Of a stretch of DNA of 64,000 bases, positions 1 through 64,000 are shown one piece after another; positions within the stretch are counted from its first letter, which is position 1, and every line of letters begins with the position of its first letter. Location: NCBI RefSeq assembly GCF_000419685.1, contig NZ_ATTM01000007.1, positions 1 through 64,000 on the forward strand. Reading direction: 5' to 3'. The stretch comes from Flavobacterium antarcticum DSM 19726. Its GTDB lineage: Bacteria > Bacteroidota > Bacteroidia > Flavobacteriales > Flavobacteriaceae. The notes below the pieces were generated by a model. That model searched no databases. It saw nothing but the letters and a program-made list of their open reading frames with translations, and was not told the origin of the DNA. The translations under genes and the position numbers were made by a program.

Positions 1-2195
1 GGTAATGTCTTAAATGTTTTTACAACAGACCATGGTGAATCTGCTGGTGCACTACATTCTACACGTACATATACATCGTAAGAAGTATCGGGTATTAATG
101 TATTGGGTACTGGTATATTGAAAGAAAATGGTGCTGCAGTTCCGTTTGTTCCTGAGAAAGTAGGTGTGCTATTTTCATCCGGTGCTCCTTGTCCTGTTGG
201 TACAATATAAATATCAAATCCTACTCCTTCTGTCCCTGGTGCTTCCCAGTTAATGGTTCCGCCGGTAGTGGTAATAGAAGTGACTGTTACGTTGATTGGT
301 GCAATGTTACATAATGGAGCGGTACAATTCACTACATTATTATAAATTGAGGTCCCTACTGTTTCATCTGCTCCAATTACTTTTGCAATAGTTTGTCCAA
401 ATTTATTGATAACTGTTACAATACATTGTTGGGGTTGTGTTCCTGGTACACTCCAGAAAATATCAAACGGAACGTTGGTACAAAGTGGCACTATTACATC
501 CACTGGTCCTGCTCCTTGTTGAAACGTGTACGTACTTCCTATTGTTGCTACAATAATGCCGTTTTGACGCACTTGCATAAGTGCTCCATTCCATCCATTA
601 TTGGCACTGTCGGTCATTCTAAAGGTGTAGTCACATTTATCGGCTGGGGCACAAATTTGGGTGTTGAATAAGATCGGTCCTGACCAAGCACTAAATACCC
701 CTGGAGAACATTCTGAACGTACCCAATATTGGTATGGAGTAGCTGGATCTAAATCGGTTGGTGTAAAAGTAGTTCCGGTAATTCCTATATACTGTCCAGC
801 TCCTGATGGTACTGTACTTCCTTGAGATTGTACTGCTACTTGGTAAGAAGTTACAGTTCCTGTAGGTGCGGTCCATGAAAAATCAGCGCCATTTAAAGTG
901 GTATTTGCTACCAATAAATCCGTTGGTTTTGAAGGACAGTTTTCACATTGAATTAACAAGTTATAGCCTACTGTTGGCGATTGTACGTTTGAAGATATTA
1001 CGATGATGTACGTAACGCCTTCGGTAACTGCAAGGTTGATTACTCGAGTAGCATTGGTTGCATCTCCAGCGGCTCCTAAACAAGGGCCTGTAAGTCCTGC
1101 ACAACTTGCGTAAATGAACATCGAAGAGCGTGTTTGTGCCGAGTTTAATGTAAAACTTACCGGGCAACTCGCTGTAGCGGTATAGCTATAGAAAACATCG
1201 TTACCCGATTGGTAGTTTACACTTCCTGAAATACAAGAAGCTACTTGAGGTCCTGCTAATAAGTTTCCGAAATTTCCCGTATTATCAACAGTTTGATAAG
1301 GCAAACTCGAAATAAGTATAGGATCTGAACAGGCTGTTCCAATGGCTAGGGTCGTAAAGTTAAAAGGCCCTACCCATTCACTGAAGTTTCCGCCTCCACA
1401 ATTGGTTCGTACGTAATATTTATAATTGGTGTTTGGTGACAAGTTTTCCGCTGGAAACGTAGGTCCTACGCTTGAATTGGTTGGAGTACCTGTGGCTGGG
1501 GTACTAGAAGTTAAGATTTCCAAGTCATATCCTGTGGCTCCAGTGACTGCAGGCCAAAATAAATTAGCCGTTGTAGCGGCAATCGTATTGGCACTTAAGT
1601 TAGAAGGCGTCAAACATTTTTGAACCACGTTGATATCATCCACTAACCAGCGGTCTCCATCTACACCTGCCGTTGGTTGGGTATACACTCTTACAAATGC
1701 GATAAAGGTATTGGTTCCTATTGAGGCTGTAGGAAAATCTACGACTTTCTCCTCTACCACATTATGTACTGCGTTTAATTCAAATTCGGTCCATTGCTTC
1801 AAAACAGTGTACGAAGACAAAGCCGATTGAGACGCTCCAGAGTAAATCCGAATCTGATACAAGGTTTGTTGATTCCCTGGCAATGTTTGCTGGGTCAGAA
1901 ATCGCAACTGACCGTTTGTAGGTATCAATGTCGCTGGACTGATCAACCAGTCCTCCGAAGTATTGCCCATACCAATATTTTGTCTATTGATATAAGCCGA
2001 CTTCGTGCCATTGATAACAACACTTGGAACGTCCGTTATAGCCCAGCTTACACTGGTGCCTACTCCATTGTCCGTAACAAGCCAACCTGTGGGGAAACCA
2101 CCGGCAACTGTCGTACTCTCAAAGTTCTCAGGGAACTGTGAATACCCGACGAAAGAGTATAAAATCGCGAGTAATAATAAGGTAATTTTCTTCAT
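1..2195 (-). CDS. secreted multidomain protein with choice-of-anchor J and fibronectin III domains (3' end outside window)
   Basis: About 731 residues are visible; the frame stays open to base 1, so the C-terminus lies outside. It begins MKKITLLLLAILYSFVGYSQ, a signal peptide typical of Flavobacteriaceae. Residues ~20-185 read as a choice-of-anchor J lectin-like domain (FPENFES near the start, EDWLISPATL). From ~190 there are fibronectin III-like modules with the recurring TNYKYYVRTNC, ATPYQYWVRSEC and DTSYDVYVRVEC signatures, interleaved with two other extracellular modules (~278-415, with SVNYQSGNDVFYSYT, and ~510-630, with NNGWNGALMQV). This architecture is usual for T9SS-exported adhesins or glycan-active proteins, but the sorting domain, if present, is not visible. 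The substrate is unknown. Confidence 0.85.
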   Translation of the reverse strand, partial: MKKITLLLLAILYSFVGYSQFPENFESTTVAGGFPTGWLVTDNGVGTSVSWAITDVPSVVINGTKSAYINRQNIGMGNTSEDWLISPATLIPTNGQLRFLTQQTLPGNQQTLYQIRIYSGASQSALSSYTVLKQWTEFELNAVHNVVEEKVVDFPTASIGTNTFIAFVRVYTQPTAGVDGDRWLVDDINVVQKCLTPSNLSANTIAATTANLFWPAVTGATGYDLEILTSSTPATGTPTNSSVGPTFPAENLSPNTNYKYYVRTNCGGGNFSEWVGPFNFTTLAIGTACSDPILISSLPYQTVDNTGNFGNLLAGPQVASCISGSVNYQSGNDVFYSYTATASCPVSFTLNSAQTRSSMFIYASCAGLTGPCLGAAGDATNATRVINLAVTEGVTYIIVISSNVQSPTVGYNLLIQCENCPSKPTDLLVANTTLNGADFSWTAPTGTVTSYQVAVQSQGSTVPSGAGQYIGITGTTFTPTDLDPATPYQYWVRSECSPGVFSAWSGPILFNTQICAPADKCDYTFRMTDSANNGWNGALMQVRQNGIIVATIGSTYTFQQGAGPVDVIVPLCTNVPFDIFWSVPGTQPQQCIVTVINKFGQTIAKVIGADETVGTSIYNNVVNCTAPLCNIAPINVTVTSITTTGGTINWEAPGTEGVGFDIYIVPTGQGAPDENSTPTFSGTNGTAAPFSFNIPVPNTLIPDTSYDVYVRVECSAPADSPWSVVKTFKTL

Positions 2196-2402
2196 GAAAT
2201 GAAAAATTTATAGGTTTTTAATAGTAATTCCAATTAAATATGGAAAGTCAAATTTAACAAATTTTAAGACTATTTCACGCAAATACTTATATTTAACTAA
2301 TTAGTTCGCAAATGTTATATTCAATAACGAGACATAGTAAACTTAAGTAGTTGTTCAAAATTCAATCGGTATCTCATCAATTATTTATTTAGGGAGTTTT
2401 AG

Positions 2403-2410
2403 TATCTTTG
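2403..2410 (+). promoter_or_regulatory. Bacteroidota-type -7 promoter element (TATCTTTG)
   Basis: TATCTTTG matches the TAnnTTTG element of Bacteroidota promoters and lies 17 bases before the ATG of the LpxH-like gene. No convincing TTG is seen at the expected -33 distance. Confidence 0.4.
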
Positions 2411-2427
2411 ACTTTTTAAAATAAAAA

Positions 2428-3186
2428 ATGATTCAACAAAGTCTAAAAAAAATATATTTTGCCTCTGATCAACATTTTGGCGCACCAACTTCCGAATTAA
2501 GTTTTCCAAGAGAACAAAAATTCGTTCGATGGCTCGACGAAATAAAGCACGATGCAGAAGCGATCTTCCTATTAGGCGATTTATTTGATTTTTGGTTTGA
2601 ATACAAAACGGTTGTTCCCAAAGGTTTTGTCAGAGTTTTAGGAAAATTAGCAGAAATCAGAGACAGCGGAATTCCCATCTACTTTTTTGTAGGAAACCAC
2701 GATTTATGGATGGCCGATTATTTTGAAAAAGAACTCAACATACCCACGTACCACGACAATAAAGAATTTACATTTGGAAATAAAACCTTTTTAATTGGCC
2801 ACGGAGACGGAAAAGGTCCTGGCGATAAAGGGTATAAAAGAATGAAAAAAGTATTTACTGCTCCATTTTCAAAGTGGCTTTACAGATGGGTACACCCCGA
2901 TATTGGAATGAAATTAGCCCAATATTTATCAGTAAAAAACAAACTGATTTCAGGAGACGAAGATGTAGTTTATTTAGGCGAAGACAAAGAATGGTTAGTT
3001 TTATACGCTAAGAAAAAACTCGAAACCAAACATTACAACTACTTCATTTTTGGCCACCGCCATCTTCCGATGCAAATCGAAGTGGGACCTAATTCGTACT
3101 ATGTAAATCTGGGCGATTGGATTGGATATTTTACGTACGGTGTTTTTGATGGTGAAAAATTCGAACTGAAAGAATTCAAAAATTAA
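2428..3186 (+). CDS. lpxH: UDP-2,3-diacylglucosamine hydrolase-type metallophosphoesterase (LpxH-like)
   Basis: A 252-aa calcineurin-like metallophosphoesterase. The metal-binding motifs appear in order: SDQHFG (Asp14, His16), GDLFDFW (Asp51), GNHDLW (Asn90, His91, Asp92), GHGDGKG (~His125) and FGHRH near residue 200. The DLFDFWFEY stretch is typical of LpxH, which cleaves UDP-2,3-diacylglucosamine to lipid X in lipid A synthesis at the inner face of the cytoplasmic membrane. There is no signal peptide. Its 3' end overlaps the convergent small gene at 3183 by four bases. The family is firm; the lipid A role is inferred by homology. Confidence 0.85.
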   Translation: MIQQSLKKIYFASDQHFGAPTSELSFPREQKFVRWLDEIKHDAEAIFLLGDLFDFWFEYKTVVPKGFVRVLGKLAEIRDSGIPIYFFVGNHDLWMADYFEKELNIPTYHDNKEFTFGNKTFLIGHGDGKGPGDKGYKRMKKVFTAPFSKWLYRWVHPDIGMKLAQYLSVKNKLISGDEDVVYLGEDKEWLVLYAKKKLETKHYNYFIFGHRHLPMQIEVGPNSYYVNLGDWIGYFTYGVFDGEKFELKEFKN

Positions 3187-3539
3187 TTTCTACCCCTACC
3201 GAGAATGTAATTTTGTAATTTCATCTTGAAAATAGTGCCATTTACCAAATCGTGAATGCCTTCTAACTCATCAATAGACACAGCTAAATCAATCTGTTTT
3301 GCAGGCGTTTGAAGTAAAAACCTGCTGCATGTTGCTTTCGCTTTACAATCGGAACAACAACTTGTTCGTGATTTACTTTCAACTATTAATGCCGAAAATT
3401 GTTCCAGTTCCGATAATGTTAAATGAAAACCAGATTCTTTAAATACCAACTGCACTTTCTCAGAAGTTACCTCTTCTTTTTGATTCCAATAAAAGGCCAT
3501 ACCAAAATCGTTGCCGTAAATCTGCCTCATTATTCCCAT
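3183..3539 (-). CDS. conserved hypothetical protein with cysteine cluster
   Basis: 118 aa, not assigned to a known function. The visible feature is a CCSDCKAKATC cluster near residues 60-70, preceded by a serine- and arginine-containing turn, which could bind a metal. There is no signal peptide or membrane segment, and the C-terminus is basic (LGRGRN). It converges on the LpxH-like gene with overlapping stop codons. Similar short proteins occur in other Flavobacteriaceae from memory. Confidence 0.6.
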   Translation of the reverse strand: MGIMRQIYGNDFGMAFYWNQKEEVTSEKVQLVFKESGFHLTLSELEQFSALIVESKSRTSCCSDCKAKATCSRFLLQTPAKQIDLAVSIDELEGIHDLVNGTIFKMKLQNYILGRGRN

Positions 3540-3610
3540 AAATAAATCTTTGAGAACAAATATAACTTTATTATTTATAATAATTCTAAATAATAAAGTT
3601 AAACTTACTT

Positions 3611-5299
3611 TTATTGCAGGTCTTTTAAATTCAACTGCAACGAAGTTTTACCATTCCATTCATTTTCACTCAGCGAATACACAATGTCAATAGGTTTTCG
3701 GTTCTTAACTAAGTCGAATTTAGTGCCTAAACCAAATCCAATTGCGGCAAATCCCTCTGAATTATTTTGTTTCAAAAACAATTTCAAATGTTCGTCATTT
3801 CCACCCATCGGTTTTGCGTAACCTGTATCAAAAACACTTTTAGAAACGAAAACCGGCGTCATATTTTCAGGACCAAAAGGCTCAAATTGCTTTAAAATCC
3901 GAATCATTTTTTCATCGATAGCAGCCAAATCTAACTCCATGTCAATTAAAATTTGGGGTTCGCGTTGTTCTTCTGAAATGGTATTTTTGACTTGATTTTC
4001 AAAGGCAATTTTAAACATTTCATAATTTTCTTCTTGCAAAGTCATTCCTGCTGCATACATGTGTCCACCAAATTGCTCCAAATGTTCAGCACAGGCTTCC
4101 AACGCATTGTAAACATCAAAACCAAGTACCGATCGAGCGGAGGCCGCTAATTTATTACCACTTTTCGTAAACACTAAAGTGGGTCTATAATAATGCTCTA
4201 TCAACCGAGAAGCCACAATACCAATAACACCTTTGTGCCAATCTTCCTGATAAACAACAGTTGAAAAACGGTCTGTTTCCTGATTTGAAATAATTTGGTT
4301 TAACGCTTCTACAGTAATCTGTTTATCCAATTCTTTTCGTTCTGAATTGTACATTTCAATTTCTCGTGCAAATTCTATTGCTTGTTCAAAATCAAATTCC
4401 GACAATAATTGTACGGCATAATTTCCATGTTTTATTCTTCCTGCGGCATTAATTCTTGGCGCAATAATGAATACCACATCGGTAATCGTCAATTCTTCTT
4501 TTTTAACTTGATGAATTAACGCTTTAATTCCAGGTCGTGGATTTGAATTTATTACTTCCAATCCAAATTTCGCCAAAATCCTGTTTTCACCAGTCATTGG
4601 AACTATATCAGCTGCAATTGCAGTTGCAACTAAATCTAAATATTTTACCAGATCCTCTGTGCTTTGTCCTCGACTCAGTCCCAGCGCTTGAATTAATTTA
4701 AATCCAATTCCGCAACCGCATAATTCATCGTAAGGATAATCACAATCTACCCGTTTAGGATCAAGAACTGCAACCGCATCTGGAATTAAATCGCCTGGAC
4801 GGTGGTGGTCACAAATAATAAAGTCGATATTTTTTTCTTTGGCATAAGCCACATGATCCACTGATTTAATTCCGCAATCAAGTGCAATGATTAGTGAAAT
4901 CTCATTGTCGTCTGCATAATCAATTCCCATAAAGGAAATACCGTAACCTTCTGCATATCGGTCCGGAATATAAGTAGTAACATTGGGATAAATTGTTTTC
5001 AAATAAGATGCAACTAACGAAACGGCGGTCGTGCCATCCACATCATAATCGCCGAAAACCATGATGTTTTCACCAGAAAGAATCGCTTTCTCAATTCTAG
5101 CCGTAGCTTTGTCCATATCTTTCATTAGATACGGATCATGTAAATCGGTTAGTGAAGGACGAAAAAAAAGTCGGGCATCTTCAAAAGTAGTAATGCCGCG
5201 AGAAACAAGTAATTCAGCAATTAAAGGCGAAATACTTAAGGATTCAACAAGAGTCGAAATTTTCTCAGGAGTCGGTTTTGGTTTATAGTTCCAGCGCAT
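3611..5299 (-). CDS. recJ: single-stranded-DNA-specific exonuclease RecJ
   Basis: 562 aa, the usual length. The DHH phosphoesterase core is clear: FGDYDVDGTTA (Asp84, Asp86, Asp88), ALDCGIKS (Asp141) and CDHHRPGD (Asp164-His165-His166). The DHHA1 part follows with a GGHMYAAGM motif near residues 410-420, and the C-terminal ~100 residues form the RecJ OB-like domain. RecJ degrades ssDNA 5' to 3' in RecF-pathway recombination, mismatch repair and base excision repair. It is transcribed alone in this orientation. Confidence 0.95.
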   Translation of the reverse strand: MRWNYKPKPTPEKISTLVESLSISPLIAELLVSRGITTFEDARLFFRPSLTDLHDPYLMKDMDKATARIEKAILSGENIMVFGDYDVDGTTAVSLVASYLKTIYPNVTTYIPDRYAEGYGISFMGIDYADDNEISLIIALDCGIKSVDHVAYAKEKNIDFIICDHHRPGDLIPDAVAVLDPKRVDCDYPYDELCGCGIGFKLIQALGLSRGQSTEDLVKYLDLVATAIAADIVPMTGENRILAKFGLEVINSNPRPGIKALIHQVKKEELTITDVVFIIAPRINAAGRIKHGNYAVQLLSEFDFEQAIEFAREIEMYNSERKELDKQITVEALNQIISNQETDRFSTVVYQEDWHKGVIGIVASRLIEHYYRPTLVFTKSGNKLAASARSVLGFDVYNALEACAEHLEQFGGHMYAAGMTLQEENYEMFKIAFENQVKNTISEEQREPQILIDMELDLAAIDEKMIRILKQFEPFGPENMTPVFVSKSVFDTGYAKPMGGNDEHLKLFLKQNNSEGFAAIGFGLGTKFDLVKNRKPIDIVYSLSENEWNGKTSLQLNLKDLQ

Positions 5300-5492
5300 T
5301 TTGGCAGATAATTTAATGAATCGAATAATATTCTAAATGTACTTAAAATACAAAAGCAAAAATAGAAAAGAAATATAATTTAGAGAAATCAGATTGAACA
5401 CGTGAAAAAATGGCTCTTAAATATTTTGACTAGCAATAAAACGCAACAATTAGTCCACACGAAGGATTATAATTTTGTCCAAAAAAGAAATA

Positions 5493-5530
5493 GTACACCG
5501 ATTACACGAATATTCACAGATTAAAAAATT
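5493..5530. repeat. degenerate CACAGATT-type intergenic repeat
   Basis: Contains ACCGATTACACGAAT followed by TTCACAGATT, the same vocabulary seen at about 42897, 55196 and 63885 in this window. It is noncoding and its function is unknown. Confidence 0.4.
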
Positions 5531-5589
5531 CGTCTAAGTTGTGTAAAACCTCTAATTCAATAACAATTTCTTCAATTTCAAAAACAAAA

Positions 5590-5617
5590 AAACCGCTAAT
5601 CTTTCGAAAAGCGGTTT
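5590..5617 (-). terminator. rho-independent terminator of rng
   Basis: On the minus strand, AAACCGCT and AGCGGTTT form an 8-bp stem around a 12-base loop, followed by a T run. It lies 25 bases after the rng stop codon. Confidence 0.75.
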
Positions 5618-5641
5618 TGAGGTACTGACCTAAATTCAGCA

Positions 5642-7189
5642 TTAATCTATTGTAAGTTCATTTCCTTTTTTATCAAAGAAATGGTATTCTAAAAACGTGT
5701 AAGCGTCTCTTGGTATTATTTTGATCCATTTTTTGTGTTCAAAAAACCATTTTGAACGCATCGAAGGGAATCCTTTTGCAAGATATGCAGCAACAAACGG
5801 GTGAACGTTTAAGACTACTTTCTTGTGCTTTTTCAACATTAGTTCTAAATCAGAAGCGATCTTGTCGATAATCAAAATTGGTGCTTCAATCTCGCCCGAA
5901 TCACGATCTGGACTTTCTTCACTTGTTTTAATGTTCACTTCTGGACGAACACGCTGTCTTGTAATTTGCACCAAGCCAAATTTACTTGGAGGCAAAATTT
6001 TGTGTTTCGCCTTATCATCGCTCATTTCTTCACGTAGAAAATCGTATAAAACTTTACGGTTTTCAGGATCAGACATGTCGATAAAATCGATTACGATAAT
6101 TCCGCCCATATCACGCAAACGCAATTGACGCGCAACTTCTGCTGCTGCAATCATGTTTACTTCAAGTGCCGTATCTTCCTGGTTGGTTGCTTTATTCGAA
6201 CGGTTTCCGCTATTCACGTCTATAACGTGCAAAGCTTCAGTGTGTTCGATAATTAAATAAGCCCCTTTACTCATGGAAACGGTCTTGCCGAATGAGGTTT
6301 TGATCTGTCTTTCTATATTGTACTTTTCAAAAATCGGAGTATCCTTCGATTGATAATGCTTAACGATAGATTGTTTTGAAGGAGCAATTTCCTGCAAATA
6401 ATCCTTTGTTTGGTAAAACAACTCTTCGTCATCTATGTGTATTCCACTAAAAGTGTCATTGAATACGTCTCTTAATATTGAGGAAGCTCGGTTGAGTTCA
6501 CCTAATACTTTTGAGGGATGATGAGCAGTTGGTAATTTTTTACACATTCCCGACCATCTGTCGAGTAATGTTGTCAAGTCCTTTTCTATTTCTGTGACTT
6601 TTTTGCCTTCGGCTACTGTTCGCACAATAACGCCGAAACCTTTAGGCTTGATGGATTGTAATAATCGCTTAAGACGCTCTTTCTCTTCTTTTGATTCTAT
6701 TTTTTGCGAAATAGAAACGCGGTCAGAAAAAGGAACGAGAACAATAAATCGTCCGGCCAACGAAAGTTCTGAACTGATTCGTGGACCTTTTGTCGATATA
6801 GGTTCTTTTACGATTTGTACTAAGATGGATTGATTGGCACTTATTACATCCGTAACAACGCCGTTTTTATCAATCTCTTTCTCAAACTGAAAATTTTTCA
6901 GAGAGAACTCTTTTAATTTACCTGTAGTAACAAGTTTAATGAATTTCAGTTGGGAAGCTAAATTCGGACCTAAATCGTGGTAATGTAAAAAGGCATCTTT
7001 TTCGAAGCCAACATTTACAAAAGCCGCGTTCAATCCAGCAACTGGTTTTCTGATTTTAGCGATAAAAATATCGCCTACCTGAAAGTTGCTTTTTTCTTCT
7101 TCCTTGTGTAATTCAATTAGTTTTCCATCTTTTAATAAGGCAAAATCTACAGCGTCAGAACTTGATCGAATGATTAATTCTTTATTCAC
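5642..7189 (-). CDS. rng: ribonuclease E/G family protein (RNase G-like)
   Basis: 515 aa. An S1-like RNA-binding segment lies near residues 35-130 (GDIFIAKIRKPVAGLNAAFV). The RNase E/G catalytic core follows: the 5'-sensor region (GFGVIVRT), IDVNSG (catalytic Asp region), NMIAAAEVARQLRLRDMGGI and IVIDFIDM. These enzymes process rRNA precursors and mRNA in the cytoplasm. Oddity: after TRQRVRPEV, where the CPxCxG zinc-link of E. coli RNase E sits, this protein has SEESPDRDSGEIEAP with no cysteine. It lies downstream of the 30-aa protein and hup on the same strand. Confidence 0.9.
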   Translation of the reverse strand: MNKELIIRSSSDAVDFALLKDGKLIELHKEEEKSNFQVGDIFIAKIRKPVAGLNAAFVNVGFEKDAFLHYHDLGPNLASQLKFIKLVTTGKLKEFSLKNFQFEKEIDKNGVVTDVISANQSILVQIVKEPISTKGPRISSELSLAGRFIVLVPFSDRVSISQKIESKEEKERLKRLLQSIKPKGFGVIVRTVAEGKKVTEIEKDLTTLLDRWSGMCKKLPTAHHPSKVLGELNRASSILRDVFNDTFSGIHIDDEELFYQTKDYLQEIAPSKQSIVKHYQSKDTPIFEKYNIERQIKTSFGKTVSMSKGAYLIIEHTEALHVIDVNSGNRSNKATNQEDTALEVNMIAAAEVARQLRLRDMGGIIVIDFIDMSDPENRKVLYDFLREEMSDDKAKHKILPPSKFGLVQITRQRVRPEVNIKTSEESPDRDSGEIEAPILIIDKIASDLELMLKKHKKVVLNVHPFVAAYLAKGFPSMRSKWFFEHKKWIKIIPRDAYTFLEYHFFDKKGNELTID

Positions 7190-7430
7190 CTTGTAAATTT
7201 TTATCCAAACGTAATAGGTGAAAGGTCAGAAGGCTTACGGTTCAAAGTTAAACCTTGAAACCAAAACCCTGCAACCTGAACTTTTCGTAAGGATGGATTA
7301 AACAATAATTAACAGGTTTGTGTACCCGGGGAAAAGAGTATTCAGTGTTAAGTTAGGAAGTGTTCAGTTGCTGACCACTAAAAAACTGATTACTGATTAC
7401 TGAATTCAATTTCAATGAACGTTAAAAAGA

Positions 7431-7455
7431 AAAAAGTAGTTTAAAACTACTTTTT
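7431..7455 (-). terminator. terminator overlapping the stop of the 30-aa basic protein gene
   Basis: AAAAAGTAGT and ACTACTTTTT form a 10-bp inverted repeat with a short loop; on the minus strand it ends in a T run. The stem includes the last codons and the stop of the 30-aa gene. Confidence 0.65.
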
Positions 7456-7539
7456 CTTCTTGTGACGGTTAGCTCTCGCTCGTTTTTTACGTTTGTGAGT
7501 TGCTACCTTATGTCTTTTTCTTTTTTTACCACTTGGCAT
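7447..7539 (-). CDS. 30-aa highly basic ribosomal-type protein (AURKAIP1/COX24-like)
   Basis: Reads MPSGKKRKRHKVATHKRKKR followed by ARANRHKKKK and TAG. Two thirds of the residues are Lys, Arg or His. Nearly identical short proteins are conserved in Bacteroidota and, from memory, are annotated as AURKAIP1/COX24-domain proteins, the family of mitochondrial mS38 and mycobacterial bS22, so a place in the small ribosomal subunit is likely but inferred. It is easily missed because of its length. A strong terminator overlaps its stop, and hup lies just upstream on the same strand. Confidence 0.8.
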   Translation of the reverse strand: MPSGKKRKRHKVATHKRKKRARANRHKKKK

Positions 7540-7569
7540 AATGGGTTGATTTTTTGATTAATAAATTAT

Positions 7570-7860
7570 TTATTTTGCTTCGTTATTCAATTTTACACCT
7601 TCTACAAACACTTTTGCAGGTTTGAAAGCGGGAATATTATGGGCAGGAATTTTAATAGTAGTGTTTTTAGAAATATTACGTCCTGTTTTTTCTGCTCTAG
7701 TTTTGATGATAAAACTACCAAAACCTCTTAAATAAACGTTGTCACCTGTTTCCAATGAATTTTTTACTTCATCCATAAACGTTTCAACAGTTGCTTGAAC
7801 ATCTCCTTTTTCCAGACCTAATCTTTCTGAAATTTTCGCTACGATATCTGCTTTCGTCAT
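7570..7860 (-). CDS. HU/IHF family DNA-binding protein
   Basis: 96 aa, the normal HU length. It starts MTKADIVAKISERLGLEKGD, the helical dimerisation region, and carries the arm signature GFGSFIIKTRAEKTGRN with KIPAHNIPAFKPAK at the base of the arms. HU proteins bend and compact DNA non-specifically as dimers. A TATATTTG promoter element lies 43 bases upstream. The family call is certain; HU versus IHF subtype is not resolved. Confidence 0.95.
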   Translation of the reverse strand: MTKADIVAKISERLGLEKGDVQATVETFMDEVKNSLETGDNVYLRGFGSFIIKTRAEKTGRNISKNTTIKIPAHNIPAFKPAKVFVEGVKLNNEAK

Positions 7861-7902
7861 TTTCTTTTCAATTTATATTGATGTACTATTTTTTTGAGAG
7901 TG

Positions 7903-7910
7903 CAAATATA
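7903..7910 (-). promoter_or_regulatory. Bacteroidota -7 promoter element for hup (TATATTTG)
   Basis: Minus strand TATATTTG, followed by GCACTC, 43 bases before the hup ATG. This is a full match to TAnnTTTG. Confidence 0.6.
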
Positions 7911-7967
7911 TGAATTAATTAAACAATATATCATCCTAATTCATTAAAATTTAATCACATAAACGAC

Positions 7968-7975
7968 TATTTTTG
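7968..7975 (+). promoter_or_regulatory. Bacteroidota -7 promoter element for mutY (TATTTTTG)
   Basis: TATTTTTG ends 18 bases before the mutY ATG. It is divergent from the hup promoter, and the two elements are about 60 bases apart. The -33 box is not evident. Confidence 0.5.
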
Positions 7976-7992
7976 TACTCTCAAATTTTATA

Positions 7993-9036
7993 ATGATTTT
8001 TTCTAAACAATTAATTAAGTGGTATTTACAACACAAACGCAATTTGCCTTGGCGCGAAACTCAAAACCCATACCTGATTTGGCTCTCTGAAATTATGCTG
8101 CAGCAAACGCGAGTTGCACAAGGTTTGCCCTTTTATGAAGCATTTGTTTCCGCTTTTCCAACGGTGTTTGATTTAGCAAATGCTTCGGAAGAACAAGTGC
8201 TAAAACTATGGCAAGGATTGGGGTATTATTCCAGAGCTCGAAATTTACATTACACGGCAAAATTTGTTGCGAATGATTTAAAAGGCAAGTTCCCAAACAA
8301 TTACAAACAATTGCTAGAACTAAAAGGCGTTGGTGATTATACCGCTGCCGCAATTGCTTCTTTTTCGTTTGACGAAGTCGTTCCTGTTGTTGATGGAAAC
8401 GTTTTTCGGGTTTTGTCACGCGTTTTCCAAGTTGAAACCGACATTTCAAATGCTTCCGCGAAAAAAGAATTTCAAGAATTAGCGCTAGAACTAATGCCAA
8501 AAAATAATCCTGCGGTATTCAACCAAGCGATTATGGAATTTGGCGCTTTGCAATGTGTTCCAAAAAATCCCAATTGCGAAATCTGCATTTTTAACGACAG
8601 TTGTTTGGCATTAAGAAACAATAAAATCACGGCACTTCCTGTAAAAACAAAGAAAACAAAAGTGACCAATCGGTATCTAAACTACTTGATTTTTGAAGAC
8701 GAAGTGAAAAATACCCTGATTCAGAAGCGTTCTGCAAAAGGGATTTGGCACAATTTATATGAATTTCCGTTGATTGAAACAGCCAATGATGTGGGTTTAG
8801 AGGAAATAATCCAACTTTCATCAGAAGAATTTTCTGACAAATATGCAGTAATTAGCATCGAAAATTTGTCGTCAGTACCTGTAAAACATAAATTATCACA
8901 TCAAAATTTATCCATTCAGTTTTGGAAAATTTCCATAAAAGACCTTTTAGACAGCGGATTGCCGTTTTCAGAAGTTAAAAAACGCCCATTCCCAATTGTT
9001 ATTTACAATTTTATTGAAAAGGAATTATTGGACTAA
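7993..9036 (+). CDS. mutY: A/G-specific adenine glycosylase MutY
   Basis: 347 aa. It shows the MutY/Nth fold: LSEIMLQQTRV (catalytic Glu region, ~residues 31-41), the helix-hairpin-helix LKGVGDYTAAAIASF (~115-130) and VVDGNVFRVLSR (catalytic Asp). The Fe-S cluster cysteines CVPKNPNCEICIFNDSC (C-x6-C-x2-C-x5-C) follow near residue 190-205. The C-terminal ~110 residues form the MutT-like 8-oxoG recognition domain. It removes adenine mispaired with 8-oxoguanine. It heads the mutY-ssb-gldE-gldD run, an order also found in other flavobacteria. Confidence 0.95.
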   Translation: MIFSKQLIKWYLQHKRNLPWRETQNPYLIWLSEIMLQQTRVAQGLPFYEAFVSAFPTVFDLANASEEQVLKLWQGLGYYSRARNLHYTAKFVANDLKGKFPNNYKQLLELKGVGDYTAAAIASFSFDEVVPVVDGNVFRVLSRVFQVETDISNASAKKEFQELALELMPKNNPAVFNQAIMEFGALQCVPKNPNCEICIFNDSCLALRNNKITALPVKTKKTKVTNRYLNYLIFEDEVKNTLIQKRSAKGIWHNLYEFPLIETANDVGLEEIIQLSSEEFSDKYAVISIENLSSVPVKHKLSHQNLSIQFWKISIKDLLDSGLPFSEVKKRPFPIVIYNFIEKELLD

Positions 9037-9079
9037 TCCAAAATTTACTATATTTGGATATACAAACAGGAACAATAAG

Positions 9080-9499
9080 ATGAACGGAACAGTAAATAAA
9101 GTAATTTTAGTAGGCCACTTAGGCGATGAAATAAAAATGCACTATTTTGATGGAGGAAATTGTATCGGTCGCTTTCCTTTAGCAACAAACGAAACTTACA
9201 TTAATAAAAGTACAGGAGAGAAAATAAATTCTACGGAATGGCACAATCTTGTTGTCCGAAATAAAGCGGCTGAAATTTGCGAAAAATACCTTTCAAAAGG
9301 AGACAAAGTATATATTGAGGGAAGAATCAAGTCACGCCAATGGCAAGACGACAGTGGTTCTCAAAAATATACAACTGAAATTCAGGTAACAGAATTTACA
9401 TTTTTAACTTTGAAAAAAGATTCTGACGACAGTCGATCTCAGTTGAACAAACCGAAATTTGAAGACGATGATTTGCCTAAAAACGACTTGCCGTACTAA
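9080..9499 (+). CDS. ssb: single-stranded DNA-binding protein
   Basis: 139 aa starting MNGTVNKVILVGHLGDEIKM, the usual Ssb N-terminus. An upstream in-frame ATG at 8996 would add 28 residues that overlap mutY and match no family, so the 9080 start is preferred. The OB fold spans ~1-105 (STGEKINSTEWHNLVVRNKA; KVYIEGRIKSRQW), followed by a short acidic tail ending DDLPKNDLPY. The DLPF-type tip normally recruits repair partners; here the last residue is Tyr. It follows mutY by 43 bases. Confidence 0.93.
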   Translation: MNGTVNKVILVGHLGDEIKMHYFDGGNCIGRFPLATNETYINKSTGEKINSTEWHNLVVRNKAAEICEKYLSKGDKVYIEGRIKSRQWQDDSGSQKYTTEIQVTEFTFLTLKKDSDDSRSQLNKPKFEDDDLPKNDLPY

Positions 9500-9521
9500 T
9501 GTTTAACCAATTTTAACGCTT

Positions 9522-10823
9522 TTGGACCCAGAACCCCCCAGTTTACAATTTATAGAAACGCTAGACCTTACAGTAATAATTGGATTCGCCCTAATTATTG
9601 TATTATTATTTTTTGCCGCATTAATTTCAGGAGCCGAAGTAGCGTTCTTTTCGCTTTCAGCAGAGGACTTGGATGAATCTGCATCAAAAAGTCCTCGAAA
9701 AACAAGAATTATTTCGCATTTATTGGAACGTCCTAAAAAATTGTTAGCGACTTTGTTAGTCGCCAATAATGTGATCAACATTGCAATCGTAGTTCTGTTT
9801 GTCACGATAAGTCGCAACTTTTTTCTTTCTATACCTTATTATGGATTGCGGTTGTTGACAAAAATTGTTTTGATAACTTTTGTCATCTTGTTCTTTGGCG
9901 AAGTTTTGCCTAAAATTTTTGCAAGTCGGAACAATATTAAATTTGCAAAAATCACCGTTTACTTTATCGCTTTTTTGGAAAAAATACTTTCGCCCATCAG
10001 CATTCCGATGCGATCATTGACGATTTATTTGCAGGAAAAACTTGGTAAAGAAAAATCGAATTTCTCTGTTGACCAACTTTCTCAAGCCTTAGAACTGACT
10101 GCTTCGGATGAAAACTCGTCGGATGAACAGAAGATTTTAGAGGGAATTGTCTCTTTTGGAAATACGGAAACCAAACAAGTAATGAGTCCGCGAATTGATA
10201 TTTTTGCTATAGAAAATGATGAGTCTTTCTCGGAAGTTTTGAAAAAAGTATTGGAAAAAGGGTATTCTCGAATTCCAGTTTACAAAGATAATATTGACCA
10301 TATTGAAGGCGTTTTGTTTGTCAAGGATTTAATTCCGCACATTGACGCGGAGGATTTCGATTGGTTGACACTTTTACGCGAACCCTTCTTTGTTCCTGAA
10401 AATAAAAAATTAGACAATTTACTGAAAGATTTTCAACGCATGAAAAGCCATCTTGCCGTTGTAGTTGACGAATACGGTGGTACTTCAGGACTGGTTTCTC
10501 TGGAAGACATTATCGAAGAAATTGTAGGCGATATCAGCGACGAATTTGACGATGAAGACATTAATTATTCGCAAATTGACGAACGCAACTTTCTTTTTGA
10601 AGGGAAAATTTATCTAAAGGATTTCTACCGAATTATTGACGTAGACGAAGCTGTTTTTGAAGAACGAAAGGGAGAAGCGGAAACGTTAGCCGGACTTTTG
10701 CTTGAAATTTTAGGCAATTTCCCAAAAAAGGGCCAACAAGTTCAATTCGAGAAATGTACTTTTACGGTTGAATTGGTCGACAAGAAAAGGATTAAGCAAA
10801 TAAAAGTTACTTTAAACTCCTAA
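9522..10823 (+). CDS. gldE: gliding motility-associated protein GldE (CNNM/CorC family)
   Basis: 433 aa. The N-terminal DUF21/CNNM membrane domain covers ~1-190 with four hydrophobic segments (IIGFALIIVLLFFAALISGA first, then LLATLLVANNVINIAIVVLF). A CBS-domain pair lies at ~205-335 (MSPRIDIFAIE; VVVDEYGGTSGLVSLEDIIE). A CorC/HlyC-type domain closes the protein (~345-430). In F. johnsoniae, GldE is required with GldD for gliding and is thought to support the GldK-N/SprA machinery. It begins 22 bases after ssb and is followed by gldD, matching the known gldE-gldD linkage. Confidence 0.9.
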   Translation: MDPEPPSLQFIETLDLTVIIGFALIIVLLFFAALISGAEVAFFSLSAEDLDESASKSPRKTRIISHLLERPKKLLATLLVANNVINIAIVVLFVTISRNFFLSIPYYGLRLLTKIVLITFVILFFGEVLPKIFASRNNIKFAKITVYFIAFLEKILSPISIPMRSLTIYLQEKLGKEKSNFSVDQLSQALELTASDENSSDEQKILEGIVSFGNTETKQVMSPRIDIFAIENDESFSEVLKKVLEKGYSRIPVYKDNIDHIEGVLFVKDLIPHIDAEDFDWLTLLREPFFVPENKKLDNLLKDFQRMKSHLAVVVDEYGGTSGLVSLEDIIEEIVGDISDEFDDEDINYSQIDERNFLFEGKIYLKDFYRIIDVDEAVFEERKGEAETLAGLLLEILGNFPKKGQQVQFEKCTFTVELVDKKRIKQIKVTLNS

Positions 10824-10865
10824 TTATAGGATCTCTTTAGATGCATATTCTCGTATTATTTACTG

Positions 10866-10873
10866 TAAATTTG
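10866..10873 (+). promoter_or_regulatory. possible internal promoter for gldD (TAAATTTG)
   Basis: TAAATTTG lies 44 bases before the chosen gldD ATG, in the 94-base gldE-gldD gap. gldD may also be read through from gldE. Confidence 0.35.
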
Positions 10874-10917
10874 TGTCGGAATTCGCTTTGCGGCAACCTC
10901 ATATAAAACGAAACAGC

Positions 10918-11487
10918 ATGAATAAGAAAAATTGGTTTGTATATTTTTTGGCAATTGGATTATTTATAGTTTCAAGCTGTAAAGACGATGTTTTACCTAA
11001 ACCAACTTCTAGTTTGCGACTGGATTATCCCGAAGCAACTTACAAAACGTTTGAAGACGCTTCGTGTCCGTTTACATTTGAAGTGAACAGTGATGGGAAA
11101 GTGATTCAAGAAAAAAACTGCAACTTGACCATTCAATACCCAAAAATGAAAGCGACGATTTATCTCACATTTCAACCCATAAACAACAACATCAATTTGC
11201 TTTTAAGAGACGCTCAAACGCTGACTTACAAACATGTAGTAAAAGCAGATGACATTGTAGAACAACCTTTTATAAATAAAAAAGATGGTGTTTACGGAAT
11301 GTACTATGCGGTTAATGGTAATGCAGCTACGAATGCTCAATTTTATTTGACTGACAGTACAAGTTACTTTGTAGATTGTTCCGTTTACTTCTATGCAAAA
11401 CCTAACTTTGATTCGATCATGCCTGCTGCAAGTTATTTAAGAAATGATTTACAGAATATGATGGAAAGCTTCCGTTGGAAGAAATAA
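10918..11487 (+). CDS. gldD: gliding motility lipoprotein GldD
   Basis: 189 aa from MNKKNWFVYFLAIGLFIVSS followed by Cys, a lipoprotein signal with its lipobox cysteine at residue 21. An in-frame ATG at 10873 would prefix 15 residues ahead of the signal peptide and is unlikely. Recognisable GldD text includes LDYPEATYKTFEDASCPFTF and the C-terminal DSIMPAASYLRNDLQNMMES. GldD is a lipoprotein needed for gliding and chitin use in F. johnsoniae. Oddity: the last 125 bases of this gene recur at 18404-18528, 7.04 kb downstream and next to tdk, with four mismatches. The full-length gene therefore carries one of two 3' ends bracketing an accessory island. Confidence 0.92.
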   Translation: MNKKNWFVYFLAIGLFIVSSCKDDVLPKPTSSLRLDYPEATYKTFEDASCPFTFEVNSDGKVIQEKNCNLTIQYPKMKATIYLTFQPINNNINLLLRDAQTLTYKHVVKADDIVEQPFINKKDGVYGMYYAVNGNAATNAQFYLTDSTSYFVDCSVYFYAKPNFDSIMPAASYLRNDLQNMMESFRWKK

Positions 11488-11488
11488 T
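11364..11488 (+). repeat. gldD 3'-end repeat, copy A (left edge of island)
   Basis: These 125 bases, ending one base after the gldD stop, match 18404-18528 at a constant offset of 7040 with four mismatches (two in the CSVYFYAK codons, two in the MESFRW codons). Outside these limits the flanks diverge at once on the right and mostly on the left. Confidence 0.9.
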
Positions 11489-11528
11489 TCTTCCTCTTTA
11501 TTCTTAAAACCTCTTTATTGTAAAATTC

Positions 11529-11902
11529 ATGATACAAAAACTTCTATTTTTTTAGTTCTATCATTAAGTATTTATGCTCAAACCAATTCTGCTAAAGTAA
11601 ATTATTCATTAAAAATTGGTTAAGACGAAGGTTTTCCAAATGCGGAAGCTGTAAAAGATTATTATGCAATGGCTCAAAAAGGTGCTGAATTTGTGCATTT
11701 TGATTTAGAAGCTAACAAAGTGGTTTCCTATTCTGAGATGAAAGAACAATTAGCAATAAATGATTCAAGTGGATTACGCAAAGAAGCTAAAGTCACAGGA
11801 ATGAGTGATAAAGATGCGAATAAAGCAGGTTTAAAAATGTATTTTTGGTGTAAAGGTGAAAATGTTAAAAACATGACATTTGATTTACAAAAATCTAATT
11901 AA
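11529..11902 (+). pseudogene. broken secreted GLPGLI-like gene (frameshift plus internal stop)
   Basis: ATG at 11529 reads MIQKLLFF then stops at TAG after a run of seven T (11547-11553). One extra T would restore FLVLSLSIYAQTNSAKVNYS, a signal peptide and the KVNY-type start common in GLPGLI proteins. The restored frame then meets TAA at 11621 and continues open (DEGFPNAEAVKDYYAMAQKG onwards) to 11902. The KGAEFVHFDLEANKVVSYSE segment resembles the first third of GLPGLI proteins, but the GLPGLI motif itself is absent. It is the first gene of the island and appears dead. Confidence 0.65.
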
Positions 11903-11918
11903 CTCAAAAAAATAGAGA

Positions 11919-11948
11919 GGCTGCCTCAAATTTATTTTTGAAACAGCC
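11919..11948 (+). terminator. hairpin after the broken gene, weak terminator
   Basis: GGCTG pairs with CAGCC and, inside, CAAA with TTTG, separated by an internal loop. No good T run follows on the plus strand, so terminator function is doubtful. Confidence 0.35.
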
Positions 11949-11966
11949 CCATTTAAAAATCATATT

Positions 11967-12680
11967 ATGAAAAGAAAAGTAATCTTTATTTTTACGCTCT
12001 TAATCGTATGTTTATCATTTGCTCAACAGAAAAATGTAAATGTTCAATATGTTGTAAAAATAGATAATGAAAAGGAATTATTTAATAGTAATCCTAGTCT
12101 AAGACAAATGTTTGATAATGCTCGAATGGGGTCTAATAATTTGCAATTTAATTTAATTATTAATAATTCAGGCTCAAAATTCTACGAAAATTCTATATTG
12201 TCAATTTCTGAAAACAATATAAAGAATGCAACTCTTTTTACTGGGTATTCGGGTATAACGTATCAATTTGAAAATAATATTTTTCAAGAAATGAACTACA
12301 TAGAAAAGGGTACTTTGATAAAAGAGCCGCTAAAAGATAATTGGGAATTACAAAATGAAACGAAGATGATTGATAATTATTTATGTTATAAAGCAACTAA
12401 TGTAAATCGAATAGACAATGGGTCTGGAAAGATATTTAATCATCCTGTTATTGCATGGTATTGTCCAGAACTTCCATACAGATATGGACCAAATGGGTAT
12501 AGTAACTTGCCGGGTTTAATATTAGAACTACAAGTTAGAAATGTGATTTTTGGTGCAAAAAAAATAGATTTGAATTCAAATATTAATTTTGATTTATCAT
12601 TTCTACAAAATGTAAAAACCATTTCCTTAGAAGCTTACAATAAACAACTTGAGCAAAACGCAGAAAATTTTAAAGGTTGA
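11967..12680 (+). CDS. GLPGLI family protein
   Basis: 237 aa with signal peptide MKRKVIFIFTLLIVCLSFAQ. The family hallmarks are KMIDNYLCYKATNV, VIAWYCPELPYRYGPNGY and NLPGLILEL (~residues 185-195; the first Gly of GLPGLI is Asn here). GLPGLI proteins are exported beta-rich proteins of unknown function, common in Flavobacteriia and often beside carboxypeptidase-regulatory/TonB-type outer-membrane proteins, as here. It is most similar to the copy at 14763; the two share the WEL..E.K.ID pattern, IDNG, AWYCP, LPGLILEL..RNVI.G and KIDLN.N. This suggests a tandem duplication together with the downstream gene. Confidence 0.85.
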   Translation: MKRKVIFIFTLLIVCLSFAQQKNVNVQYVVKIDNEKELFNSNPSLRQMFDNARMGSNNLQFNLIINNSGSKFYENSILSISENNIKNATLFTGYSGITYQFENNIFQEMNYIEKGTLIKEPLKDNWELQNETKMIDNYLCYKATNVNRIDNGSGKIFNHPVIAWYCPELPYRYGPNGYSNLPGLILELQVRNVIFGAKKIDLNSNINFDLSFLQNVKTISLEAYNKQLEQNAENFKG

Positions 12681-12734
12681 TTTATCCTAAAGTTTATTGT
12701 CTAAATGATTAATTTTATTGTTCATTAAAATTTC

Positions 12735-12992
12735 ATGCCCAAATCCCGACTACTTTTCCTCCTACTTTCCATCTCCGTCTTTTCCCAAAAAACCATAACA
12801 GGAGTAGTTTCTGATTCCTTAAATCAACCTTTAGAATCCGCTAATTTAATTGCAAAACCTTTGCAAGAAAAAGCAGGAATTAAGTTTGCCATGGCTGATA
12901 CTAAAGGACGTTTTCGATCAGAACTCGATAATAATGTAAAATATGGAATCGTCGTTTCCTATATTGGTTATACCGAAGAAGTTTTGATTTAA
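12735..12992 (+). pseudogene. truncated copy of the TonB-type outer-membrane protein N-terminus
   Basis: 85 codons that almost repeat the first 85 residues of the protein at 15519: signal peptide ending VFSQ, then KTITGVVSDSLNQPLESANL, KPLQEKAGIKFAMAD and VVSYIGYT. The frame stops at TAA right after EEVLI, where the long copy continues with VEPNST. This is a carboxypeptidase-regulatory-like domain without plug or barrel, so it is a truncated duplicate. It might still make an 85-aa secreted domain, but a remnant is more likely. It follows a GLPGLI gene exactly as the long copy does. Confidence 0.8.
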
Positions 12993-13164
12993 TTAAACAA
13001 GAATTAAGAAAATGTATAGTTTTTCTATACCAATTAGTACAGAAAAATGATACATTTTCATAAATAACAATTTTAAATTTTGCTAACAGAAATTAATGCT
13101 ACAATTTTATAAAAGGTTTAATGCATTAACCAAAAATAATTTATAAATTTAATAGTTAAACAAA

Positions 13165-13443
13165 ACGAAAAAAGTTATTTTTAGTGCTATCGCAATGATA
13201 GCATTTGTAGGAAGTAGTATGGCGAATAACGCCGCGGTTAAAGAAGAAAAAATTAAATTGGAAGAAATTGCAACGGATTGTAAAAAGTATGCAGCAGCAG
13301 CTGTTAAAGTTGAAACAATAGCGGCTGAGCAACCGATGACACAATCAGAATTTGCAGCAGCTTACGCTTCATACTATAATTTTTGCGTTGATGCTAATTA
13401 CTCAGGCTCTGTTCCATTGCTTCCTGTTTTAATAAAAAAATAG
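13165..13443 (+). CDS. small secreted protein with non-ATG start (ACG) or mutated start
   Basis: The frame reads ACG AAA AAA GTT ATT TTT AGT then GCT ATC GCA ATG. With ACG as Met it becomes MKKVIFSAIAMIAFVGSSMA, a standard signal peptide. The first ATG (13195) would remove the basic n-region; TAG closes the frame at 13153 and no ATG lies between. Mature residues contain two cysteines (TDCKKYAAAAV and YYNFCVDANYSG) that could form a disulfide. 92 aa from ACG, 82 from ATG. Function unknown. A good terminator follows, which suggests it was recently a functional gene. Confidence 0.55.
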   Translation, partial: TKKVIFSAIAMIAFVGSSMANNAAVKEEKIKLEEIATDCKKYAAAAVKVETIAAEQPMTQSEFAAAYASYYNFCVDANYSGSVPLLPVLIKK

Positions 13444-13452
13444 TACTATTCT

Positions 13453-13482
13453 AGCCTAAAATTCTTTTTTAGGCTTTTTTCT
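13453..13482 (+). terminator. rho-independent terminator of the small secreted gene
   Basis: AGCCTAAAA and TTTTAGGCT flank a short loop and are followed by a T run, 10 bases after the stop of the small gene. Confidence 0.75.
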
Positions 13483-13497
13483 TTAAAATTTTCAAAT

Positions 13498-14220
13498 ATG
13501 AAAAAGTTGTTTTGCTTGGTTTTATTTCTGGGTTGGATTACATTTATAAATGCACAAAAAAAAGTTGGAATAGAATGTTATTATAAGATAATAGTTCAAG
13601 AATTCACAGTCGATGAGTTGAATAAAATAACCAACGACCAGAATATAAAAGATAATATTATAAATCGTATAGCAGATGCAAAAAAAAGAGAATTTGTATT
13701 AAAGGGAAACTTAGACAATGCTTTTTTCTATGAAAAAGAGCGGATGAAAAGCGATGAGATTAATTATAAGCGTCAATCAGCTGTTACTGATAATTATTAT
13801 TATCGTTTGGCTGGAAAGGACGTTGTTATGGCGACATTTTTGGGTCAACAATTATATGTTAAACTGGATGTAAATAAGTACAATTGGAAAATTAGTGCTG
13901 AGACCAAATTAATAGATGGTTACTTGTGTTACAAAGCTACTGGAATTCATGTAGTTGACGATTTTAGGGGAAAAAAGAATTATAACTTAGTAGCGTGGTT
14001 CTGTCCAGAATTACCTTATAACTACGGTCCAGCTGGATTTTTCGGTTTACCAGGTTTAATTTTTGAGACACTTTATGAAAATGCAAAAGAGAAGTATGTT
14101 TTACAGTCCATAAAGTTTTACGATGATTTGACAATAGAATCGGTGGGAAGTAATAAACTTATTGACGAAAAGGAGTTTACAAATATATTTAATAAGATGA
14201 TGGAAGATATGGGCAATTAA
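13498..14220 (+). CDS. GLPGLI family protein
   Basis: 240 aa with signal peptide MKKLFCLVLFLGWITFINAQ. The signature region is KLIDGYLCYKATGIHVV, VAWFCPELPYNYGPAGF and GLPGLIFETLYENA (~residues 180-195). It is more diverged from the copies at 11967 and 14763 than those are from each other. Function unknown. It starts 15 bases after the preceding terminator and is followed by the decayed transposase. Confidence 0.85.
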   Translation: MKKLFCLVLFLGWITFINAQKKVGIECYYKIIVQEFTVDELNKITNDQNIKDNIINRIADAKKREFVLKGNLDNAFFYEKERMKSDEINYKRQSAVTDNYYYRLAGKDVVMATFLGQQLYVKLDVNKYNWKISAETKLIDGYLCYKATGIHVVDDFRGKKNYNLVAWFCPELPYNYGPAGFFGLPGLIFETLYENAKEKYVLQSIKFYDDLTIESVGSNKLIDEKEFTNIFNKMMEDMGN

Positions 14221-14281
14221 ATAATTTTCGAGATTAAATTAAATTGAGGTGTTCAAATAAATTCTTAACTTATAAAAAAAA

Positions 14282-14757
14282 ATGGAGATATTTACTGGAC
14301 AAAATATATTTAAATTTGCTAAAAAATTTAAAACAGAAAAAGATTGTTTATCCTATTTAGTCGACAAAAAATGGTCAAATGGATTTAGTTGTAAAAAGCG
14401 TAATCATTCTAAATTTACAATAGGAAAGAAAATTACGCACGAGATTGTAATCGCTTTCATCACGTTGAAAGTCCAACAGCAAACACTTTGTTTCATAGAG
14501 TTCGTTTTGGTTTAAAAATGCTTTTTTTATTGCTTTTGACATGAGTACATCTACCAAAGGTCTATCAGCAAGCTAGATGGCGAAACGACTTAAAATAAGC
14601 AGAACTACTTCTTGGACTTTTATGCATAAAATCCGCATTGCAAGGAAAAGTTCTGAATCGCAACCACTTGTAAATCCGTTTCAAGTTAATGAATTTGTTT
14701 TGGGTGGTAAAGAAGATTTGAAACAAGTCTTGATATACAAGACTTGTTTAATTTAAA
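14282..14757 (+). pseudogene. decayed IS1595-type transposase
   Basis: Four successive frame fragments together read like the N-terminal half of an IS1595-family transposase: KFKTEKDCLSYLVDKKWSNG with a degraded zinc ribbon (SCKKRNHSKF), then HHVESPTANTLFHRVRFGLK, then MSTSTKGLSA, then RTTSWTFMHKIRIA and NEFVLGGKEDLKQ. Typical family words are FKTEKDC..YL, TLFHK.KFGL, STS.KG.S, TSW.F.HKIR and EFV.GG.E. There are frameshifts and stops between the pieces, and the DDE C-terminal part is missing. No clear terminal inverted repeats were recognised. It marks past mobile-element activity within the island. Confidence 0.8.
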
Positions 14758-14762
14758 AGCAT

Positions 14763-15470
14763 ATGAAAAATACAATTATTATTTTACTGCTACTTACTAA
14801 TTGTATTAGCTACTGCCAGATTTTAGACGGAAGCATTCAATACGGCATAATTATTACTGATGATCCCGATTTTGATAAAGGACCTGGAGAGGAGTTTTTA
14901 AAAGTAGCAAAAGAATCAACACATTATTTGTCATGTACTTTGATATTCAATGAGCAACAATCCGTCTTTTTTATTGATGAAATGATGGATATAAATCAAA
15001 GTAATATTTCTATGGCTATTGCTTTTAGTGGAGTTTCAGGAAAGTATTATAATATTAAAAAGACATCTTTACTTTTAAGGGAGTTTGAAGAGGAAGGATT
15101 TGGGAAAATCATTCTTCAATCTCAATATAATTATAATTGGGAGCTACTAAACGAAAGTAAAAAAATTGATGGATTAACTTGTTTCAAAGCATCAAGAATA
15201 ATGACAATTGATAATGGGGATGCAGGTGTTTTTAATAGAACAATAACCGCTTGGTATTGTCCTTCAATACCAGTGCCTTATGGACCTGCAGGAGAAGGAG
15301 GCTTGCCAGGATTGATATTGGAATTACATAATAGAAACGTGATTTTAGGTGTTAGAAAAATAGATCTAAATCCAAATAAAAAAAATGTAATTACTTTGCC
15401 TACTAAAGGCAAATGGCTGTCAGAAAAAGAATATTCTAAAATGCTTGACGACATCATTAATGAAGATTAA
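14763..15470 (+). CDS. GLPGLI family protein
   Basis: 235 aa with an N-terminal hydrophobic signal (MKNTIIILLLLTNCISYCQI). It has the complete motif set: KKIDGLTCFKASRI, ITAWYCPSIPVPYGPAG and GGLPGLILELHNRNVILG (~residues 178-198). It is the closest relative of the gene at 11967 and, like it, sits immediately upstream of the TonB-type gene (48-base gap), so the pair probably acts together at the cell envelope. Biochemical role unknown. Confidence 0.88.
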   Translation: MKNTIIILLLLTNCISYCQILDGSIQYGIIITDDPDFDKGPGEEFLKVAKESTHYLSCTLIFNEQQSVFFIDEMMDINQSNISMAIAFSGVSGKYYNIKKTSLLLREFEEEGFGKIILQSQYNYNWELLNESKKIDGLTCFKASRIMTIDNGDAGVFNRTITAWYCPSIPVPYGPAGEGGLPGLILELHNRNVILGVRKIDLNPNKKNVITLPTKGKWLSEKEYSKMLDDIINED

Positions 15471-15518
15471 ATGTGAAATTGATAATCTAAAGATATTTTT
15501 TATTAAAAAATTTGCTAA

Positions 15519-18185
15519 ATGCCCAAATCCCTACTATTTTTCCTCCTCATTTCCTTCTCCGTCTTTTCCCAAAAAACCATAACAGGAGTAGTTTCTGATT
15601 CCTTAAACCAACCCTTAGAATCCGCAAATTTAATTGCAAAACCGCTTCAAGAAAAAGCAGGAATTAAGTTTGCCATGGCTGATAATAAAGGCCGTTTTCG
15701 TTTAGAATTAGACAGTCATGTAAAGTACGAAATTGTAGTTTCTTACATCGGTTATACCCAAGAAGTGCTAATCGTTGAGCCAAATTCAACAATAACTACA
15801 CACAACTTTAAACTAAAAGCTACTGGTGAAAACCTAAAAGAAATCATCATCAAGCACGAATTCAAACCCATCATTATCAAGAAAGATACGATGACATTTG
15901 ACGTCGCCAGTTTTGCCAACGGAAACGAACGTAAAATGAAGGAAATCCTCGAAAAACTTCCCGGAGTCGAAGTCGATAAAAATGGCGGTGTTACCGTTCA
16001 AGGAAAAAAAGTAACCAAACTTTTAGTAGAAGGAAAGTCATTTTTTGGAGGCGGAACAAAACTTGCCGTGGAAAATATTCCAGCCAATGCTTTAGATAAA
16101 ATTGAAGTGATAGACCACTTTAATGAAGTTGGTTTTATGAAAGAGGTTTCGGATTCTGAAGATTTGGCAATGAATGTAAAACTCAAGGAAGATAAAAAGA
16201 AATTTGTTTTTGGCGATGTAGAAGCCGGTGCCGAAGTAGGAAACGGCGATAATAGTTTTTATTTGGCTCATGCAGCCTTGTTTTATTACAGTCCAAAAGG
16301 AAATGTGAGTTTCATTGGCGATAGCAATAATGTAGGGCGAAGTACTTTTACCTATCAAGATTTGATGCGTTTTGATGGTGGTGCAAGTAGCTTTTTAACC
16401 GGCAGAAAATCACTTACAAATCTGTATTCGTTTACCAATGATAACACTGATGTGGTAGAAAATAAGTCGCATTTTGGCGCACTAAATTTTAGTTATACGG
16501 CTTCGCCAAAGTTGGAAATTTCGGGTTTTGCCATATTCAGTAAAGTGATTATGAATCAAAAACTGGAAAGCAACATCCAATATTTGCAAAATGAATCATT
16601 GACTTTTGAAAAAAGAAAACAATCCGATGAAAATAAAACCTTTTTAGGAATTGGAAATGTAAAGTTGGATTATTCGCCTAATAAAAAAGAAAAAATCTAT
16701 TACAACGGACAATTTCAGTCGAGTAATAACGATGGAATTAATTTGCTGAAATCAGCAACTAATTTAAATTCCAGCACTTTTGAGACTTTGCAAAAGGCCG
16801 ATAATACCTCAGTGAAGCAATATGTAGAATGGCATAAAAGCATCAATCAAAACCACACGACCACTTTAGTAATCAATCAAGCTTTTGAAGAAACCACACC
16901 ACAAAATACGTGGTTTACAGACCAATCTTTTTTACCGGGATTGATTCCGCTACAAGACGATTCGACTTATACGATTAACCAAATTAATAAAACCAAAAAC
17001 AACAGCATCGATGCTTTGTTCAAGCATTATTGGATTATCAATAACTTCAATCATTTGTATACCAATGTGGGAAATAATTATGGGAAATCGCAATACATCA
17101 CGTCCGAAAAGCAACTTTTAACCAACGGAACGGTGAATGATTTTGCTTCTGCAGGTTTTGGAAACGACGTCAATTATCAACTAAACGACGCTTATATTGG
17201 GTTGGAATATAAATTCAAAATAGGCATTTGGACCAATAAACCCGGAATTTATTTTCATTGGTATGATTTAAAAACGCAACAATTTGATTCAGATTATCAG
17301 TTGTCTAAAACTTTATTTCAACCCCAATTTACGAGCGAACTGGAATTTAATAAATCAGAAAGTTTAGAATTTAATTACAAGTTAGAAAACGATTTTCCCG
17401 ATGTCAATTTGTTAGCCAATAATTTCCGATTGCAGAGTTACAATTCGGTTTACAAAGGAAATGCGTTGTTGCGAAACGAACGATTTCACAATGCTTCCTT
17501 GAATTACAGAAAAATGAATATGTACCGCGGCATCACTTGGTATACAAGAGCAAGTTTCAATAAAAAAGCAAGAACAATACGAAACGATGTTGTTTTGCAA
17601 GGCATCAATCAATTCAGCACGCCTATAATTACAGATAATCCAGAAACAAATTGGAATTTTTATGGGTCTTTTGAAAAGAAAATTTACCACTTTAAAGCAG
17701 GAATTAATACCTCCTTCGGCTGGTTTACGTATACACAAACGGTAAACGACATCAGTACCCAAAACGACCGTAACCGCCAAAACATCGGCGTTACTTTAAG
17801 AACCGCAAATAGAAAGTGGCCTGATTTAGAAGTAGGTTACACGAAGGGATTTAGTGCTTTTAATGGCTTAACTTCTTCCCATTATAAAACAGATGCTTTT
17901 AATGCAAGTGGTTCGGTTGAGTTTTTGAAGAACTTTGTATATAAATTCAGTTATGAAAATTTAAAAAACACGGACGATCGCAACCAAACTAATTTCTACG
18001 AAATTGCCAATACTTCGCTTCGCTATCAAGAAAAAAACAATCCTTTTGGTTTTGAAATTTCGGCAAATAATTTATTTGACAATCGAACTAAAAATAGTTT
18101 CTCCTTCTCTGATTATTCCATTTCAAATTACTCAAGATTTGTAATGCCTCGAGTAATTTTGCTTTCTGTGAGTTATAAACTTTAA
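15519..18185 (+). CDS. TonB-receptor-like outer-membrane beta-barrel protein with carboxypeptidase-regulatory-like domain
   Basis: 888 aa. Signal peptide to VFSQ (~1-18), carboxypeptidase-regulatory-like domain (~20-105, GVVSDSLNQPLESANLIAKP), then a plug-like segment (~125-215, KLPGVEVDKNGGVTVQGKKV and NALDKIEVIDHF). A long barrel rich in alternating aromatic residues ends VILLSVSYKL. This resembles the outer-membrane beta-barrel group often paired with GLPGLI genes. No TonB box was identified, so active transport is not shown. It is the last intact gene of the island; the first 85 residues are duplicated at 12735. The next feature downstream is the second gldD 3' end. Confidence 0.88.
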   Translation: MPKSLLFFLLISFSVFSQKTITGVVSDSLNQPLESANLIAKPLQEKAGIKFAMADNKGRFRLELDSHVKYEIVVSYIGYTQEVLIVEPNSTITTHNFKLKATGENLKEIIIKHEFKPIIIKKDTMTFDVASFANGNERKMKEILEKLPGVEVDKNGGVTVQGKKVTKLLVEGKSFFGGGTKLAVENIPANALDKIEVIDHFNEVGFMKEVSDSEDLAMNVKLKEDKKKFVFGDVEAGAEVGNGDNSFYLAHAALFYYSPKGNVSFIGDSNNVGRSTFTYQDLMRFDGGASSFLTGRKSLTNLYSFTNDNTDVVENKSHFGALNFSYTASPKLEISGFAIFSKVIMNQKLESNIQYLQNESLTFEKRKQSDENKTFLGIGNVKLDYSPNKKEKIYYNGQFQSSNNDGINLLKSATNLNSSTFETLQKADNTSVKQYVEWHKSINQNHTTTLVINQAFEETTPQNTWFTDQSFLPGLIPLQDDSTYTINQINKTKNNSIDALFKHYWIINNFNHLYTNVGNNYGKSQYITSEKQLLTNGTVNDFASAGFGNDVNYQLNDAYIGLEYKFKIGIWTNKPGIYFHWYDLKTQQFDSDYQLSKTLFQPQFTSELEFNKSESLEFNYKLENDFPDVNLLANNFRLQSYNSVYKGNALLRNERFHNASLNYRKMNMYRGITWYTRASFNKKARTIRNDVVLQGINQFSTPIITDNPETNWNFYGSFEKKIYHFKAGINTSFGWFTYTQTVNDISTQNDRNRQNIGVTLRTANRKWPDLEVGYTKGFSAFNGLTSSHYKTDAFNASGSVEFLKNFVYKFSYENLKNTDDRNQTNFYEIANTSLRYQEKNNPFGFEISANNLFDNRTKNSFSFSDYSISNYSRFVMPRVILLSVSYKL

Positions 18186-18403
18186 GAAGTTTCTTAAAAA
18201 CAATGCTGTTTAAATTGTAAAATGGAATTATTTTGCGTTTACGAGGTTTGTAAATTGGTCCGACTATTATAGGATCAATTGGTTTATTTCGAATTATTTT
18301 TATCTAAATCTATCTAGCAATTATTGATTTAAAAATAATCCTACAATTCTAGATGCAAATTAGAAATTCATTTAAAACCGTATGTTTTACTTTACCGCAC
18401 GAA
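18186..18403. other. island right-end spacer
   Basis: 218 bases of AT-rich sequence between the TonB-type gene and gldD repeat copy B. No gene, repeat or att-like palindrome recognised. If the island was inserted, its right junction falls at the end of this stretch. Confidence 0.5.
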
Positions 18404-18528
18404 TTACTTTGTAGATTGTTCCGTTCCCTTCTATGCAAAACCTAACTTTGATTCGATCATGCCTGCTGCAAGTTATTTAAGAAATGATTTACAGAATATG
18501 ATGGAAAGTTTTCGTTGGAAGAAATAAT
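18404..18528 (+). repeat. gldD 3'-end repeat, copy B (gldD pseudogene fragment, right edge of island)
   Basis: In the gldD frame this reads YFVDCSVPFYAKPNFD, then the same C-terminus including SFRWKK and the TAA stop. It is 121/125 identical to 11364-11488. It has no start and is a stranded gene end. It lies 33 bases from the convergent tdk stop, where an ancestral gldD end would be expected if the island were absent. Confidence 0.9.
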
Positions 18529-18561
18529 CAACTCGGGAATTTTCTCAAGTCACCACTAAAA

Positions 18562-19143
18562 CTAATCTTTCTTCATCGCATGATAAAAAGCGGCACGACT
18601 CAACGGTTCATATTCTTCCGTTTCACCAAGCATAACTAATTTATCGCTGTCGTTTTTTCGGAAACTGTAGTTGGCCAGATTTCCCGTTCGTGTACAAACG
18701 GCATGGACTTTCGTCACATATTCAGCAGTTGCCATCAAAGCCGGCATTGGACCAAACGGATTTCCTTTAAAATCCATGTCTAAACCAGCAACAATCACAC
18801 GAATTCCAGAATTAGCAAGATCGTTACAAATGGCGACAATTTCATCATCAAAAAATTGGGCTTCATCAATTCCAACTACATCGCATCCTTGTGCCAGAAT
18901 ACGAATATTTGCCGCAGCAGGAACGGGTGTGGAACGAATTTCATTGCTGTCGTGCGAAACTACCATTTCATCGTGGTATCTCGTATCGACGGCAGGTTTG
19001 AAAATTTCTACTTTTTGCTTGGCAAATTGAGCACGACGAAGTCGACGGATCAGTTCCTCGGTTTTGCCCGAAAACATCGAACCGCAGATTACTTCAATCC
19101 AGCCAAATTGTTCTTTATGATTTACTGTATTTTCGAGAAACAT
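18562..19143 (-). CDS. tdk: thymidine kinase
   Basis: 193 aa TK1-type kinase. P-loop [14 protein letters not shown] (~residues 21-34), the IDEAQFFD Walker B/lid residues, and the catalytic region around [18 protein letters not shown]. It phosphorylates thymidine to dTMP for salvage. The C-terminal zinc module of the family normally has two Cys pairs; here only one Cys remains ([16 protein letters not shown]) and the second pair is LSRAAF. The protein converges on the gldD fragment. Confidence 0.95.
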
Positions 19144-19352
19144 TTTGTATTTTTCTAACTTAAAAGGGATTCGTTTTTTTTCTTCGCAGGGAAGTTAAAC
19201 CGACATATATTTTTTACTTTTACATCGACGTTGTCAAAAGTAGAAAAATTTTCTTTAATCCAAGTTTAAGAACCTTGATTTGGGAAAATAAAACTTTTTA
19301 CTGTAGAAAAAAATTAACTTGAAGTTGCCTTATCCACTATAATTTTACCACT

Positions 19353-20417
19353 ATGAAAAGAAAGTTAGAAGCAGAACTGATCAGTATTGCACATCGGATT
19401 TTGAAATTGAAAAACAAATCGGAATTGGCACAACTGCAACAAGAAACGTTGAAGTTGTACGAGAAGATTTCGGTATTGCGTTTTGTGGAAGAGAATTTTA
19501 GTGAAGTAAAACCAACAATTGGTTACGCAAGTGCTGAAAAAGAGGTAGAAGCAATTTTTGATGCAGAAGAAAATGCGGAAGTAACGGAGAAAGAAGTGGT
19601 CGCTGAAATTAATACTGCTACAAAACCTTGGACTAAAGTTGAATCAGAAGAAGATGAAGCTGAAGCAAAAGAGTATCAAGAGGGACAACAGGAAGCTGAA
19701 GTTCAAGAAGAAGCCGAAGTAGATGATTTTCCGGCGGAAGATAATGTGGAAGAAGCGACTTCAGAAAAGGAGCACGAAACGGAAGTTGAAAATCCGGATG
19801 AAGAAGAATCTGTTGTGGACGAAGAAGAATTCGTAGACGAAGAGCCGGAATTGATTGAAGATGTTCACGACGAAGAAGTTGAAGATGCAGAAGTTGCAGC
19901 AGAAGCAGAAATTGAATTTGCACCTCTTTTTGAAATTTCAAAAGAAGAGCAACCTGAACTAATTTTGCCAAAGCAAATCACGTTAGAAGATTTTTTAAGT
20001 GAAGGACATGTGGAGCCTATTTTTGTCAGAGCGGAACAATCGTACTCAAACGAAACGACTACAACACAAACGAATCCCGAAGACCATAAAGATACCGTGA
20101 CTAAAGTGGAAGTGGTGGAAACCAAGAAAACGCAATTTGTTATTGATCACCACGAACCCAAAAGCGTTTCATTGAACGATAGTTTGTCAAAAACAATCAA
20201 CATTGGTTTGAACGACCGAATTGGTTTTGAAAAACACCTTTTTGGCGGAAGTAGCGAAGATTTGAATCGGGTACTTTCTCAGTTGAGTACGTTTGCCAAC
20301 TTTTCAGAAGCGGAAGAATTCATTCAAGATATGGTCAAACCGGATTATAACAATTGGGCAGGAAAAGACGAATATGCATTACGTTTTATGGAATTAATTG
20401 AAAAAAAGTTTTCGTAA
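19353..20417 (+). CDS. hypothetical protein with long Glu-rich acidic region
   Basis: 354 aa, function unknown. Residues ~1-65 form a predicted helical head (MKRKLEAELISIAHRILKLK). Residues ~65-205 are dominated by Glu, Asp, Val and Ala and probably disordered. The C-terminal ~90 residues are folded and look conserved (LNDRIGFEKHLFGGSSEDLN; WAGKDEYALRFMELIEKKFS). No signal peptide or membrane segment. The stop codon is followed immediately by the rsmI ATG, so translation may be coupled. Such two-end-conserved, variable-acidic-middle proteins recur in Flavobacteriaceae from memory. Confidence 0.7.
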   Translation: MKRKLEAELISIAHRILKLKNKSELAQLQQETLKLYEKISVLRFVEENFSEVKPTIGYASAEKEVEAIFDAEENAEVTEKEVVAEINTATKPWTKVESEEDEAEAKEYQEGQQEAEVQEEAEVDDFPAEDNVEEATSEKEHETEVENPDEEESVVDEEEFVDEEPELIEDVHDEEVEDAEVAAEAEIEFAPLFEISKEEQPELILPKQITLEDFLSEGHVEPIFVRAEQSYSNETTTTQTNPEDHKDTVTKVEVVETKKTQFVIDHHEPKSVSLNDSLSKTINIGLNDRIGFEKHLFGGSSEDLNRVLSQLSTFANFSEAEEFIQDMVKPDYNNWAGKDEYALRFMELIEKKFS

Positions 20418-21095
20418 ATGGGTAAATTATTCATCGTTCCCACGCCAATAGGAAATTTAGAAGACATGACGTTCAGAGCGATTCGTGTCCTCAAAGAAGC
20501 CGATTTAATTTTGGCGGAAGACACAAGAACCAGTGGAAAATTGCTCAAGCATTATGAGATTGGCACACACATGTACAGCCATCACATGCACAACGAACAC
20601 AAAACCATTGACGGTTTAATCACGCGATTGAAAGCGGGAGAAACGATCGCGCTAATTTCTGATGCAGGAACGCCTGCGATTTCTGATCCTGGATTTTTAT
20701 TGACCCGAGCTTGTGTAGAACAAGGAGTTGAAGTGGAATGTTTGCCTGGTGCGACCGCATTTGTTCCCGCTTTAGTAAACAGCGGATTGCCAAATGACCG
20801 TTTTACATTTGAAGGATTTCTGCCGGAAAAGAAAGGACGCCAAACCCGATATTTGATTTTAGCAGAAGAAGTTCGGACAATGATTATTTATGTTTCGCCT
20901 CACAAATTATTGAAAACATTAGCGGAATTCATTACTTATTTTGGCGAAGACCGAACAATTTGTGTTTCTAGAGAATTATCAAAACTCCATGAAGAAAATG
21001 TTCGCGGAACGGTTCGCGAAGTGTTGACTCATTTTGAAGCAAAAGCTCCGAAAGGGGAAATTGTGGTTGTGGTTGGCGGGAAAATGGGGAAATAG
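20418..21095 (+). CDS. rsmI: 16S rRNA (cytidine(1402)-2'-O)-methyltransferase
   Basis: 225 aa. The N-terminus KLFIVPTPIGNLEDMTFRAI and the motifs LILAEDTRTSGKLLKHY, ALISDAGTPAISDPG, VECLPGATAFVPALVNSGL and FEGFLP are diagnostic for RsmI, a tetrapyrrole-methylase-fold enzyme using SAM. It methylates the ribose of C1402 in the ribosomal P site. It lacks the ~50-aa C-terminal extension of the E. coli enzyme, a shorter form frequent in Bacteroidota. It abuts the acidic protein gene with no gap. Confidence 0.95.
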   Translation: MGKLFIVPTPIGNLEDMTFRAIRVLKEADLILAEDTRTSGKLLKHYEIGTHMYSHHMHNEHKTIDGLITRLKAGETIALISDAGTPAISDPGFLLTRACVEQGVEVECLPGATAFVPALVNSGLPNDRFTFEGFLPEKKGRQTRYLILAEEVRTMIIYVSPHKLLKTLAEFITYFGEDRTICVSRELSKLHEENVRGTVREVLTHFEAKAPKGEIVVVVGGKMGK

Positions 21096-21134
21096 ATTGT
21101 TTTAAATTCAATTTTTCGTAAAAAATATAACGAT

Positions 21135-21569
21135 ATGAATGCAGATGTGAGATGGAAACAACGCTTTGAAAACTTTCAAAAAGCATTTCAAAAACTTGTT
21201 GAAGCAGTTGCTTATATAAAGAATAACGATTCAAAAACAGAAATTGTTTTAGACGAAATTATCAAAGAAGGACTAATTCAGCGTTTTGAATATACACACG
21301 AATTAGCGTGGAACGTGATGAAAGATTACGCTACATATCAGGGAAACACAACAGTTGGTGGCAGTCGTGATGCGACGAGAGAAGCATTTCAATTGCAATT
21401 AATGTCAGATGGAGCGGTTTGGATGGACATGATTGGAAGTCGAAACAAAACTTCACATACGTACAACGAAGCAACGGCAGACGAAATTTACTTAAAAATC
21501 CTCAATGATTATTTTCCTGCATTTTTAGAATTTAAAAAAAATATGGAGCAAAAAATGAGCATTGATTAA
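21135..21569 (+). CDS. HI0074-type HEPN protein (nucleotidyltransferase substrate-binding, HepT-like)
   Basis: 144 aa all-alpha protein of the HI0074/HEPN family: VRWKQRFENFQKAFQKLVEA at the start, IQRFEYTHELAWNVMKDYA in the middle, and the HEPN active-site motif SRNKTSHTYNE (Arg-x4-His) near residues 113-123. In HEPN/MNT modules this protein is a toxin-like RNase that the partner nucleotidyltransferase neutralises, often by AMPylation. The partner starts 14 bases downstream. Whether this pair is an active toxin-antitoxin system is inference. Confidence 0.88.
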   Translation: MNADVRWKQRFENFQKAFQKLVEAVAYIKNNDSKTEIVLDEIIKEGLIQRFEYTHELAWNVMKDYATYQGNTTVGGSRDATREAFQLQLMSDGAVWMDMIGSRNKTSHTYNEATADEIYLKILNDYFPAFLEFKKNMEQKMSID

Positions 21570-21583
21570 GAAAATATTATTTA

Positions 21584-21916
21584 ATGAAAAATTCAGGTCT
21601 TTCTAAAGACATATTTGAAAAGATGAACGCCGTTTTTAGAAATTATAAAGAGATTAATTCTGTTATACTTTATGGTTCAAGAGCCATGGGAAATTTTAAG
21701 CCTGCCTCGGATATTGATATCTCAATAGTTGGCAAAAGAATTGATTTGACGTTGCAAAATAAAATTGAATTTGCTTTAGATGATTTGATGTTGCCTTATA
21801 AATTTGACATTTCGATTTATAATGATATAACCAATCAAGAATTTATTGAACATATTGACAGAGTAGGAATTGAAATATATAAAATGGAAGCTATCACAAA
21901 TGAGCATTTACGCTAA
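21584..21916 (+). CDS. MNT-type minimal nucleotidyltransferase (antitoxin-like)
   Basis: 110 aa with the minimal nucleotidyltransferase motif LYGSRAMGNFKPASDIDISI: Gly-Ser followed by Asp-x-Asp (~residues 31-50), and the third acidic residue in the PYKFDISIY strand. Such MNT proteins act on the adjacent HEPN partner. It forms a two-gene unit with the HEPN gene upstream. Confidence 0.88.
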   Translation: MKNSGLSKDIFEKMNAVFRNYKEINSVILYGSRAMGNFKPASDIDISIVGKRIDLTLQNKIEFALDDLMLPYKFDISIYNDITNQEFIEHIDRVGIEIYKMEAITNEHLR

Positions 21917-21931
21917 ACACTATTCCAGAAA

Positions 21932-22711
21932 TTGAATTCGACAAAATATTTATTTGTACTACTAACTCTTGTGTTGTTTTCCTGTAGTTCAGACGATTAT
22001 ATTCCAGCCGAAACTCCCATAAAATTAGAAGCAGGAATTGTCATTACTTTTGACGATGACTATGTAGACGAATGGTTTGCCGTAAATTCGATTTTAGATC
22101 CTTACGATTGGAAAGCCACTTTCTTTGTGACGAAATTTAATCAGTTGTCACAACTGAAAATCCAGAAGTTGAAAGAGTTGAAGAATTTTGGACACGAAAT
22201 TGGTGGACACGGATTGAATCACCTTAAAGCGACGACTTTCATTGCTGAAAATGGAACCGATCCCTATCTTTCGCAAGAGATTTATCCGATGGTAAGCTTG
22301 ATGAGTGAAAATAATTTAGAACCCACTTCTTTTGCTTATCCTTTTGGTGCACGAACTGTTGAAACAGACGCGCTTTTGCTGAATGAATTTCAGATATTAA
22401 GAGGTACCTGTTACGGAAATCAAAATCCAACAGCTCAAAATTGTTACTACACTAACAACCGCGTAGTTTTGGGTTTAGGGATTGATAAAAATTATGCACA
22501 TTTTAGTATTTCGTATTTTTTGTCGATTTTAGAGTATGCAAAAAAGAATAACAAAATTGTAGTATTTTACGCACACAAACCCGTGCTTCATTTTCAAAAT
22601 AATTACGAAACAGAATATGAAACGCTGATTGAAATTTGCAAATATGTTCAGAATAACAACATGAAGTTTTATAGAATATCAGATTTGAAAAATATAGAGG
22701 ATGCTATTTAG
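21932..22711 (+). CDS. polysaccharide deacetylase family lipoprotein
   Basis: 259 aa starting at TTG (21932); the next in-frame Met would lose the lipoprotein signal LFVLLTLVLFSC, which supports TTG. Lipobox Cys at residue 18. The NodB deacetylase fold shows ITFDDDYVDEW (catalytic/metal Asp pair, ~38-48), HEIGGHGLNH (metal His pair, ~90-100) and SFAYPFGARTVETDAL. A late VVFYAHKPV segment matches the last family motif. It probably removes acetyl groups from an envelope or extracellular glycan. It starts 15 bases after the MNT gene and may be cotranscribed by chance. Confidence 0.8.
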   Translation: MNSTKYLFVLLTLVLFSCSSDDYIPAETPIKLEAGIVITFDDDYVDEWFAVNSILDPYDWKATFFVTKFNQLSQLKIQKLKELKNFGHEIGGHGLNHLKATTFIAENGTDPYLSQEIYPMVSLMSENNLEPTSFAYPFGARTVETDALLLNEFQILRGTCYGNQNPTAQNCYYTNNRVVLGLGIDKNYAHFSISYFLSILEYAKKNNKIVVFYAHKPVLHFQNNYETEYETLIEICKYVQNNNMKFYRISDLKNIEDAI

Positions 22712-22738
22712 TTTGTCCTTAATTAAAAAATAAAAATT

Positions 22739-23161
22739 ATGAGCACAACAAAATCACACACAAAATGGTTAGGTGGATTGGCTTTTGCAAGTACAAATCC
22801 AGGAGGCGTAGTAAGAATTGACGCTTCAGTTGAACAAGGTGGTTCTGATTCAGGATTGCGTCCAAAATCAATGATGCTGAATTCGCTTGCAGGTTGTTCT
22901 GCAATGGATATTGCAAATTTAGTTGGAAAAATGCGTGCTGAAATCGATACGTTTACAATTGACGTGGAAGGCGATTTGACGGATGAGGAGGTGCAAACTT
23001 TTCACACGTTCAGAGTAACTTATAATTTTTTTGGTGCCAATTTGGACGAAGCTAAATTAGAGAAAATCGTTCACATGTCAACCGATAAATATTGTGGCGT
23101 GATGGCTATGTTTCGACACTTTGCTAAAATTGAAATTAAGATAAATTACTTGGCTTCTTAA
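22739..23161 (+). CDS. OsmC family protein
   Basis: 140 aa. It has the OsmC/Ohr fold with KSMMLNSLAGCSAMDIANLV (first redox Cys at ~residue 55) and DKYCGVMAMFRHFAKIEIKI (second Cys ~121). Members are thiol peroxidases or of unknown role; this one resembles the broad OsmC group rather than Ohr. It is cytoplasmic. A terminator hairpin lies 60 bases downstream. Confidence 0.88.
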   Translation: MSTTKSHTKWLGGLAFASTNPGGVVRIDASVEQGGSDSGLRPKSMMLNSLAGCSAMDIANLVGKMRAEIDTFTIDVEGDLTDEEVQTFHTFRVTYNFFGANLDEAKLEKIVHMSTDKYCGVMAMFRHFAKIEIKINYLAS

Positions 23162-23222
23162 ACGAATATCTATTCGTTTACAAACAAGATAAAAGTTGTA
23201 TTCTTTACAAATACTAAAAACA

Positions 23223-23262
23223 GAAAAAGGAGTGAAAACCAAATGGCCTTCACTCCTTTTTT
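23223..23262 (+). terminator. terminator downstream of osmC
   Basis: AAAAAGGAGTGAA and TTCACTCCTTTTT form a 13-bp perfect stem with a 12-base loop; T-rich on the plus side and equally usable on the minus strand. Confidence 0.8.
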
Positions 23263-23458
23263 ATGTTGCACTTCGTTTTAAACCGAGTTGCATTTTCTCA
23301 GCTACGTTCTATGATCGTTTTCACATCGTTCGTACACGCTTGCGAGAATTTGTGATCAACTGTAGCTTTCTTAAAAATAAAACAACCTTCAAGCTAAAAT
23401 TCATGTAACAGAATCATGCCGACAGTTTCAGCAGTTACAGGAGATTTAGCAAAAGCAA

Positions 23459-23490
23459 AGAGCATTAAACCGTCAACGCTTCAATGCTCT
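23459..23490. terminator. long hairpin downstream of the T9SS protein gene
   Basis: AGAGCATT pairs with AATGCTCT, with further inner pairing AA.CGT to ACG.TT; ATTTTT follows on the plus side. It lies 25 bases past the minus-strand gene stop, so it may serve as its terminator although the minus-side T run is weak. Confidence 0.55.
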
Positions 23491-23515
23491 ATTTTTAAAT
23501 CTAGTCTAAAAAATT

Positions 23516-24619
23516 TTATAATTTAAGGAACTTTTCAACTTGAATATTCTGTCCGTTATCAACTTTAAGAAAGTACATTCCTTTTGATAAAGTACTCACA
23601 TCAATTGCAGTCCCTTCTGCTTCTCTAACTATTCTACCATTTTGATCAAGAACACTTAAACCTTGAATTTCATCTGAAGACGAAATATATAAGATATTTT
23701 CAACAGGATTTGGATATAACTTCACTAAAGCGGACTTACTATTATTATTGGATCCTAAATAAGTAGTCATTTCTTGTGGTTTAAAAGGACGTCGAGTTCC
23801 ATAACTCAATCCCAACCATTGATTATTAGACAAGGTTACTTGAGAAAGTGTCGTTTTATTCGCCCAATCTGATAAATTTGTCCCTTGAAAAATATTCCAC
23901 GTACCTGTTTCTGTGTTAGCACCAAATGTAATTGCGGAAATCTCTGAGTTACTCATTGAAAATGAAAATGTACTGATATAGGATTGTACTGCAGTCAAAA
24001 TAGCTTCACCTGACAAGGTACCATCGTATTGCAAGCCAACTGCAAACGAATTTGCAACTCCGTTTGTATCTGTTCCAAAGTCTACAACAACGACACTTTT
24101 GTTCACTCCAGTTCCTTGCCAAGAAGTGACATTTGCATTTGTAAACCATTGCGAACTGTATGCTGCAATGGGATTTACTGGCGCTTGCGTTGATGGATTA
24201 CCAAATCCGTACGAAGCTCCGTACCATTGGCCATTTTCTAAATCAGACGACATCCATCCTGCTGGATCAAATTCGCCAGGACCGAAAGACGAGGTCCACA
24301 AACTCCACCAATCATCACCCGATTCTTCTAAGTGTGAATTAAAAGAAATCAAATCTAAAAACCCACCTCCTAATTCAAAGTTAAAAGCGGGTTCTGCATC
24401 AGCGACCATCTGCAGCATTTCTCCCCCACTAATCTCGTCTGTTGGATTAAAGCGTATTCCCCAAGCATAGGATCTATCTGCAGTACCGTCTTTGAAATCA
24501 ACAACTAAGTAAGCTGTTTCCGTTCCTTCGCCAATAAAATATTTAACGTCCGACGCTGAAAATTGCGCAAAAAGAACTTGCGTAAATAAAAACAAGAATA
24601 ATAAAGTAATTCTCTTCAT
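23516..24619 (-). CDS. T9SS-secreted protein with two-repeat domain, under cobalamin riboswitch control
   Basis: 367 aa. Signal peptide MKRITLLFLFLFTQVLFAQF. Two related domains: ~25-160 (ETAYLVVDFKDGTADRSYAW, then GEMLQMVADAEPAFNF and NGQWYGASYGFGNPS) and ~175-290 (NKSVVVVDFGTDTNGVANSF, then GEAILTAVQSYISTFSF and NNQWLGLSYGTRRP). A type A T9SS sorting domain ends it (KLYPNPVENILYISSSDE; GMYFLKVDNGQ). The only nearby regulator is a B12 riboswitch in its leader, so a role in surface corrinoid binding or uptake is a reasonable inference. I did not recognise it as BtuG (propeller) or BtuH. No btuB or cob gene is adjacent. Confidence 0.8.
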   Translation of the reverse strand: MKRITLLFLFLFTQVLFAQFSASDVKYFIGEGTETAYLVVDFKDGTADRSYAWGIRFNPTDEISGGEMLQMVADAEPAFNFELGGGFLDLISFNSHLEESGDDWWSLWTSSFGPGEFDPAGWMSSDLENGQWYGASYGFGNPSTQAPVNPIAAYSSQWFTNANVTSWQGTGVNKSVVVVDFGTDTNGVANSFAVGLQYDGTLSGEAILTAVQSYISTFSFSMSNSEISAITFGANTETGTWNIFQGTNLSDWANKTTLSQVTLSNNQWLGLSYGTRRPFKPQEMTTYLGSNNNSKSALVKLYPNPVENILYISSSDEIQGLSVLDQNGRIVREAEGTAIDVSTLSKGMYFLKVDNGQNIQVEKFLKL

Positions 24620-24758
24620 GGTATAAAAAATTAAAAAGTTTCAAAATGGACTACTTTCTAAAAATTAGCAATACGAAGACAAGACTCATGCAAACAAATC
24701 AGTTGCATCAGAAGATTTCCGTAAACCTTTTTTCCCGAAAGTTTCGTTATTAATTTGA

Positions 24759-24927
24759 TATGGTAGGTCTCCTGGCTCACATCTTATAATCGCTCCTTCC
24801 CATTCGCTGTTCCGAACAGTGGTTGTGCAGTTGATTACAAGTTTTGTAGTTTACAGTTGCGGGTACAGCTCAAGTTTAAATTAAAAATCGCACTTGATTC
24901 CCTGTTATTGAACATAGTTCAACCATA
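24759..24927 (-). ncRNA. cobalamin (B12) riboswitch
   Basis: Read on the minus strand: closing helix TATGGT/ACCATA, GGGAATCAAGTG, GAGCTGTACCCGCAACTGTA (the conserved core; consensus CTGCCCCCGCAACTGTA), CCACTG, GGGAAGG, and the 3' signature AGCCAGGAGACCTACC. This matches the cobalamin riboswitch class in motif order and spacing. It sits in the leader of the T9SS protein gene, with its 3' end 139 bases before the ATG. Repression by adenosylcobalamin or another corrinoid is the family expectation; no obvious terminator was seen, so translational control is possible. Confidence 0.93.
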
Positions 24928-24933
24928 ACGCGG

Positions 24934-24941
24934 CAAAAGTA
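24934..24941 (-). promoter_or_regulatory. -7 promoter element for the riboswitch transcript (TACTTTTG)
   Basis: Minus-strand TACTTTTG lies 6 bases before the first riboswitch helix, placing the transcription start at the riboswitch 5' edge. Confidence 0.6.
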
Positions 24942-25181
24942 CAGTTATTAAACAATAAATTCCTCATTTAACCGCTAGAAATTGGGTAAGTCGAACATTT
25001 TAATTACAATAGAAGCTTCTGCTTGTTGTTAATTTCCAATTTAGTAAACAGTTCAAAAGCTTGTAAAACCAACACTATTAAAAAATAAACACACTGTTTC
25101 TTAAAGTTTTTAACATAACGTGTTGGTTGTATGATATTAAAGATTACATTTGTGGCATTATTAATTATTTTTATTATTACA

Positions 25182-25382
25182 ATGCGTACAGGTACAGTTA
25201 AATTTTTCAATGAGTCTAAAGGTTACGGATTCATTACAGACGAAGAAACAGGAAAAGACATTTTCGTTCATGCATCAGGAATTAGAGCGGAAGAACTTCG
25301 CGAAGGTGACAGAGTATCTTACGAAGAAGAAGAAGGAAGAAAAGGTAAAGTAGCTGCTCAAGTAGTAGCTCTTGAAGACTAA
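25182..25382 (+). CDS. cold shock domain protein
   Basis: 66 aa from MRTGTVKFFNESKGYGFITD, the normal CspA-type start; an upstream ATG at 25131 would add 17 hydrophobic residues and is rejected. RNA-binding motifs KGYGFI (RNP1) and DIFVHAS (RNP2) are intact. The tail is VAAQVVALED. Csp proteins are RNA chaperones. The upstream ~180 bases before the next transcript may be a structured leader. A strong terminator follows. Confidence 0.93.
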   Translation: MRTGTVKFFNESKGYGFITDEETGKDIFVHASGIRAEELREGDRVSYEEEEGRKGKVAAQVVALED

Positions 25383-25417
25383 AAATATATAGATTATTTT
25401 TATTACCTCGAAGGAGT

Positions 25418-25451
25418 AAAAAGCGTTTCAGAAATGAAACGCTTTTTTTTT
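25418..25451 (+). terminator. terminator of csp
   Basis: AAAAAGCGTTTCA, loop GAAA, TGAAACGCTTTTTTTTT; a 13-bp stem with T run, 35 bases after the csp stop. Confidence 0.9.
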
Positions 25452-25649
25452 GTGTTTATAGAAAGGAACTTCTTTTTAAAATTCTTTATTACTTTCTTAA
25501 ATTGCTATCTTAAGACTTGAAATTTCAAATCCTAGTTAAAAGCAAACATATTAAACTACAGGACATTTTATTCTTTGTTTAATACTCTTTTATCTTGATA
25601 TTCATTCAGTTTTCTCTTTCTACGCAATACTTCTCTTAGCGAAAAGCAC

Positions 25650-25685
25650 AAAAAAAAAGCACCAGTATTGAAACTGATGCTTTTG
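25650..25685 (-). terminator. terminator of rplY
   Basis: On the minus strand AGCATCAGT and ACTGGTGCT pair with one G-T, then a long T run; 21 bases after the rplY stop. Confidence 0.85.
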
Positions 25686-25705
25686 AAATGATAATACGTT
25701 TATTA

Positions 25706-26317
25706 TTATTTTTTCTTTCCTTTTGCAGGAGTTGCTTTTGCTGCTTTTGCTGCTTCTTGAGCTGCTTTCATCGCTGCACGAGAAATTCTTACTTGCGCAA
25801 CAACAGTGTTGTCTGGGTGTAATAGTTTGTAATTATCAGCAACTAATTTAGTAACGTATAATTTATTACCCATTTGCATTTCAGAAATGTTCGCTTCAAT
25901 AAAATCTGGAAGATCTTTTGGCAAAGCTTTTACTTTTAAACGACGTTGGTTCAAACGTAAAACACCACCTAAAAGTACTCCTGGAGAAACACCTGTAATT
26001 TTCACAGGAACTTCCATAGTTACTTCTTTGTCATCGTGTAATTCGAAGAAATCTAAGTGTAAGATTTTATCTGATACTGGGTGAACTTGAATGTCTTGTA
26101 AGATTGCATTAAATTTCTTTGTTCCCAATTCAATCGCTACAGTATGTGCGTTTGGAGTGTAAACCAAGTTTTTAAATGCTTTCTCTTCTGCTGAAAAGTG
26201 CACTGGTTGATTTCCTCCGTATAAAACGCAAGGAACCATTCCAGCATTACGTAAGGCTTTAGTAGCTACTTTGCCCACGCTTTCTCTTTCTGATCCGTTG
26301 ATTGTAATCGACTTCAT
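25706..26317 (-). CDS. rplY: 50S ribosomal protein L25 (CTC form)
   Basis: 203 aa. It has the L25 N-terminal domain (~1-95: [36 protein letters not shown]) followed by the CTC beta domain (~100-185: [39 protein letters not shown]) and an Ala/Lys tail. The protein binds 5S rRNA. Gene order prs-rplY on this strand is common in bacteria. A shorter L25 form is found in E. coli; the CTC form is normal for Bacteroidota. Confidence 0.95.
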
Positions 26318-26371
26318 TGTAAATATATATAATTAATTAAAAAATTCTATTTTGAGCTTTTAGCAGTTGAT

Positions 26372-27313
26372 TTACATCAAAAACTTTCCGCTGATGGAGT
26401 TATTGTGTTGCACCATCAACATTACTTCTGCAAATAATGGTGCACAACTTACTACTCTAATTTTATTCGACGCTTTCTTTAAAGGAATAGAATCGGTAAC
26501 AATTAACTCTTTTAATTGTGAGTTTTCAATTTTTTCGTAAGCATCTCCTGATAAAATCGCATGGGTACAAATCGCGCGAACGCTCAAAGCTCCTTTTTCC
26601 ATCATCAGGTCAGCGGCTTTCGCCAAAGTGCCTCCCGTATCAATCATGTCGTCTACTAAGACTACATTTCTACCTTTTACCTCACCAATCAATTCCATGG
26701 TTCCAATAACATTTGCCGCCTTGCGTTGTTTGTAGCAAATTACCACATCTGATTCTAAGAACTTAGAATACGCATACGCTCTTTTAGAACCTCCCATATC
26801 CGGTGATGCAATAGTCAAATTTTCTAAATTTAAACTTTTCACATACGGCAAGAAAATGGTAGAAGCAAACAAGTGATCTACTGGTTTTTCAAAAAATCCT
26901 TGAATCTGATCTGCATGTAAATCCATGGTCATAATTCGAGTCGCACCTGCAGATTCTAATAGTTTTGCAACTAATTTTGCTCCAATCGGAACTCTCGGTT
27001 TGTCCTTACGGTCTTGGCGAGCCCATCCAAAATAAGGAATTACAGCGGTAATATGTCTAGCCGAAGCTCTTTTAGCAGCATCAATCATCAGCAAAAGCTC
27101 CATTAAATTGTCGCTACTTGGAAAAGTAGAACAAACTAGAAAGACCCTTAAGCCACGGATTGATTCTTCAAAAGACGGCTGAAACTCACCATCACTGTAT
27201 TTTGAAACCGTTACTTTACCTAGCGCGACACCGTATTTCTCGGCAATTTGTTCGGCTAAGTGTACGCTTTGTGAACAAGCAAATATCTTTGCATCTGGTT
27301 CTTGGTACAGCAT
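26372..27313 (-). CDS. prs: ribose-phosphate pyrophosphokinase
   Basis: 313 aa. Motifs: KYSDGEFQPSFEESIRG (ATP-binding region), YFGWARQDRKDKPRVPIGAK (flexible loop and catalytic residues), MDLHADQIQGFF, and the PRPP loop VLVDDMIDTGGTLAKAA (~residues 216-232). It makes PRPP from ribose 5-phosphate and ATP for purine, pyrimidine, His and Trp synthesis. It lies 54 bases upstream of rplY and probably shares its promoter with it (TAAATTTG at 27365-27372). Confidence 0.96.
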   Translation of the reverse strand: MLYQEPDAKIFACSQSVHLAEQIAEKYGVALGKVTVSKYSDGEFQPSFEESIRGLRVFLVCSTFPSSDNLMELLLMIDAAKRASARHITAVIPYFGWARQDRKDKPRVPIGAKLVAKLLESAGATRIMTMDLHADQIQGFFEKPVDHLFASTIFLPYVKSLNLENLTIASPDMGGSKRAYAYSKFLESDVVICYKQRKAANVIGTMELIGEVKGRNVVLVDDMIDTGGTLAKAADLMMEKGALSVRAICTHAILSGDAYEKIENSQLKELIVTDSIPLKKASNKIRVVSCAPLFAEVMLMVQHNNSISGKFLM

Positions 27314-27364
27314 TTTAATTAGTTGTTTTGTAGTTAGTTAGTGTTGTGTCGTTTTAACGAGGTG

Positions 27365-27372
27365 CAAATTTA
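27365..27372 (-). promoter_or_regulatory. -7 promoter element for prs-rplY (TAAATTTG)
   Basis: Minus-strand TAAATTTG followed by CACC, 52 bases before the prs ATG. Confidence 0.5.
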
Positions 27373-27438
27373 GGAATAAAAATGAACTTGTACCCGAAAT
27401 TTTTCTAGTATTTTTTTAGAATATGTAAATTTATTATT

Positions 27439-27446
27439 TACATTTG
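27439..27446 (+). promoter_or_regulatory. -7 promoter element for tRNA-Leu (TACATTTG)
   Basis: TACATTTG followed by CACC, 70 bases before the mature tRNA 5' end. Confidence 0.5.
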
Positions 27447-27516
27447 CACCGTGCGAAACAAACGAATACTTTTATTTGTTTCATTGCATAGAAGCTGTAG
27501 CTTCTTCGACTACTAA

Positions 27517-27597
27517 GCCCGGTTGGCGGAATTGGTAGACGCGCTAGACTCAAACTCTAGTATCTTTGATGTGCCGGTTCGATTCCGGCACCGGGTA
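27517..27597 (+). tRNA. tRNA-Leu (CAA anticodon)
   Basis: Cloverleaf read by eye: acceptor GCCCGGT/ACCGGGT (with a terminal G-U), D-arm GGCGGAATTGGTAGACGCGC, anticodon stem CTAGA/TCTAG with loop CTCAAAC (anticodon CAA), a long variable arm typical of class II tRNA, and T-arm GCCGGTTCGATTCCGGC. The 3' CCA is not encoded. A terminator hairpin follows directly. Confidence 0.95.
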
Positions 27598-27640
27598 CAA
27601 AAACCGTAATTATTGATTTTCAATATATTACGGTTTTTTT
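27598..27640 (+). terminator. terminator of tRNA-Leu
   Basis: AAAACCGTAAT and ATTACGGTTTT form a stem with a ~14-base loop and trailing T run. Confidence 0.8.
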
Positions 27641-27826
27641 TATTGCCAAATTTCAAAAAGTTCGGATTCTTTAGACCATTATCCGCTTCGAAAATTTGAA
27701 ATTCATTTCTCTGTTTTCATCCTCATTGAGTTCTTTTACTTTTCCTCTACTCCATCTTTTTTCGCTACAGTTTTTTCAACAGTTTATGATTCTCATCGCT
27801 ATTTTCTTTTTTAGTAAATTTACCGC

Positions 27827-28972
27827 ATGAAGTTTCCTCCAAAATTAACGGACAAATTAACCCGAAGAACGGAACATAATGCATTGCGGCAATTGGGAAC
27901 TAGCAATAATCTTGTTGATTTCGCTTCGAATGATTATTTGGGTTTCGCCCAATCAAAAGCGTTATTCACCGAAGTACATAACTATTTATTAGACCAAAAT
28001 CTATTTCAAAATGGAGCTACAGGTTCGCGACTATTGACAGGAAACCACGCTTTGTACACCTCAACTGAAAATCAAATCGCTGCATTTCATGATAGTGAAG
28101 CTGCTTTATTATTCAATTCCGGTTACGATGCGAATATTGGTTTTTTTAGTGCAGTTCCACAAAAAGGTGATTTTATTTTGTACGATGAATTAATTCATGC
28201 TTCTATTCGAGATGGCGTCCAACTTTCAAATGCTACTGCTTACAAGTTCAAACACAACGACGACGAGGACTTAGAACGTTTGATTTTAAAAACTAAAACC
28301 GACTCAAATACTATCATTTATGTAGTCACCGAATCTGTTTTTTCAATGGATGGAGACACACCACCGTTAACCGAAATAGCAAACATTTGTCAAAAATACG
28401 CTGCTTATCTTATTGTTGATGAAGCCCACGCTTTAGGTGTTTTTGGAAATCAAGGTAAAGGAATGATACAAATGCAAGCTTTACAACAACAGGTTTTTGC
28501 TAGAATTATAACTTTCGGAAAAGGACTCGGCTGTCATGGCGCTGTAATTCTTGGAAGTACTATTTTAAAGTCGTACTTAGTTAATTTTGCAAGAAGTCTT
28601 ATTTATACCACAGGACTTCCTCCTCACTCTGTTGCAACGATTCAAATAGCCTACCGTCATTTGGCACAAAATAATGAAGCCAGACAACAACTGCGGCAAA
28701 ACATCAATACATTCAACCAGCAAAAACAATTGATGGGATTAAAACCTCTTTTCGTGAGAAGCAAATCCGCCATTCAATGTGCCGTAATTCCTGGAAATGA
28801 GAAAGTGAAAAATATTGCCAATCAATTGCAGCAAAAAGGTTTTAATGTAAAAGCCATTTTATCTCCCACAGTTCCCGAAGGTCAAGAACGATTGCGAATT
28901 TGTTTGCACAGTTTTAATTCCGAAGCAGAAATTGTAGCAGTACTGAATGCCTTATCACATCTTTTATTTTGA
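27827..28972 (+). CDS. bioF: 8-amino-7-oxononanoate synthase (BioF)
   Basis: 381 aa alpha-oxoamine synthase. DFASNDYLGFA (~residues 30-40), GATGSRLLTGN, LFNSGYDANIGF, SVFSMDGD, VDEAHALGVFG (PLP Asp and His) and TFGKGLGCHGA (Schiff-base Lys) are all present. It condenses pimeloyl-ACP or -CoA with L-alanine, the first ring-assembly step of biotin. It starts the operon bioF-bioD-bioA-KAS. BioB, BioC and BioH are not in the window. Confidence 0.93.
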   Translation: MKFPPKLTDKLTRRTEHNALRQLGTSNNLVDFASNDYLGFAQSKALFTEVHNYLLDQNLFQNGATGSRLLTGNHALYTSTENQIAAFHDSEAALLFNSGYDANIGFFSAVPQKGDFILYDELIHASIRDGVQLSNATAYKFKHNDDEDLERLILKTKTDSNTIIYVVTESVFSMDGDTPPLTEIANICQKYAAYLIVDEAHALGVFGNQGKGMIQMQALQQQVFARIITFGKGLGCHGAVILGSTILKSYLVNFARSLIYTTGLPPHSVATIQIAYRHLAQNNEARQQLRQNINTFNQQKQLMGLKPLFVRSKSAIQCAVIPGNEKVKNIANQLQQKGFNVKAILSPTVPEGQERLRICLHSFNSEAEIVAVLNALSHLLF

Positions 28973-29215
28973 TACATTTGTTTCCTTTTTCATTCTGATA
29001 AGGATAATTCTGCACTCTATTTATGATTTCCACAGCAATGTAATGCGTTAAAATCACAAATTAAAAACACGAAGCATCAGTTTATGAAAACTTTCCGAAC
29101 TTTGTTCTAAATCAATTTCAATAAAAGTTGATAGTGAATCGCGTCCCTACGTATATCAATATACTTTCAGGAACAGGCAATTAACAAGTTGCAACAATTA
29201 GAAAATAAACTAAAA

Positions 29216-29833
29216 ATGAAAATATTCGTAACCGGAATTTCTACTGATGTAGGTAAAACCGTCGTTTCAGCAATTATTACACAAGCTTTGGAAGCCGACT
29301 ATTGGAAACCGATTCAAGCGGGTGATTTAGAACATTCGGATACACATAAAATTAAGGCTTACATTTCTAATTCAAAAACCCACTTCTTCGAAAACAGTTA
29401 CGCTTTGCATACTCCGGCAAGTCCAAATTTAGCTGCGAAATTAGATGGAATAACTATTGATTTAAATCAAATTGTTGAGCCGAAAACTACGAATCATTTG
29501 GTTATTGAAGGCGCTGGTGGCTTATTTGTTCCGCTTAACGATGTGGATACAATTGCAGATTTAATTCGCTCAGATTACAAAGTTATTGTCGTTTCTCGGC
29601 ATTATTTAGGAAGCATCAATCATACCTTATTGACTATTGAAGCCTTGAAAAACAGAAATATTGCGGTTGCGGGAATTATTTTCAACGGAGAAAAAAACGA
29701 AGCCACAGAATCTATTATTCTACATAAAACAGGTGTAAAATTCGTAGGTCGTTTAGGACCAGAACCGTATATTGACACGAATGTAATCAATGAATATGCC
29801 GATTTGTGGCGCGAAAAACTACAAAACTTGTAA
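29216..29833 (+). CDS. bioD: dethiobiotin synthetase
   Basis: 205 aa from MKIFVTGISTDVGKTVVSAI, whose GISTDVGKT P-loop is at residues 7-15; a TTG at 29189 would add nine residues without homology. Further motifs: YWKPIQAGD (Lys), VIEGAGGLFVPL (switch region) and GIIFNGE. It closes the ureido ring using CO2 and ATP. The 243-base gap after bioF holds no gene that I can support. Confidence 0.93.
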   Translation: MKIFVTGISTDVGKTVVSAIITQALEADYWKPIQAGDLEHSDTHKIKAYISNSKTHFFENSYALHTPASPNLAAKLDGITIDLNQIVEPKTTNHLVIEGAGGLFVPLNDVDTIADLIRSDYKVIVVSRHYLGSINHTLLTIEALKNRNIAVAGIIFNGEKNEATESIILHKTGVKFVGRLGPEPYIDTNVINEYADLWREKLQNL

Positions 29834-29866
29834 CACATTCGCATTAATTATTTTAAAAAGCACAAA

Positions 29867-31138
29867 ATGAATCTTATCGAAAAAGACCGTAAATATCTTT
29901 GGCATCCTTATACCCAACATAAAACGGCTGCAACCCCAATCGCAATTGTCAAAGGAAAAGACGCTTTATTGTGGGATGAAAACGGCAAAGAATACATTGA
30001 TGCAATCGCATCGTGGTGGGTCAATCCATTTGGTCATTCCAATACCTTTGTTGCCGATGCGATTTATAAGCAATTAACGACTTTAGAGCACGTTTTATTT
30101 GGAGGATTTACGCACGAACCCGCCGTTCAGGTAGCTGAAAAGTTACTACCGATGTTACCTTCGAATCAACAAAAACTATTTTTCTCTGACAATGGTTCGA
30201 CTTCAGTAGAAGTTGCGATAAAAGTGGCCTTACAATATTTCTATAATAAAGGTGAAAAACGTACCACGATTATTGCTTTTGAAGATGCGTTTCACGGCGA
30301 CACATTTGCCGCAATGGCTGCTAGTGGGATTTCATTTTACACCCAAGCTTTTCAGGGAATGTTTATTGACGTTGTCCGAATTCCCGTTCCAACACCCGGA
30401 AACGAACAAGCCAGTTTTGATGCATTGGAAGACGTAATTCAAATTAATTCTTGTGCAGGATTCATCTTCGAACCGCTCGTTCAAGGTGCTGCCGGAATGG
30501 TGATGTACAATCCTGAAGCACTTGACGAACTAATTGAAATTTGCAAAAAACACAAAGTTCTCACCATTGCTGATGAAGTAATGACGGGTTTTGGCAAGAC
30601 CGGAAAAAACTTTGCTTGTGATTATTTGAAGCAACAACCGGACATGATGTGTTTGTCAAAAGCTTTAACTGCCGGAACAATCCCCATGGCTTTGACAACC
30701 TTCACACAGGAATTATTTGACGCTTTTTACGACGATGATATAAATAAAGCGTTGTTTCACGGACATACATTTACAGCAAATCCAACGGGTTGTGCGGCCG
30801 CTTTGGCAAGCATGAGTTTACTTGAAAAACCAGAAATGCAGGCGAATATCAAACGGATTACTACAGAGCATTTGGCTTTTCAAAAACGAGTGCAGAACCA
30901 CCCGAAAGTAAAAACAACTCGCGTTTTAGGAGTAATTTTCGCATTGGAAATTAAAAGCGATTCGACCGAAAGTTATTACGGAAGCATGCGAAACAAACTC
31001 TATAATTTCTTCATTGACAAAGGCGTTATTTTAAGACCCGTGGGAAATATTGTCTACATTTTACCTCCGTACATCATAACGGACGAACAATTGCAAAAAG
31101 TCTACACGATTATTGAGGAAGCCATAGAAATAGTTTAA
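29867..31138 (+). CDS. bioA: adenosylmethionine-8-amino-7-oxononanoate aminotransferase
   Basis: 423 aa class III aminotransferase. It begins with RKYLWHPYTQHKT, a BioA-specific start. FSDNGSTSVEVAIKVALQY, FEDAFHGDTFAAMA, TIADEVMTGFGKTGKNFACD (PLP Asp) and CLSKALTAGTIPMALT (PLP Lys) follow. It converts KAPA to DAPA using SAM as amino donor. The gap after bioD is 33 bases. The downstream 115 bases contain a dispersed hairpin repeat. Confidence 0.95.
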   Translation: MNLIEKDRKYLWHPYTQHKTAATPIAIVKGKDALLWDENGKEYIDAIASWWVNPFGHSNTFVADAIYKQLTTLEHVLFGGFTHEPAVQVAEKLLPMLPSNQQKLFFSDNGSTSVEVAIKVALQYFYNKGEKRTTIIAFEDAFHGDTFAAMAASGISFYTQAFQGMFIDVVRIPVPTPGNEQASFDALEDVIQINSCAGFIFEPLVQGAAGMVMYNPEALDELIEICKKHKVLTIADEVMTGFGKTGKNFACDYLKQQPDMMCLSKALTAGTIPMALTTFTQELFDAFYDDDINKALFHGHTFTANPTGCAAALASMSLLEKPEMQANIKRITTEHLAFQKRVQNHPKVKTTRVLGVIFALEIKSDSTESYYGSMRNKLYNFFIDKGVILRPVGNIVYILPPYIITDEQLQKVYTIIEEAIEIV

Positions 31139-31144
31139 TTTTGG

Positions 31145-31222
31145 AGCTATTTCCGGCTATCCGCTTCAATCTTTTGTTTTTTAAAGAAAAAAACAAAAGG
31201 ATTTTCACTGCTATCCGGGCTA
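31145..31222. repeat. dispersed hairpin repeat, copy 1 (between bioA and KAS)
   Basis: AGCTATTTCCGGCTATCCGC, then a palindrome ATCTTTTGTTTTTT / AAAAAAACAAAAGGAT, then TCACTGCTATCCGGGCTA. The same block recurs at 55071-55147 with matching base changes on both stem sides. GCTATCCG is repeated directly on either side of the stem. Noncoding. Confidence 0.8.
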
Positions 31223-31253
31223 TTAGTTTCAGAATCACCACACCATTTATATT

Positions 31254-32411
31254 TTGCAAGAACCCATTGCTATAACAGCACTTTCAACGCTTTCTCCTTT
31301 AGGTACAAATCCTGAAGAAATTTGGCAGAATTATTTGCGACCTGATCATTTTTTAGAACTAAAGTTATTTGGAACTGAACTAGAATTCATCGCACCGTTA
31401 TCACTAGAATCAAAGAAATTAGTAAGTCAAATTGCCAAAAGTGATTCCAAATATAAATCTTTAGATCCTTCTGTCTTGATGGCTATTTGGACTTCACGAA
31501 AAGCAGTTGAGCAAGCAAATTGGAATGAAAAATCTGATTTTGGAATCAATATTGGTTCGTCACGTGGAGCAACGACTTTATTTGAGCAACATTTTGAACA
31601 ATTTTTGCAAACAGGAAAAGCACACACTTTAGCTTCACCATCTACAACTTTAGGAAATATTTCCTCTTGGGTTGCACATGATCTGCAGTCCGATGGACCA
31701 GAATTATCGCATTCCATAACTTGTTCTACGGGTTTGCATGCCGTACTAAATGGCGTTGCTTGGTTAAGAGCCGGAATGGCAGATGCTTTTTTGGTTGGAG
31801 GAAGTGAAGCACCTTTGACTCCATTTACAATTGCCCAAATGAAGGCAATGAAAATCTATGCTGCAAATACGGAATTGGATTTTCCTTGTCGTTCGATGGA
31901 TCTAGCCAAAACACGGAACACGATGGTGCTTGGTGAAGGGGCTGCATCCATTTGTTTAGAATTGGGTGAACGATCGAATGCATTGGCCTACATCACAGGA
32001 ATTGGTTATGCCACTGAAATCTTAAAACACAGTGTATCGGTTTCTGCTGAAGCAGAATGTTTTAAAAAGTCGATGAAAATGGCCTTGCAAAATATTTCAC
32101 TTGATGAGGTAGATGTAATTGTGATGCATGCTCCAGGAACTATAAAAGGCGACTCGTCAGAATACAAAGCAATCCAGCATGTCTTTGGCGAAAGCCTTCC
32201 ACTTTTAACAACAAATAAGTGGAAAACGGGTCATACTTTTGCCACTTCAGGACTTTTGAGTATGGAGTTAGCCGTGTTGATGTTGCAACATAATTATTTT
32301 ATTGATGTTCCTTTTTGTACACCTCAACTACAATCGAAAGATATAAAAAAGATTTTAATCAATTCGGTTGGTTTTGGTGGAAATGCCGTCAGTATTTTGT
32401 TGCAGTTATAG
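31254..32411 (+). CDS. beta-ketoacyl synthase-like protein of the biotin cluster
   Basis: 385 aa, starting at TTG (31254), the only plausible initiator before the conserved IAITALSTLSPLG. Thiolase-fold KAS: GINIGSSRGATTLFE, active Cys in SITCSTGLHAVLNGVAWLRA (~residue 161), the first His in VMHAPGTIKGD (aligns without gaps to HGTSTPAGD of FabF), and the second His in KWKTGHTFATSG. It ends NSVGFGGNAVSILLQL. Lysine and two His are thus retained. It is shorter than FabF (~410). Position after bioFDA suggests a part in pimeloyl-thioester supply, but the substrate is inferred. KAS genes near biotin genes recur in Bacteroidota from memory. Confidence 0.8.
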   Translation: MQEPIAITALSTLSPLGTNPEEIWQNYLRPDHFLELKLFGTELEFIAPLSLESKKLVSQIAKSDSKYKSLDPSVLMAIWTSRKAVEQANWNEKSDFGINIGSSRGATTLFEQHFEQFLQTGKAHTLASPSTTLGNISSWVAHDLQSDGPELSHSITCSTGLHAVLNGVAWLRAGMADAFLVGGSEAPLTPFTIAQMKAMKIYAANTELDFPCRSMDLAKTRNTMVLGEGAASICLELGERSNALAYITGIGYATEILKHSVSVSAEAECFKKSMKMALQNISLDEVDVIVMHAPGTIKGDSSEYKAIQHVFGESLPLLTTNKWKTGHTFATSGLLSMELAVLMLQHNYFIDVPFCTPQLQSKDIKKILINSVGFGGNAVSILLQL

Positions 32412-32521
32412 TAGTTGAGAAATTCTCTGGCTCTAAACCAATTAATCGGATTTCGAAAAAGCGTTCTGAGCTATTTATTTCATAAAAATAACATAACGAA
32501 ATTCTTTTCTATTTCGTAAAG

Positions 32522-35500
32522 CTAATAGACCTTTTGTGTGACTACTCCTCCGTTATTCAATTTTACTTTTACAATTAAAGTCTGATCTGCATAAACGAGG
32601 TGACTGGCGTCAAAAGTATTTGTGTTGCAATTTGTTTTCTCAAAAACAAGTCGGCCGGTGATGTCGTAAACCGATACGGTGTTGATGATTTCAAAAGGCG
32701 AATTTACATGCAAGACTACTTGGTTCTTACGAATAACTACTCCTTTTATTTGCTCGTTGAATGTTGGATTATCTAAGGTTTCTTGCGGCATGTACCTCAA
32801 CACAAATCGGGTGTTGAATGTTCCCGGTATAGTCGCAAAAGTATAATCAGACGCTTTCAAATCGTGAATCACATTCAGCACATTGTCTTGCAAATAAATG
32901 TCTTGGCCGTTAAGCAATCCGTCTACTTGGTCGATACTGATGATTAAGTTTCCTGTTAGGGATGTACTATAACCTAGGGGAACGGTATCTGTATTTACAA
33001 ATGGCAAGCTACGTCCTTGAATGACAAGATTTTTGTTATCTAAAATAGAATAGAACGTTACGAAGTTACCTCCAAAAGTTTCTCCGTCGTAACGGATGTC
33101 AAAATCATTTGTGGCATTTTCAATATAACCAACTAAGATTTGATTAAAGCCTTTTTCTTGACCCTTGAGATTTAACCAGATTCTGTGTTTGCCAATCATT
33201 TCCCAGTTATCAACTGGTTGTGTAGCGACTGGCCGGAAAAACTGATTGTTATTGTTAGTACTTCCTGTCAACGCATCAACTCGCATAGCGTTGTTGAATA
33301 GAACTGTTTTAGTATCGTCGTCGTTAGTTCCTCGTACAAAAAAAGCTTGACCTGCTGCAATGTATCCTGAAGGTTGCACATAATTATTTCCGAGTTCAGG
33401 AACTGAAGTAGCGGGATTTGATGTAGCTGTAGCAACACCACCTGAACTATTCCAAGAGGCATAATCATTGGGAGTATAACTTAAAGTACTTCCACCAACA
33501 GCGGTATTGTGTGTCCAAAAATATAAAGTTCCTGCTACCACATTATTTCCACCTGGATTTGTATTCATATTCTCGTCTAAAAACTTATGAGCACTAATGG
33601 CTGAAGGATATGGATTCCCTATTAAGTTCCATTTATAATGTGCTTCGGTAAGACTACTTGATCCTTTCAGTTTCATTCGTACAATTCCATTATTATTTTT
33701 GCCGAGAAAATTTGCAGCGTAAATTCCCTCAGTTCCTGTGATATCGTAGTTTTGTGGAGCCCTAACAATATAACCACGGCCGGGAATCATTGCAGCAGTA
33801 CCTTGATGATTTATCTGCCATTGTTGTAAGTCTTCATTCCATCGGTAATATTTATCTGCGAGCGTTAAGGGCGATAAGTTGTTTAAAGTAAATTCTCCCG
33901 GTTGTGCAACGCCATCACCGTCTTCAAATACAGGCGAACTCCAATAACTAAAATCGTAGCGTAACATGGGTTTAGCTAGTCGTTCCATTTTAACTTTACC
34001 CACATTTAAATTACCCGTTTTATTATCAACATCCATAATCTGAATTAAGCTACCGCAGTCTTTTATATAGATTCCATTTAAAGCATCCGTATCTACAGTG
34101 CTTACTTTATTTGCAACTCTAAGTGTTTTGTTGCTTCCAATTTCTAATAAACTTGAAATTACCTCTAAATTATTTGCCACTTTAATGACATCAGCTCCTA
34201 GAAGTTTAGTTCCAGTTCCAGAAATTTTTAGATTTCCATATTCGTTAGTTGATGTGAGAGGAGTTATTGTTTGGTTCCCTAAACGCGAATATTCAACAGT
34301 ACTGTTGTTTTCAAGAATTATTGTTTCAATATTGTCTCTTACTGAAGTATTTGAAGCTCCACTGAATCCATCGGTATCGCTTGTTCTGAAGGTACCGCCA
34401 TTTTCCACCCTTATCATTTGCGTTCCTAATGGTCCAATGATTGAATCATCATTAATTGTGAAAATACCATTATTTTTTATTACGAAGCTTCCATTATTAT
34501 TTAAAGTAATATTTCCCCCTGAATTTGCAATATTACTTCCTGTTACTTCAATGTTTTGATATACTTTCGATCTGATTGTTTGTTTTGTTATGGAAGAATT
34601 TGAATACTCAACTATCCCACTTCCATTCAAAGTATAAATACCACGCATGTTTGGCTGAGTTCCTGTTGTCCTTAAAATTAATCGGCCACTATCCATGAGA
34701 AAACCAGTACTGTTTCCCGTTGTTGATGCAAGGTTTCCACCCGCGTCAACGGTTGTGTTTTCAATTATTTGAACTAAACCATAAGTATCAACATTTACAG
34801 TCCCAGTATTTTTTATCCCTCCTCCACTGAATGTAATATTTTTGTAATCGAAATTTGTAACCACTTGATTGCCATTTCGACCAAATACTACTGTAGAATT
34901 ATTACCGAGCGTTGGTAATATGTTTGGTATAGCAGTATTCCCACCTGTAAAACCTTCTGCGTCTTGAGTAATAAAATTGCCATTTATTATAATAGACCCA
35001 CCTCCAGTAATGCTGTTTTCACCATTATTATCAAACGTTGCCGCATCATCAATAGTCATGATTCCTCCTAATGAAAGATTATTTGAAGTAGGATTCAATG
35101 CGTATCTAGAATTTCCGTTAATATTAATGTTGCCAGAAACCGTCATGCTTTCTTGACGATTGGAAACTATTACAGAATTGTTGAAAGTTAAACCAGCAGG
35201 GCTTCCAAATGTACTCATTGGAAATGGCGTCATTGTACTTGCATTGAATGTGTAATTTACGCCGGATTCATAAGTTTTTGTTCCCGTAACTGTAATAGCG
35301 GAAACTAAACCACCTGTATTTGCAGTAATTAAATTAGATCCTGTTCTTGTTGCAAAAAGTGCAGTTCCCGAAATTGAAAAAGTGCTTAATTCTAAAGTTC
35401 CAATGTTTTCAAATGTCCCGCCATTTAAAGTTATATTACTCGTTAATGTTGCTGTACATAAAGTTGAAATTATAGTTCCACTAGGATTTGTCAATGTTAA

Positions 35501-38188
35501 AATCCCAGTCGACCCGCCAAGCTCTGCAAGTCCAGCAAATGTTCCGTTACCTATTTGCCATAAACCAACGTCCGCTGTCTGCCTGATCATTGATCCATTT
35601 CCAATTGCGACTATTCCGTTCCTAAACGTTTTTTTACTTACTCCTCCCCAATTTACAGTTGTGCCGTTGAGTTCGAGTTTGCCATTTATTACAGTTGGGT
35701 TTGAGCCACCAAAATTTCCACTACCAATTTTGGTGATTTTAAAAACAGGAATTACTGAAGCTGAAACTCCGGGAAAGTAGGTCTTCCCATCTCCTTCAGG
35801 GATTGGTCCTGTTGTATTCCATTCGAAAACGGCTTTGTCATTCCAAATAATTTGAGCCGAATTTGCATAGCCAAAAGCTCCGTAACCACTTCCAATAGTC
35901 GCTGATCCATCACCAATAATAATTTTTCCTAGTACATTAAGTGACGCAGAGCCTAAAAATTTTATTCGATCTGAATAGGAGAAACTTAACCCACTATTTA
36001 TTACTTGTAAAACAGCGCCAGATTGGATATCGACATCTATTCCTAATCCGTTATTAATATTGAGAATTCCTGCATTAGTATCTACGATTAATTTTCCGCC
36101 ATTTTTAATGATCAATTGATCCACTGTTATATCTGAACTTAACGTTATTGTATGTCCATTTATAATTTCAATCGTACTTGCCAGTTCTGATGGAGTAACT
36201 GTGGCATTTATCCACGTACTTCCATCATCAGATGATTCCCAACTAGATGTTGCAGACCAATTTCCTGAAGTTTTACTTCTAAAATATGCGTAAGCAGGAC
36301 TTGGCAAAAATGCATTGTCTTTTCCTGCCGCAAAATATTGTGTTCCATTTAATGAAGCTGTTGTAGTGCTTGTACTAGAAGTAAAAAGTATGGGATTAGT
36401 TCCTGAGGCGATAGCAGAAACTTCTGTCCAAGATGTCCCGTTGTAAAATCCTATTTTTGGATTTGTAGCGCCATTGAAATCATTATTTTCGTCACCTACA
36501 TTATATTGTACAGCAACTTTTAAATTACTGCCGCCAGTTTCATTTTCAGAAACAAACCATTTTCTTTTCACCGTTTTTAAATTAAAAAAACCGTTCGAAA
36601 TTGATTCATCAACAATACGAACACCATAAACATCTGGAATTCCTGCACTTTCAAATAGTATTGGATTATACGACGAATTTCCTACAGGGAAAGTTACAGA
36701 CGTAATATTATTGACGGGGCGTTTTAGTTGTCCCGTTCCGTTTGTAACTATAAAATTGATATTAGTAAAATTAGAAAACAAGCCAGAGACGGTCAAATTA
36801 CTGTTTCCTAGAATAATTTTTCCAGCATTTAAATCTAAAGTTTTATTGACGATAACCGTACTTGCTGGTTGCAATGACAAACCAGATATATTGTTAAGTG
36901 TTAAGTAGTCAAACGTTGTGGGACCAGTTATAGTTTGAGGAATAGTACTGGTGAAAAATACAGCACGATCGTTTGGATAAAAACTTCCTGAACTATTCCA
37001 ATTTCCACCGATTTCTAGGTCACTACCTTCCATATTACCAAGTGAAAAATTTCCGTTATTTATGAGATTTCCACCAATGCTAAGTTTGCTCGATTTGTTG
37101 CCATAATCTCCATAGCCCATGTACAGGGAACAACCAAGATCAATTATAAGATTTTTTTCAATTTGTAATGGTGCAGCAAATGCGCTAGAACCTGTATTTG
37201 GATAATCTAATGTAGTATTATTTGATAGCTGGATGGAACTTGGATAGCCAGCACCTGAAGTAGAACTCCACTCTAAACCTCTTCCGTAATAACCTCCTAC
37301 GGAATAAACTAGTATAGAATTGGGACCATAATTAGGTGCGTTATAAAAGAAACCATTTGCATTTATTTGACATCGTCCATTAATAGTCAATGTTGCACTG
37401 CTAAGTTTTATTCCTGAAACAGTTTGAAATGTACCATCAACGATTTTTGAAACGCCGATGTCAATTCCACCTGGACCTGCAACGTCTACATTTAAGGGGC
37501 GTCGACCGATATCCATCGGCCAATAAGAATGGCCGCTATCTATTGGACCATAAACACTAGTAGAATTATTAAAGATAAGTGTCCCGTCATCATAGGTCCA
37601 TAAACCACTTCCACTACCGAAACCTCCTTGGTTAATTTGGAAAGATCCCTTTATTGTCGTAGTACCATTATTAATATAGTTAACTTTAGTTGCTAAAGTT
37701 CCTCCAAAATTAACCGTTGTGGTTGTGCCTGAGTATCTTGTTGCATAGAAATCATTATCCATCAAAACGACATTTCCATCTGCAATTATCACATTATCAC
37801 TAGAAGTTGGAACTACTCCTCCACCCCAAATTGTAGCGTTGGACCAATCTCCAGAACTTATAGATGTAATAGTAGTAAAAGTGACTTTGTCACTATTTTT
37901 AGTAAAAATACCGCATGTATTTATAGTAGGAATTCTAGAATCTAAAGTAACACTCCAACCGTTAAATCTCAATAGTAAAGCAAAAAGAAGACATAATATA
38001 GTTTTATTTTTTTTTATCAAGAGTAACGTAGAATTTACAGTTACTGAATTTAAAAGAGTCCTGCAATAGAGCAAATTACCTGATAGAATGGATACAATTG
38101 AAATACACAAAAAAAGCCTTTGAAATAAATTGTCAAAGAATATATTTATTGTCGGAACTGCAAGAAAATAGTAGGTATTTTTGTTCAT
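32522..38188 (-). CDS. giant T9SS-exported surface protein with sorting signal type C
   Basis: 1888 aa from ATG at 38188. Repetitive beta-rich sequence full of Gly, Asn, Thr and Ser suggests a beta-helix. Recurrent TSGNWSATSSWESSDDG and SSGDWSNATIWGGGVVP words resemble G8-like openings at ~110 and ~700. The C-terminal ~370 residues match the 1137-aa protein (RYDFSYWSSPV, GRGYIVRAPQN, TLYFWTHNTA, ATFGGN-like). The last ~75 residues form a type C T9SS sorting signal (VSVYDITGRLVF; LIVKVKLNNGGVV). Start is uncertain: a second signal-like segment IKKNKTILCLLFALLLRF could start at TTG 38020. The function is probably adhesion or cell-surface display. Confidence 0.82.
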   Translation of the reverse strand: MNKNTYYFLAVPTINIFFDNLFQRLFLCISIVSILSGNLLYCRTLLNSVTVNSTLLLIKKNKTILCLLFALLLRFNGWSVTLDSRIPTINTCGIFTKNSDKVTFTTITSISSGDWSNATIWGGGVVPTSSDNVIIADGNVVLMDNDFYATRYSGTTTTVNFGGTLATKVNYINNGTTTIKGSFQINQGGFGSGSGLWTYDDGTLIFNNSTSVYGPIDSGHSYWPMDIGRRPLNVDVAGPGGIDIGVSKIVDGTFQTVSGIKLSSATLTINGRCQINANGFFYNAPNYGPNSILVYSVGGYYGRGLEWSSTSGAGYPSSIQLSNNTTLDYPNTGSSAFAAPLQIEKNLIIDLGCSLYMGYGDYGNKSSKLSIGGNLINNGNFSLGNMEGSDLEIGGNWNSSGSFYPNDRAVFFTSTIPQTITGPTTFDYLTLNNISGLSLQPASTVIVNKTLDLNAGKIILGNSNLTVSGLFSNFTNINFIVTNGTGQLKRPVNNITSVTFPVGNSSYNPILFESAGIPDVYGVRIVDESISNGFFNLKTVKRKWFVSENETGGSNLKVAVQYNVGDENNDFNGATNPKIGFYNGTSWTEVSAIASGTNPILFTSSTSTTTASLNGTQYFAAGKDNAFLPSPAYAYFRSKTSGNWSATSSWESSDDGSTWINATVTPSELASTIEIINGHTITLSSDITVDQLIIKNGGKLIVDTNAGILNINNGLGIDVDIQSGAVLQVINSGLSFSYSDRIKFLGSASLNVLGKIIIGDGSATIGSGYGAFGYANSAQIIWNDKAVFEWNTTGPIPEGDGKTYFPGVSASVIPVFKITKIGSGNFGGSNPTVINGKLELNGTTVNWGGVSKKTFRNGIVAIGNGSMIRQTADVGLWQIGNGTFAGLAELGGSTGILTLTNPSGTIISTLCTATLTSNITLNGGTFENIGTLELSTFSISGTALFATRTGSNLITANTGGLVSAITVTGTKTYESGVNYTFNASTMTPFPMSTFGSPAGLTFNNSVIVSNRQESMTVSGNININGNSRYALNPTSNNLSLGGIMTIDDAATFDNNGENSITGGGSIIINGNFITQDAEGFTGGNTAIPNILPTLGNNSTVVFGRNGNQVVTNFDYKNITFSGGGIKNTGTVNVDTYGLVQIIENTTVDAGGNLASTTGNSTGFLMDSGRLILRTTGTQPNMRGIYTLNGSGIVEYSNSSITKQTIRSKVYQNIEVTGSNIANSGGNITLNNNGSFVIKNNGIFTINDDSIIGPLGTQMIRVENGGTFRTSDTDGFSGASNTSVRDNIETIILENNSTVEYSRLGNQTITPLTSTNEYGNLKISGTGTKLLGADVIKVANNLEVISSLLEIGSNKTLRVANKVSTVDTDALNGIYIKDCGSLIQIMDVDNKTGNLNVGKVKMERLAKPMLRYDFSYWSSPVFEDGDGVAQPGEFTLNNLSPLTLADKYYRWNEDLQQWQINHQGTAAMIPGRGYIVRAPQNYDITGTEGIYAANFLGKNNNGIVRMKLKGSSSLTEAHYKWNLIGNPYPSAISAHKFLDENMNTNPGGNNVVAGTLYFWTHNTAVGGSTLSYTPNDYASWNSSGGVATATSNPATSVPELGNNYVQPSGYIAAGQAFFVRGTNDDDTKTVLFNNAMRVDALTGSTNNNNQFFRPVATQPVDNWEMIGKHRIWLNLKGQEKGFNQILVGYIENATNDFDIRYDGETFGGNFVTFYSILDNKNLVIQGRSLPFVNTDTVPLGYSTSLTGNLIISIDQVDGLLNGQDIYLQDNVLNVIHDLKASDYTFATIPGTFNTRFVLRYMPQETLDNPTFNEQIKGVVIRKNQVVLHVNSPFEIINTVSVYDITGRLVFEKTNCNTNTFDASHLVYADQTLIVKVKLNNGGVVTQKVY

Positions 38189-38501
38189 GGCTTTTATAGT
38201 AAGTTTGAAATAAACTAATTAGAGATAACAAATTTAGCAGAAAACCAATATACTTTAACATTATTATAAATTTTTATTTTAAAACTTATAAATACCGATG
38301 AAATACACTAAACTCTATTTAAAATACATATTTTTAACTATAATTCAACATAAAATAACCTAGTTTCCGATAAATTACTTTAGTATTAATCCTAGTGCTC
38401 AAGAATTTTTACAGTAATAATAAAGTAATTTAAAGCTGGTTATAGAAAGTTTCTAAATTTTAAAACGTCGGAACGAAGTAATGAAATCATCGCTTTTGGG
38501 A
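38189..38501. other. intergenic spacer, adhesin / eamA
   Basis: 313 bases, very AT-rich, separating two minus-strand genes. No RNA, repeat or ORF was recognised; it presumably holds the adhesin promoter and upstream region. Confidence 0.5.
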
Positions 38502-39356
38502 TTAACCCATTTGACCCAAAACAATCAAAATTACCGAACCTAAAGCCAGAATTAAACCAAGGTAATTCACTCTAGAAAGAGTTTCTTTAAATGCGATTAC
38601 ACCAATTAAACTTCCCAAAATAATCACTCCCATATTCATTCCCGCAAATACTGTTGAAGGACTTTCAGCAAACGATTTATGTGCTTTTAGATAAAACAAG
38701 ATATTCCCAAAATTAAATAAACCCACTAAAAAACCAAAGAGTAAATTTTTAAGTTGAAACGATTTTTTTTTATGATACCAGTTGTATCCAATAACAAATG
38801 CCATTACAAGAAAAGCAATTGCGAAAATAAAAAAGAGGGAAGTTGTATAGGGAATTTGCGTGTAAACAGCGATTTCTTTGAATAAAATATCTATAATTCC
38901 AAAACCTAAAAAGACTAGGGCGGGATATTTCCAACTTGAATTAGAAGTCGTACTTGGTTTGGAAAGGATAAAAAAAAGTGATAGAAATCCAACACCAATT
39001 CCAATTATTTTATAGGTGGTGAACACTTCTCCAAAAATAAGCCAGGCAGCTAAAATGGGAATTATAAGTGACAATCGTTGAGCTGCATCTGTTTTTACAA
39101 TTCCAATATTTGCAATAGATGCAATCAAAAACAAGAACACAACGGGAAGTAAGATTCCTAGACTACCGTATACTAAAAATGGCGCTGAAGAATCAATCGT
39201 ACTTAAATTTGGCTTGAAAAAAACTGCAGAAAGAAGTAACGCAACTAAGTAATTCGTCCCTACAACTTGAATGCTATTGATTTCATACCGACGGCTTATT
39301 TTGAAAATAACTCCAACGGAAACGCTACAAATAATACTGAATAGTAAATACCACAT
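38502..39356 (-). CDS. EamA/DMT family transporter
   Basis: 284 aa, almost wholly hydrophobic with about ten membrane segments, each ~20 residues. It has the two-halves layout of EamA proteins; the RRYEINSIQVVGTNYLVALL and AGMNMGVIILGSLIGVIAFK segments are characteristic. Substrate is unknown; drug/metabolite transporters of this type export small metabolites. Located between adhesin and tadA on the minus strand. Confidence 0.75.
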   Translation of the reverse strand: MWYLLFSIICSVSVGVIFKISRRYEINSIQVVGTNYLVALLLSAVFFKPNLSTIDSSAPFLVYGSLGILLPVVFLFLIASIANIGIVKTDAAQRLSLIIPILAAWLIFGEVFTTYKIIGIGVGFLSLFFILSKPSTTSNSSWKYPALVFLGFGIIDILFKEIAVYTQIPYTTSLFFIFAIAFLVMAFVIGYNWYHKKKSFQLKNLLFGFLVGLFNFGNILFYLKAHKSFAESPSTVFAGMNMGVIILGSLIGVIAFKETLSRVNYLGLILALGSVILIVLGQMG

Positions 39357-39583
39357 TGATTTTAATTTGCTAGCAAAATTAAGCTTTAAAGCGGAAACAG
39401 TTGACTAATTACAGTATAAAGTAATGGTTTTTCAGTACTAGATAATTTTAAAAAAATTATACTATAAAATCAAATGACGTTAATAAAAGTAATATGCCAG
39501 ATAATCTTACATTTCTCCAAGAAATTCAATTTAAAAAAAGAAAAGTATAAATCTATAAAGATTAATAGCTACACCTTCGTACG

Positions 39584-40027
39584 CTACCCTCTTTTTTCTA
39601 AAAAAAATCGTTGCATCAACGCTCTGGATTCCTCCGCTAAAATGCCGGAAACCACTGTCGTTTTTGGATGCAGTTGAGTTCCCATCGTTCGATAACCTCG
39701 TTTTTCGTCAGAAGCACCAAAAACGATTTTGGTTATTTGGCTCCAGTATAAAGCACCAGCACACATTTGACAAGGTTCAAGTGTAACATATAAAGTACAG
39801 TTTTTTAGGTATTTTCCTCCTAAAGCGTTTGCAGCGGAAGTAATGGCTTGCATTTCGGCATGAGCGGTCACATCGTTCAGCAATTCAGTTAAATTATGCG
39901 TTCGGGCAATAATCGTATTATCGACAACAATTAGGGCTCCAACGGGAATTTCGCCACGGTCAAAAGCTATTTCAGCTTCTTGCAAAGCCCGTTTCATAAA
40001 ATATTCGTCGTTGAAGATGTTTTCCAT
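39584..40027 (-). CDS. tadA: tRNA-specific adenosine deaminase TadA
   Basis: 147 aa from MENIFNDEYFMKRALQEAE; an upstream ATG would overlap the dxs promoter and add 26 non-homologous residues. Cytidine-deaminase-fold zinc motifs are HAEMQAI (~residues 57-63) and PCQMCAGAL (~88-96). It deaminates A34 of tRNA-Arg(ACG) to inosine. It is divergent from dxs; the start codons are 50 bases apart. Confidence 0.93.
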   Translation of the reverse strand: MENIFNDEYFMKRALQEAEIAFDRGEIPVGALIVVDNTIIARTHNLTELLNDVTAHAEMQAITSAANALGGKYLKNCTLYVTLEPCQMCAGALYWSQITKIVFGASDEKRGYRTMGTQLHPKTTVVSGILAEESRALMQRFFLEKRG

Positions 40028-40053
40028 AAAGGCAAAAATAGAAAACAATATTG

Positions 40054-40061
40054 TAAATTTG
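40054..40061 (+). promoter_or_regulatory. -7 promoter element for dxs (TAAATTTG)
   Basis: TAAATTTG ends 15 bases before the chosen dxs ATG, which supports that start over upstream ATG codons. Confidence 0.5.
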
Positions 40062-40076
40062 GTTTTTATTCCAACT

Positions 40077-41858
40077 ATGAAATCTACGTTACTTTCACAA
40101 ATCAATTCTCCGGCCGATTTACGCCAAATTCCAGAAAAGGATTTACCCCAACTTGCCCAAGAATTACGCGACTTTATTATTGATATCGTCTCTGTAAAAG
40201 AAGGTCATTTAGGAGCGAGTTTAGGAGTCGTGGAATTGACAATTGCCTTGCATTATGTGTTTAACACGCCTGAAGATTTACTTGTTTGGGACGTGGGACA
40301 CCAAGCCTACGGACACAAAATTTTAACAGGAAGAAAAGATAATTTTGAAACGAATCGTCAGCTTGGAGGAATTTCTGGTTTTCCAAAAAGAAGTGAAAGT
40401 GATTTTGATACCTTTGGCGTAGGCCATTCTTCTACTGCAATTTCAGCCGCTTTGGGAATGGCAATTGCTTCTCATTTGAAAGGAGAAACACACAAAAACC
40501 ACATTGCCGTAATTGGCGACGCTTCAATTGCATCCGGAATGGCGTTCGAGGGACTGAATCACGCTGGAGTTACAGATGCCAATTTACTGGTAATCTTAAA
40601 CGACAACGCCATCGGAATTGATCCAAGTGTTGGTGCTTTAAAAAATTACTTAACCGCCGTCAAATCGGGAAAGAATCCAAAGCAAAACAACATGATCAAG
40701 TCGTTAAACTTTGATTATTCTGGACCTATTGATGGACACGATATTTTTGCCGTAATCAAAGAACTCAAAAGACTTAAAACCACATCAGGACCAAAATTCC
40801 TGCACCTCATTACAACCAAAGGGAAAGGTTTAAAGCAAGCCGAAGCCGACCAAGTAAAATATCATGCCCCAGGAAAATTCGACAAAATAACGGGAGAAGT
40901 TATCCTAAAATCGGAAGCACATTTACCGCCAAAATTTCAAGATGTTTTTGGATTAACGCTTTTAGATTTAGCTCGAAAGAATGAAAAAATCATCGGAATC
41001 ACTCCGGCAATGCCTTCGGGAAGTTCGCTGAAATTCATGATGGATGCATTCCCAAAAAGAGCCTTTGACGTTGGAATTGCCGAACAACATGCGGTAACAC
41101 TTTCTGCAGGAATGGCTACTCAAGGAATGGTTGTTTATTGCAACATTTATTCGTCGTTTATGCAACGAGCTTACGATCAGATCATTCACGATGTGGCCTT
41201 GCAAAACTTACCCGTTATTTTCTGCCTCGATCGAGCAGGATTAGTTGGTGAAGATGGCGCCACTCATCACGGCGTTTTTGATTTAGCTTACCTTCGTTGC
41301 ATTCCTAATATGCTGATTTATGCACCACGAACAGAATTAGAATTACAAAACATCCTGTATACAGCTCAACTTGGATTGCCACATCCTATTGCCATTCGGT
41401 ATCCAAGAGGTCGTGGAATTACTGTGGATTGGCAAAAAAATCATTTAGGAAGTTACGAAGAAATCCAAATTGGAAAAGGCTTTCAATTGCAAAAAGGAAC
41501 TTCATTTGCTGTAATTTCAACAGGAACGATAGGCAATAATGTTAGTGATGCCTTGAATTTGCGTGCCAAAGACATTTTCATTTCACACTATCATTTTCCT
41601 TGGGTCAAGCCTATGGATGAAGAATTACTACATCACATATTCAAACAATATTCCACCATTCTTTCCGTTGAAGATGGTACTGTAAAAGGAGGTTTTGGAA
41701 GCGGTATTGCAGAATTTGCTTCAAAACACAACTACAAAAATGATCTACAGATTTTAGGAATTCCGGATACATTTATTGAACACGGAACTGTGCACGAGCT
41801 ACAAGAGATTTGTAAAATCGATGCTAAAAGTTTGCAAATTGTTTTTGAAAGCCTTTGA
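40077..41858 (+). CDS. dxs: 1-deoxy-D-xylulose-5-phosphate synthase
   Basis: 593 aa. Start chosen at MKSTLLSQINSPADLRQIPE because DXS proteins begin there and because a promoter element sits at 40054. Thiamine-diphosphate enzyme motifs: VWDVGHQAYGHKILTGR, FGVGHSSTAISAALGMA, VIGDASIASGMAFEGLN, LNDNAIGID and VGIAEQHAVTLSAGMA (catalytic Glu). RAGLVGEDGATHHGVFD and ISVEDG-like SVEDGTVKGGFG follow. It makes DXP from pyruvate and glyceraldehyde-3-phosphate, first step of the MEP isoprenoid pathway. The DUF3078 gene follows by 46 bases. Confidence 0.95.
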   Translation: MKSTLLSQINSPADLRQIPEKDLPQLAQELRDFIIDIVSVKEGHLGASLGVVELTIALHYVFNTPEDLLVWDVGHQAYGHKILTGRKDNFETNRQLGGISGFPKRSESDFDTFGVGHSSTAISAALGMAIASHLKGETHKNHIAVIGDASIASGMAFEGLNHAGVTDANLLVILNDNAIGIDPSVGALKNYLTAVKSGKNPKQNNMIKSLNFDYSGPIDGHDIFAVIKELKRLKTTSGPKFLHLITTKGKGLKQAEADQVKYHAPGKFDKITGEVILKSEAHLPPKFQDVFGLTLLDLARKNEKIIGITPAMPSGSSLKFMMDAFPKRAFDVGIAEQHAVTLSAGMATQGMVVYCNIYSSFMQRAYDQIIHDVALQNLPVIFCLDRAGLVGEDGATHHGVFDLAYLRCIPNMLIYAPRTELELQNILYTAQLGLPHPIAIRYPRGRGITVDWQKNHLGSYEEIQIGKGFQLQKGTSFAVISTGTIGNNVSDALNLRAKDIFISHYHFPWVKPMDEELLHHIFKQYSTILSVEDGTVKGGFGSGIAEFASKHNYKNDLQILGIPDTFIEHGTVHELQEICKIDAKSLQIVFESL

Positions 41859-41904
41859 AATTGCCGACTTTTGCAAATTGTTGTCCCGAATTAAACTATT
41901 TTCT

Positions 41905-42873
41905 ATGCGATTAGTAAGCTTAACCTTTGGGTTATTTCTTTTGTTTTCAGTTCCCACATTTTCACAAACAGGTGATACCATTACTACTAAAAAAGTGGAC
42001 TCCATTAAAGTAGTTCCGTCAAATTGGAAAAAGGAAAACATCGTAGGATTTGATTTAAACGAAATTGCTTTCGTCAACTGGAATGCCGGAGGAAACAGTT
42101 CAATTTCAGGGTTATTAAAAGGAACATTCACAAGAAATTATGCGGTAAGTAACCAGAAATGGTTGAATGAGTTGGTGATTCGCTACGGAATCAGCAAGCA
42201 AGACGGAATAGAACTTCGTAAAACCGATGACGCGTTGCAATTTAACTCGACTTTTGGTTACAGAAAAGACACAACATCCAACTGGTATCACAGTGCGAAA
42301 TTTAATTTCCGAACACAATTTACAGATGGATATTCCTACCCAAACAAAGACATTTCAATATCGCAAGCGTTTGCACCCGCATACACTTTTCTAGGAGTTG
42401 GAGCGGAATACAACGATAAGAAAAAGACACTTCAACTGTATCTTTCTCCGATGACGATGAAAAACACACTTGTCTTAAATCAACGATTGGCTAACCAAGG
42501 TGCTTTTGGGGTTACAAAAGCGATTTATGATCCCGTTACGAAAGAATTGATTCGGAAAGGAGAACAGTCCCGAACAGAACTAGGAGTTCTAGTCACTGCA
42601 GGATTTAAACAAGAAGTATTTAAAAATGTAAAACTCGACAACCGATTGAGTTTGTACAGCGACTACATTAATAAATTTGGAAATATTGATGTCGACTGGC
42701 AAATGCAGTGGGATTTTATTGTGAATAAATACGTTAGAGCCAACATCAACACGCACTTAATCTACGACGACGACATCAAAGCTAAAGAAGAAGTGGATGG
42801 GAAACAAGTGACTTTAGGTCCAAAAATTCAGTTGAAACAGATGTTAGGAGTTGGAGTGACTTATAGTTTTTAG
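41905..42873 (+). CDS. DUF3078 family outer-membrane-like protein
   Basis: 322 aa from MRLVSLTFGLFLLFSVPTFS, a signal peptide; an upstream ATG inside dxs is rejected. Motifs NEIAFVNWNAGGNSSISGLL, WLNELVIRYGISKQDG and alternating aromatics throughout indicate a beta-barrel. DUF3078 proteins of Bacteroidota are predicted outer-membrane barrels of unknown function. In flavobacteria the dxs-DUF3078 pairing is common from memory. Ends with a hydrophobic C-terminal strand GVGVTYSF, usual for Bam substrates. Confidence 0.88.
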   Translation: MRLVSLTFGLFLLFSVPTFSQTGDTITTKKVDSIKVVPSNWKKENIVGFDLNEIAFVNWNAGGNSSISGLLKGTFTRNYAVSNQKWLNELVIRYGISKQDGIELRKTDDALQFNSTFGYRKDTTSNWYHSAKFNFRTQFTDGYSYPNKDISISQAFAPAYTFLGVGAEYNDKKKTLQLYLSPMTMKNTLVLNQRLANQGAFGVTKAIYDPVTKELIRKGEQSRTELGVLVTAGFKQEVFKNVKLDNRLSLYSDYINKFGNIDVDWQMQWDFIVNKYVRANINTHLIYDDDIKAKEEVDGKQVTLGPKIQLKQMLGVGVTYSF

Positions 42874-42896
42874 ATTAGAATTATTCTTTTATTTTA

Positions 42897-42927
42897 TACA
42901 GATTGCACAAATTTTCACAGATTAAAT
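42897..42927. repeat. degenerate CACAGATT-type intergenic repeat
   Basis: TACAGATTGCACAAA followed by TTTTCACAGATTAAA, and further on AAAATCTGCGTTC (42957-42968). Same vocabulary as at 5493, 55196 and 63885. Confidence 0.45.
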
Positions 42928-43013
42928 TTATTAAAGAAGCAGTTAACGTTTGTTCAAAATCTGCGTTCCTGATAATTTTTATAAAAGCAAAGGAACTAAA
43001 ACTCCTTCTTTAG

Positions 43014-44363
43014 CTACACCTTTTTACGTCCATTGATCATTTCAAACAATTCCAAAGCATTTCCGTCAGTTAATAGTGAAACATAATGGCAAATATGAAG
43101 CAAGCGTCCGTACAATGTTTCTTTTTCCTGCTGAAATTTTTCAGGTAACATTTTTAAAATCAACTGATCATAATTAGACAGCGTTCCTTCGTATTGGTTA
43201 TTAACCGCCGTAATAAATTTGTCTAGCAAGGTTTGTAGAATTTCATAGCCCACAATTTCCTTTTCAATCACTTCCCGACTTTGGTAAATATTTTGCACAC
43301 TCAAGTTGATAATGTCTTTCATCTGAGCTTGGTATTTACTTTTGTCCGTCAATGCATGGTGGAATTCGCCTTTCAGAATGGCTTCTTCATTTTCAATAAA
43401 AATTGCAACCACATCTTCAATTAAAGTCCCAATCGCAACGGCTCTTAAATAACTGATTCGGTCTTCTTTACTCGTTAACTGATTGAATTTGGGAGTGTCA
43501 ATTCGGTCTTTTACTAATTTTATCAAGTATTCTAACGCATAATCTTCAGAAACCAAACCGAGGTTGATGCCGTCTTCAAAATCAATGATCGTGTAGCAAA
43601 TATCATCGGCAGCTTCCACTAAAAAAGCAAGTGGATGACGGTGGTAATGTACTTCATTTGCATCTGATTTTTGGATTAATCCCAAATCAGTAGCGACTTC
43701 TTGAAAGAACAATTTGTCTTGCTGAAAATAGCCGTATTTCTTATCTGAGATTTGTTTGGTTGGCTTTTTTGGCAAAGATTCCTTCGGGTATTTCATAAAA
43801 GCCCCTAAAGTGGCATACGCCAAACGAATTCCGCCTTCAATACCTTCTCTTGATGTACTTAGTACCGAAAAACCGTTTGCATTTCCCTCAAAATCAATTA
43901 AATCCTGCCATTCTTTTGGCGAAAGCTGCTTTTGAAAACAAGCACCTTTTCCTATTTTGAAATATTCGCCGATTGCCTTTTCACCAGAATGTCCAAAGGG
44001 TGGATTTCCGATATCGTGTGCCAATGAAGCAGCGGCGACAATTGCCCCAAAATCATTCGCTTGATAACCGTGAATTTCTTGTAAATACGGATATTTTTCG
44101 AGTATTTTCTTTCCAACTAATCGGCCAATAGAACGTCCAACTACTGAAACTTCTAAACTATGCGTCAGGCGAGTATGCACAAAATCAGTCTTTGACAAGG
44201 GAATTACCTGGGTTTTATCTTGTAAACTGCGAAATGCTGCCGAGAAAATAATCCGATCAAAATCGACTTCAAAAACAAGTCGGGTTTCGTCTTGTTCTTT
44301 GCGCAAGCGTTTATTTTTATCGCCTTGGCGTTTAAGCGATAACAGTTGTTCCCAGTGCATCAT
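43014..44363 (-). CDS. dgt: deoxyguanosinetriphosphate triphosphohydrolase (dGTPase)
   Basis: 449 aa. N-terminal RLRKEQDETRLVFEVDFDRI and FSAAFRSLQDKTQVIPL are diagnostic. HD-domain metal ligands: HTRLTHSLEVSVVGRS (~residues 63-78) and SLAHDIGNPPFGHSGE (~114-129). The HHEPLAFL-like region YHRHPLAFLVEAADDICYTI provides the rest. It hydrolyses dGTP to deoxyguanosine and triphosphate. The gene stands alone between convergent dxs-DUF3078 and a divergent NlpC/P60 gene. Confidence 0.93.
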   Translation of the reverse strand: MMHWEQLLSLKRQGDKNKRLRKEQDETRLVFEVDFDRIIFSAAFRSLQDKTQVIPLSKTDFVHTRLTHSLEVSVVGRSIGRLVGKKILEKYPYLQEIHGYQANDFGAIVAAASLAHDIGNPPFGHSGEKAIGEYFKIGKGACFQKQLSPKEWQDLIDFEGNANGFSVLSTSREGIEGGIRLAYATLGAFMKYPKESLPKKPTKQISDKKYGYFQQDKLFFQEVATDLGLIQKSDANEVHYHRHPLAFLVEAADDICYTIIDFEDGINLGLVSEDYALEYLIKLVKDRIDTPKFNQLTSKEDRISYLRAVAIGTLIEDVVAIFIENEEAILKGEFHHALTDKSKYQAQMKDIINLSVQNIYQSREVIEKEIVGYEILQTLLDKFITAVNNQYEGTLSNYDQLILKMLPEKFQQEKETLYGRLLHICHYVSLLTDGNALELFEMINGRKKV

Positions 44364-44674
44364 TTTGATATAGTATTGATTTGATCTGTTTTATGATTTT
44401 AAAAGTACTGATTCTCCAATTTTTATCGTTCGTTTATGAAACGTTATTTTGAATTTCAGCGTTTTTCAAAGATACATAAATAGGAAGGAGTCGGAAATTA
44501 ATTTCGATAGAACTAACTGATTTTTTTCAAGTAAAAACTGATTTATCGCACTAATTTGAATACGAAAGTATTTAAAATTCTTTTTTTTGACCCAAATTTT
44601 ACAATATCAACTTTAAATCTTGTGATGAATTATACAGTTAAAACGAATAAGTTTACAAAAATATAATTCACCGA
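44364..44674. other. divergent spacer dgt / NlpC-P60
   Basis: 311 bases. It contains TATCTTTG on the minus strand at 44467-44474, a candidate -7 element for dgt. Otherwise AT-rich without a feature that I can support. Confidence 0.5.
44467..44474 (-). promoter_or_regulatory. -7 promoter element for dgt (TATCTTTG)
   Basis: Minus-strand TATCTTTG, 104 bases before the dgt start codon. Confidence 0.4.
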
Positions 44675-45226
44675 ATGGGCACAAAAAAACTAGTTAGTTT
44701 GATTTCTATCGTATTCGTAGCAATTGGTGTTGCTTACATTTCGTACGGAATATACCAAAAGCCAAAAGAAACAGGCACTGAATTTGTATCTGAAATTCCC
44801 GAATTGATTGTACAAACTTATGCAGTAAATGATAGTTTACAGGATCGTATTGTAAGCTACGGAATGGAATATTTGGGAACTCCGTATGTCGAAAGTGGCT
44901 GCAGTAAAGACGGATTTGATTGTTCGGGATTTGTCTATTTTGTATTTCAACACTTTAAAATCAATGTTCCTCGAAGTTCCGCATCCTTCGCTAATTTTGG
45001 CACGGAAATTCCACTCAACGAAGTCCAAAAAGGAGATTTGCTGCTGTTTTTAAGTCCAACCCGCGATGTCATTGGCCACATTGGAATCGTATCAAAAGCG
45101 AACGGAATTAAAAGCGATTTTATTCATGCATCTTCCGGTCGTGAAATGAAAGTAATCGTAACCAGTATGAAAAATAAGGGCTATACAAAACGATTTGTGA
45201 AAGCCGTTCGCGTTATAGGAAAATAA
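44675..45226 (+). CDS. NlpC/P60 family cysteine peptidase (C40)
   Basis: 183 aa. N-terminal membrane/signal segment KLVSLISIVFVAIGVAYISY (~5-24; no lipobox seen). The NlpC/P60 catalytic domain (~60-180) shows GTPYVESGCSKDGFDCSGFV with the nucleophile Cys in DCSG (~residue 90), GHIGIV (general His) and IHASSG (second His). Enzymes of this family cut gamma-D-Glu-diamino acid bonds in peptidoglycan. Likely acts in the periplasm anchored by its signal anchor. Confidence 0.88.
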   Translation: MGTKKLVSLISIVFVAIGVAYISYGIYQKPKETGTEFVSEIPELIVQTYAVNDSLQDRIVSYGMEYLGTPYVESGCSKDGFDCSGFVYFVFQHFKINVPRSSASFANFGTEIPLNEVQKGDLLLFLSPTRDVIGHIGIVSKANGIKSDFIHASSGREMKVIVTSMKNKGYTKRFVKAVRVIGK

Positions 45227-45275
45227 AAAATATTGCTTTTTGTCAAAATCCTATAGTATATTGCTTTTGTTCCAA

Positions 45276-45497
45276 TTATTCCTTTTCATTGGCCAAGAAG
45301 AATAATCTTGATTTCTGGTTGTACTTATTGTAGCTTCTGTCGCTTGGATTTGTAATCACCGTTTTGATGTTTACTTCATCACCTAATTTAAAATTGGCGA
45401 CGGTATAGTTATAGTCTAATAAATACGGCCCACAGAAAAAATTTCCATCTGCATCTTGCTCAATAATTCCTGTGTAAACGCCTTTTTCTTTCGTCAT
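45276..45497 (-). CDS. conserved hypothetical protein
   Basis: 73 aa from MTKEKGVYTGIIEQDADGNF; an upstream ATG would add 28 residues without a plausible match. Reads GNFFCGPYLLDYNYTVANF, then VNIKTVITNPSDRSYNKYNQ, and ends FLANEKE. It has no signal peptide and looks like a small beta domain. I do not recognise it. It lies between two genes of the opposite and same orientation with no operon partner. Confidence 0.5.
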   Translation of the reverse strand: MTKEKGVYTGIIEQDADGNFFCGPYLLDYNYTVANFKLGDEVNIKTVITNPSDRSYNKYNQKSRLFFLANEKE

Positions 45498-45571
45498 AAT
45501 TTCTTTTTTTTTCAAATGTAAGAAGAATTTGGTTTGCCAATAGAATGATTGACAAAAATATGTTCCAAAAA

Positions 45572-45601
45572 AAATTTCCACTGCTTTCGTGATGGAAATT
45601 T
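45572..45601 (-). terminator. terminator of the 1137-aa protein gene (upstream side of 73-aa gene)
   Basis: On the minus strand AAATTTCCA and TGGAAATTT pair around a ~12-base loop and are followed by a T run; 22 bases after the stop at 45623. Confidence 0.75.
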
Positions 45602-45622
45602 TAAGTAAAGCAAAATCTAATC

Positions 45623-48600
45623 TTAGTTCAAAATAATCTTTTTAACCAATTCAGCTTTGGTATCGGTAATCACTTTTACAATCACAACTTGGTTGTTTAC
45701 CGAAAGTGATTGAGTGGTAAATTCTTGTGCATTAACATTCTTTTTAGTAAAAATCTCGCGTCCTTGAAGGTCATAAATAATTACATTATCAATGGTTACA
45801 TCTGTTGATTTTATATTGATTTGGTTATTCTTGTTGAATACTAGGATTGAATTTGCAGTAATTGTTGGCGTTTCTGTTCCTAGTGTATCGTCAGGATTTT
45901 GATACAAAATTTCGAATCGTTCGTTGAAAGTTCCCGTAGCCGTTGTAAAGCTGTAATCCATTTCTTTAAGATTAACGATCGCTCCGTTACTTTTATCTTT
46001 TAAGAAGATATCTTGTGCCACAAAAAATCCGTCAAAATCAGTCAGATTAATTTTAAATTGTCCACCAACGTTTGTCGTATATCCAAGTTGAATCACATCT
46101 GTATTTTCAAAATTCAAACTTTTACCTTGAATGGCTAAAGTAGATTGTCCTAGAATGGAATACATAGAAATTACATTTCCTCCAAAAGTTGCTCCATCGT
46201 AGCCATTGTCAAATCCATCCGTGGCACCCGAAACATATCCTACTAATAATTCAGAAAAAGCATTATTCTCGTTTGACACATTAATCCAAAATCTATTTCT
46301 ATAAAGTGCTTGATCCACTTGTGTTGGCGTTGTTTTATAAAACTGTTTATTTTTTCCAATTACTCGCATTTTATTATTAAAAACTAAAGTATTAGATGAA
46401 TTGGTTTTATTACGTTCTATAAAAAACCCTTGGCCTGAAGCAATATTTCCCGATGGTTTACTACCTCCCACTGCTGCAGGTTGAGTAGCCACACCACCTA
46501 CAAAATTGTATGCAGCATAATCAGCAGGGCTGTATTGATAATTAGTGTTTGCGGTATTGTGTGTCCAAAAATATAATGTTCCTGTAATAATATCTTTATT
46601 GTCTTTAATAAATTCGTCAGCCGAAAGAGCACTTGCATAAGGATTTCCAACTAAATTATATGATCCTTCGTTTCCTGTATTAAAAGTAATGTTTCCATTA
46701 TTGGGCTTTCCAATAAATCTTGTATTGATATCAACTGCCACTGAATTAATTTCAAAGTTTTGAGGTGCACGAACACAGTATCCGCGACCTATTTCCATAG
46801 GCACGTTTCCACCATATAAAATAGCCCAACTACTATTTGGGTTATATTGATAATATTTATCCGATAAAGTGTTTGGAGACAATTCGTTCAACTTCCAGTC
46901 CGCAACAGGCGAAGACCAATATGTAAAATCGTAACGACGAACGGGTTGTGTATGTCTTTTAACTTCGAAAGAATTTTCAGTCCCCGTATAAGAAGCATTT
47001 TCTTTTACTTGAACAAATGAACCGTTGTTTTCAATAATAATTTTGCCTGAACCTTCAACACTTACGTCACCAATTACCGTTAATGTTAAATCGCTCGGTA
47101 CCATTATCGTTATACCATCTTTAACTATACACGTACAAATAGTCAAATCCTGCGTTAAAGTCAAATTGCTTTTTACAATGGCATCTGAATTTTCTGGAGC
47201 AGAATTGTTCTGCCACGTATTTCCAGCAAAATTATTTTCGGATTTTACAATATCAATTCTGAAATTCGCATCGCCAGAATCTTCAATTGTTCTAACTTCA
47301 ATCTTAGTATTAGCATCAAAACAAAAAAGACCTAACTCATCTTTGTACGTATCGCTTCCTCCGTACCAGTTAGTATAATTACGCACTAAAACACCATCAA
47401 TTATAACTTGTGTTTTATCATCATAATTCCTAACGGTCAATTTATAACTCCCAGATGGAAACCCTTGCCGTTTGTGTATTATTGTAAAATTATCATTAAG
47501 AACTGAACATCCTAACCAACCTTGTGAAGTACTTGGAGATAGATTTTTATCCCAGCCATTATTAGCTAAATCCTGCGTGTCCGCTCCAAGTGTGTTTTGT
47601 TTGTAATATCCTTTGTAGGAGGTTAAAGCAGGTGTCATACTTTTATCTGCAAAAGCATAAACATTCCAAATATTATTTCCAAAAACATTTGGATCTCCAG
47701 GCGTCCCAATGGAAATGGTTTTCGTAACAGCTGTTGAGAATCCGCCACATTGAATAACTTGAACCCAATATGTTGTAGTAACAGTTGGACTTACAATTAT
47801 TGTAGCGTTATTTTCAGATCCTATAATGTTTGAACCAGGAACTCCAGTTCCCCAGCGGTAATTACCGTTAACTCCATTAGAACCTACAGCCGTCAAAGTT
47901 ATCGCTTCTCCCGCAGCACAATTACTGTTAAGTCCTGAAATTGAAGTTGGCGCCGTAAGATCTGCAACTTTTGTATATTTAAAACTAACGCGTGAATTAC
48001 CTGTATTTTCAATATATTCAAGTATAAATTTTTTATCATTTCCATCTATACAAATTGTTGACGAATTCGTTGTTGTGTATGATTGATCTGTCCAATTATT
48101 AATAATCCACGTTAATCCGCCATCAATACTTAAACGGTATCCATCGTCTCCGCCAACTGTAAAAATATAATTACCCGAATCTAATTTTACATTTCTGCGG
48201 TATCTAATTGCAAAATTATTAATTTGTGGGTTACACAAATTGACGGTATTACCGCCCGGTGTTGAAGCTGCATTGTCACGATCAAAATTTAGATTATTTT
48301 CAGTGACATAACCTTTGTAACTAGTCGTAGGGAACGTATTTGCTGAATAAGAAAAGCTACTTGGCAAATCATAAGTATAACCTAACCATTTATCTGTTAA
48401 GTAAGAATTTTGGTCTCCTTGAGGGGTACAAACAGTTACGACTTTTCCACTAAAAGTTGGCCCTGATATATTATCAACAGCAAAATTATCATTTGTTCCA
48501 TGCTTTATATGAAATGTACCGCCTGACCAAGAAACATTTTCGCGATTAAATGGATAAATCCGTATGTAAAAAGTTTGATTGGCTTGGACATTTAAACCAG

Positions 48601-49036
48601 TGAGATTGAGTTTTTTTTGTTTTGGGCTAGATGTAACATTACTTATCGTTTCAATAAAAGTACCATTGGAAGTGTCTGTAGAATATCTCACTTCAAAATT
48701 TCTTGGACCACCTGGCTGATTAGCATAAATAAATTTGAATTCACTCAAATCTATTTTAAAGCCATTTTTTGCTTTAATTGAAAACTCGATAAAATTATTG
48801 TAATCTGGTGTAGTTGCAGATGTATTATAATTTGTACCTCTAAATCCTGAAAATGGATTTGAACCATAGTTATCAGTCACAAAAAGACCCCCAACAGGAT
48901 TAGAAGAAATTGAGCCGTCAGTCAGTATTAGTGTTGGATCAGGTTTTTTGTCAAATCCATTCCATCTTACTAAATCAACCTGTCCCATCACAATAACCGG
49001 CAACAAAACAACAAACAACACTAATAATCTTTTCAT
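45623..49036 (-). CDS. T9SS-exported surface protein with PA14-like domains, sorting signal type C
   Basis: 1137 aa. Signal peptide MKRLLVLFVVLLPVIVMGQV. A discoidin/jelly-roll-like region lies at ~30-195 (NFEVRYSTDTSNGTFIETI). Two PA14-like segments follow: ~215-360 (DSGNYIFTVGGDDGYRLSID) and ~445-610 (YKLTVRNYDDKTQVIIDGVL), with an Ig-like insert between them (ITLTAVGSNGVNGNYRWGTG). The C-terminal module from ~690 is shared with the 1888-aa protein (RYDFTYWSSPVADWKLNELS; GRGYCVRAPQNF; LYFWTHNTANTN). It ends with a type C T9SS sorting signal (VIIYDLQGREIF; QVVIVKVITDTK). Probable adhesive or glycan-binding surface protein. Confidence 0.85.
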   Translation of the reverse strand: MKRLLVLFVVLLPVIVMGQVDLVRWNGFDKKPDPTLILTDGSISSNPVGGLFVTDNYGSNPFSGFRGTNYNTSATTPDYNNFIEFSIKAKNGFKIDLSEFKFIYANQPGGPRNFEVRYSTDTSNGTFIETISNVTSSPKQKKLNLTGLNVQANQTFYIRIYPFNRENVSWSGGTFHIKHGTNDNFAVDNISGPTFSGKVVTVCTPQGDQNSYLTDKWLGYTYDLPSSFSYSANTFPTTSYKGYVTENNLNFDRDNAASTPGGNTVNLCNPQINNFAIRYRRNVKLDSGNYIFTVGGDDGYRLSIDGGLTWIINNWTDQSYTTTNSSTICIDGNDKKFILEYIENTGNSRVSFKYTKVADLTAPTSISGLNSNCAAGEAITLTAVGSNGVNGNYRWGTGVPGSNIIGSENNATIIVSPTVTTTYWVQVIQCGGFSTAVTKTISIGTPGDPNVFGNNIWNVYAFADKSMTPALTSYKGYYKQNTLGADTQDLANNGWDKNLSPSTSQGWLGCSVLNDNFTIIHKRQGFPSGSYKLTVRNYDDKTQVIIDGVLVRNYTNWYGGSDTYKDELGLFCFDANTKIEVRTIEDSGDANFRIDIVKSENNFAGNTWQNNSAPENSDAIVKSNLTLTQDLTICTCIVKDGITIMVPSDLTLTVIGDVSVEGSGKIIIENNGSFVQVKENASYTGTENSFEVKRHTQPVRRYDFTYWSSPVADWKLNELSPNTLSDKYYQYNPNSSWAILYGGNVPMEIGRGYCVRAPQNFEINSVAVDINTRFIGKPNNGNITFNTGNEGSYNLVGNPYASALSADEFIKDNKDIITGTLYFWTHNTANTNYQYSPADYAAYNFVGGVATQPAAVGGSKPSGNIASGQGFFIERNKTNSSNTLVFNNKMRVIGKNKQFYKTTPTQVDQALYRNRFWINVSNENNAFSELLVGYVSGATDGFDNGYDGATFGGNVISMYSILGQSTLAIQGKSLNFENTDVIQLGYTTNVGGQFKINLTDFDGFFVAQDIFLKDKSNGAIVNLKEMDYSFTTATGTFNERFEILYQNPDDTLGTETPTITANSILVFNKNNQINIKSTDVTIDNVIIYDLQGREIFTKKNVNAQEFTTQSLSVNNQVVIVKVITDTKAELVKKIILN

Positions 49037-49356
49037 AATAAAGTAGTTTTGGGGTAAACGAGAAATAAAGAAAATAAAATTTCCTTATTACTAATTTTCA
49101 AAATTACAATCACTTACGAAGAACGAGCAAGAATGGTTGTAGGAATTTTACTATATTCGATGAACGGTTCGATTATCAGTTGAACGGCACTAATTGCGAA
49201 AACGTTGTAGTAGATTTAATGTGATTTTATGAAATAAAAGCGTACAGAAGTTGTTAAAAACAACTTCTTGCAACTTTAAATTATTTATTTTTATGACAAG
49301 AGGTGATTACGATAACGAACTTTCTTTTGGTAAAAAAGTACGGTTTTAAGTTTTCC
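49037..49356. other. spacer upstream of the 1137-aa gene, downstream of recX
   Basis: 320 bases with one hairpin at 49246-49268 and no supported gene. An 18-codon ATG frame at 49293-49349 was considered and rejected. Confidence 0.5.
49246..49268 (-). terminator. hairpin downstream of recX
   Basis: AGAAGTTGTT and AACAACTTCT form a perfect 10-bp stem with a 3-base loop. The minus-side T run is weak, so terminator function is tentative. Confidence 0.4.
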
Positions 49357-49833
49357 TTATTTCATTTCCAACTCCTTAACCTTGGCATAAACCAAATCAC
49401 TTTCAAAACCCTTACGCAACATAAAATCGCAGAATTTTTTCCGCTTAATGAGTTTGACTCGTTCCGTCATGTGTTCCCAGTGACGATCTGATAAAGTATC
49501 GAAATTAGTTAAGTATTCATCATAATCCAATTCCTTTAAGCCTTGTTTGATATTGAATTCCGAGATTTTTCGCATTTTGAGTTCGCGAACAATTCTGATT
49601 CTTCCCCAATATTTAATACGGTGTTTGCCACGTGCAAAACTACACGCAAAACGCGTTTCATTCAGAAAATCATGTTCAATGAGGTGAACCAATATTACAT
49701 CAATTGCTTCGGGAATCATTCGCAAGGATTGTAATTTCGAAATTACCTCTTGATGGCAACGCTCTTGGTAAACACAGTAATTTTCTGCTTTTCGAGTGGC
49801 TTCGATTAACGTATGGGAAGAAGTACCGTGCAT
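49357..49833 (-). CDS. recX: RecX family regulator of RecA
   Basis: 158 aa. Three-helix repeats of RecX: KAENYCVYQERCHQEVISKL, then VILVHLIEHDFLNETRFACS with FARGKHRIKYWGRIRI, and the C-terminal KFCDFMLRKGFESDLVYAKV. RecX binds RecA filaments and limits their activity. Start MHGTSSHTL is the most upstream ATG in frame; a later start is possible. recA is not in the window. Confidence 0.85.
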   Translation of the reverse strand: MHGTSSHTLIEATRKAENYCVYQERCHQEVISKLQSLRMIPEAIDVILVHLIEHDFLNETRFACSFARGKHRIKYWGRIRIVRELKMRKISEFNIKQGLKELDYDEYLTNFDTLSDRHWEHMTERVKLIKRKKFCDFMLRKGFESDLVYAKVKELEMK

Positions 49834-50045
49834 AAAAATTCACTTTTAAAGGAACTACAAAAGAAACAATTTAAATTGGAAACAGTTGTAAATTTCACTT
49901 AAAATTAAAGTGGCAAAACTCCTGTAAGCAATTCAAAACTTATTAAAACTTCTAAAAACGCTCTTTTATTATTTCTAATTCTTTTTCTTTTCAATTAAAA
50001 TTTTTAAATCTTACTATGAAAACAGTGGCTTCGGTACTAAAAAAA

Positions 50046-50081
50046 ATATCCCCAAAAAAGTTTTTAGCTCTTTTGAGGATA
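50046..50081 (-). terminator. terminator of the 675-aa T9SS gene
   Basis: On the minus strand ATCCTCAAAA pairs with TTTTGGGGAT (one G-T), followed by a run of T; 40 bases after the stop. Confidence 0.65.
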
Positions 50082-50121
50082 ATTACATATTTTTTTAAAG
50101 TTTTCGAAAAAACTTATTGCC

Positions 50122-52149
50122 TTATTTTTTTATTATTTTTTTTGTGATAATTTCGTCACCGATAGCAATTTTAGCAACGTAAGTTCCTGCTGGAATAGCA
50201 CTTAAGTTTGCAGCAGATTGATTACTATTTATAAATTTTTCGGATTGAATCAGTTTTCCTTCTAGACTATAAATATCAATCTTACCATTATGTTCTTTAT
50301 CAAAAACAAAATTAACAGTGTCGCTCGTTGGATTTGGATACATCTTTAGCAAACTCATTTCACTTACAGTACTGCTTACAAAATCCGGTTTTTTACAATC
50401 TATCACTCTGAAGAATTGTGGCGGAGAAGAGGTCCAAACTGGCCCTGTTGAGATCGCGACAAAGTATATTTTCCCCGGAACAAAATTCATACTATTGACT
50501 AAATTATTTAACGTTACACTAGACGGAACTGTGCCAGAGGCGCTCACCCAATTGTTATATAAATCCTGAACAAAAGTCCAATTCACTAAATTAAATTCTG
50601 CAATTCGCAGATGATAACCACTCTCATTCATACTGCAACTTCCGTCGATAACTATTTTACTACGTAAGCAAAATTCATTAATTTGCATCGGACCATAAAA
50701 TGACGACGCTCTTGCTAGAGAATGCACATCGTTAAACTTAAAGCATGCGGTTTGTTTGCCATCATCTTTGCAACTAATCAAAATGCTATCTGACACTTCT
50801 GGACAACCTGGTTTTGTTACATTCACTGTTAGTTTTCCATTTCCATAAACTGTAGTATTTAATATTTCTCCGCCATTTTGAATAACTTGTCCATCCAAAA
50901 ACCATGTAATAACAGTTCCTTGCTGATCAAAGCCTTGGTCTAAAACATGAAATATTGGTTCTTCACCTTTACAAAGTATCATACCTATATTTACTTCAGT
51001 AGGACAACATTTTTTTGTAATAATTGAAATTTGGTCGCTTTGAGGTTTGCAACCAGGTAGCGAAACTTCAACCGAAATTACACCACTTATTGGATTCATT
51101 AGCAAAACAGTACCTCCATTTTGAACCACGTTTCCATTGTGATACCAAGTTATTATGAAATTACTGTTATCAAAACCTTGATTTGAAATTGTAATACTAG
51201 GAATTGCAGTATATTCTCCTTCACAGATAATTATATCCGGCCCAAGATTTACAGTTGGGATTTGATCAGTTACAGTAAATAAGTGGGTAAAGGTGCAGCC
51301 AGCGCTATTTGTAATGATAAGCGAATAATTACCAGGTTGCGAAGGGGTAAAACACTTTGCAGTGCTTAAACTTAAATTAGAAGTAGTGGAGCCCCAATTA
51401 TACTGATAGCTATCGCACATTACTGGACTTGGAGCACATAACTCTTCCATTTTACTACATGAATAAATGATACTTGGCAAATTAAAATCGATAGTATCGC
51501 ACAGCTTTCTCAAATCGAAACCATCCACTAAAATCCCCTGCGTATTTTGATTTGTAAACGGTTTAAATTTGATTAGTATTTTATTATACAAATTTGATTC
51601 GGCTGGCGTTATAGTAAAGCTAGTAGTTAGCTGGTTCCACGTTTTCAGTGTGTTGTTTGGTGAAGTATATACCAATTTACCATCACAATCATTATTATTA
51701 ACCAAATAAACTTGCAGTATTTGCTTATCAACATTTATCGGGATAAACTGTATTTTTTGAGTAAGCGCGACCCAAAAACTTAAATCGTACTGACCTGAAA
51801 TCAAAGGACTGCATAAAGAGCCTTTTATAATTTCAGGAGCAATATCTTGACCCATCGCACCACCTTGACCTGACCCAAAATAAACATATCGGTTGTTTCC
51901 ATTTCGTTCGTCTAAATTTCCAAACCAATTAACAGGAACACCAACTAAACTGTTTGAAGATGCACGATCCATTAAATCGGCACGATTAGTTGGATAATAT
52001 GAACAATCATCAGTCCAACCCGTTGCGCGATTCAACTGCGATCGATCAGTAGGAATCGTTCCAAGTTCAAAATCTCCATTTATTATTAAATTTTGCCCTG
52101 TTACTATGTTTAGCATGAGCAGTCCTATTATTAAGATAAAATTTTTCAT
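50122..52149 (-). CDS. T9SS-exported protein with type A sorting domain
   Basis: 675 aa. Signal peptide MKNFILIIGLLMLNIVTGQN. Residues ~20-215 read as a carbohydrate-binding-like jelly roll (NLIINGDFELGTIPTDRSQL, GATGWTDD-like ATGWTDDCSYYP, VDGFDLRKLCD). Then PKD/Ig-like repeats with the shared pattern FDNSNFIITWYHNGNVVQNG and FDQQGTVITWFLDGQVIQNG (~300-470). A lone domain follows, then a type A sorting domain LLKMYPNPTSDTVNFVFDKE and GTYVAKIAIGDEIITKKIIK. Exported and surface-attached or released; substrate unknown. Confidence 0.85.
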   Translation of the reverse strand: MKNFILIIGLLMLNIVTGQNLIINGDFELGTIPTDRSQLNRATGWTDDCSYYPTNRADLMDRASSNSLVGVPVNWFGNLDERNGNNRYVYFGSGQGGAMGQDIAPEIIKGSLCSPLISGQYDLSFWVALTQKIQFIPINVDKQILQVYLVNNNDCDGKLVYTSPNNTLKTWNQLTTSFTITPAESNLYNKILIKFKPFTNQNTQGILVDGFDLRKLCDTIDFNLPSIIYSCSKMEELCAPSPVMCDSYQYNWGSTTSNLSLSTAKCFTPSQPGNYSLIITNSAGCTFTHLFTVTDQIPTVNLGPDIIICEGEYTAIPSITISNQGFDNSNFIITWYHNGNVVQNGGTVLLMNPISGVISVEVSLPGCKPQSDQISIITKKCCPTEVNIGMILCKGEEPIFHVLDQGFDQQGTVITWFLDGQVIQNGGEILNTTVYGNGKLTVNVTKPGCPEVSDSILISCKDDGKQTACFKFNDVHSLARASSFYGPMQINEFCLRSKIVIDGSCSMNESGYHLRIAEFNLVNWTFVQDLYNNWVSASGTVPSSVTLNNLVNSMNFVPGKIYFVAISTGPVWTSSPPQFFRVIDCKKPDFVSSTVSEMSLLKMYPNPTSDTVNFVFDKEHNGKIDIYSLEGKLIQSEKFINSNQSAANLSAIPAGTYVAKIAIGDEIITKKIIKK

Positions 52150-52537
52150 AATACTTACTTTTTCTATTTCCCTTACTCTATAAGCTTTTCAGGTTCCGCT
52201 CTAATTAACTACTGTTTTCAAATTAAAATTCGAGGCAAAAAGGTTTCTTCATATTTTGATTATTAAGGTTTATACTTTTAAATCAATTTATATTTGAAAT
52301 TGTTACCTATTAATTTTGATTTTTTTTAGAAAAGTAATTAGAGAAGAAAATATTTTTAATTAGAAAATAGTTTGGATGAAATTCTAATAATAAGCAAACT
52401 AACACGGCTTAAAAAGATTGAGTAGTAATATAATTTTGAAAAAAATTTAAATTCAGCAATATCGAAACAAAAAAAACAGCCACCTTTCGGCAGCTGTTTT
52501 CTCAATTAACTATATGTAACAAATTATAATCTTCTAT
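52150..52537. other. spacer nrdA / 675-aa gene
   Basis: 388 bases between two minus-strand genes: the upstream region of the 675-aa gene (highly AT-rich) and the nrdA terminator at 52473-52500. No gene recognised. Confidence 0.55.
52473..52500 (-). terminator. terminator of nrdA
   Basis: On the minus strand AAAACAGCTGCC, loop GAAA, GGTGGCTGTTTT with one G-T and a T run; 38 bases after the nrdA stop. Confidence 0.9.
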
Positions 52538-54976
52538 TTACGAACCACACATTTCACAATCATCTGGAGCGGCACTTTTGGCCATTTCAATCATTGCTTT
52601 GTATTCGTCTGCAGTCATTTCAACTTGTGCTGCAACTACAGGAGCCACTTTCGCTTGCACTTGTGGAATCTCAATTGGTTGTACTTTCTTGTCGTTATTC
52701 AAAGTGAACTGAATAGCATCTACCGCCGATTTTGTTCGCAAATAATACATTCCGGTTTTCAATCCTGATTTCCAAGCATAGAAATGCATGGATGTCAATT
52801 TTGAATAGTTTGCATCTTGCATGAATAAATTCAACGACTGCGATTGGTCAATAAAGTAACCACGATGTCTTGACATATCAATAATGTCTTTCATCGAAAG
52901 TTCCCAAACGGTTTTGTACAATTCCTTCAAATCTTGAGGAATAACGTCAATATTCTGAACCGAACCGTTGTGACGCATGATTTCTTGTTTCAAATTATCA
53001 TTCCACAAACCTAAATCCACTAAATCGTGTAATAAGTGTTTGTTTACCACAATAAATTCGCCTGAAAGTACTCGTCTTGTGTAAATATTAGAAGTGTAAG
53101 GTTCAAAAGCTTCGTTGTTTCCAAGAATTTGTGAAGTTGAAGCCGTTGGCATTGGCGCTACTAAAAGTGAATTTCTCACACCATGTTCCATTACTTCTTT
53201 TCTCAACGAACTCCAGTCCCAACGTCCTGATAAATCTTCGTCTTTCAATCCCCAAAGGTTGTATTGAAATTCTCCTTGTGAAATTGGCGAACCTTTAAAA
53301 GTAGAATACGGTCCTTCTTCTTTTGCCATTTCCATTGAAGCAGTTACTGCCGCAAAGTATAATGTTTCAAAAATTTCTTCGTTTAATTTCTTCGCTTCGT
53401 CACTTGTAAAAGGCAAACGCAACAAGATAAAAGCATCTGCTAAACCTTGCACACCTAATCCTACCGGACGGTGACGCATGTTAGAGTTCTCTGCTTCTTT
53501 TACTGGATAGTAATTTCTATCAATAACTTTATTCAAGTTACGCGTTACTCTTTTGGTTACGTCATGCAATAATTGGTGGTCAAACTTTCCGTTTTCCACA
53601 AACATTGGTAACGAAATCGAAGCCAAGTTACAAACAGCAACCTCATCAGCAGAAGTATATTCCATAATTTCAGTACACAAATTCGAGGAACGAATGGTAC
53701 CTAAATTCTTCTGATTCGATTTACGGTTGGCGGCATCTTTATACAACATATAAGGCGTTCCCGTTTCAATTTGCGATTCTAGGATTTTCTCCCAAAGTTC
53801 ACGCGCCTTGATTGTTTTTCTACCTTTTTTACGTTCTTCATAATCAACGTACATTTTCTCGAATTCTTCGCCATAAACGTCGTATAAACCTGGACATTCA
53901 TTTGGACACATCAACGTCCAATAACTGTCTTCTTCTACTCGTTTCATGAACAAATCTGAAGTCCACATTGCGAAAAATAAATCTCTCGCACGCATTTCTT
54001 CTTTACCTGTATTTTTCTTTAAATCCAAGAAGTCAAAGATATCTGCATGCCAAGTTTCGATGTAAATCGCAAAACTTCCCTTACGTTTTCCACCACCTTG
54101 GTCTACATAACGAGCTGTATCGTTAAAAACACGTAGCATCGGAACAATTCCGTTTGAAGTTCCGTTAGTTCCACGAATGTACGATCCCGTTGCACGAACG
54201 TTGTGAATAGACAAACCAACACCTCCCGCAGATTGCGAAATTTTAGCTGTTTGCTTCAACGTATCGTAAATTCCATCAATACTGTCGTCTTGCATTGCCA
54301 AAAGGAAACAAGAAGACATTTGAGGTTTTGGAGTTCCCGCATTAAACAACGTTGGCGTTGCATGCGTGAAGAATTTTTTCGACATCAAGTCGTACGTTTC
54401 TAATACAGAATCCAAATCATCTAAGTGAATCCCTACCGAAACACGCATCAACATATGTTGAGGACGTTCTACAATTTTGCCGTTTATCTTTAGTAAATAC
54501 GAACGTTCCAGTGTTTTAAAACCGAAGTAATCGTAGTTAAAATCTCTGTTGTAAATAATATGCGAATCTAAAAATTCCGCATTATCCATAATCACTTTGT
54601 GCACTTCTTCAGACAACAATGGTGCCTCTTGATTGGTCCTAGGATTGATGTAATGAAACATTTCATTCATCGTTTCCGAAAAGGATTTAGTGGTGTTTTT
54701 GTGCAAATTAGAAATCGCAATTCTTGCTGCTAATTGTGCATAATCTGGATGAGCAATCGTCATCGAAGCCGCAGTTTCTGCCGCTAAATTGTCCAATTCC
54801 GAAGTCGTAACCCCGTCGTAAAGCCCTTCAATAACACGCATGGCTACTTTTACGGCATCTACTAAATCATTTAAACCATAGCATAGTTTTTTAATTCTAT
54901 CCGTGATTTTGTCAAACATAACCGGCTCTTTTCGCCCGTCTCTTTTTACTACGTACATAGTTTTTTTGTTTTTCAA
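52538..54976 (-). CDS. nrdA: class Ia ribonucleotide reductase alpha subunit
   Basis: 812 aa. The N-terminal ATP-cone (~1-95, [20 protein letters not shown]) indicates allosteric activity control. Catalytic motifs: [20 protein letters not shown] (first redox Cys), [37 protein letters not shown] (active-site Cys and Asn-x-Cys-x-Glu region, second redox Cys) and [19 protein letters not shown]-terminal DDCEMCGS carries the shuttle Cys pair. It reduces ribonucleotides to deoxyribonucleotides with NrdB. NrdB lies upstream on the same strand, separated by 316 bases of repeat-rich spacer. Confidence 0.96.
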
Positions 54977-55070
54977 ATTAGAAAATCCCTTTCCTAATTT
55001 GGGTTATTTGTAATCATTGTTTTGCCACTAAGGCACAAAGTCGCAAAGTTTTTTTGGACTTATTTTTTGA

Positions 55071-55147
55071 AGCTATTTCCAGCTATCCGCTTCCATCTTT
55101 GTATTTATAAAGAAAAAACACAAAGGATTTCACTGCTATCTGGGTTA
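55071..55147. repeat. dispersed hairpin repeat, copy 2 (between nrdB and nrdA)
   Basis: AGCTATTTCCAGCTATCCGC, stem ATCTTTGTATTT / AAAAACACAAAGGAT, then TCACTGCTATCTGGGTTA. Compare copy 1 at 31145: stem arms changed on both sides so pairing is kept (TTTTGTTTTTT/AAAAAACAAAA versus TTTGTATTT/AAAACACAAA). Same plus orientation. Confidence 0.8.
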
Positions 55148-55195
55148 ATCTAATTTTATGGCTTTGGCTTTTTTAGAATCTAACGTAATTTCAAT

Positions 55196-55245
55196 TTTTA
55201 AAATCCGCGTAAATCAGTTAAATCCGCATCATCTGCGTTCAATTT
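55196..55245. repeat. degenerate CACAGATT/ATCCGCG-type intergenic repeat
   Basis: AAATCCGCGTAAATCAG, then TTAAATCCGCATCATCTGCG; tandem words of the same vocabulary. A related AAAATCCGCGTCAAA runs into the end of nrdB (55296-55309). Confidence 0.45.
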
Positions 55246-55292
55246 ACAATCACGCTCAGACATACAACTTACAACCTAGAACCTACAACTTC

Positions 55293-56285
55293 TTAAAAAT
55301 CCGCGTCAAAACTAATTTTCTGTGCATCAGATGTTCCAGTTCCGCTGTTCATTACTCCAGCTTTCTGATATTCCGCTACTTTTTTCTCAAAGAAGTTTGT
55401 TTTCCCCTGTAAAGAAATCATGTCCATAAAGTCGAATGGATTTGGCGTGTTGTATTCACGGTCACAACCTAATTCAACTAAAAGTCTATCCGTTACAAAC
55501 TCTAAATATTGCGTCATCAAATTAGCATTCATACCAATCAAACTTACAGGAAGCGATTCAGTAATAAATTCTCTTTCGATGTTTAAAGCATCAATAATAA
55601 TCGTTCTAATTCTATCTTTTGGAACTTTGTTAATCAAATGATGTTGGTGCAAATGCACTGCAAAATCACAGTGCACACCTTCGTCGCGCGAAATCAATTC
55701 GTTTGAGAACGTCAATCCTGGCATCAATCCACGTTTCTTCAACCAGAAAATGGAGCAGAACGCACCTGAGAAGAAAATCCCTTCTACGGCTGCAAAAGCA
55801 ATCAATCGTTCAGCAAAAGAATCCGAATCAATCCATTGAATAGCCCAATCTGCTTTCTTCTTGATTGCAGGAAAAACTTCTAATGCATTAAATAAATCTG
55901 CTTTCTCAGCTTCGTCTTTCACGTAAGTATCAATCAACAACGAATAGGTTTCGCTGTGAATGTTTTCCATCATGATTTGGAAACCATAAAAGAATTTAGC
56001 TTCCGCATATTGCACTTCGTTTACGAAGTTTTCAGCAAGGTTTTCGTTTACAATTCCGTCTGAAGCTGCAAAAAATGCTAAAATGTGTTTGATGAAATAT
56101 CTTTCGTCGTTATTCAACTTATTATTCCAGTCGTTTAAATCTTGCGATAAATCAATTTCTTCTGCCGTCCAGAAACTCGCCTCCATTTTCTTATACCATT
56201 CCCAAATATCATGGTGTTTGATAGGGAAAATGACAAATCGATTTTTATTTTCTTGCAAAATTGGTTCTACTACTGACATATCCAA
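55293..56285 (-). CDS. nrdB: class Ia ribonucleotide reductase beta subunit
   Basis: 330 aa. Ferritin-like di-iron radical protein: [16 protein letters not shown] (first Asp), [20 protein letters not shown] (Glu-x-x), [20 protein letters not shown] (Glu and His), [20 protein letters not shown], and [20 protein letters not shown] (Glu and His). The tail ends [14 protein letters not shown], the NrdA-binding C-terminus. It supplies the tyrosyl radical for NrdA. A palindrome (56310-56331) and a perfect DnaA box (56373-56381) sit upstream. Confidence 0.96.
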
Positions 56286-56309
56286 CTGACTTTTATAAGG
56301 TTAAAAAAT

Positions 56310-56331
56310 AACACCGTTTGCGATTGGTGTT
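56310..56331. promoter_or_regulatory. palindrome AACACC-N10-GGTGTT upstream of nrdB
   Basis: A perfect 6-bp inverted repeat with a 10-base spacer, 24 bases from the nrdB start codon. It may be an operator or a leader hairpin; it does not match the NrdR box that I know. Confidence 0.4.
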
Positions 56332-56372
56332 CTACAAAGATTGCGATTTATTCGGGGAATAAAAAGCCAAAC

Positions 56373-56381
56373 TTATCCACA
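56373..56381 (+). promoter_or_regulatory. perfect DnaA box upstream of nrdB
   Basis: TTATCCACA, the high-affinity DnaA consensus, 88 bases from the nrdB start codon. In E. coli DnaA boxes control nrdAB. A single 9-mer can occur by chance in AT-rich DNA. Confidence 0.4.
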
Positions 56382-56535
56382 ATTTCTGATAGTTTTAAAC
56401 AATGCAGGAACGACAAGGCTTAACGGGTTTTTAATTTTTAAACAATTGAATAGCAATATGTTAAAAACAAACTCAGCAAAGCAGTCGTCTTAAAATATAA
56501 GACAATTTAAGGTAATAAAAAAGTTAAAAATAAAT

Positions 56536-57117
56536 TTATTTTGGAGATTTCTCTTTCTTTAAATCAGCAGCTACCTTTTCTAATTCAGCGTACCAATCTT
56601 CGCCAAATTTCCGAATCAAAGCTTCCTTAACGAATTTGTAAACCGGAACTACTAGTTCAGCTCCTAAACTACAAGCTGGATCACAAATATCCCACTTGTC
56701 GTAATTTACAGCGGCAAATTCTGAAAAATCTTTCACCCGAATTGGGTATAAATGACAGGAAACCGGTTTTTTCCAGTCTACTTCTCCCTGATTGTAAGCT
56801 TGCTCAATTCCACAAAGCGCGGTTTTGCCGTCAAAAATAACGTAAGCACAATCTTTACCGTCAATCAACGGCGTTTCTAAAGTTCCATCCGTACCCACAA
56901 CCCAAGTTCCTTGCGCTTCAATTGCAGCAATTCCCTCCTTGCGTAAAAAAGGTTTTACTTTTGGATAAATCGATTCCATGATTTTTGTTTCCTCTTCGGT
57001 CAAAGGAGCTCCCGCATCGCCATCGACACAACAAGCACCTTTACACGCTGAAAGGTTGCACACAAAATCTTTCTCTAAAATGTCTTCCGACACGATGGTT
57101 TTTCCTAGTTGAAACAT
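56536..57117 (-). CDS. DUF3109 family cysteine-rich protein
   Basis: 193 aa from [20 protein letters not shown]; an upstream ATG would add 13 residues not typical of the family. Conserved cysteines: [19 protein letters not shown] (~residues 19-37), [22 protein letters not shown] and [10 protein letters not shown], arranged like the YkgJ-type metal/Fe-S cluster proteins. The function is not known; probably cytoplasmic and metal-binding. It is transcribed away from marC. Confidence 0.85.
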
Positions 57118-57315
57118 TTGGCAAAGATACACTTTGGATTTAAGATTGAAAGACAAAAAGATTGAAAGATTGAAAGAGGGAAGGACGAACTTTTAAGCAA
57201 CATATAACCACAGCTAAATTACGAATAGAATTTGGCTTCTAAAAAAATTCGCAAATCACTGATTTTCAGCACTAAAAATTAACGCAAAATTAGCGTTCAA
57301 CAGAAATATTTAAAA

Positions 57316-57323
57316 TACTTTTG
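57316..57323 (+). promoter_or_regulatory. -7 promoter element for marC (TACTTTTG)
   Basis: TACTTTTG followed by CACCC, 21 bases before the marC ATG; TTC at 57296-57298 sits near the expected -33 position. Confidence 0.55.
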
Positions 57324-57344
57324 CACCCACAAAAATGAGCTGTT

Positions 57345-57920
57345 ATGAATTTAGATTTTAGAGAGATTATCACTGTTGCAATGGTCCTTTTCGCCGTAAT
57401 TGATATCATCGGAAGTATTCCTATTATTATAGATTTGCGCACTAAATTTGGACATGTAGAATCTGGAAAAGCGTCTATTGTTGCCGGAGCTATTATGATT
57501 ACATTTCTATTTGTGGGAGAACAAATTTTGAGTCTTATAGGAATTGACGTCAATTCATTTGCCGTTGCCGGTGCTTTTGTACTGTTTTTCTTAGCATTAG
57601 AAATGATTCTAGGAATTAGACTCTACAAAGACGAAGAAGCCAATTCAGCTTCTATTGTACCACTCGCTTTTCCATTAATTGCAGGTGCAGGAACAATGAC
57701 AACACTGCTTTCTTTGCGAGCTCAATACCAAGCTATTAATATTATCATTGCAATTGTTCTTAATATTATTTTGGTATATTTAGTACTAAAAGCATCTAAA
57801 AAGATTGAGAAGAAATTAGGTGCCAATGGCCTGAGTGTGATCCGAAAAATATTTGGTGTAATTTTACTTGCCATCGCTGTTAAATTATTTGCAAGTAATG
57901 TTAAAGCCTTGTTTATATAG
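57345..57920 (+). CDS. MarC family integral membrane protein
   Basis: 191 aa with six predicted membrane segments. The family words VLFAVIDIIGSIPIIIDL, FAVAGAFVLFFLALEMILGI and VPLAFPLIAGAGTMTTLLSL are all present. MarC proteins are inner-membrane proteins once linked to multiple antibiotic resistance, now of unknown function. A small membrane protein gene follows by 39 bases, then a flavoprotein gene. Confidence 0.9.
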   Translation: MNLDFREIITVAMVLFAVIDIIGSIPIIIDLRTKFGHVESGKASIVAGAIMITFLFVGEQILSLIGIDVNSFAVAGAFVLFFLALEMILGIRLYKDEEANSASIVPLAFPLIAGAGTMTTLLSLRAQYQAINIIIAIVLNIILVYLVLKASKKIEKKLGANGLSVIRKIFGVILLAIAVKLFASNVKALFI

Positions 57921-57959
57921 GTTTATTTTTTTTACTTTCACACCCGTAAACTACTTCAC

Positions 57960-58157
57960 ATGAAAATTTTTACTACTATATTAATTGTTTGTGCCTTCGC
58001 TTTAATTATTTTTAATATTACTTTACTTGATTTTAATAATATTTTTAAAGGCGATAGTCTTGTAGGATTAATCGGAATTACAGCTTCTATTTGTGCAGTT
58101 TTGATTTTGCTAATCTTCAGAATGTCAAAAGCAATTCAAGACAAAACTCAAAACTAA
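57960..58157 (+). CDS. small two-helix membrane protein
   Basis: 65 aa. Two hydrophobic segments (MKIFTTILIVCAFALIIFNI and SLVGLIGITASICAVLILLI) with a polar tail ending MSKAIQDKTQN. Not recognised by function; short membrane proteins of this form are common near marC in flavobacteria from memory. It is 6 bases from the next gene, so it is probably cotranscribed. Confidence 0.6.
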   Translation: MKIFTTILIVCAFALIIFNITLLDFNNIFKGDSLVGLIGITASICAVLILLIFRMSKAIQDKTQN

Positions 58158-58163
58158 AATTCC

Positions 58164-58769
58164 ATGTTTGATGTTCTAATTATTGGAGGTGGCGTTTCCG
58201 GTATTTCGTGTGCTTTAATATTAGGTTCCGCGAAAAAGAAGCCTTTTGTTGCAGATAAAAAAATTGGCATCTTCACGCATCAGAAATCATCTAATCTCCA
58301 AGAAGCTTTATTCAATAACGCTTACGGAATTCCTGCAGGAACTTTAGGGTCGGATTTATTACCACAAAGCACCCAACAATTACAAGATCAATATCCGCAT
58401 ATTTCTCAAATTGAAAATGAAAAAGTTATTCGGATTGAAGGCTTCGCTGGTAATTTTACGGTTGTAACCAATAAAAATTCCTATTTGACCAAAGCCATCG
58501 TTGTCGCTGTTAATTCTTCTCAAACTTTTGCCATCGAAGGATTAATGCATTACGTTATTCCACATAAAAAATCGATTCCGGAGAAAAACAGATTTCAATT
58601 AGAAAACACCGATCACTTGGTTGCCGAAGGAATTTATGTTGCAGGAACATTAGCGGGATGGAGAAGCCAACTTGCCATTGCAGCGGGAAGTGGCGCTTCT
58701 GTGGCAACGGATATCCTCACACTTTGGAATGATGGAAATCAAACACACGCTCATGATAGCATTCGCTAA
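58164..58769 (+). CDS. short FAD-dependent oxidoreductase-like protein
   Basis: 201 aa. N-terminal Rossmann FAD motif MFDVLIIGGGVSGISCALIL and a C-terminal GIYVAGTLAGWRSQLAIAAG resembling the second FAD-binding segment of thioredoxin-reductase-like proteins. It is about 100 residues shorter than TrxB and lacks both the NAD(P) domain and a CxxC. The preserved ends suggest an internal deletion or a specialised single-domain flavoprotein. Start 6 bases after the small membrane gene implies one operon with marC. Confidence 0.7.
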   Translation: MFDVLIIGGGVSGISCALILGSAKKKPFVADKKIGIFTHQKSSNLQEALFNNAYGIPAGTLGSDLLPQSTQQLQDQYPHISQIENEKVIRIEGFAGNFTVVTNKNSYLTKAIVVAVNSSQTFAIEGLMHYVIPHKKSIPEKNRFQLENTDHLVAEGIYVAGTLAGWRSQLAIAAGSGASVATDILTLWNDGNQTHAHDSIR

Positions 58770-58881
58770 GTTGTAGTTTTACAAAACGGTTTCAAATTAC
58801 AAAATCATTTTACTTTAGCAAAAGTTCCTTTCCTAAAGAGATTCGATTCAAAATTTTCATTAGATAAGGATCTAAAATCAT

Positions 58882-60471
58882 TTACTTTTCTTCTTTCAAA
58901 ACCTCCTTAACCATCGCATCGTAAGGCAAAAGTACTTCAAAGTAGTATTTTGAACCGTACAATTGTTGCGCAAATTCTGCTGCAATGTAACGTTGAATAA
59001 GTTGTTTATTCTGGTTAAATTTTTCAGACAATCCTAAATCGCCAAAATCGCTTTGAGAAAAATGTTTTTTGAATGCATTGAAATTGGTTTCAGAATATAA
59101 ATTTTTTGCGGTAAATTCTTTAAAAGTCATACCGCTGTACTGTTTTCTGTTTTTATCCAATTGTTCAAAAACAAAATTCCCCACATAAGGTGACTGCATA
59201 AAATAAGCAATACCTTCGTCGCCATGTTCTACCTGCAAGGGTATAAATACATCAGGAACAATTCCACCACCGCCGTAAACAATTTTGCCTTTTGGCGTTT
59301 TAAACTGAATCGTATCCGCGATTTTAATGCTGTCTTTTGAATACAATTCGCCGTTTTCAAAGCGATGTCCAAATTCTTTATTGTAATCTTCACTTCCATT
59401 TTTATACGACTTTTGAATGGAGCGACCCGTTGGCGTATAATACCGAGCAATCGTCAAGCGAACTGCAGAACCATCGCCAAAATTCATCTCTCGTTGCACC
59501 AAGCCTTTTCCAAAAGAACGACGTCCCATAATAATTCCACGGTCGTTGTCTTGAATCGCACCGGCTAAAATTTCACTCGCAGAAGCTGAATTCTCATTAA
59601 TCAACACAATTAATTTCCCTTTTTCAAAATCACCTTTGGCAGTTGCAAATGTTTTATCAACACGGCCTTTTCTGTTTTTAGTGAAGACAATTAGTTCGCC
59701 TTTGGGCAAAAATTCGTCGGCAATTTCAACTGCTTTTTCTAAATAGCCACCACCATTGTTGCGTAAATCCACGATGATCGTTTGTGCATTTTGCTTTTTC
59801 AACAATTGCAATTCCTTGTGAAATTCGTCGTACGTGGTTTCAGAAAAACGGTTGATTTTTATGTATCCCACTTTTTTGTCGACCATTAAACCAACGTCAA
59901 CACTTTTTATAGGCACGACATCGCGAGTCACGGTAACATTAAGTTTTTTATTTGAAATTTTCCTAAAAATTGTCAATTCTACTTCCGATCCAATATCTCC
60001 TTTTAGTTTTGCAAACAAACTGTCTGTTGGTAATTTTCGGCCGAATAATTTGGTTTTATCGGCAAATAAAATCTTATCACCTGACTTTAATCCGGCTCGT
60101 TCCGAAGGACCATTTTCAACAACATTCACAACCGACAAGGTGTCTTTGTGCATGTAAAAATTAATTCCTATTCCTACGAAATCGCCTTTCATACTTTGCG
60201 TTACGCCTTCTAACTCCTCTTTTGCAATGTAAACAGAATGGGGATCAAGTTGTTCTAAAATATCATTAACCGCTAAATCCACGATCGAATCCGTATTGAC
60301 AGCATCAACATATTCTGTGTCGATTAAGTTGATCAGTTGGTTCAGTTTGTTCGTTGGATTTTTAGCTGATGAAAAATTGGTAACAGGAAAATTTAGCATT
60401 GTTCCAAGTACAACACCAAAAGCCAAAGCGGCAAATAAATAAATAGGAACGTATTTTTGTTGTTTTTTCAT
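58882..60471 (-). CDS. S41 family C-terminal processing peptidase
   Basis: 529 aa. N-terminal anchor YVPIYLFAALAFGVVLGTML (~7-26). PDZ domain (~90-165: VGIGINFYMHKDTLSVVNVV, ERAGLKSGDKILF). Peptidase core: VDLRNNGGGYLEKAVEIADE, NENSASASEILAGAIQDNDR (catalytic Ser) and GRRSFGKGLVQREM (catalytic Lys). Cleaves or degrades exported proteins from their C-termini in the periplasm. The ~130-residue C-terminal extension is usual for this subfamily. It begins 6 bases after the dCMP deaminase stop, so the two are cotranscribed. Confidence 0.92.
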   Translation of the reverse strand: MKKQQKYVPIYLFAALAFGVVLGTMLNFPVTNFSSAKNPTNKLNQLINLIDTEYVDAVNTDSIVDLAVNDILEQLDPHSVYIAKEELEGVTQSMKGDFVGIGINFYMHKDTLSVVNVVENGPSERAGLKSGDKILFADKTKLFGRKLPTDSLFAKLKGDIGSEVELTIFRKISNKKLNVTVTRDVVPIKSVDVGLMVDKKVGYIKINRFSETTYDEFHKELQLLKKQNAQTIIVDLRNNGGGYLEKAVEIADEFLPKGELIVFTKNRKGRVDKTFATAKGDFEKGKLIVLINENSASASEILAGAIQDNDRGIIMGRRSFGKGLVQREMNFGDGSAVRLTIARYYTPTGRSIQKSYKNGSEDYNKEFGHRFENGELYSKDSIKIADTIQFKTPKGKIVYGGGGIVPDVFIPLQVEHGDEGIAYFMQSPYVGNFVFEQLDKNRKQYSGMTFKEFTAKNLYSETNFNAFKKHFSQSDFGDLGLSEKFNQNKQLIQRYIAAEFAQQLYGSKYYFEVLLPYDAMVKEVLKEEK

Positions 60472-60477
60472 TTGGAT

Positions 60478-60912
60478 TTAATCCTCTAATTCGGGAATGT
60501 GAATCACTTCTACTCCGGCTTTGGCCAAAAATGCTAACCCTGAATCGTCGCGGTATCCTTTTAAATAAACAACGCGTTTGATTCCGGATTGATGAATTAA
60601 TTTGCTGCAATCTTTACAGGGCGAAAGTGTAATGTATAAAGTAGCACCTTGACAAGACTGTGTGGAACCGGCCACTTTTAAAATTGCATTTGCTTCTGCA
60701 TGCAAAACGTCCCATCGAGTGACGCCATTTTCATCTTCACAACAATTGTCAAATCCAGATGGCGTTCCGTTGTAACCGTCCGAAATGATCATTCGGTCTT
60801 TTACAATTATCGCACCCACTTTTCGACGTTCACAATAAGACAGCGAACCCCATTCTTTTGCAATCTTAAGGTAGGCTTTATCGTAACGCGTTAATTTCTC
60901 GGGATTCATCAA
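60478..60912 (-). CDS. deoxycytidylate (dCMP) deaminase
   Basis: 144 aa, ComEB-type. Starts MMNPEKLTRYDKAYLKIAKE; zinc motifs DVLHAEANAILKV (His, Glu) and LSPCKDCSKLI (Cys pair), with the nucleotide site ISDGYNGTPSGFDNC. It converts dCMP to dUMP, feeding thymidylate synthesis. Sits between hupE and the S41 peptidase on the same strand. Confidence 0.93.
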   Translation of the reverse strand: MMNPEKLTRYDKAYLKIAKEWGSLSYCERRKVGAIIVKDRMIISDGYNGTPSGFDNCCEDENGVTRWDVLHAEANAILKVAGSTQSCQGATLYITLSPCKDCSKLIHQSGIKRVVYLKGYRDDSGLAFLAKAGVEVIHIPELED

Positions 60913-60966
60913 TGGATTTTTAAAGTAAAATAGCTGTAAAAATAAGGAACAAATTTTCTATAATAA

Positions 60967-61560
60967 TTATTTTTTCCAAATTTCACTTTCAATTAACATC
61001 GGTATAATCACACCTATAATAATTGAAGAAGCAATTAAAACCCAATTTCGTTTAGAATTTCTTACAAAAAACTGAATTAAGAATGATAAAATCAGTACTG
61101 TTCCGACCACTGCTAATTGTGCAAATTCAATTCCTAAGGCAAATTCTAATAAAGGCAAAAGCTTGTCACTTGGCGAACCTGCTAAGATGGAATTGAAATA
61201 ATTAGAAAAGCCAAGCCCGTGAATAATCCCAAAAAATAAGGTGATGAAAGCGGGAACGGTTATGGTTGATTTTCCACTTCCTTTTCCGGCATTGAATAAA
61301 TTGTAAACAGCGGTACATAAAATGGTTACTGGAATTAAAAATTCTACTAAATTGACATTAATTTTGACCATTTCAAAAACGGCTAATACTAACGCTAAAG
61401 TATGTCCTAATGTAAAAACCGAAACCAAAGTAAGAATCTTTTTCCAATCTTTAAAATGATACGGAATGACTAATGCGGCTAAAAAAAGAATGTGATCATA
61501 GGCTCTGAGATCTAAAACGTGCTTCCAACCTATTTGCACATACAGCATAAATTCTGACAT
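60967..61560 (-). CDS. HupE/UreJ family membrane protein
   Basis: 197 aa, six to seven hydrophobic helices. HupE signatures: WKHVLDLRAYDHILFLAAL (His-rich N-terminus), SVFTLGHTLALVLAVFEMV and FGIIHGLGFSNYFNSILAGS. The family includes nickel or cobalt permease-like proteins, but here no hydrogenase or urease gene is adjacent, so the substrate is unclear. It is the first gene of the hupE-dCMP deaminase-S41 run (54-base gap to the deaminase). Confidence 0.88.
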   Translation of the reverse strand: MSEFMLYVQIGWKHVLDLRAYDHILFLAALVIPYHFKDWKKILTLVSVFTLGHTLALVLAVFEMVKINVNLVEFLIPVTILCTAVYNLFNAGKGSGKSTITVPAFITLFFGIIHGLGFSNYFNSILAGSPSDKLLPLLEFALGIEFAQLAVVGTVLILSFLIQFFVRNSKRNWVLIASSIIIGVIIPMLIESEIWKK

Positions 61561-61704
61561 AAAAGGAACTATTTAAAATGAAATTTGGGCAATTCAAACT
61601 TACAATTAATTTTTAAACAAGACGAAAAGGTACAGCATAAAAATAAAGAAGTTGCTTTTGTATAAAACTTTCAAAATTGAAGTCTATAAATTTCAAAATA
61701 GATA

Positions 61705-61712
61705 TATATTTG
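61705..61712 (+). promoter_or_regulatory. -7 promoter element for TerB-like gene (TATATTTG)
   Basis: TATATTTG followed by CACAAT, 23 bases before the ATG; a TTG lies at 61677-61679, somewhat farther than usual. Confidence 0.5.
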
Positions 61713-61735
61713 CACAATAAATAAAAACCACCATT

Positions 61736-62167
61736 ATGTCATTTGCAGAATTATTTGATAGCGGATTTAAGAACAGAAATAAGGGTCATTTTGCTTCTAT
61801 TGTTAGAGTTGCAATGGAAAATGGACACTTGAGCGAAGAAGAGCGTTTGTTTTTAGACAAATTAGCTACGGAATTGGAAATTTCACAAGAAGAATATGCT
61901 GAAATTTTAGAAAATCCAATGAAATATCCGGTCAATCCTCCGTATTTGCACATTCACCGTTTAGAGCGTTTGTACGATTTATCGCGAATGGTTTATGCAG
62001 ACCATATTTTAGGACCACGCCAAAAAGAAATTTTAGCACGTTTTGCTTTAGCACTTGGATTTACGCCAGGAAACGTGGACTATATCGTTGACAAATCATT
62101 GTCTTTATTGGTATTAAACGTCGACTTAGATACGTTTTTATTCGAAATGCAAAACATGAATAGATAA
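61736..62167 (+). CDS. TerB-like (TerB family) protein
   Basis: 143 aa, alpha-helical. TerB-type words: FASIVRVAMENGHLSEEERL, FLDKLATELEISQEEYAEIL and VYADHILGPRQKEILARFAL. TerB proteins belong to the tellurite-resistance-associated family; Bacteroidota have stand-alone copies of unclear role, with no other ter gene here. It is followed by a bidirectional terminator shared with fbp. Confidence 0.8.
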   Translation: MSFAELFDSGFKNRNKGHFASIVRVAMENGHLSEEERLFLDKLATELEISQEEYAEILENPMKYPVNPPYLHIHRLERLYDLSRMVYADHILGPRQKEILARFALALGFTPGNVDYIVDKSLSLLVLNVDLDTFLFEMQNMNR

Positions 62168-62187
62168 GAACATCTGTTTTAGATCAT

Positions 62188-62226
62188 AAAAAAACCCATT
62201 TAAAATTAAATTTAAATGGGTTTTTT
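62188..62226. terminator. bidirectional terminator between terB-like gene and fbp
   Basis: AAAAAACCCATTTAAA and TTTAAATGGGTTTTTT form a 16-bp perfect inverted repeat; it has A and T runs on both sides and serves both convergent genes. Confidence 0.9.
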
Positions 62227-62271
62227 GCATCTATTTTCTATGCTCTTTGTACTCTACTTTTTACGCTTTCT

Positions 62272-63291
62272 CTAATATTTGCTCAACGTCGCTTTGTGCA
62301 TAAATTCTTCCGCTTTTTCTACCATATTATAGCTTCCGCAGAAAAACGGCACACGTTGATGTAATTCTGTTGGCACAATTTCCATAATTCTATTTAAACC
62401 ATCTGATGCTTTCCCTCCGGCTTGTTCCGCAATAAAAGCCATTGGATTACATTCATAAAGCAATCTTAACTTTCCTTTTGGTGCTTTTGAACTTGTTGGA
62501 TAAATATAAATTCCACCTTTAATCATATTTCTGTGAATATCGGAAACTAAACTTCCAATGTAACGCGAAGTATAAGGTCGGTCTTCTTCTTCCGTCTGGC
62601 AATATTTGATGTAATCTTTTACTCCTTGTGGAAAATGCGTGTAATTTCCTTCATTTACACTGTAAATATTTCCATCTCTTTTGAATGTCATGTTTGGATG
62701 TGAAAGGTAAAAAGTTCCAATCGCAGGATTCAAAGTAAAACCATTAACGCCATGACCCGTTGTATAAACAATCATCGTAGACGTTCCGTAAATTACGTAA
62801 CCAGCGGCAACTTGATTGATTCCAGGTTGTAAGAAATCTTCAAGCGTAACCGGCGACCCAATTGGCGTTACCCTTCTATAAACCGAAAAAATAGTTCCTA
62901 CAGAAACATTCACATCAATATTTGAAGACCCATCTAACGGATCCATCAAAACCACATATTTGTTATTATGACTGTTGTCGCTTCCTTGAACGGTGATAAA
63001 ATCATCGTTTTCTTCAGAAGCAATTCCGCATACAATTTCTCTGTTGATTAAATTTTGAATAAAAACCTCATTGGCGTATACATCCAGTTTTTGCTGGTCT
63101 TCACCTTGAATATTTTGTTCACCAGCGGCTCCAATAATGTCTACAAGTCCGGCTTTATTTACTTTATAATTTACGACTTTTGCCGCTAATCGAATCGAGT
63201 TGATGATTCGAGATAATTCTCCAGAAGAGTATTTAAAATCAGTTTGTTTTTCAATAATAAATTCCCCTAAAGTCTGGTTGCGTTTTTCCAT
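62272..63291 (-). CDS. fbp: class 1 fructose-1,6-bisphosphatase
   Basis: 339 aa. Metal and substrate motifs: [11 protein letters not shown] (Glu), [20 protein letters not shown] (Asp-Pro-Leu-Asp-Gly-Ser-Ser), [40 protein letters not shown] and [20 protein letters not shown]. It produces fructose-6-phosphate in gluconeogenesis. The gene is minus-stranded and diverges from the GNAT gene. Confidence 0.96.
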
Positions 63292-63355
63292 GTCGAAATC
63301 GTTGTAGTTATATCTTGCAAATATCGTTTATTTTGTGAAAATTGAAGACTTTTTA

Positions 63356-63384
63356 TTGGATAGTTTATCCGATTCGTATATTTG
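63356..63384 (+). promoter_or_regulatory. Bacteroidota promoter of the GNAT gene (TTG-N18-TATATTTG)
   Basis: TTG at 63356-63358 and TATATTTG at 63377-63384, spaced 18 bases; the ATG follows at 63400. This is the best full match to TTG-N17-23-TAnnTTTG in the window. Confidence 0.7.
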
Positions 63385-63399
63385 TGAAAACTTTAAAAA

Positions 63400-63873
63400 A
63401 TGAACATCAGAAAAGGAAGAATTGAAGATATGCCTCGCGTTTTAGAATTAATTCAGGAATTAGCCGTTTTTGAAAAACAACCTGATGCCGTTCAAGTTAC
63501 GGTTTCGGATTTAGAACGTGATGGATTTGGTTTACATCCTTTGTTCCAAATTTTAGTAGCAGAAGTAGACGGCGAAATCCCAGGAATTGCTTTATTTTAC
63601 AATCGGTTTTCAACGTGGAAAGGGAAAACGATTCACTTGGAAGATTTGATCGTTTCTGAACAATCTCGAGGTTCTGGAATCGGAATGCAATTGTACCAAG
63701 CCGTGATGGAAGAAGCCAAAAAGCAAAATGTCCGTCGTGTAGAATGGAACGTTTTAGACTGGAACACGCCCGCCATTTCTTTTTACGAAAAAACTGGCGC
63801 TGTTGTCTTTAAAGATTGGCTTGTCGCACAAATGGACGAAAAAGGATTGAGTGCATTTTTAGAAAGAAAATAA
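63400..63873 (+). CDS. GNAT family N-acetyltransferase
   Basis: 157 aa. GNAT acetyl-CoA loop SEQSRGSGIGMQLYQAVMEE (Arg/Gln-x-x-Gly-x-Gly/Ala) at ~residues 86-105, preceded by GKTIHLEDLIVS and followed by WNTPAISFYEKTGAV. Similar to the diamine (spermine/spermidine) acetyltransferase-like subgroup, but the acceptor is unknown. Stands between fbp and the aspartate kinase gene. Confidence 0.88.
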   Translation: MNIRKGRIEDMPRVLELIQELAVFEKQPDAVQVTVSDLERDGFGLHPLFQILVAEVDGEIPGIALFYNRFSTWKGKTIHLEDLIVSEQSRGSGIGMQLYQAVMEEAKKQNVRRVEWNVLDWNTPAISFYEKTGAVVFKDWLVAQMDEKGLSAFLERK

Positions 63874-63880
63874 TTTAGAG

Positions 63881-63922
63881 GATTTTACACAGATTTTACC
63901 AATTATCGCAGATTTTCAATAA
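63881..63922. repeat. degenerate CACAGATT-type intergenic repeat
   Basis: TTTTACACAGATTTTACC followed by TTATCGCAGATTTTC; matches the family at 5493, 42897 and 55196. Confidence 0.45.
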
Positions 63923-63961
63923 ATTATTTGTTTTAATTCAGGTCAAAAAACAGTACTAATA

Positions 63962-64000
63962 ATGAGGGTATTTAAGTTTGGTGGTGCTTCAATAAAAGAT
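63962..64000 (+). CDS. aspartate kinase, N-terminal fragment (truncated by window end)
   Basis: 13 codons: MRVFKFGGASIKD. The KFGGxS motif at residues 5-10 is the amino-acid kinase start of aspartokinases (usually KFGGTS). The rest lies outside the window. Confidence 0.75.
   Translation, partial: MRVFKFGGASIKD

Follow-up and report, generated by a model that had tools for sequence, protein, structure and literature searches.

In Flavobacterium antarcticum, the last 125 nucleotides of the intact gldD gene recur 7 kb downstream, and the two copies bracket an island of accessory genes. The same anatomy recurs in other Flavobacterium, where the distal copy stands in the native context of the gldD end. 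We consider it fairly probable, at about two chances in three, that this anatomy has a one-sided origin, in which homologous recombination inside gldD on one side and an illegitimate joint on the other gave the gene a new 3' end and left the old one stranded. The mechanism is already known elsewhere; the newer part is its anchoring at a core gene, with readable scars. The stretch of DNA analyzed, of 64,000 nucleotides, is referred to as the window.

The repeated gldD end in the window

Self-comparison of the window aligns positions 11364-11488 with 18404-18528 on the same strand, with 121 of 125 bases identical and an offset of 7040, exactly as the sequence-only reading had described. The right edge of the repeat lies 1 base past the gldD stop codon. 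Between the copies, TA>CC at 11386-11387 replaces Tyr by Pro in the distal copy, and the C>T differences at 11469 and 11472 are both synonymous. A search of the whole 3.08-Mb, 15-contig genome with 201 bases of the gldD end returned these two places only, and no third copy. Aligned locally with its own downstream DNA over 132 loci, with one genome counted twice, the gldD end scored 76.5-110 at four repeat-bearing loci; since the next-best locus scored 17 and the top reverse-strand control 16, a chance origin of the repeat is excluded.

The island is read on the plus strand. The intact gldD (10918-11487; Pfam GldD_lipo, 3.5e-61; TIGR03512, 242 bits) contributes its last 124-125 nucleotides to the proximal copy (11364-11488), which we interpret as the replacement end. 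It is followed by a decayed reading frame (11500-11902) with an in-frame stop, of which a 77-residue ORF without a Pfam or NCBIfam match is left. Three GLPGLI genes lie at 11967-12680 (TIGR01200, 117 bits; PF09697), 13498-14220 (TIGR01200, 123 bits) and 14763-15470 (TIGR01200, 127 bits). Between the first two are found a truncated 5'-end copy of a TonB-type gene (12735-12992) and a small ORF of 82 residues assigned to no family (13195-13443; NCBIfam sub-threshold match only). The truncated copy is homologous to the full gene from the ATG onward (248 nucleotides, 88%), with 17 synonymous and 10 non-synonymous codon differences. The full gene (15519-18185) encodes an 888-residue, TonB-type protein with a carboxypeptidase-regulatory domain (PF13715, 2.9e-9). 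The distal copy (18404-18528) stops at the stop codon and is interpreted as the stranded old end. Its convergent neighbor is tdk (18562-19143, minus strand; PF00265, 4.3e-49), whose stop codon follows after a gap of 33 bases (18529-18561), a distance that had been given correctly from the sequence alone.

A frameshifted element at 14282-14740, whose translation runs through three frames, is presumably transposase-like, a label based on IS1595-like residues. Its 77-residue ORF occurs in a single place in the genome and has no Pfam or NCBIfam match, and comparison with plasmids returned weak matches to Persicobacter DNA only. The earlier description of the island as accessory was thus broadly right for the GLPGLI genes, the TonB-type protein and the truncated or decayed genes, whereas the transposase is left without a family match. 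Among 121 genus genomes, 17 have a match to the 888-residue protein at 39% identity or more, counting the genome of the window itself. In F. lacus the protein is encoded at gldD, without a second gldD end, and in the 12 carriers compared it is either over 20 kb away from gldD or on a different contig.

The same anatomy in other Flavobacterium

Among the 392 genus genomes in which a GldD end could be detected, four, the window counted, have a second same-strand 3' fragment 2.5-7 kb downstream of gldD; the 44-residue GldD query overlooks short remnants such as that of L037. The four long-repeat cases, with the fragment on gldD's own contig, are the window, G237, G277 (F. piscinae) and G090. Their right ends fall within -1 to +2 nucleotides of the stop codon, whereas their left ends vary, giving repeats of 270, about 160, 125 (the window) and 91 nucleotides. 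A fifth case, L037, was found by position; its repeat spans only 14-20 nucleotides and its score of 14 is within the local-alignment background. From 14-20 to 270 nucleotides, the repeats have no constant core.

The cargo is unlike between cases, comprising GLPGLI and TonB genes, an AHH nuclease with an immunity gene, a two-component system, or an M90 peptidase. Profile scans of ORFs of at least 77 residues (Pfam, NCBIfam) found no recombinase family in 8 ORFs of the window cargo, nor in the 10 ORFs of at least 100 residues between the copies of G237, G277 and G090. Second matches in G382 and G403 were dropped, as they were weak, on other contigs and interrupted by internal stops. One genome from each of 128 other genera yielded no second copy of the gldD end (one genome had no match at all); at a rate of 1%, such a result does not argue for absence. 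No viral contig matched GldD peptide patterns, so that phages as carriers of the gldD end have no support here.

Flanking DNA and divergence of the copies

In G237, G277, G090 and L037, the sequence behind the distal copy appears native on comparison with relatives, and that behind the proximal copy does not. Local scores between the DNA past the distal copy and that past gldD in a relative were 77.5 for G237, 35.5 for G277, 130.5 for G090 and 144 for L037; the medians over 132 loci lay at 12-18. For the DNA past the proximal copy, the best scores were 18.5, 23 and 20.5 for G237, G277 and G090, respectively. The corresponding pairs are G237/L159, G277/G385, G090/L116 and L037/L038 (F. filum); none was found for the window. 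Between L037 and F. filum, 496 of the last 500 nucleotides of gldD are identical, with 77/80 identities in the distal context and 34/80 in the proximal. The L037 proximal context has its best match in G385 (score 40); there, the gene immediately after gldD is 80% identical to the one inserted in L037. For this pair, loss in F. filum instead of gain in L037 could also account for the difference.

Codon differences between the copies are largely synonymous in three of the four long-repeat pairs. In G237, 23 synonymous and 2 non-synonymous codon differences separate the copies, and therefore both have evolved as working genes; in G277 the numbers are 4 and 0. Each of these genomes has an intact gldD, with the two copies conserved at the amino-acid level. 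The window copies differ by 2 synonymous and 1 non-synonymous codons, three changes that say little on selection, and the distal copy of G090, with 5 non-synonymous changes and indels, would fit plain decay.

Calling the foreign copy by similarity to other loci gave no consistent answer and was abandoned, the differences among the nearest relatives being small. The gldD nearest to that of the window is 76% identical as protein and equally close to both copies (0.831 each). Of 126 loci, 111 were closer to the window's proximal copy and 12 to its distal copy, with the Tyr>Pro change part of the cause; over up to 126 loci, the respective counts were 94 and 28 for G237, 9 and 101 for G277, and 62 and 64 for G090. 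The gldD ends of L037 and F. filum differ at four places, which show no clear match to one donor clade.

The surroundings of tdk

The usual neighbor of gldD is an HMA-domain gene, which lies within 300 nucleotides of it in 79 of 127 loci. In the window genome this HMA gene cluster, the usual follower, is on another contig (C9). In the surveyed relatives tdk is mostly elsewhere, and in three closely examined relatives other genes come after it. The sequence-only reading had proposed looking for strains with gldD directly beside tdk; no surveyed relative has this arrangement, and the empty site of the window was not found. Nor does any surveyed relative carry the 7-kb block, whose presence in all close relatives would have spoken against insertion, and no donor of the window cargo was found at gldD. 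The context of the window's distal copy matches no relative clearly (best score 17, median 10). Because the distal copy abuts tdk instead of the native neighbor, and no empty site was found, an additional rearrangement that brought tdk beside the distal copy would be needed in the window.

Scars at other genes

The same scars are found at four loci of three other genes, namely ahcY (twice), an M90 peptidase gene and a gene for a 268-residue protein. Scars at the gldD end in 4 of 392 genomes, compared with 4 or 8 among 2,167 ends of other genes (p = 0.02 or 0.10; without the window, p = 0.08 or 0.23), do not establish it as a preferred site. An apparent enrichment at gldD (4/129 against 8/2,167, p = 0.003) was withdrawn, as three of its cases were positives known beforehand and the fourth was the window itself. 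A mirror test on 5' ends gave matches for 12 ORFs in 1,840 tests, mostly repeats or paralogs by eye. The clearest mirror match is the TonB-type remnant of the window.

Origin of the repeat

In the one-sided scheme, a donor DNA consisting of a gldD 3' end directly followed by accessory genes would enter the cell, presumably by uptake. On one side, homologous recombination inside the resident gldD would leave the gene whole, with the donor's 3' end; on the other, an illegitimate joint would form inside the resident gldD, upstream of the stop codon. The product would be a new gldD end, the cargo and the old gldD end. With cargo following the stop codon in the donor, the copies would share no sequence beyond it, and the position of the illegitimate joint would be variable, the left ends of the distal copies differing between species. 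The window probably arose likewise, before or after the rearrangement that placed tdk by the distal copy. The earlier proposal, of foreign DNA supplying a new 3' end while the old one stayed behind, is suggested by four further species with a native distal flank, though for the window itself no empty site was found; the uptake of a gldD-linked segment, offered then as an alternative, becomes a part of the favored mechanism and not its rival.

A circle carrying the cargo and one gldD 3' fragment would lead to an identical arrangement, and keep the native neighbor, if it underwent a single, Campbell-type recombination with gldD. Either RecA or a trans-acting recombinase could mediate this step, in the manner of islands that occupy the 3' end of a tRNA gene or a protein gene. 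Recombination between the copies could regenerate such circles. However, repeat lengths of 14-20, 91, 125, about 160 and 270 nucleotides reveal no fixed core, the scanned cargo ORFs contain no recombinase family, and the L037 repeat is short for RecA, for which 14-20 nucleotides is little homology; we regard this route as unlikely. The gldD end might instead have been duplicated in tandem along with the DNA behind it and the locus then altered by deletions and, subsequently, insertions. Tandem duplication with deletions had also been raised earlier, and the orientation and high identity of the window copies, together with their three changed codons, are compatible with it. It is nevertheless disfavored, and appears very improbable, since in the four long repeats the homology ends at the stop codon and does not extend past the gene, the differences are largely synonymous in three of four pairs, and in the four non-window cases the DNA downstream of the distal copy, not the proximal, is native.

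For the window only, and compatibly with a one-sided origin elsewhere, a rearrangement joining tdk to a second gldD end might have made the repeat, with the GLPGLI cargo arriving separately. The HMA cluster on contig C9 and the other genes after tdk in three relatives would agree with this tentative idea, yet the repeat is shaped as in three species with a native distal flank, and we hold it to be unlikely. A more speculative extension, which we rate as improbable, is that the repeated gldD ends form transferable cassette borders that need no integrase, where recombination between the proximal and distal copies frees a circle of cargo and one gldD end that enters the gldD of another cell by a single crossover. 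If this were true, the 3' ends of core genes would be a shared address for toxin and surface-protein cassettes across the genus.

Relation to known systems

Homology-facilitated illegitimate recombination is said to have been described by de Vries and Wackernagel in 2002, Prudhomme in 2002, and Meier and Wackernagel in 2003. The one-sided scheme resembles it in combining one homologous with one illegitimate joint and in gaining DNA without an integrase. That process belongs to laboratory transformation and conjugation, whereas the gldD cases are read from natural genomes, where they lie at the end of a core gene that remains whole. Those studies are cited in PMC5361080 and PMC2884548, and PMC3240628 is a further paper on the process. 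In the first of these, on the type VI secretion clusters of Vibrio cholerae (Kirchberger 2017, PMC5361080), a new module stands behind a conserved anchor, the old 3' end has moved downstream in one described case, and the authors propose a mechanism akin to homology-facilitated illegitimate recombination. The gldD cases share the module behind a conserved anchor and the shift of the old 3' end downstream. In V. cholerae, the anchor lies upstream of an effector-immunity module and the effector is displaced, whereas at gldD the product is kept and the cargo is unrelated.

In the displacement of Rhs C-termini, reportedly described by Jackson in 2009 and cited in PMC5361080, orphaned 3' ends lie downstream of the active gene. 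Such orphaned ends are shared with gldD, but the Rhs ends are variable and the GldD end is conserved. Genomic islands also enter the 3' ends of genes by tyrosine integrases, restoring the 3' end and displacing the old one; in contrast, the gldD cases have no integrase in the scanned cargo and no constant core.

Accessory islands are often without an integrase, and their route of entry is usually guessed. The repeat-bracketed cargo described here points to an intake of genes that needs no integrase. Its scars can be read as an intact gene end, the cargo, a stranded end and a native flank known from relatives, in five gldD lineages, one of them by a remnant of 14-20 nucleotides. Such scars offer a way to count natural one-sided insertions, and one that is testable in a transformable strain.

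The duplicated gldD end and its cargo

The gldD gene of Flavobacterium antarcticum DSM 19726 (10918-11487) encodes a clear GldD. Its last 124-125 nt are repeated at 18404-18528 on the same strand, with 121 of 125 positions identical, and the right end of this repeat corresponds to the gldD stop codon plus one base. The two copies, referred to here as proximal (the intact end of gldD itself) and distal, are distinguished by a double change, which turns Tyr into Pro in the distal copy, and by two synonymous substitutions. The gldD end is found nowhere else in the genome (3.08 Mb on 15 contigs). The duplication described in the sequence-only reading is confirmed.

Between the copies lie three GLPGLI genes, an intact carboxypeptidase-regulatory-domain/TonB-type gene of 888 aa, a frameshifted transposase-like remnant, a small ORF and a decayed ORF. 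The block has a G+C content of 31.2%, as against 35.5% for gldE-gldD. It also holds a truncated copy of the 5' end of the TonB-type gene (12735-12982, matching 15519-15766), in which homology begins at the ATG and which is the mirror image of the gldD 3'-end pattern. Contig C1 of the same genome carries another GLPGLI cluster, which adjoins a paralog of the TonB-type gene (35% identity). Of 121 genus genomes, 17 encode a TonB-type protein like that of the window at 39% identity or above, with the genome of the window among them. In Flavobacterium lacus, gldD is directly followed by a series of GLPGLI genes (six counted by eye), a 76-aa ORF and a TonB-type gene (locus L132, 3168-11678), with no second gldD end.

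Recurrence within the genus

The 44-aa GldD C-terminus, searched against 398 Flavobacterium genomes, found a match at E 0.01 in 392 of them and a double match in six. Four of the double matches are real, namely those of the window and of genomes G237, G277 (F. piscinae) and G090; the second matches in the other two were weak and on other contigs, and these were dropped. A set of 120 gldD neighbourhoods, some ending at contig ends, was then fetched, and each gldD was aligned to its own downstream DNA; G237, G277 and G090 were chosen because the C-terminus search had already flagged them. The 132 loci compared comprise nine named loci minus three duplicates, the 120, six more and the window, minus loci short of downstream DNA, and include one genome twice (L036 = L188). 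The four cases reached local scores of 110, 98.5, 80.5 and 76.5, the next locus 17 and the best reverse-strand control 16. The repeats measure 125 nt in the window, 270 nt in G237 (90.4% identity), 91 nt in G277 (95.6%) and about 160 nt in G090 (90%), and all four right ends fall between positions -1 and +2 relative to the end of the stop codon.

The cargo varies. In G237 it consists of a 708-aa protein that carries an AHH nuclease domain at its C-terminus, then an Imm11-like immunity gene and a gene of 230 aa; in F. piscinae, of a 505-aa protein with no assigned family and a DUF6705 gene, with a short stretch right before the distal copy that by eye resembles part of the 505-aa protein; and in G090, of a LuxR-type response regulator, a histidine kinase and three other genes.

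Native and foreign flanks

In relatives, the usual gene after gldD encodes an HMA domain (PF00403). Across 127 loci, with one genome represented twice, the distance from gldD to this gene is at most 300 nt in 79, at most 1,100 nt in 16 and greater in 6, and the gene was not found in 26, the window included; typical empty sites are thus common among the surveyed loci. In G307, cargo of roughly 5 kb, with genes of 559 and 1,137 aa, separates gldD from the HMA gene (L084, 3587-8727), and no second gldD end could be detected.

A fifth case is provided by L037, from a Flavobacteriales metagenome-assembled genome, whose gldD shares 496 of its last 500 nt with that of Flavobacterium filum (L038). In F. 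filum the HMA gene lies about 30 nt past gldD, whereas the gldD of L037 is followed first by a gene for a 254-aa protein of the M90 peptidase (MtfA-like) kind, next by 14-20 nt of gldD end and then by F. filum-like DNA. With the last 20 nt of gldD as the starting point, the distal context is identical to F. filum at 77 of 80 positions and the proximal context at 34 of 80. The proximal context is matched best by G385, in which gldD directly precedes such a peptidase gene (PF06167). The remnant scores 14, within background, and was recognised by position and flank. The difference may alternatively reflect a loss in F. filum rather than a gain in L037.

When the 160 nt after each copy were compared with the 160 nt after gldD in relatives, the distal flanks gave best scores of 77.5 (G237), 35.5 (G277), 130.5 (G090) and 144 (L037), with medians of 12-18, and the proximal flanks 18.5, 23, 20.5 and 40. 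Since the distal flank matches the DNA that follows gldD in relatives, the distal copy in these four cases is best read as the old gldD end in its old place. The window flanks have no good match in this comparison on either side (17 and 23.5).

In the window, the distal copy adjoins tdk (18562-19143, minus strand). The genes behind gldD in Flavobacterium tegetincola are the HMA gene and those for a transporter and two proteases, and these neighbours, from the HMA gene to rpmA, are found on contig C9 of the window's genome (L193, 3979-10553). On its 3' side, tdk also has another neighbour in the window than in F. tegetincola, F. lacus and G385. One or more rearrangements, before or after the insertion, must therefore have brought the distal copy next to tdk. 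The gldD and tdk loci can be near each other, as in G111, where 8.8 kb separate gldD from tdk, which lies downstream past rplU.

Duplicated ends of other genes

The 3' ends of 2,296 ORFs from 141 stretches (2.87 Mb; L033-L035 left out as duplicates) were compared with up to 8 kb of downstream DNA, a match being at least 40 nt long and reaching within 10 nt of the stop. Four of the 129 gldD ends gave a match, as did 8 of the 2,167 other ends. Of these eight, four come from local repeats or from ORFs that are themselves repeated (L040, L195 twice, L196) and four from single genes. Two of the latter are ahcY (PF05221): in L090 (12271-13587, minus strand), 51 nt of its 3' end are duplicated downstream, with a patatin-like gene (PF01734) between the copies, and in L186 (3852-5168, plus strand), 117 nt are duplicated, with a YoeB/ParE-type toxin (PF06769) and a small partner between the copies. 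The third is the M90 peptidase gene (PF06167) of F. lacus (L132, 12744-13511), where 57 nt near the 3' end are repeated at 16551-16607, behind a 203-aa gene and an LRR gene of 714 aa; the peptidase gene of F. piscinae directly adjoins the methyltransferase that comes next. The fourth, a 268-aa gene with a sub-threshold NAD-binding match only, is on contig C9 of the window's genome (L193, 15212-16018), and 99 nt of its end, to the stop codon, are repeated at 17179-17277 behind a TPR protein gene. The mirror test on 5' ends (1,840 tests) picked out 12 ORFs, most of which look like repeats or paralogs by eye.

That other genes bear the same scar argues for a general process behind it. That gldD is a favoured site is not established: the raw test of 4 of 129 against all eight (p = 0.003) is biased, as three gldD positives were preselected and the window supplied the finding in the first place, and the unselected count of 4 in 392 genomes gives p = 0.02 against the four and 0.10 against the eight, or 0.08 and 0.23 minus the window, with detection methods that differ between the compared counts and neighbour genes sampled many times over.

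Origin of the second ends

The codon differences between the copies bear on whether the second ends are products of duplication followed by decay. Synonymous and non-synonymous differences number 23 and 2 in G237, 4 and 0 in G277, 2 and 1 in the window, and 7 and 5, plus indels, in G090. The G237 pattern is strong evidence against duplication and decay; that of G090 is not, and the few differences in the window reveal little. Which copy is foreign could not be told consistently from similarity to other loci.

The observed pattern fits one homologous and one illegitimate joint, in which one side would arise by homologous recombination within gldD and the other by an illegitimate joint inside the resident gene. 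A circle entering gldD by a single crossover would yield the same product, but this route is made less likely by the varying left ends of the repeats, by the repeat of only 14-20 nt in L037 and by the lack of recombinase families among the scanned cargo ORFs of the window, G237, G277 and G090. For the displacement of T6SS effectors in Vibrio cholerae, PMC5361080 proposes a mechanism similar to the combination of a homologous and an illegitimate joint, citing laboratory work. The earlier proposal that foreign or rearranged DNA brought a replacement gldD 3' end and stranded the old one is supported by the independent cases, and for the window itself only indirectly. Events of this kind have been described before, and what is contributed here is that they recur readably at the ends of core genes in Flavobacterium.
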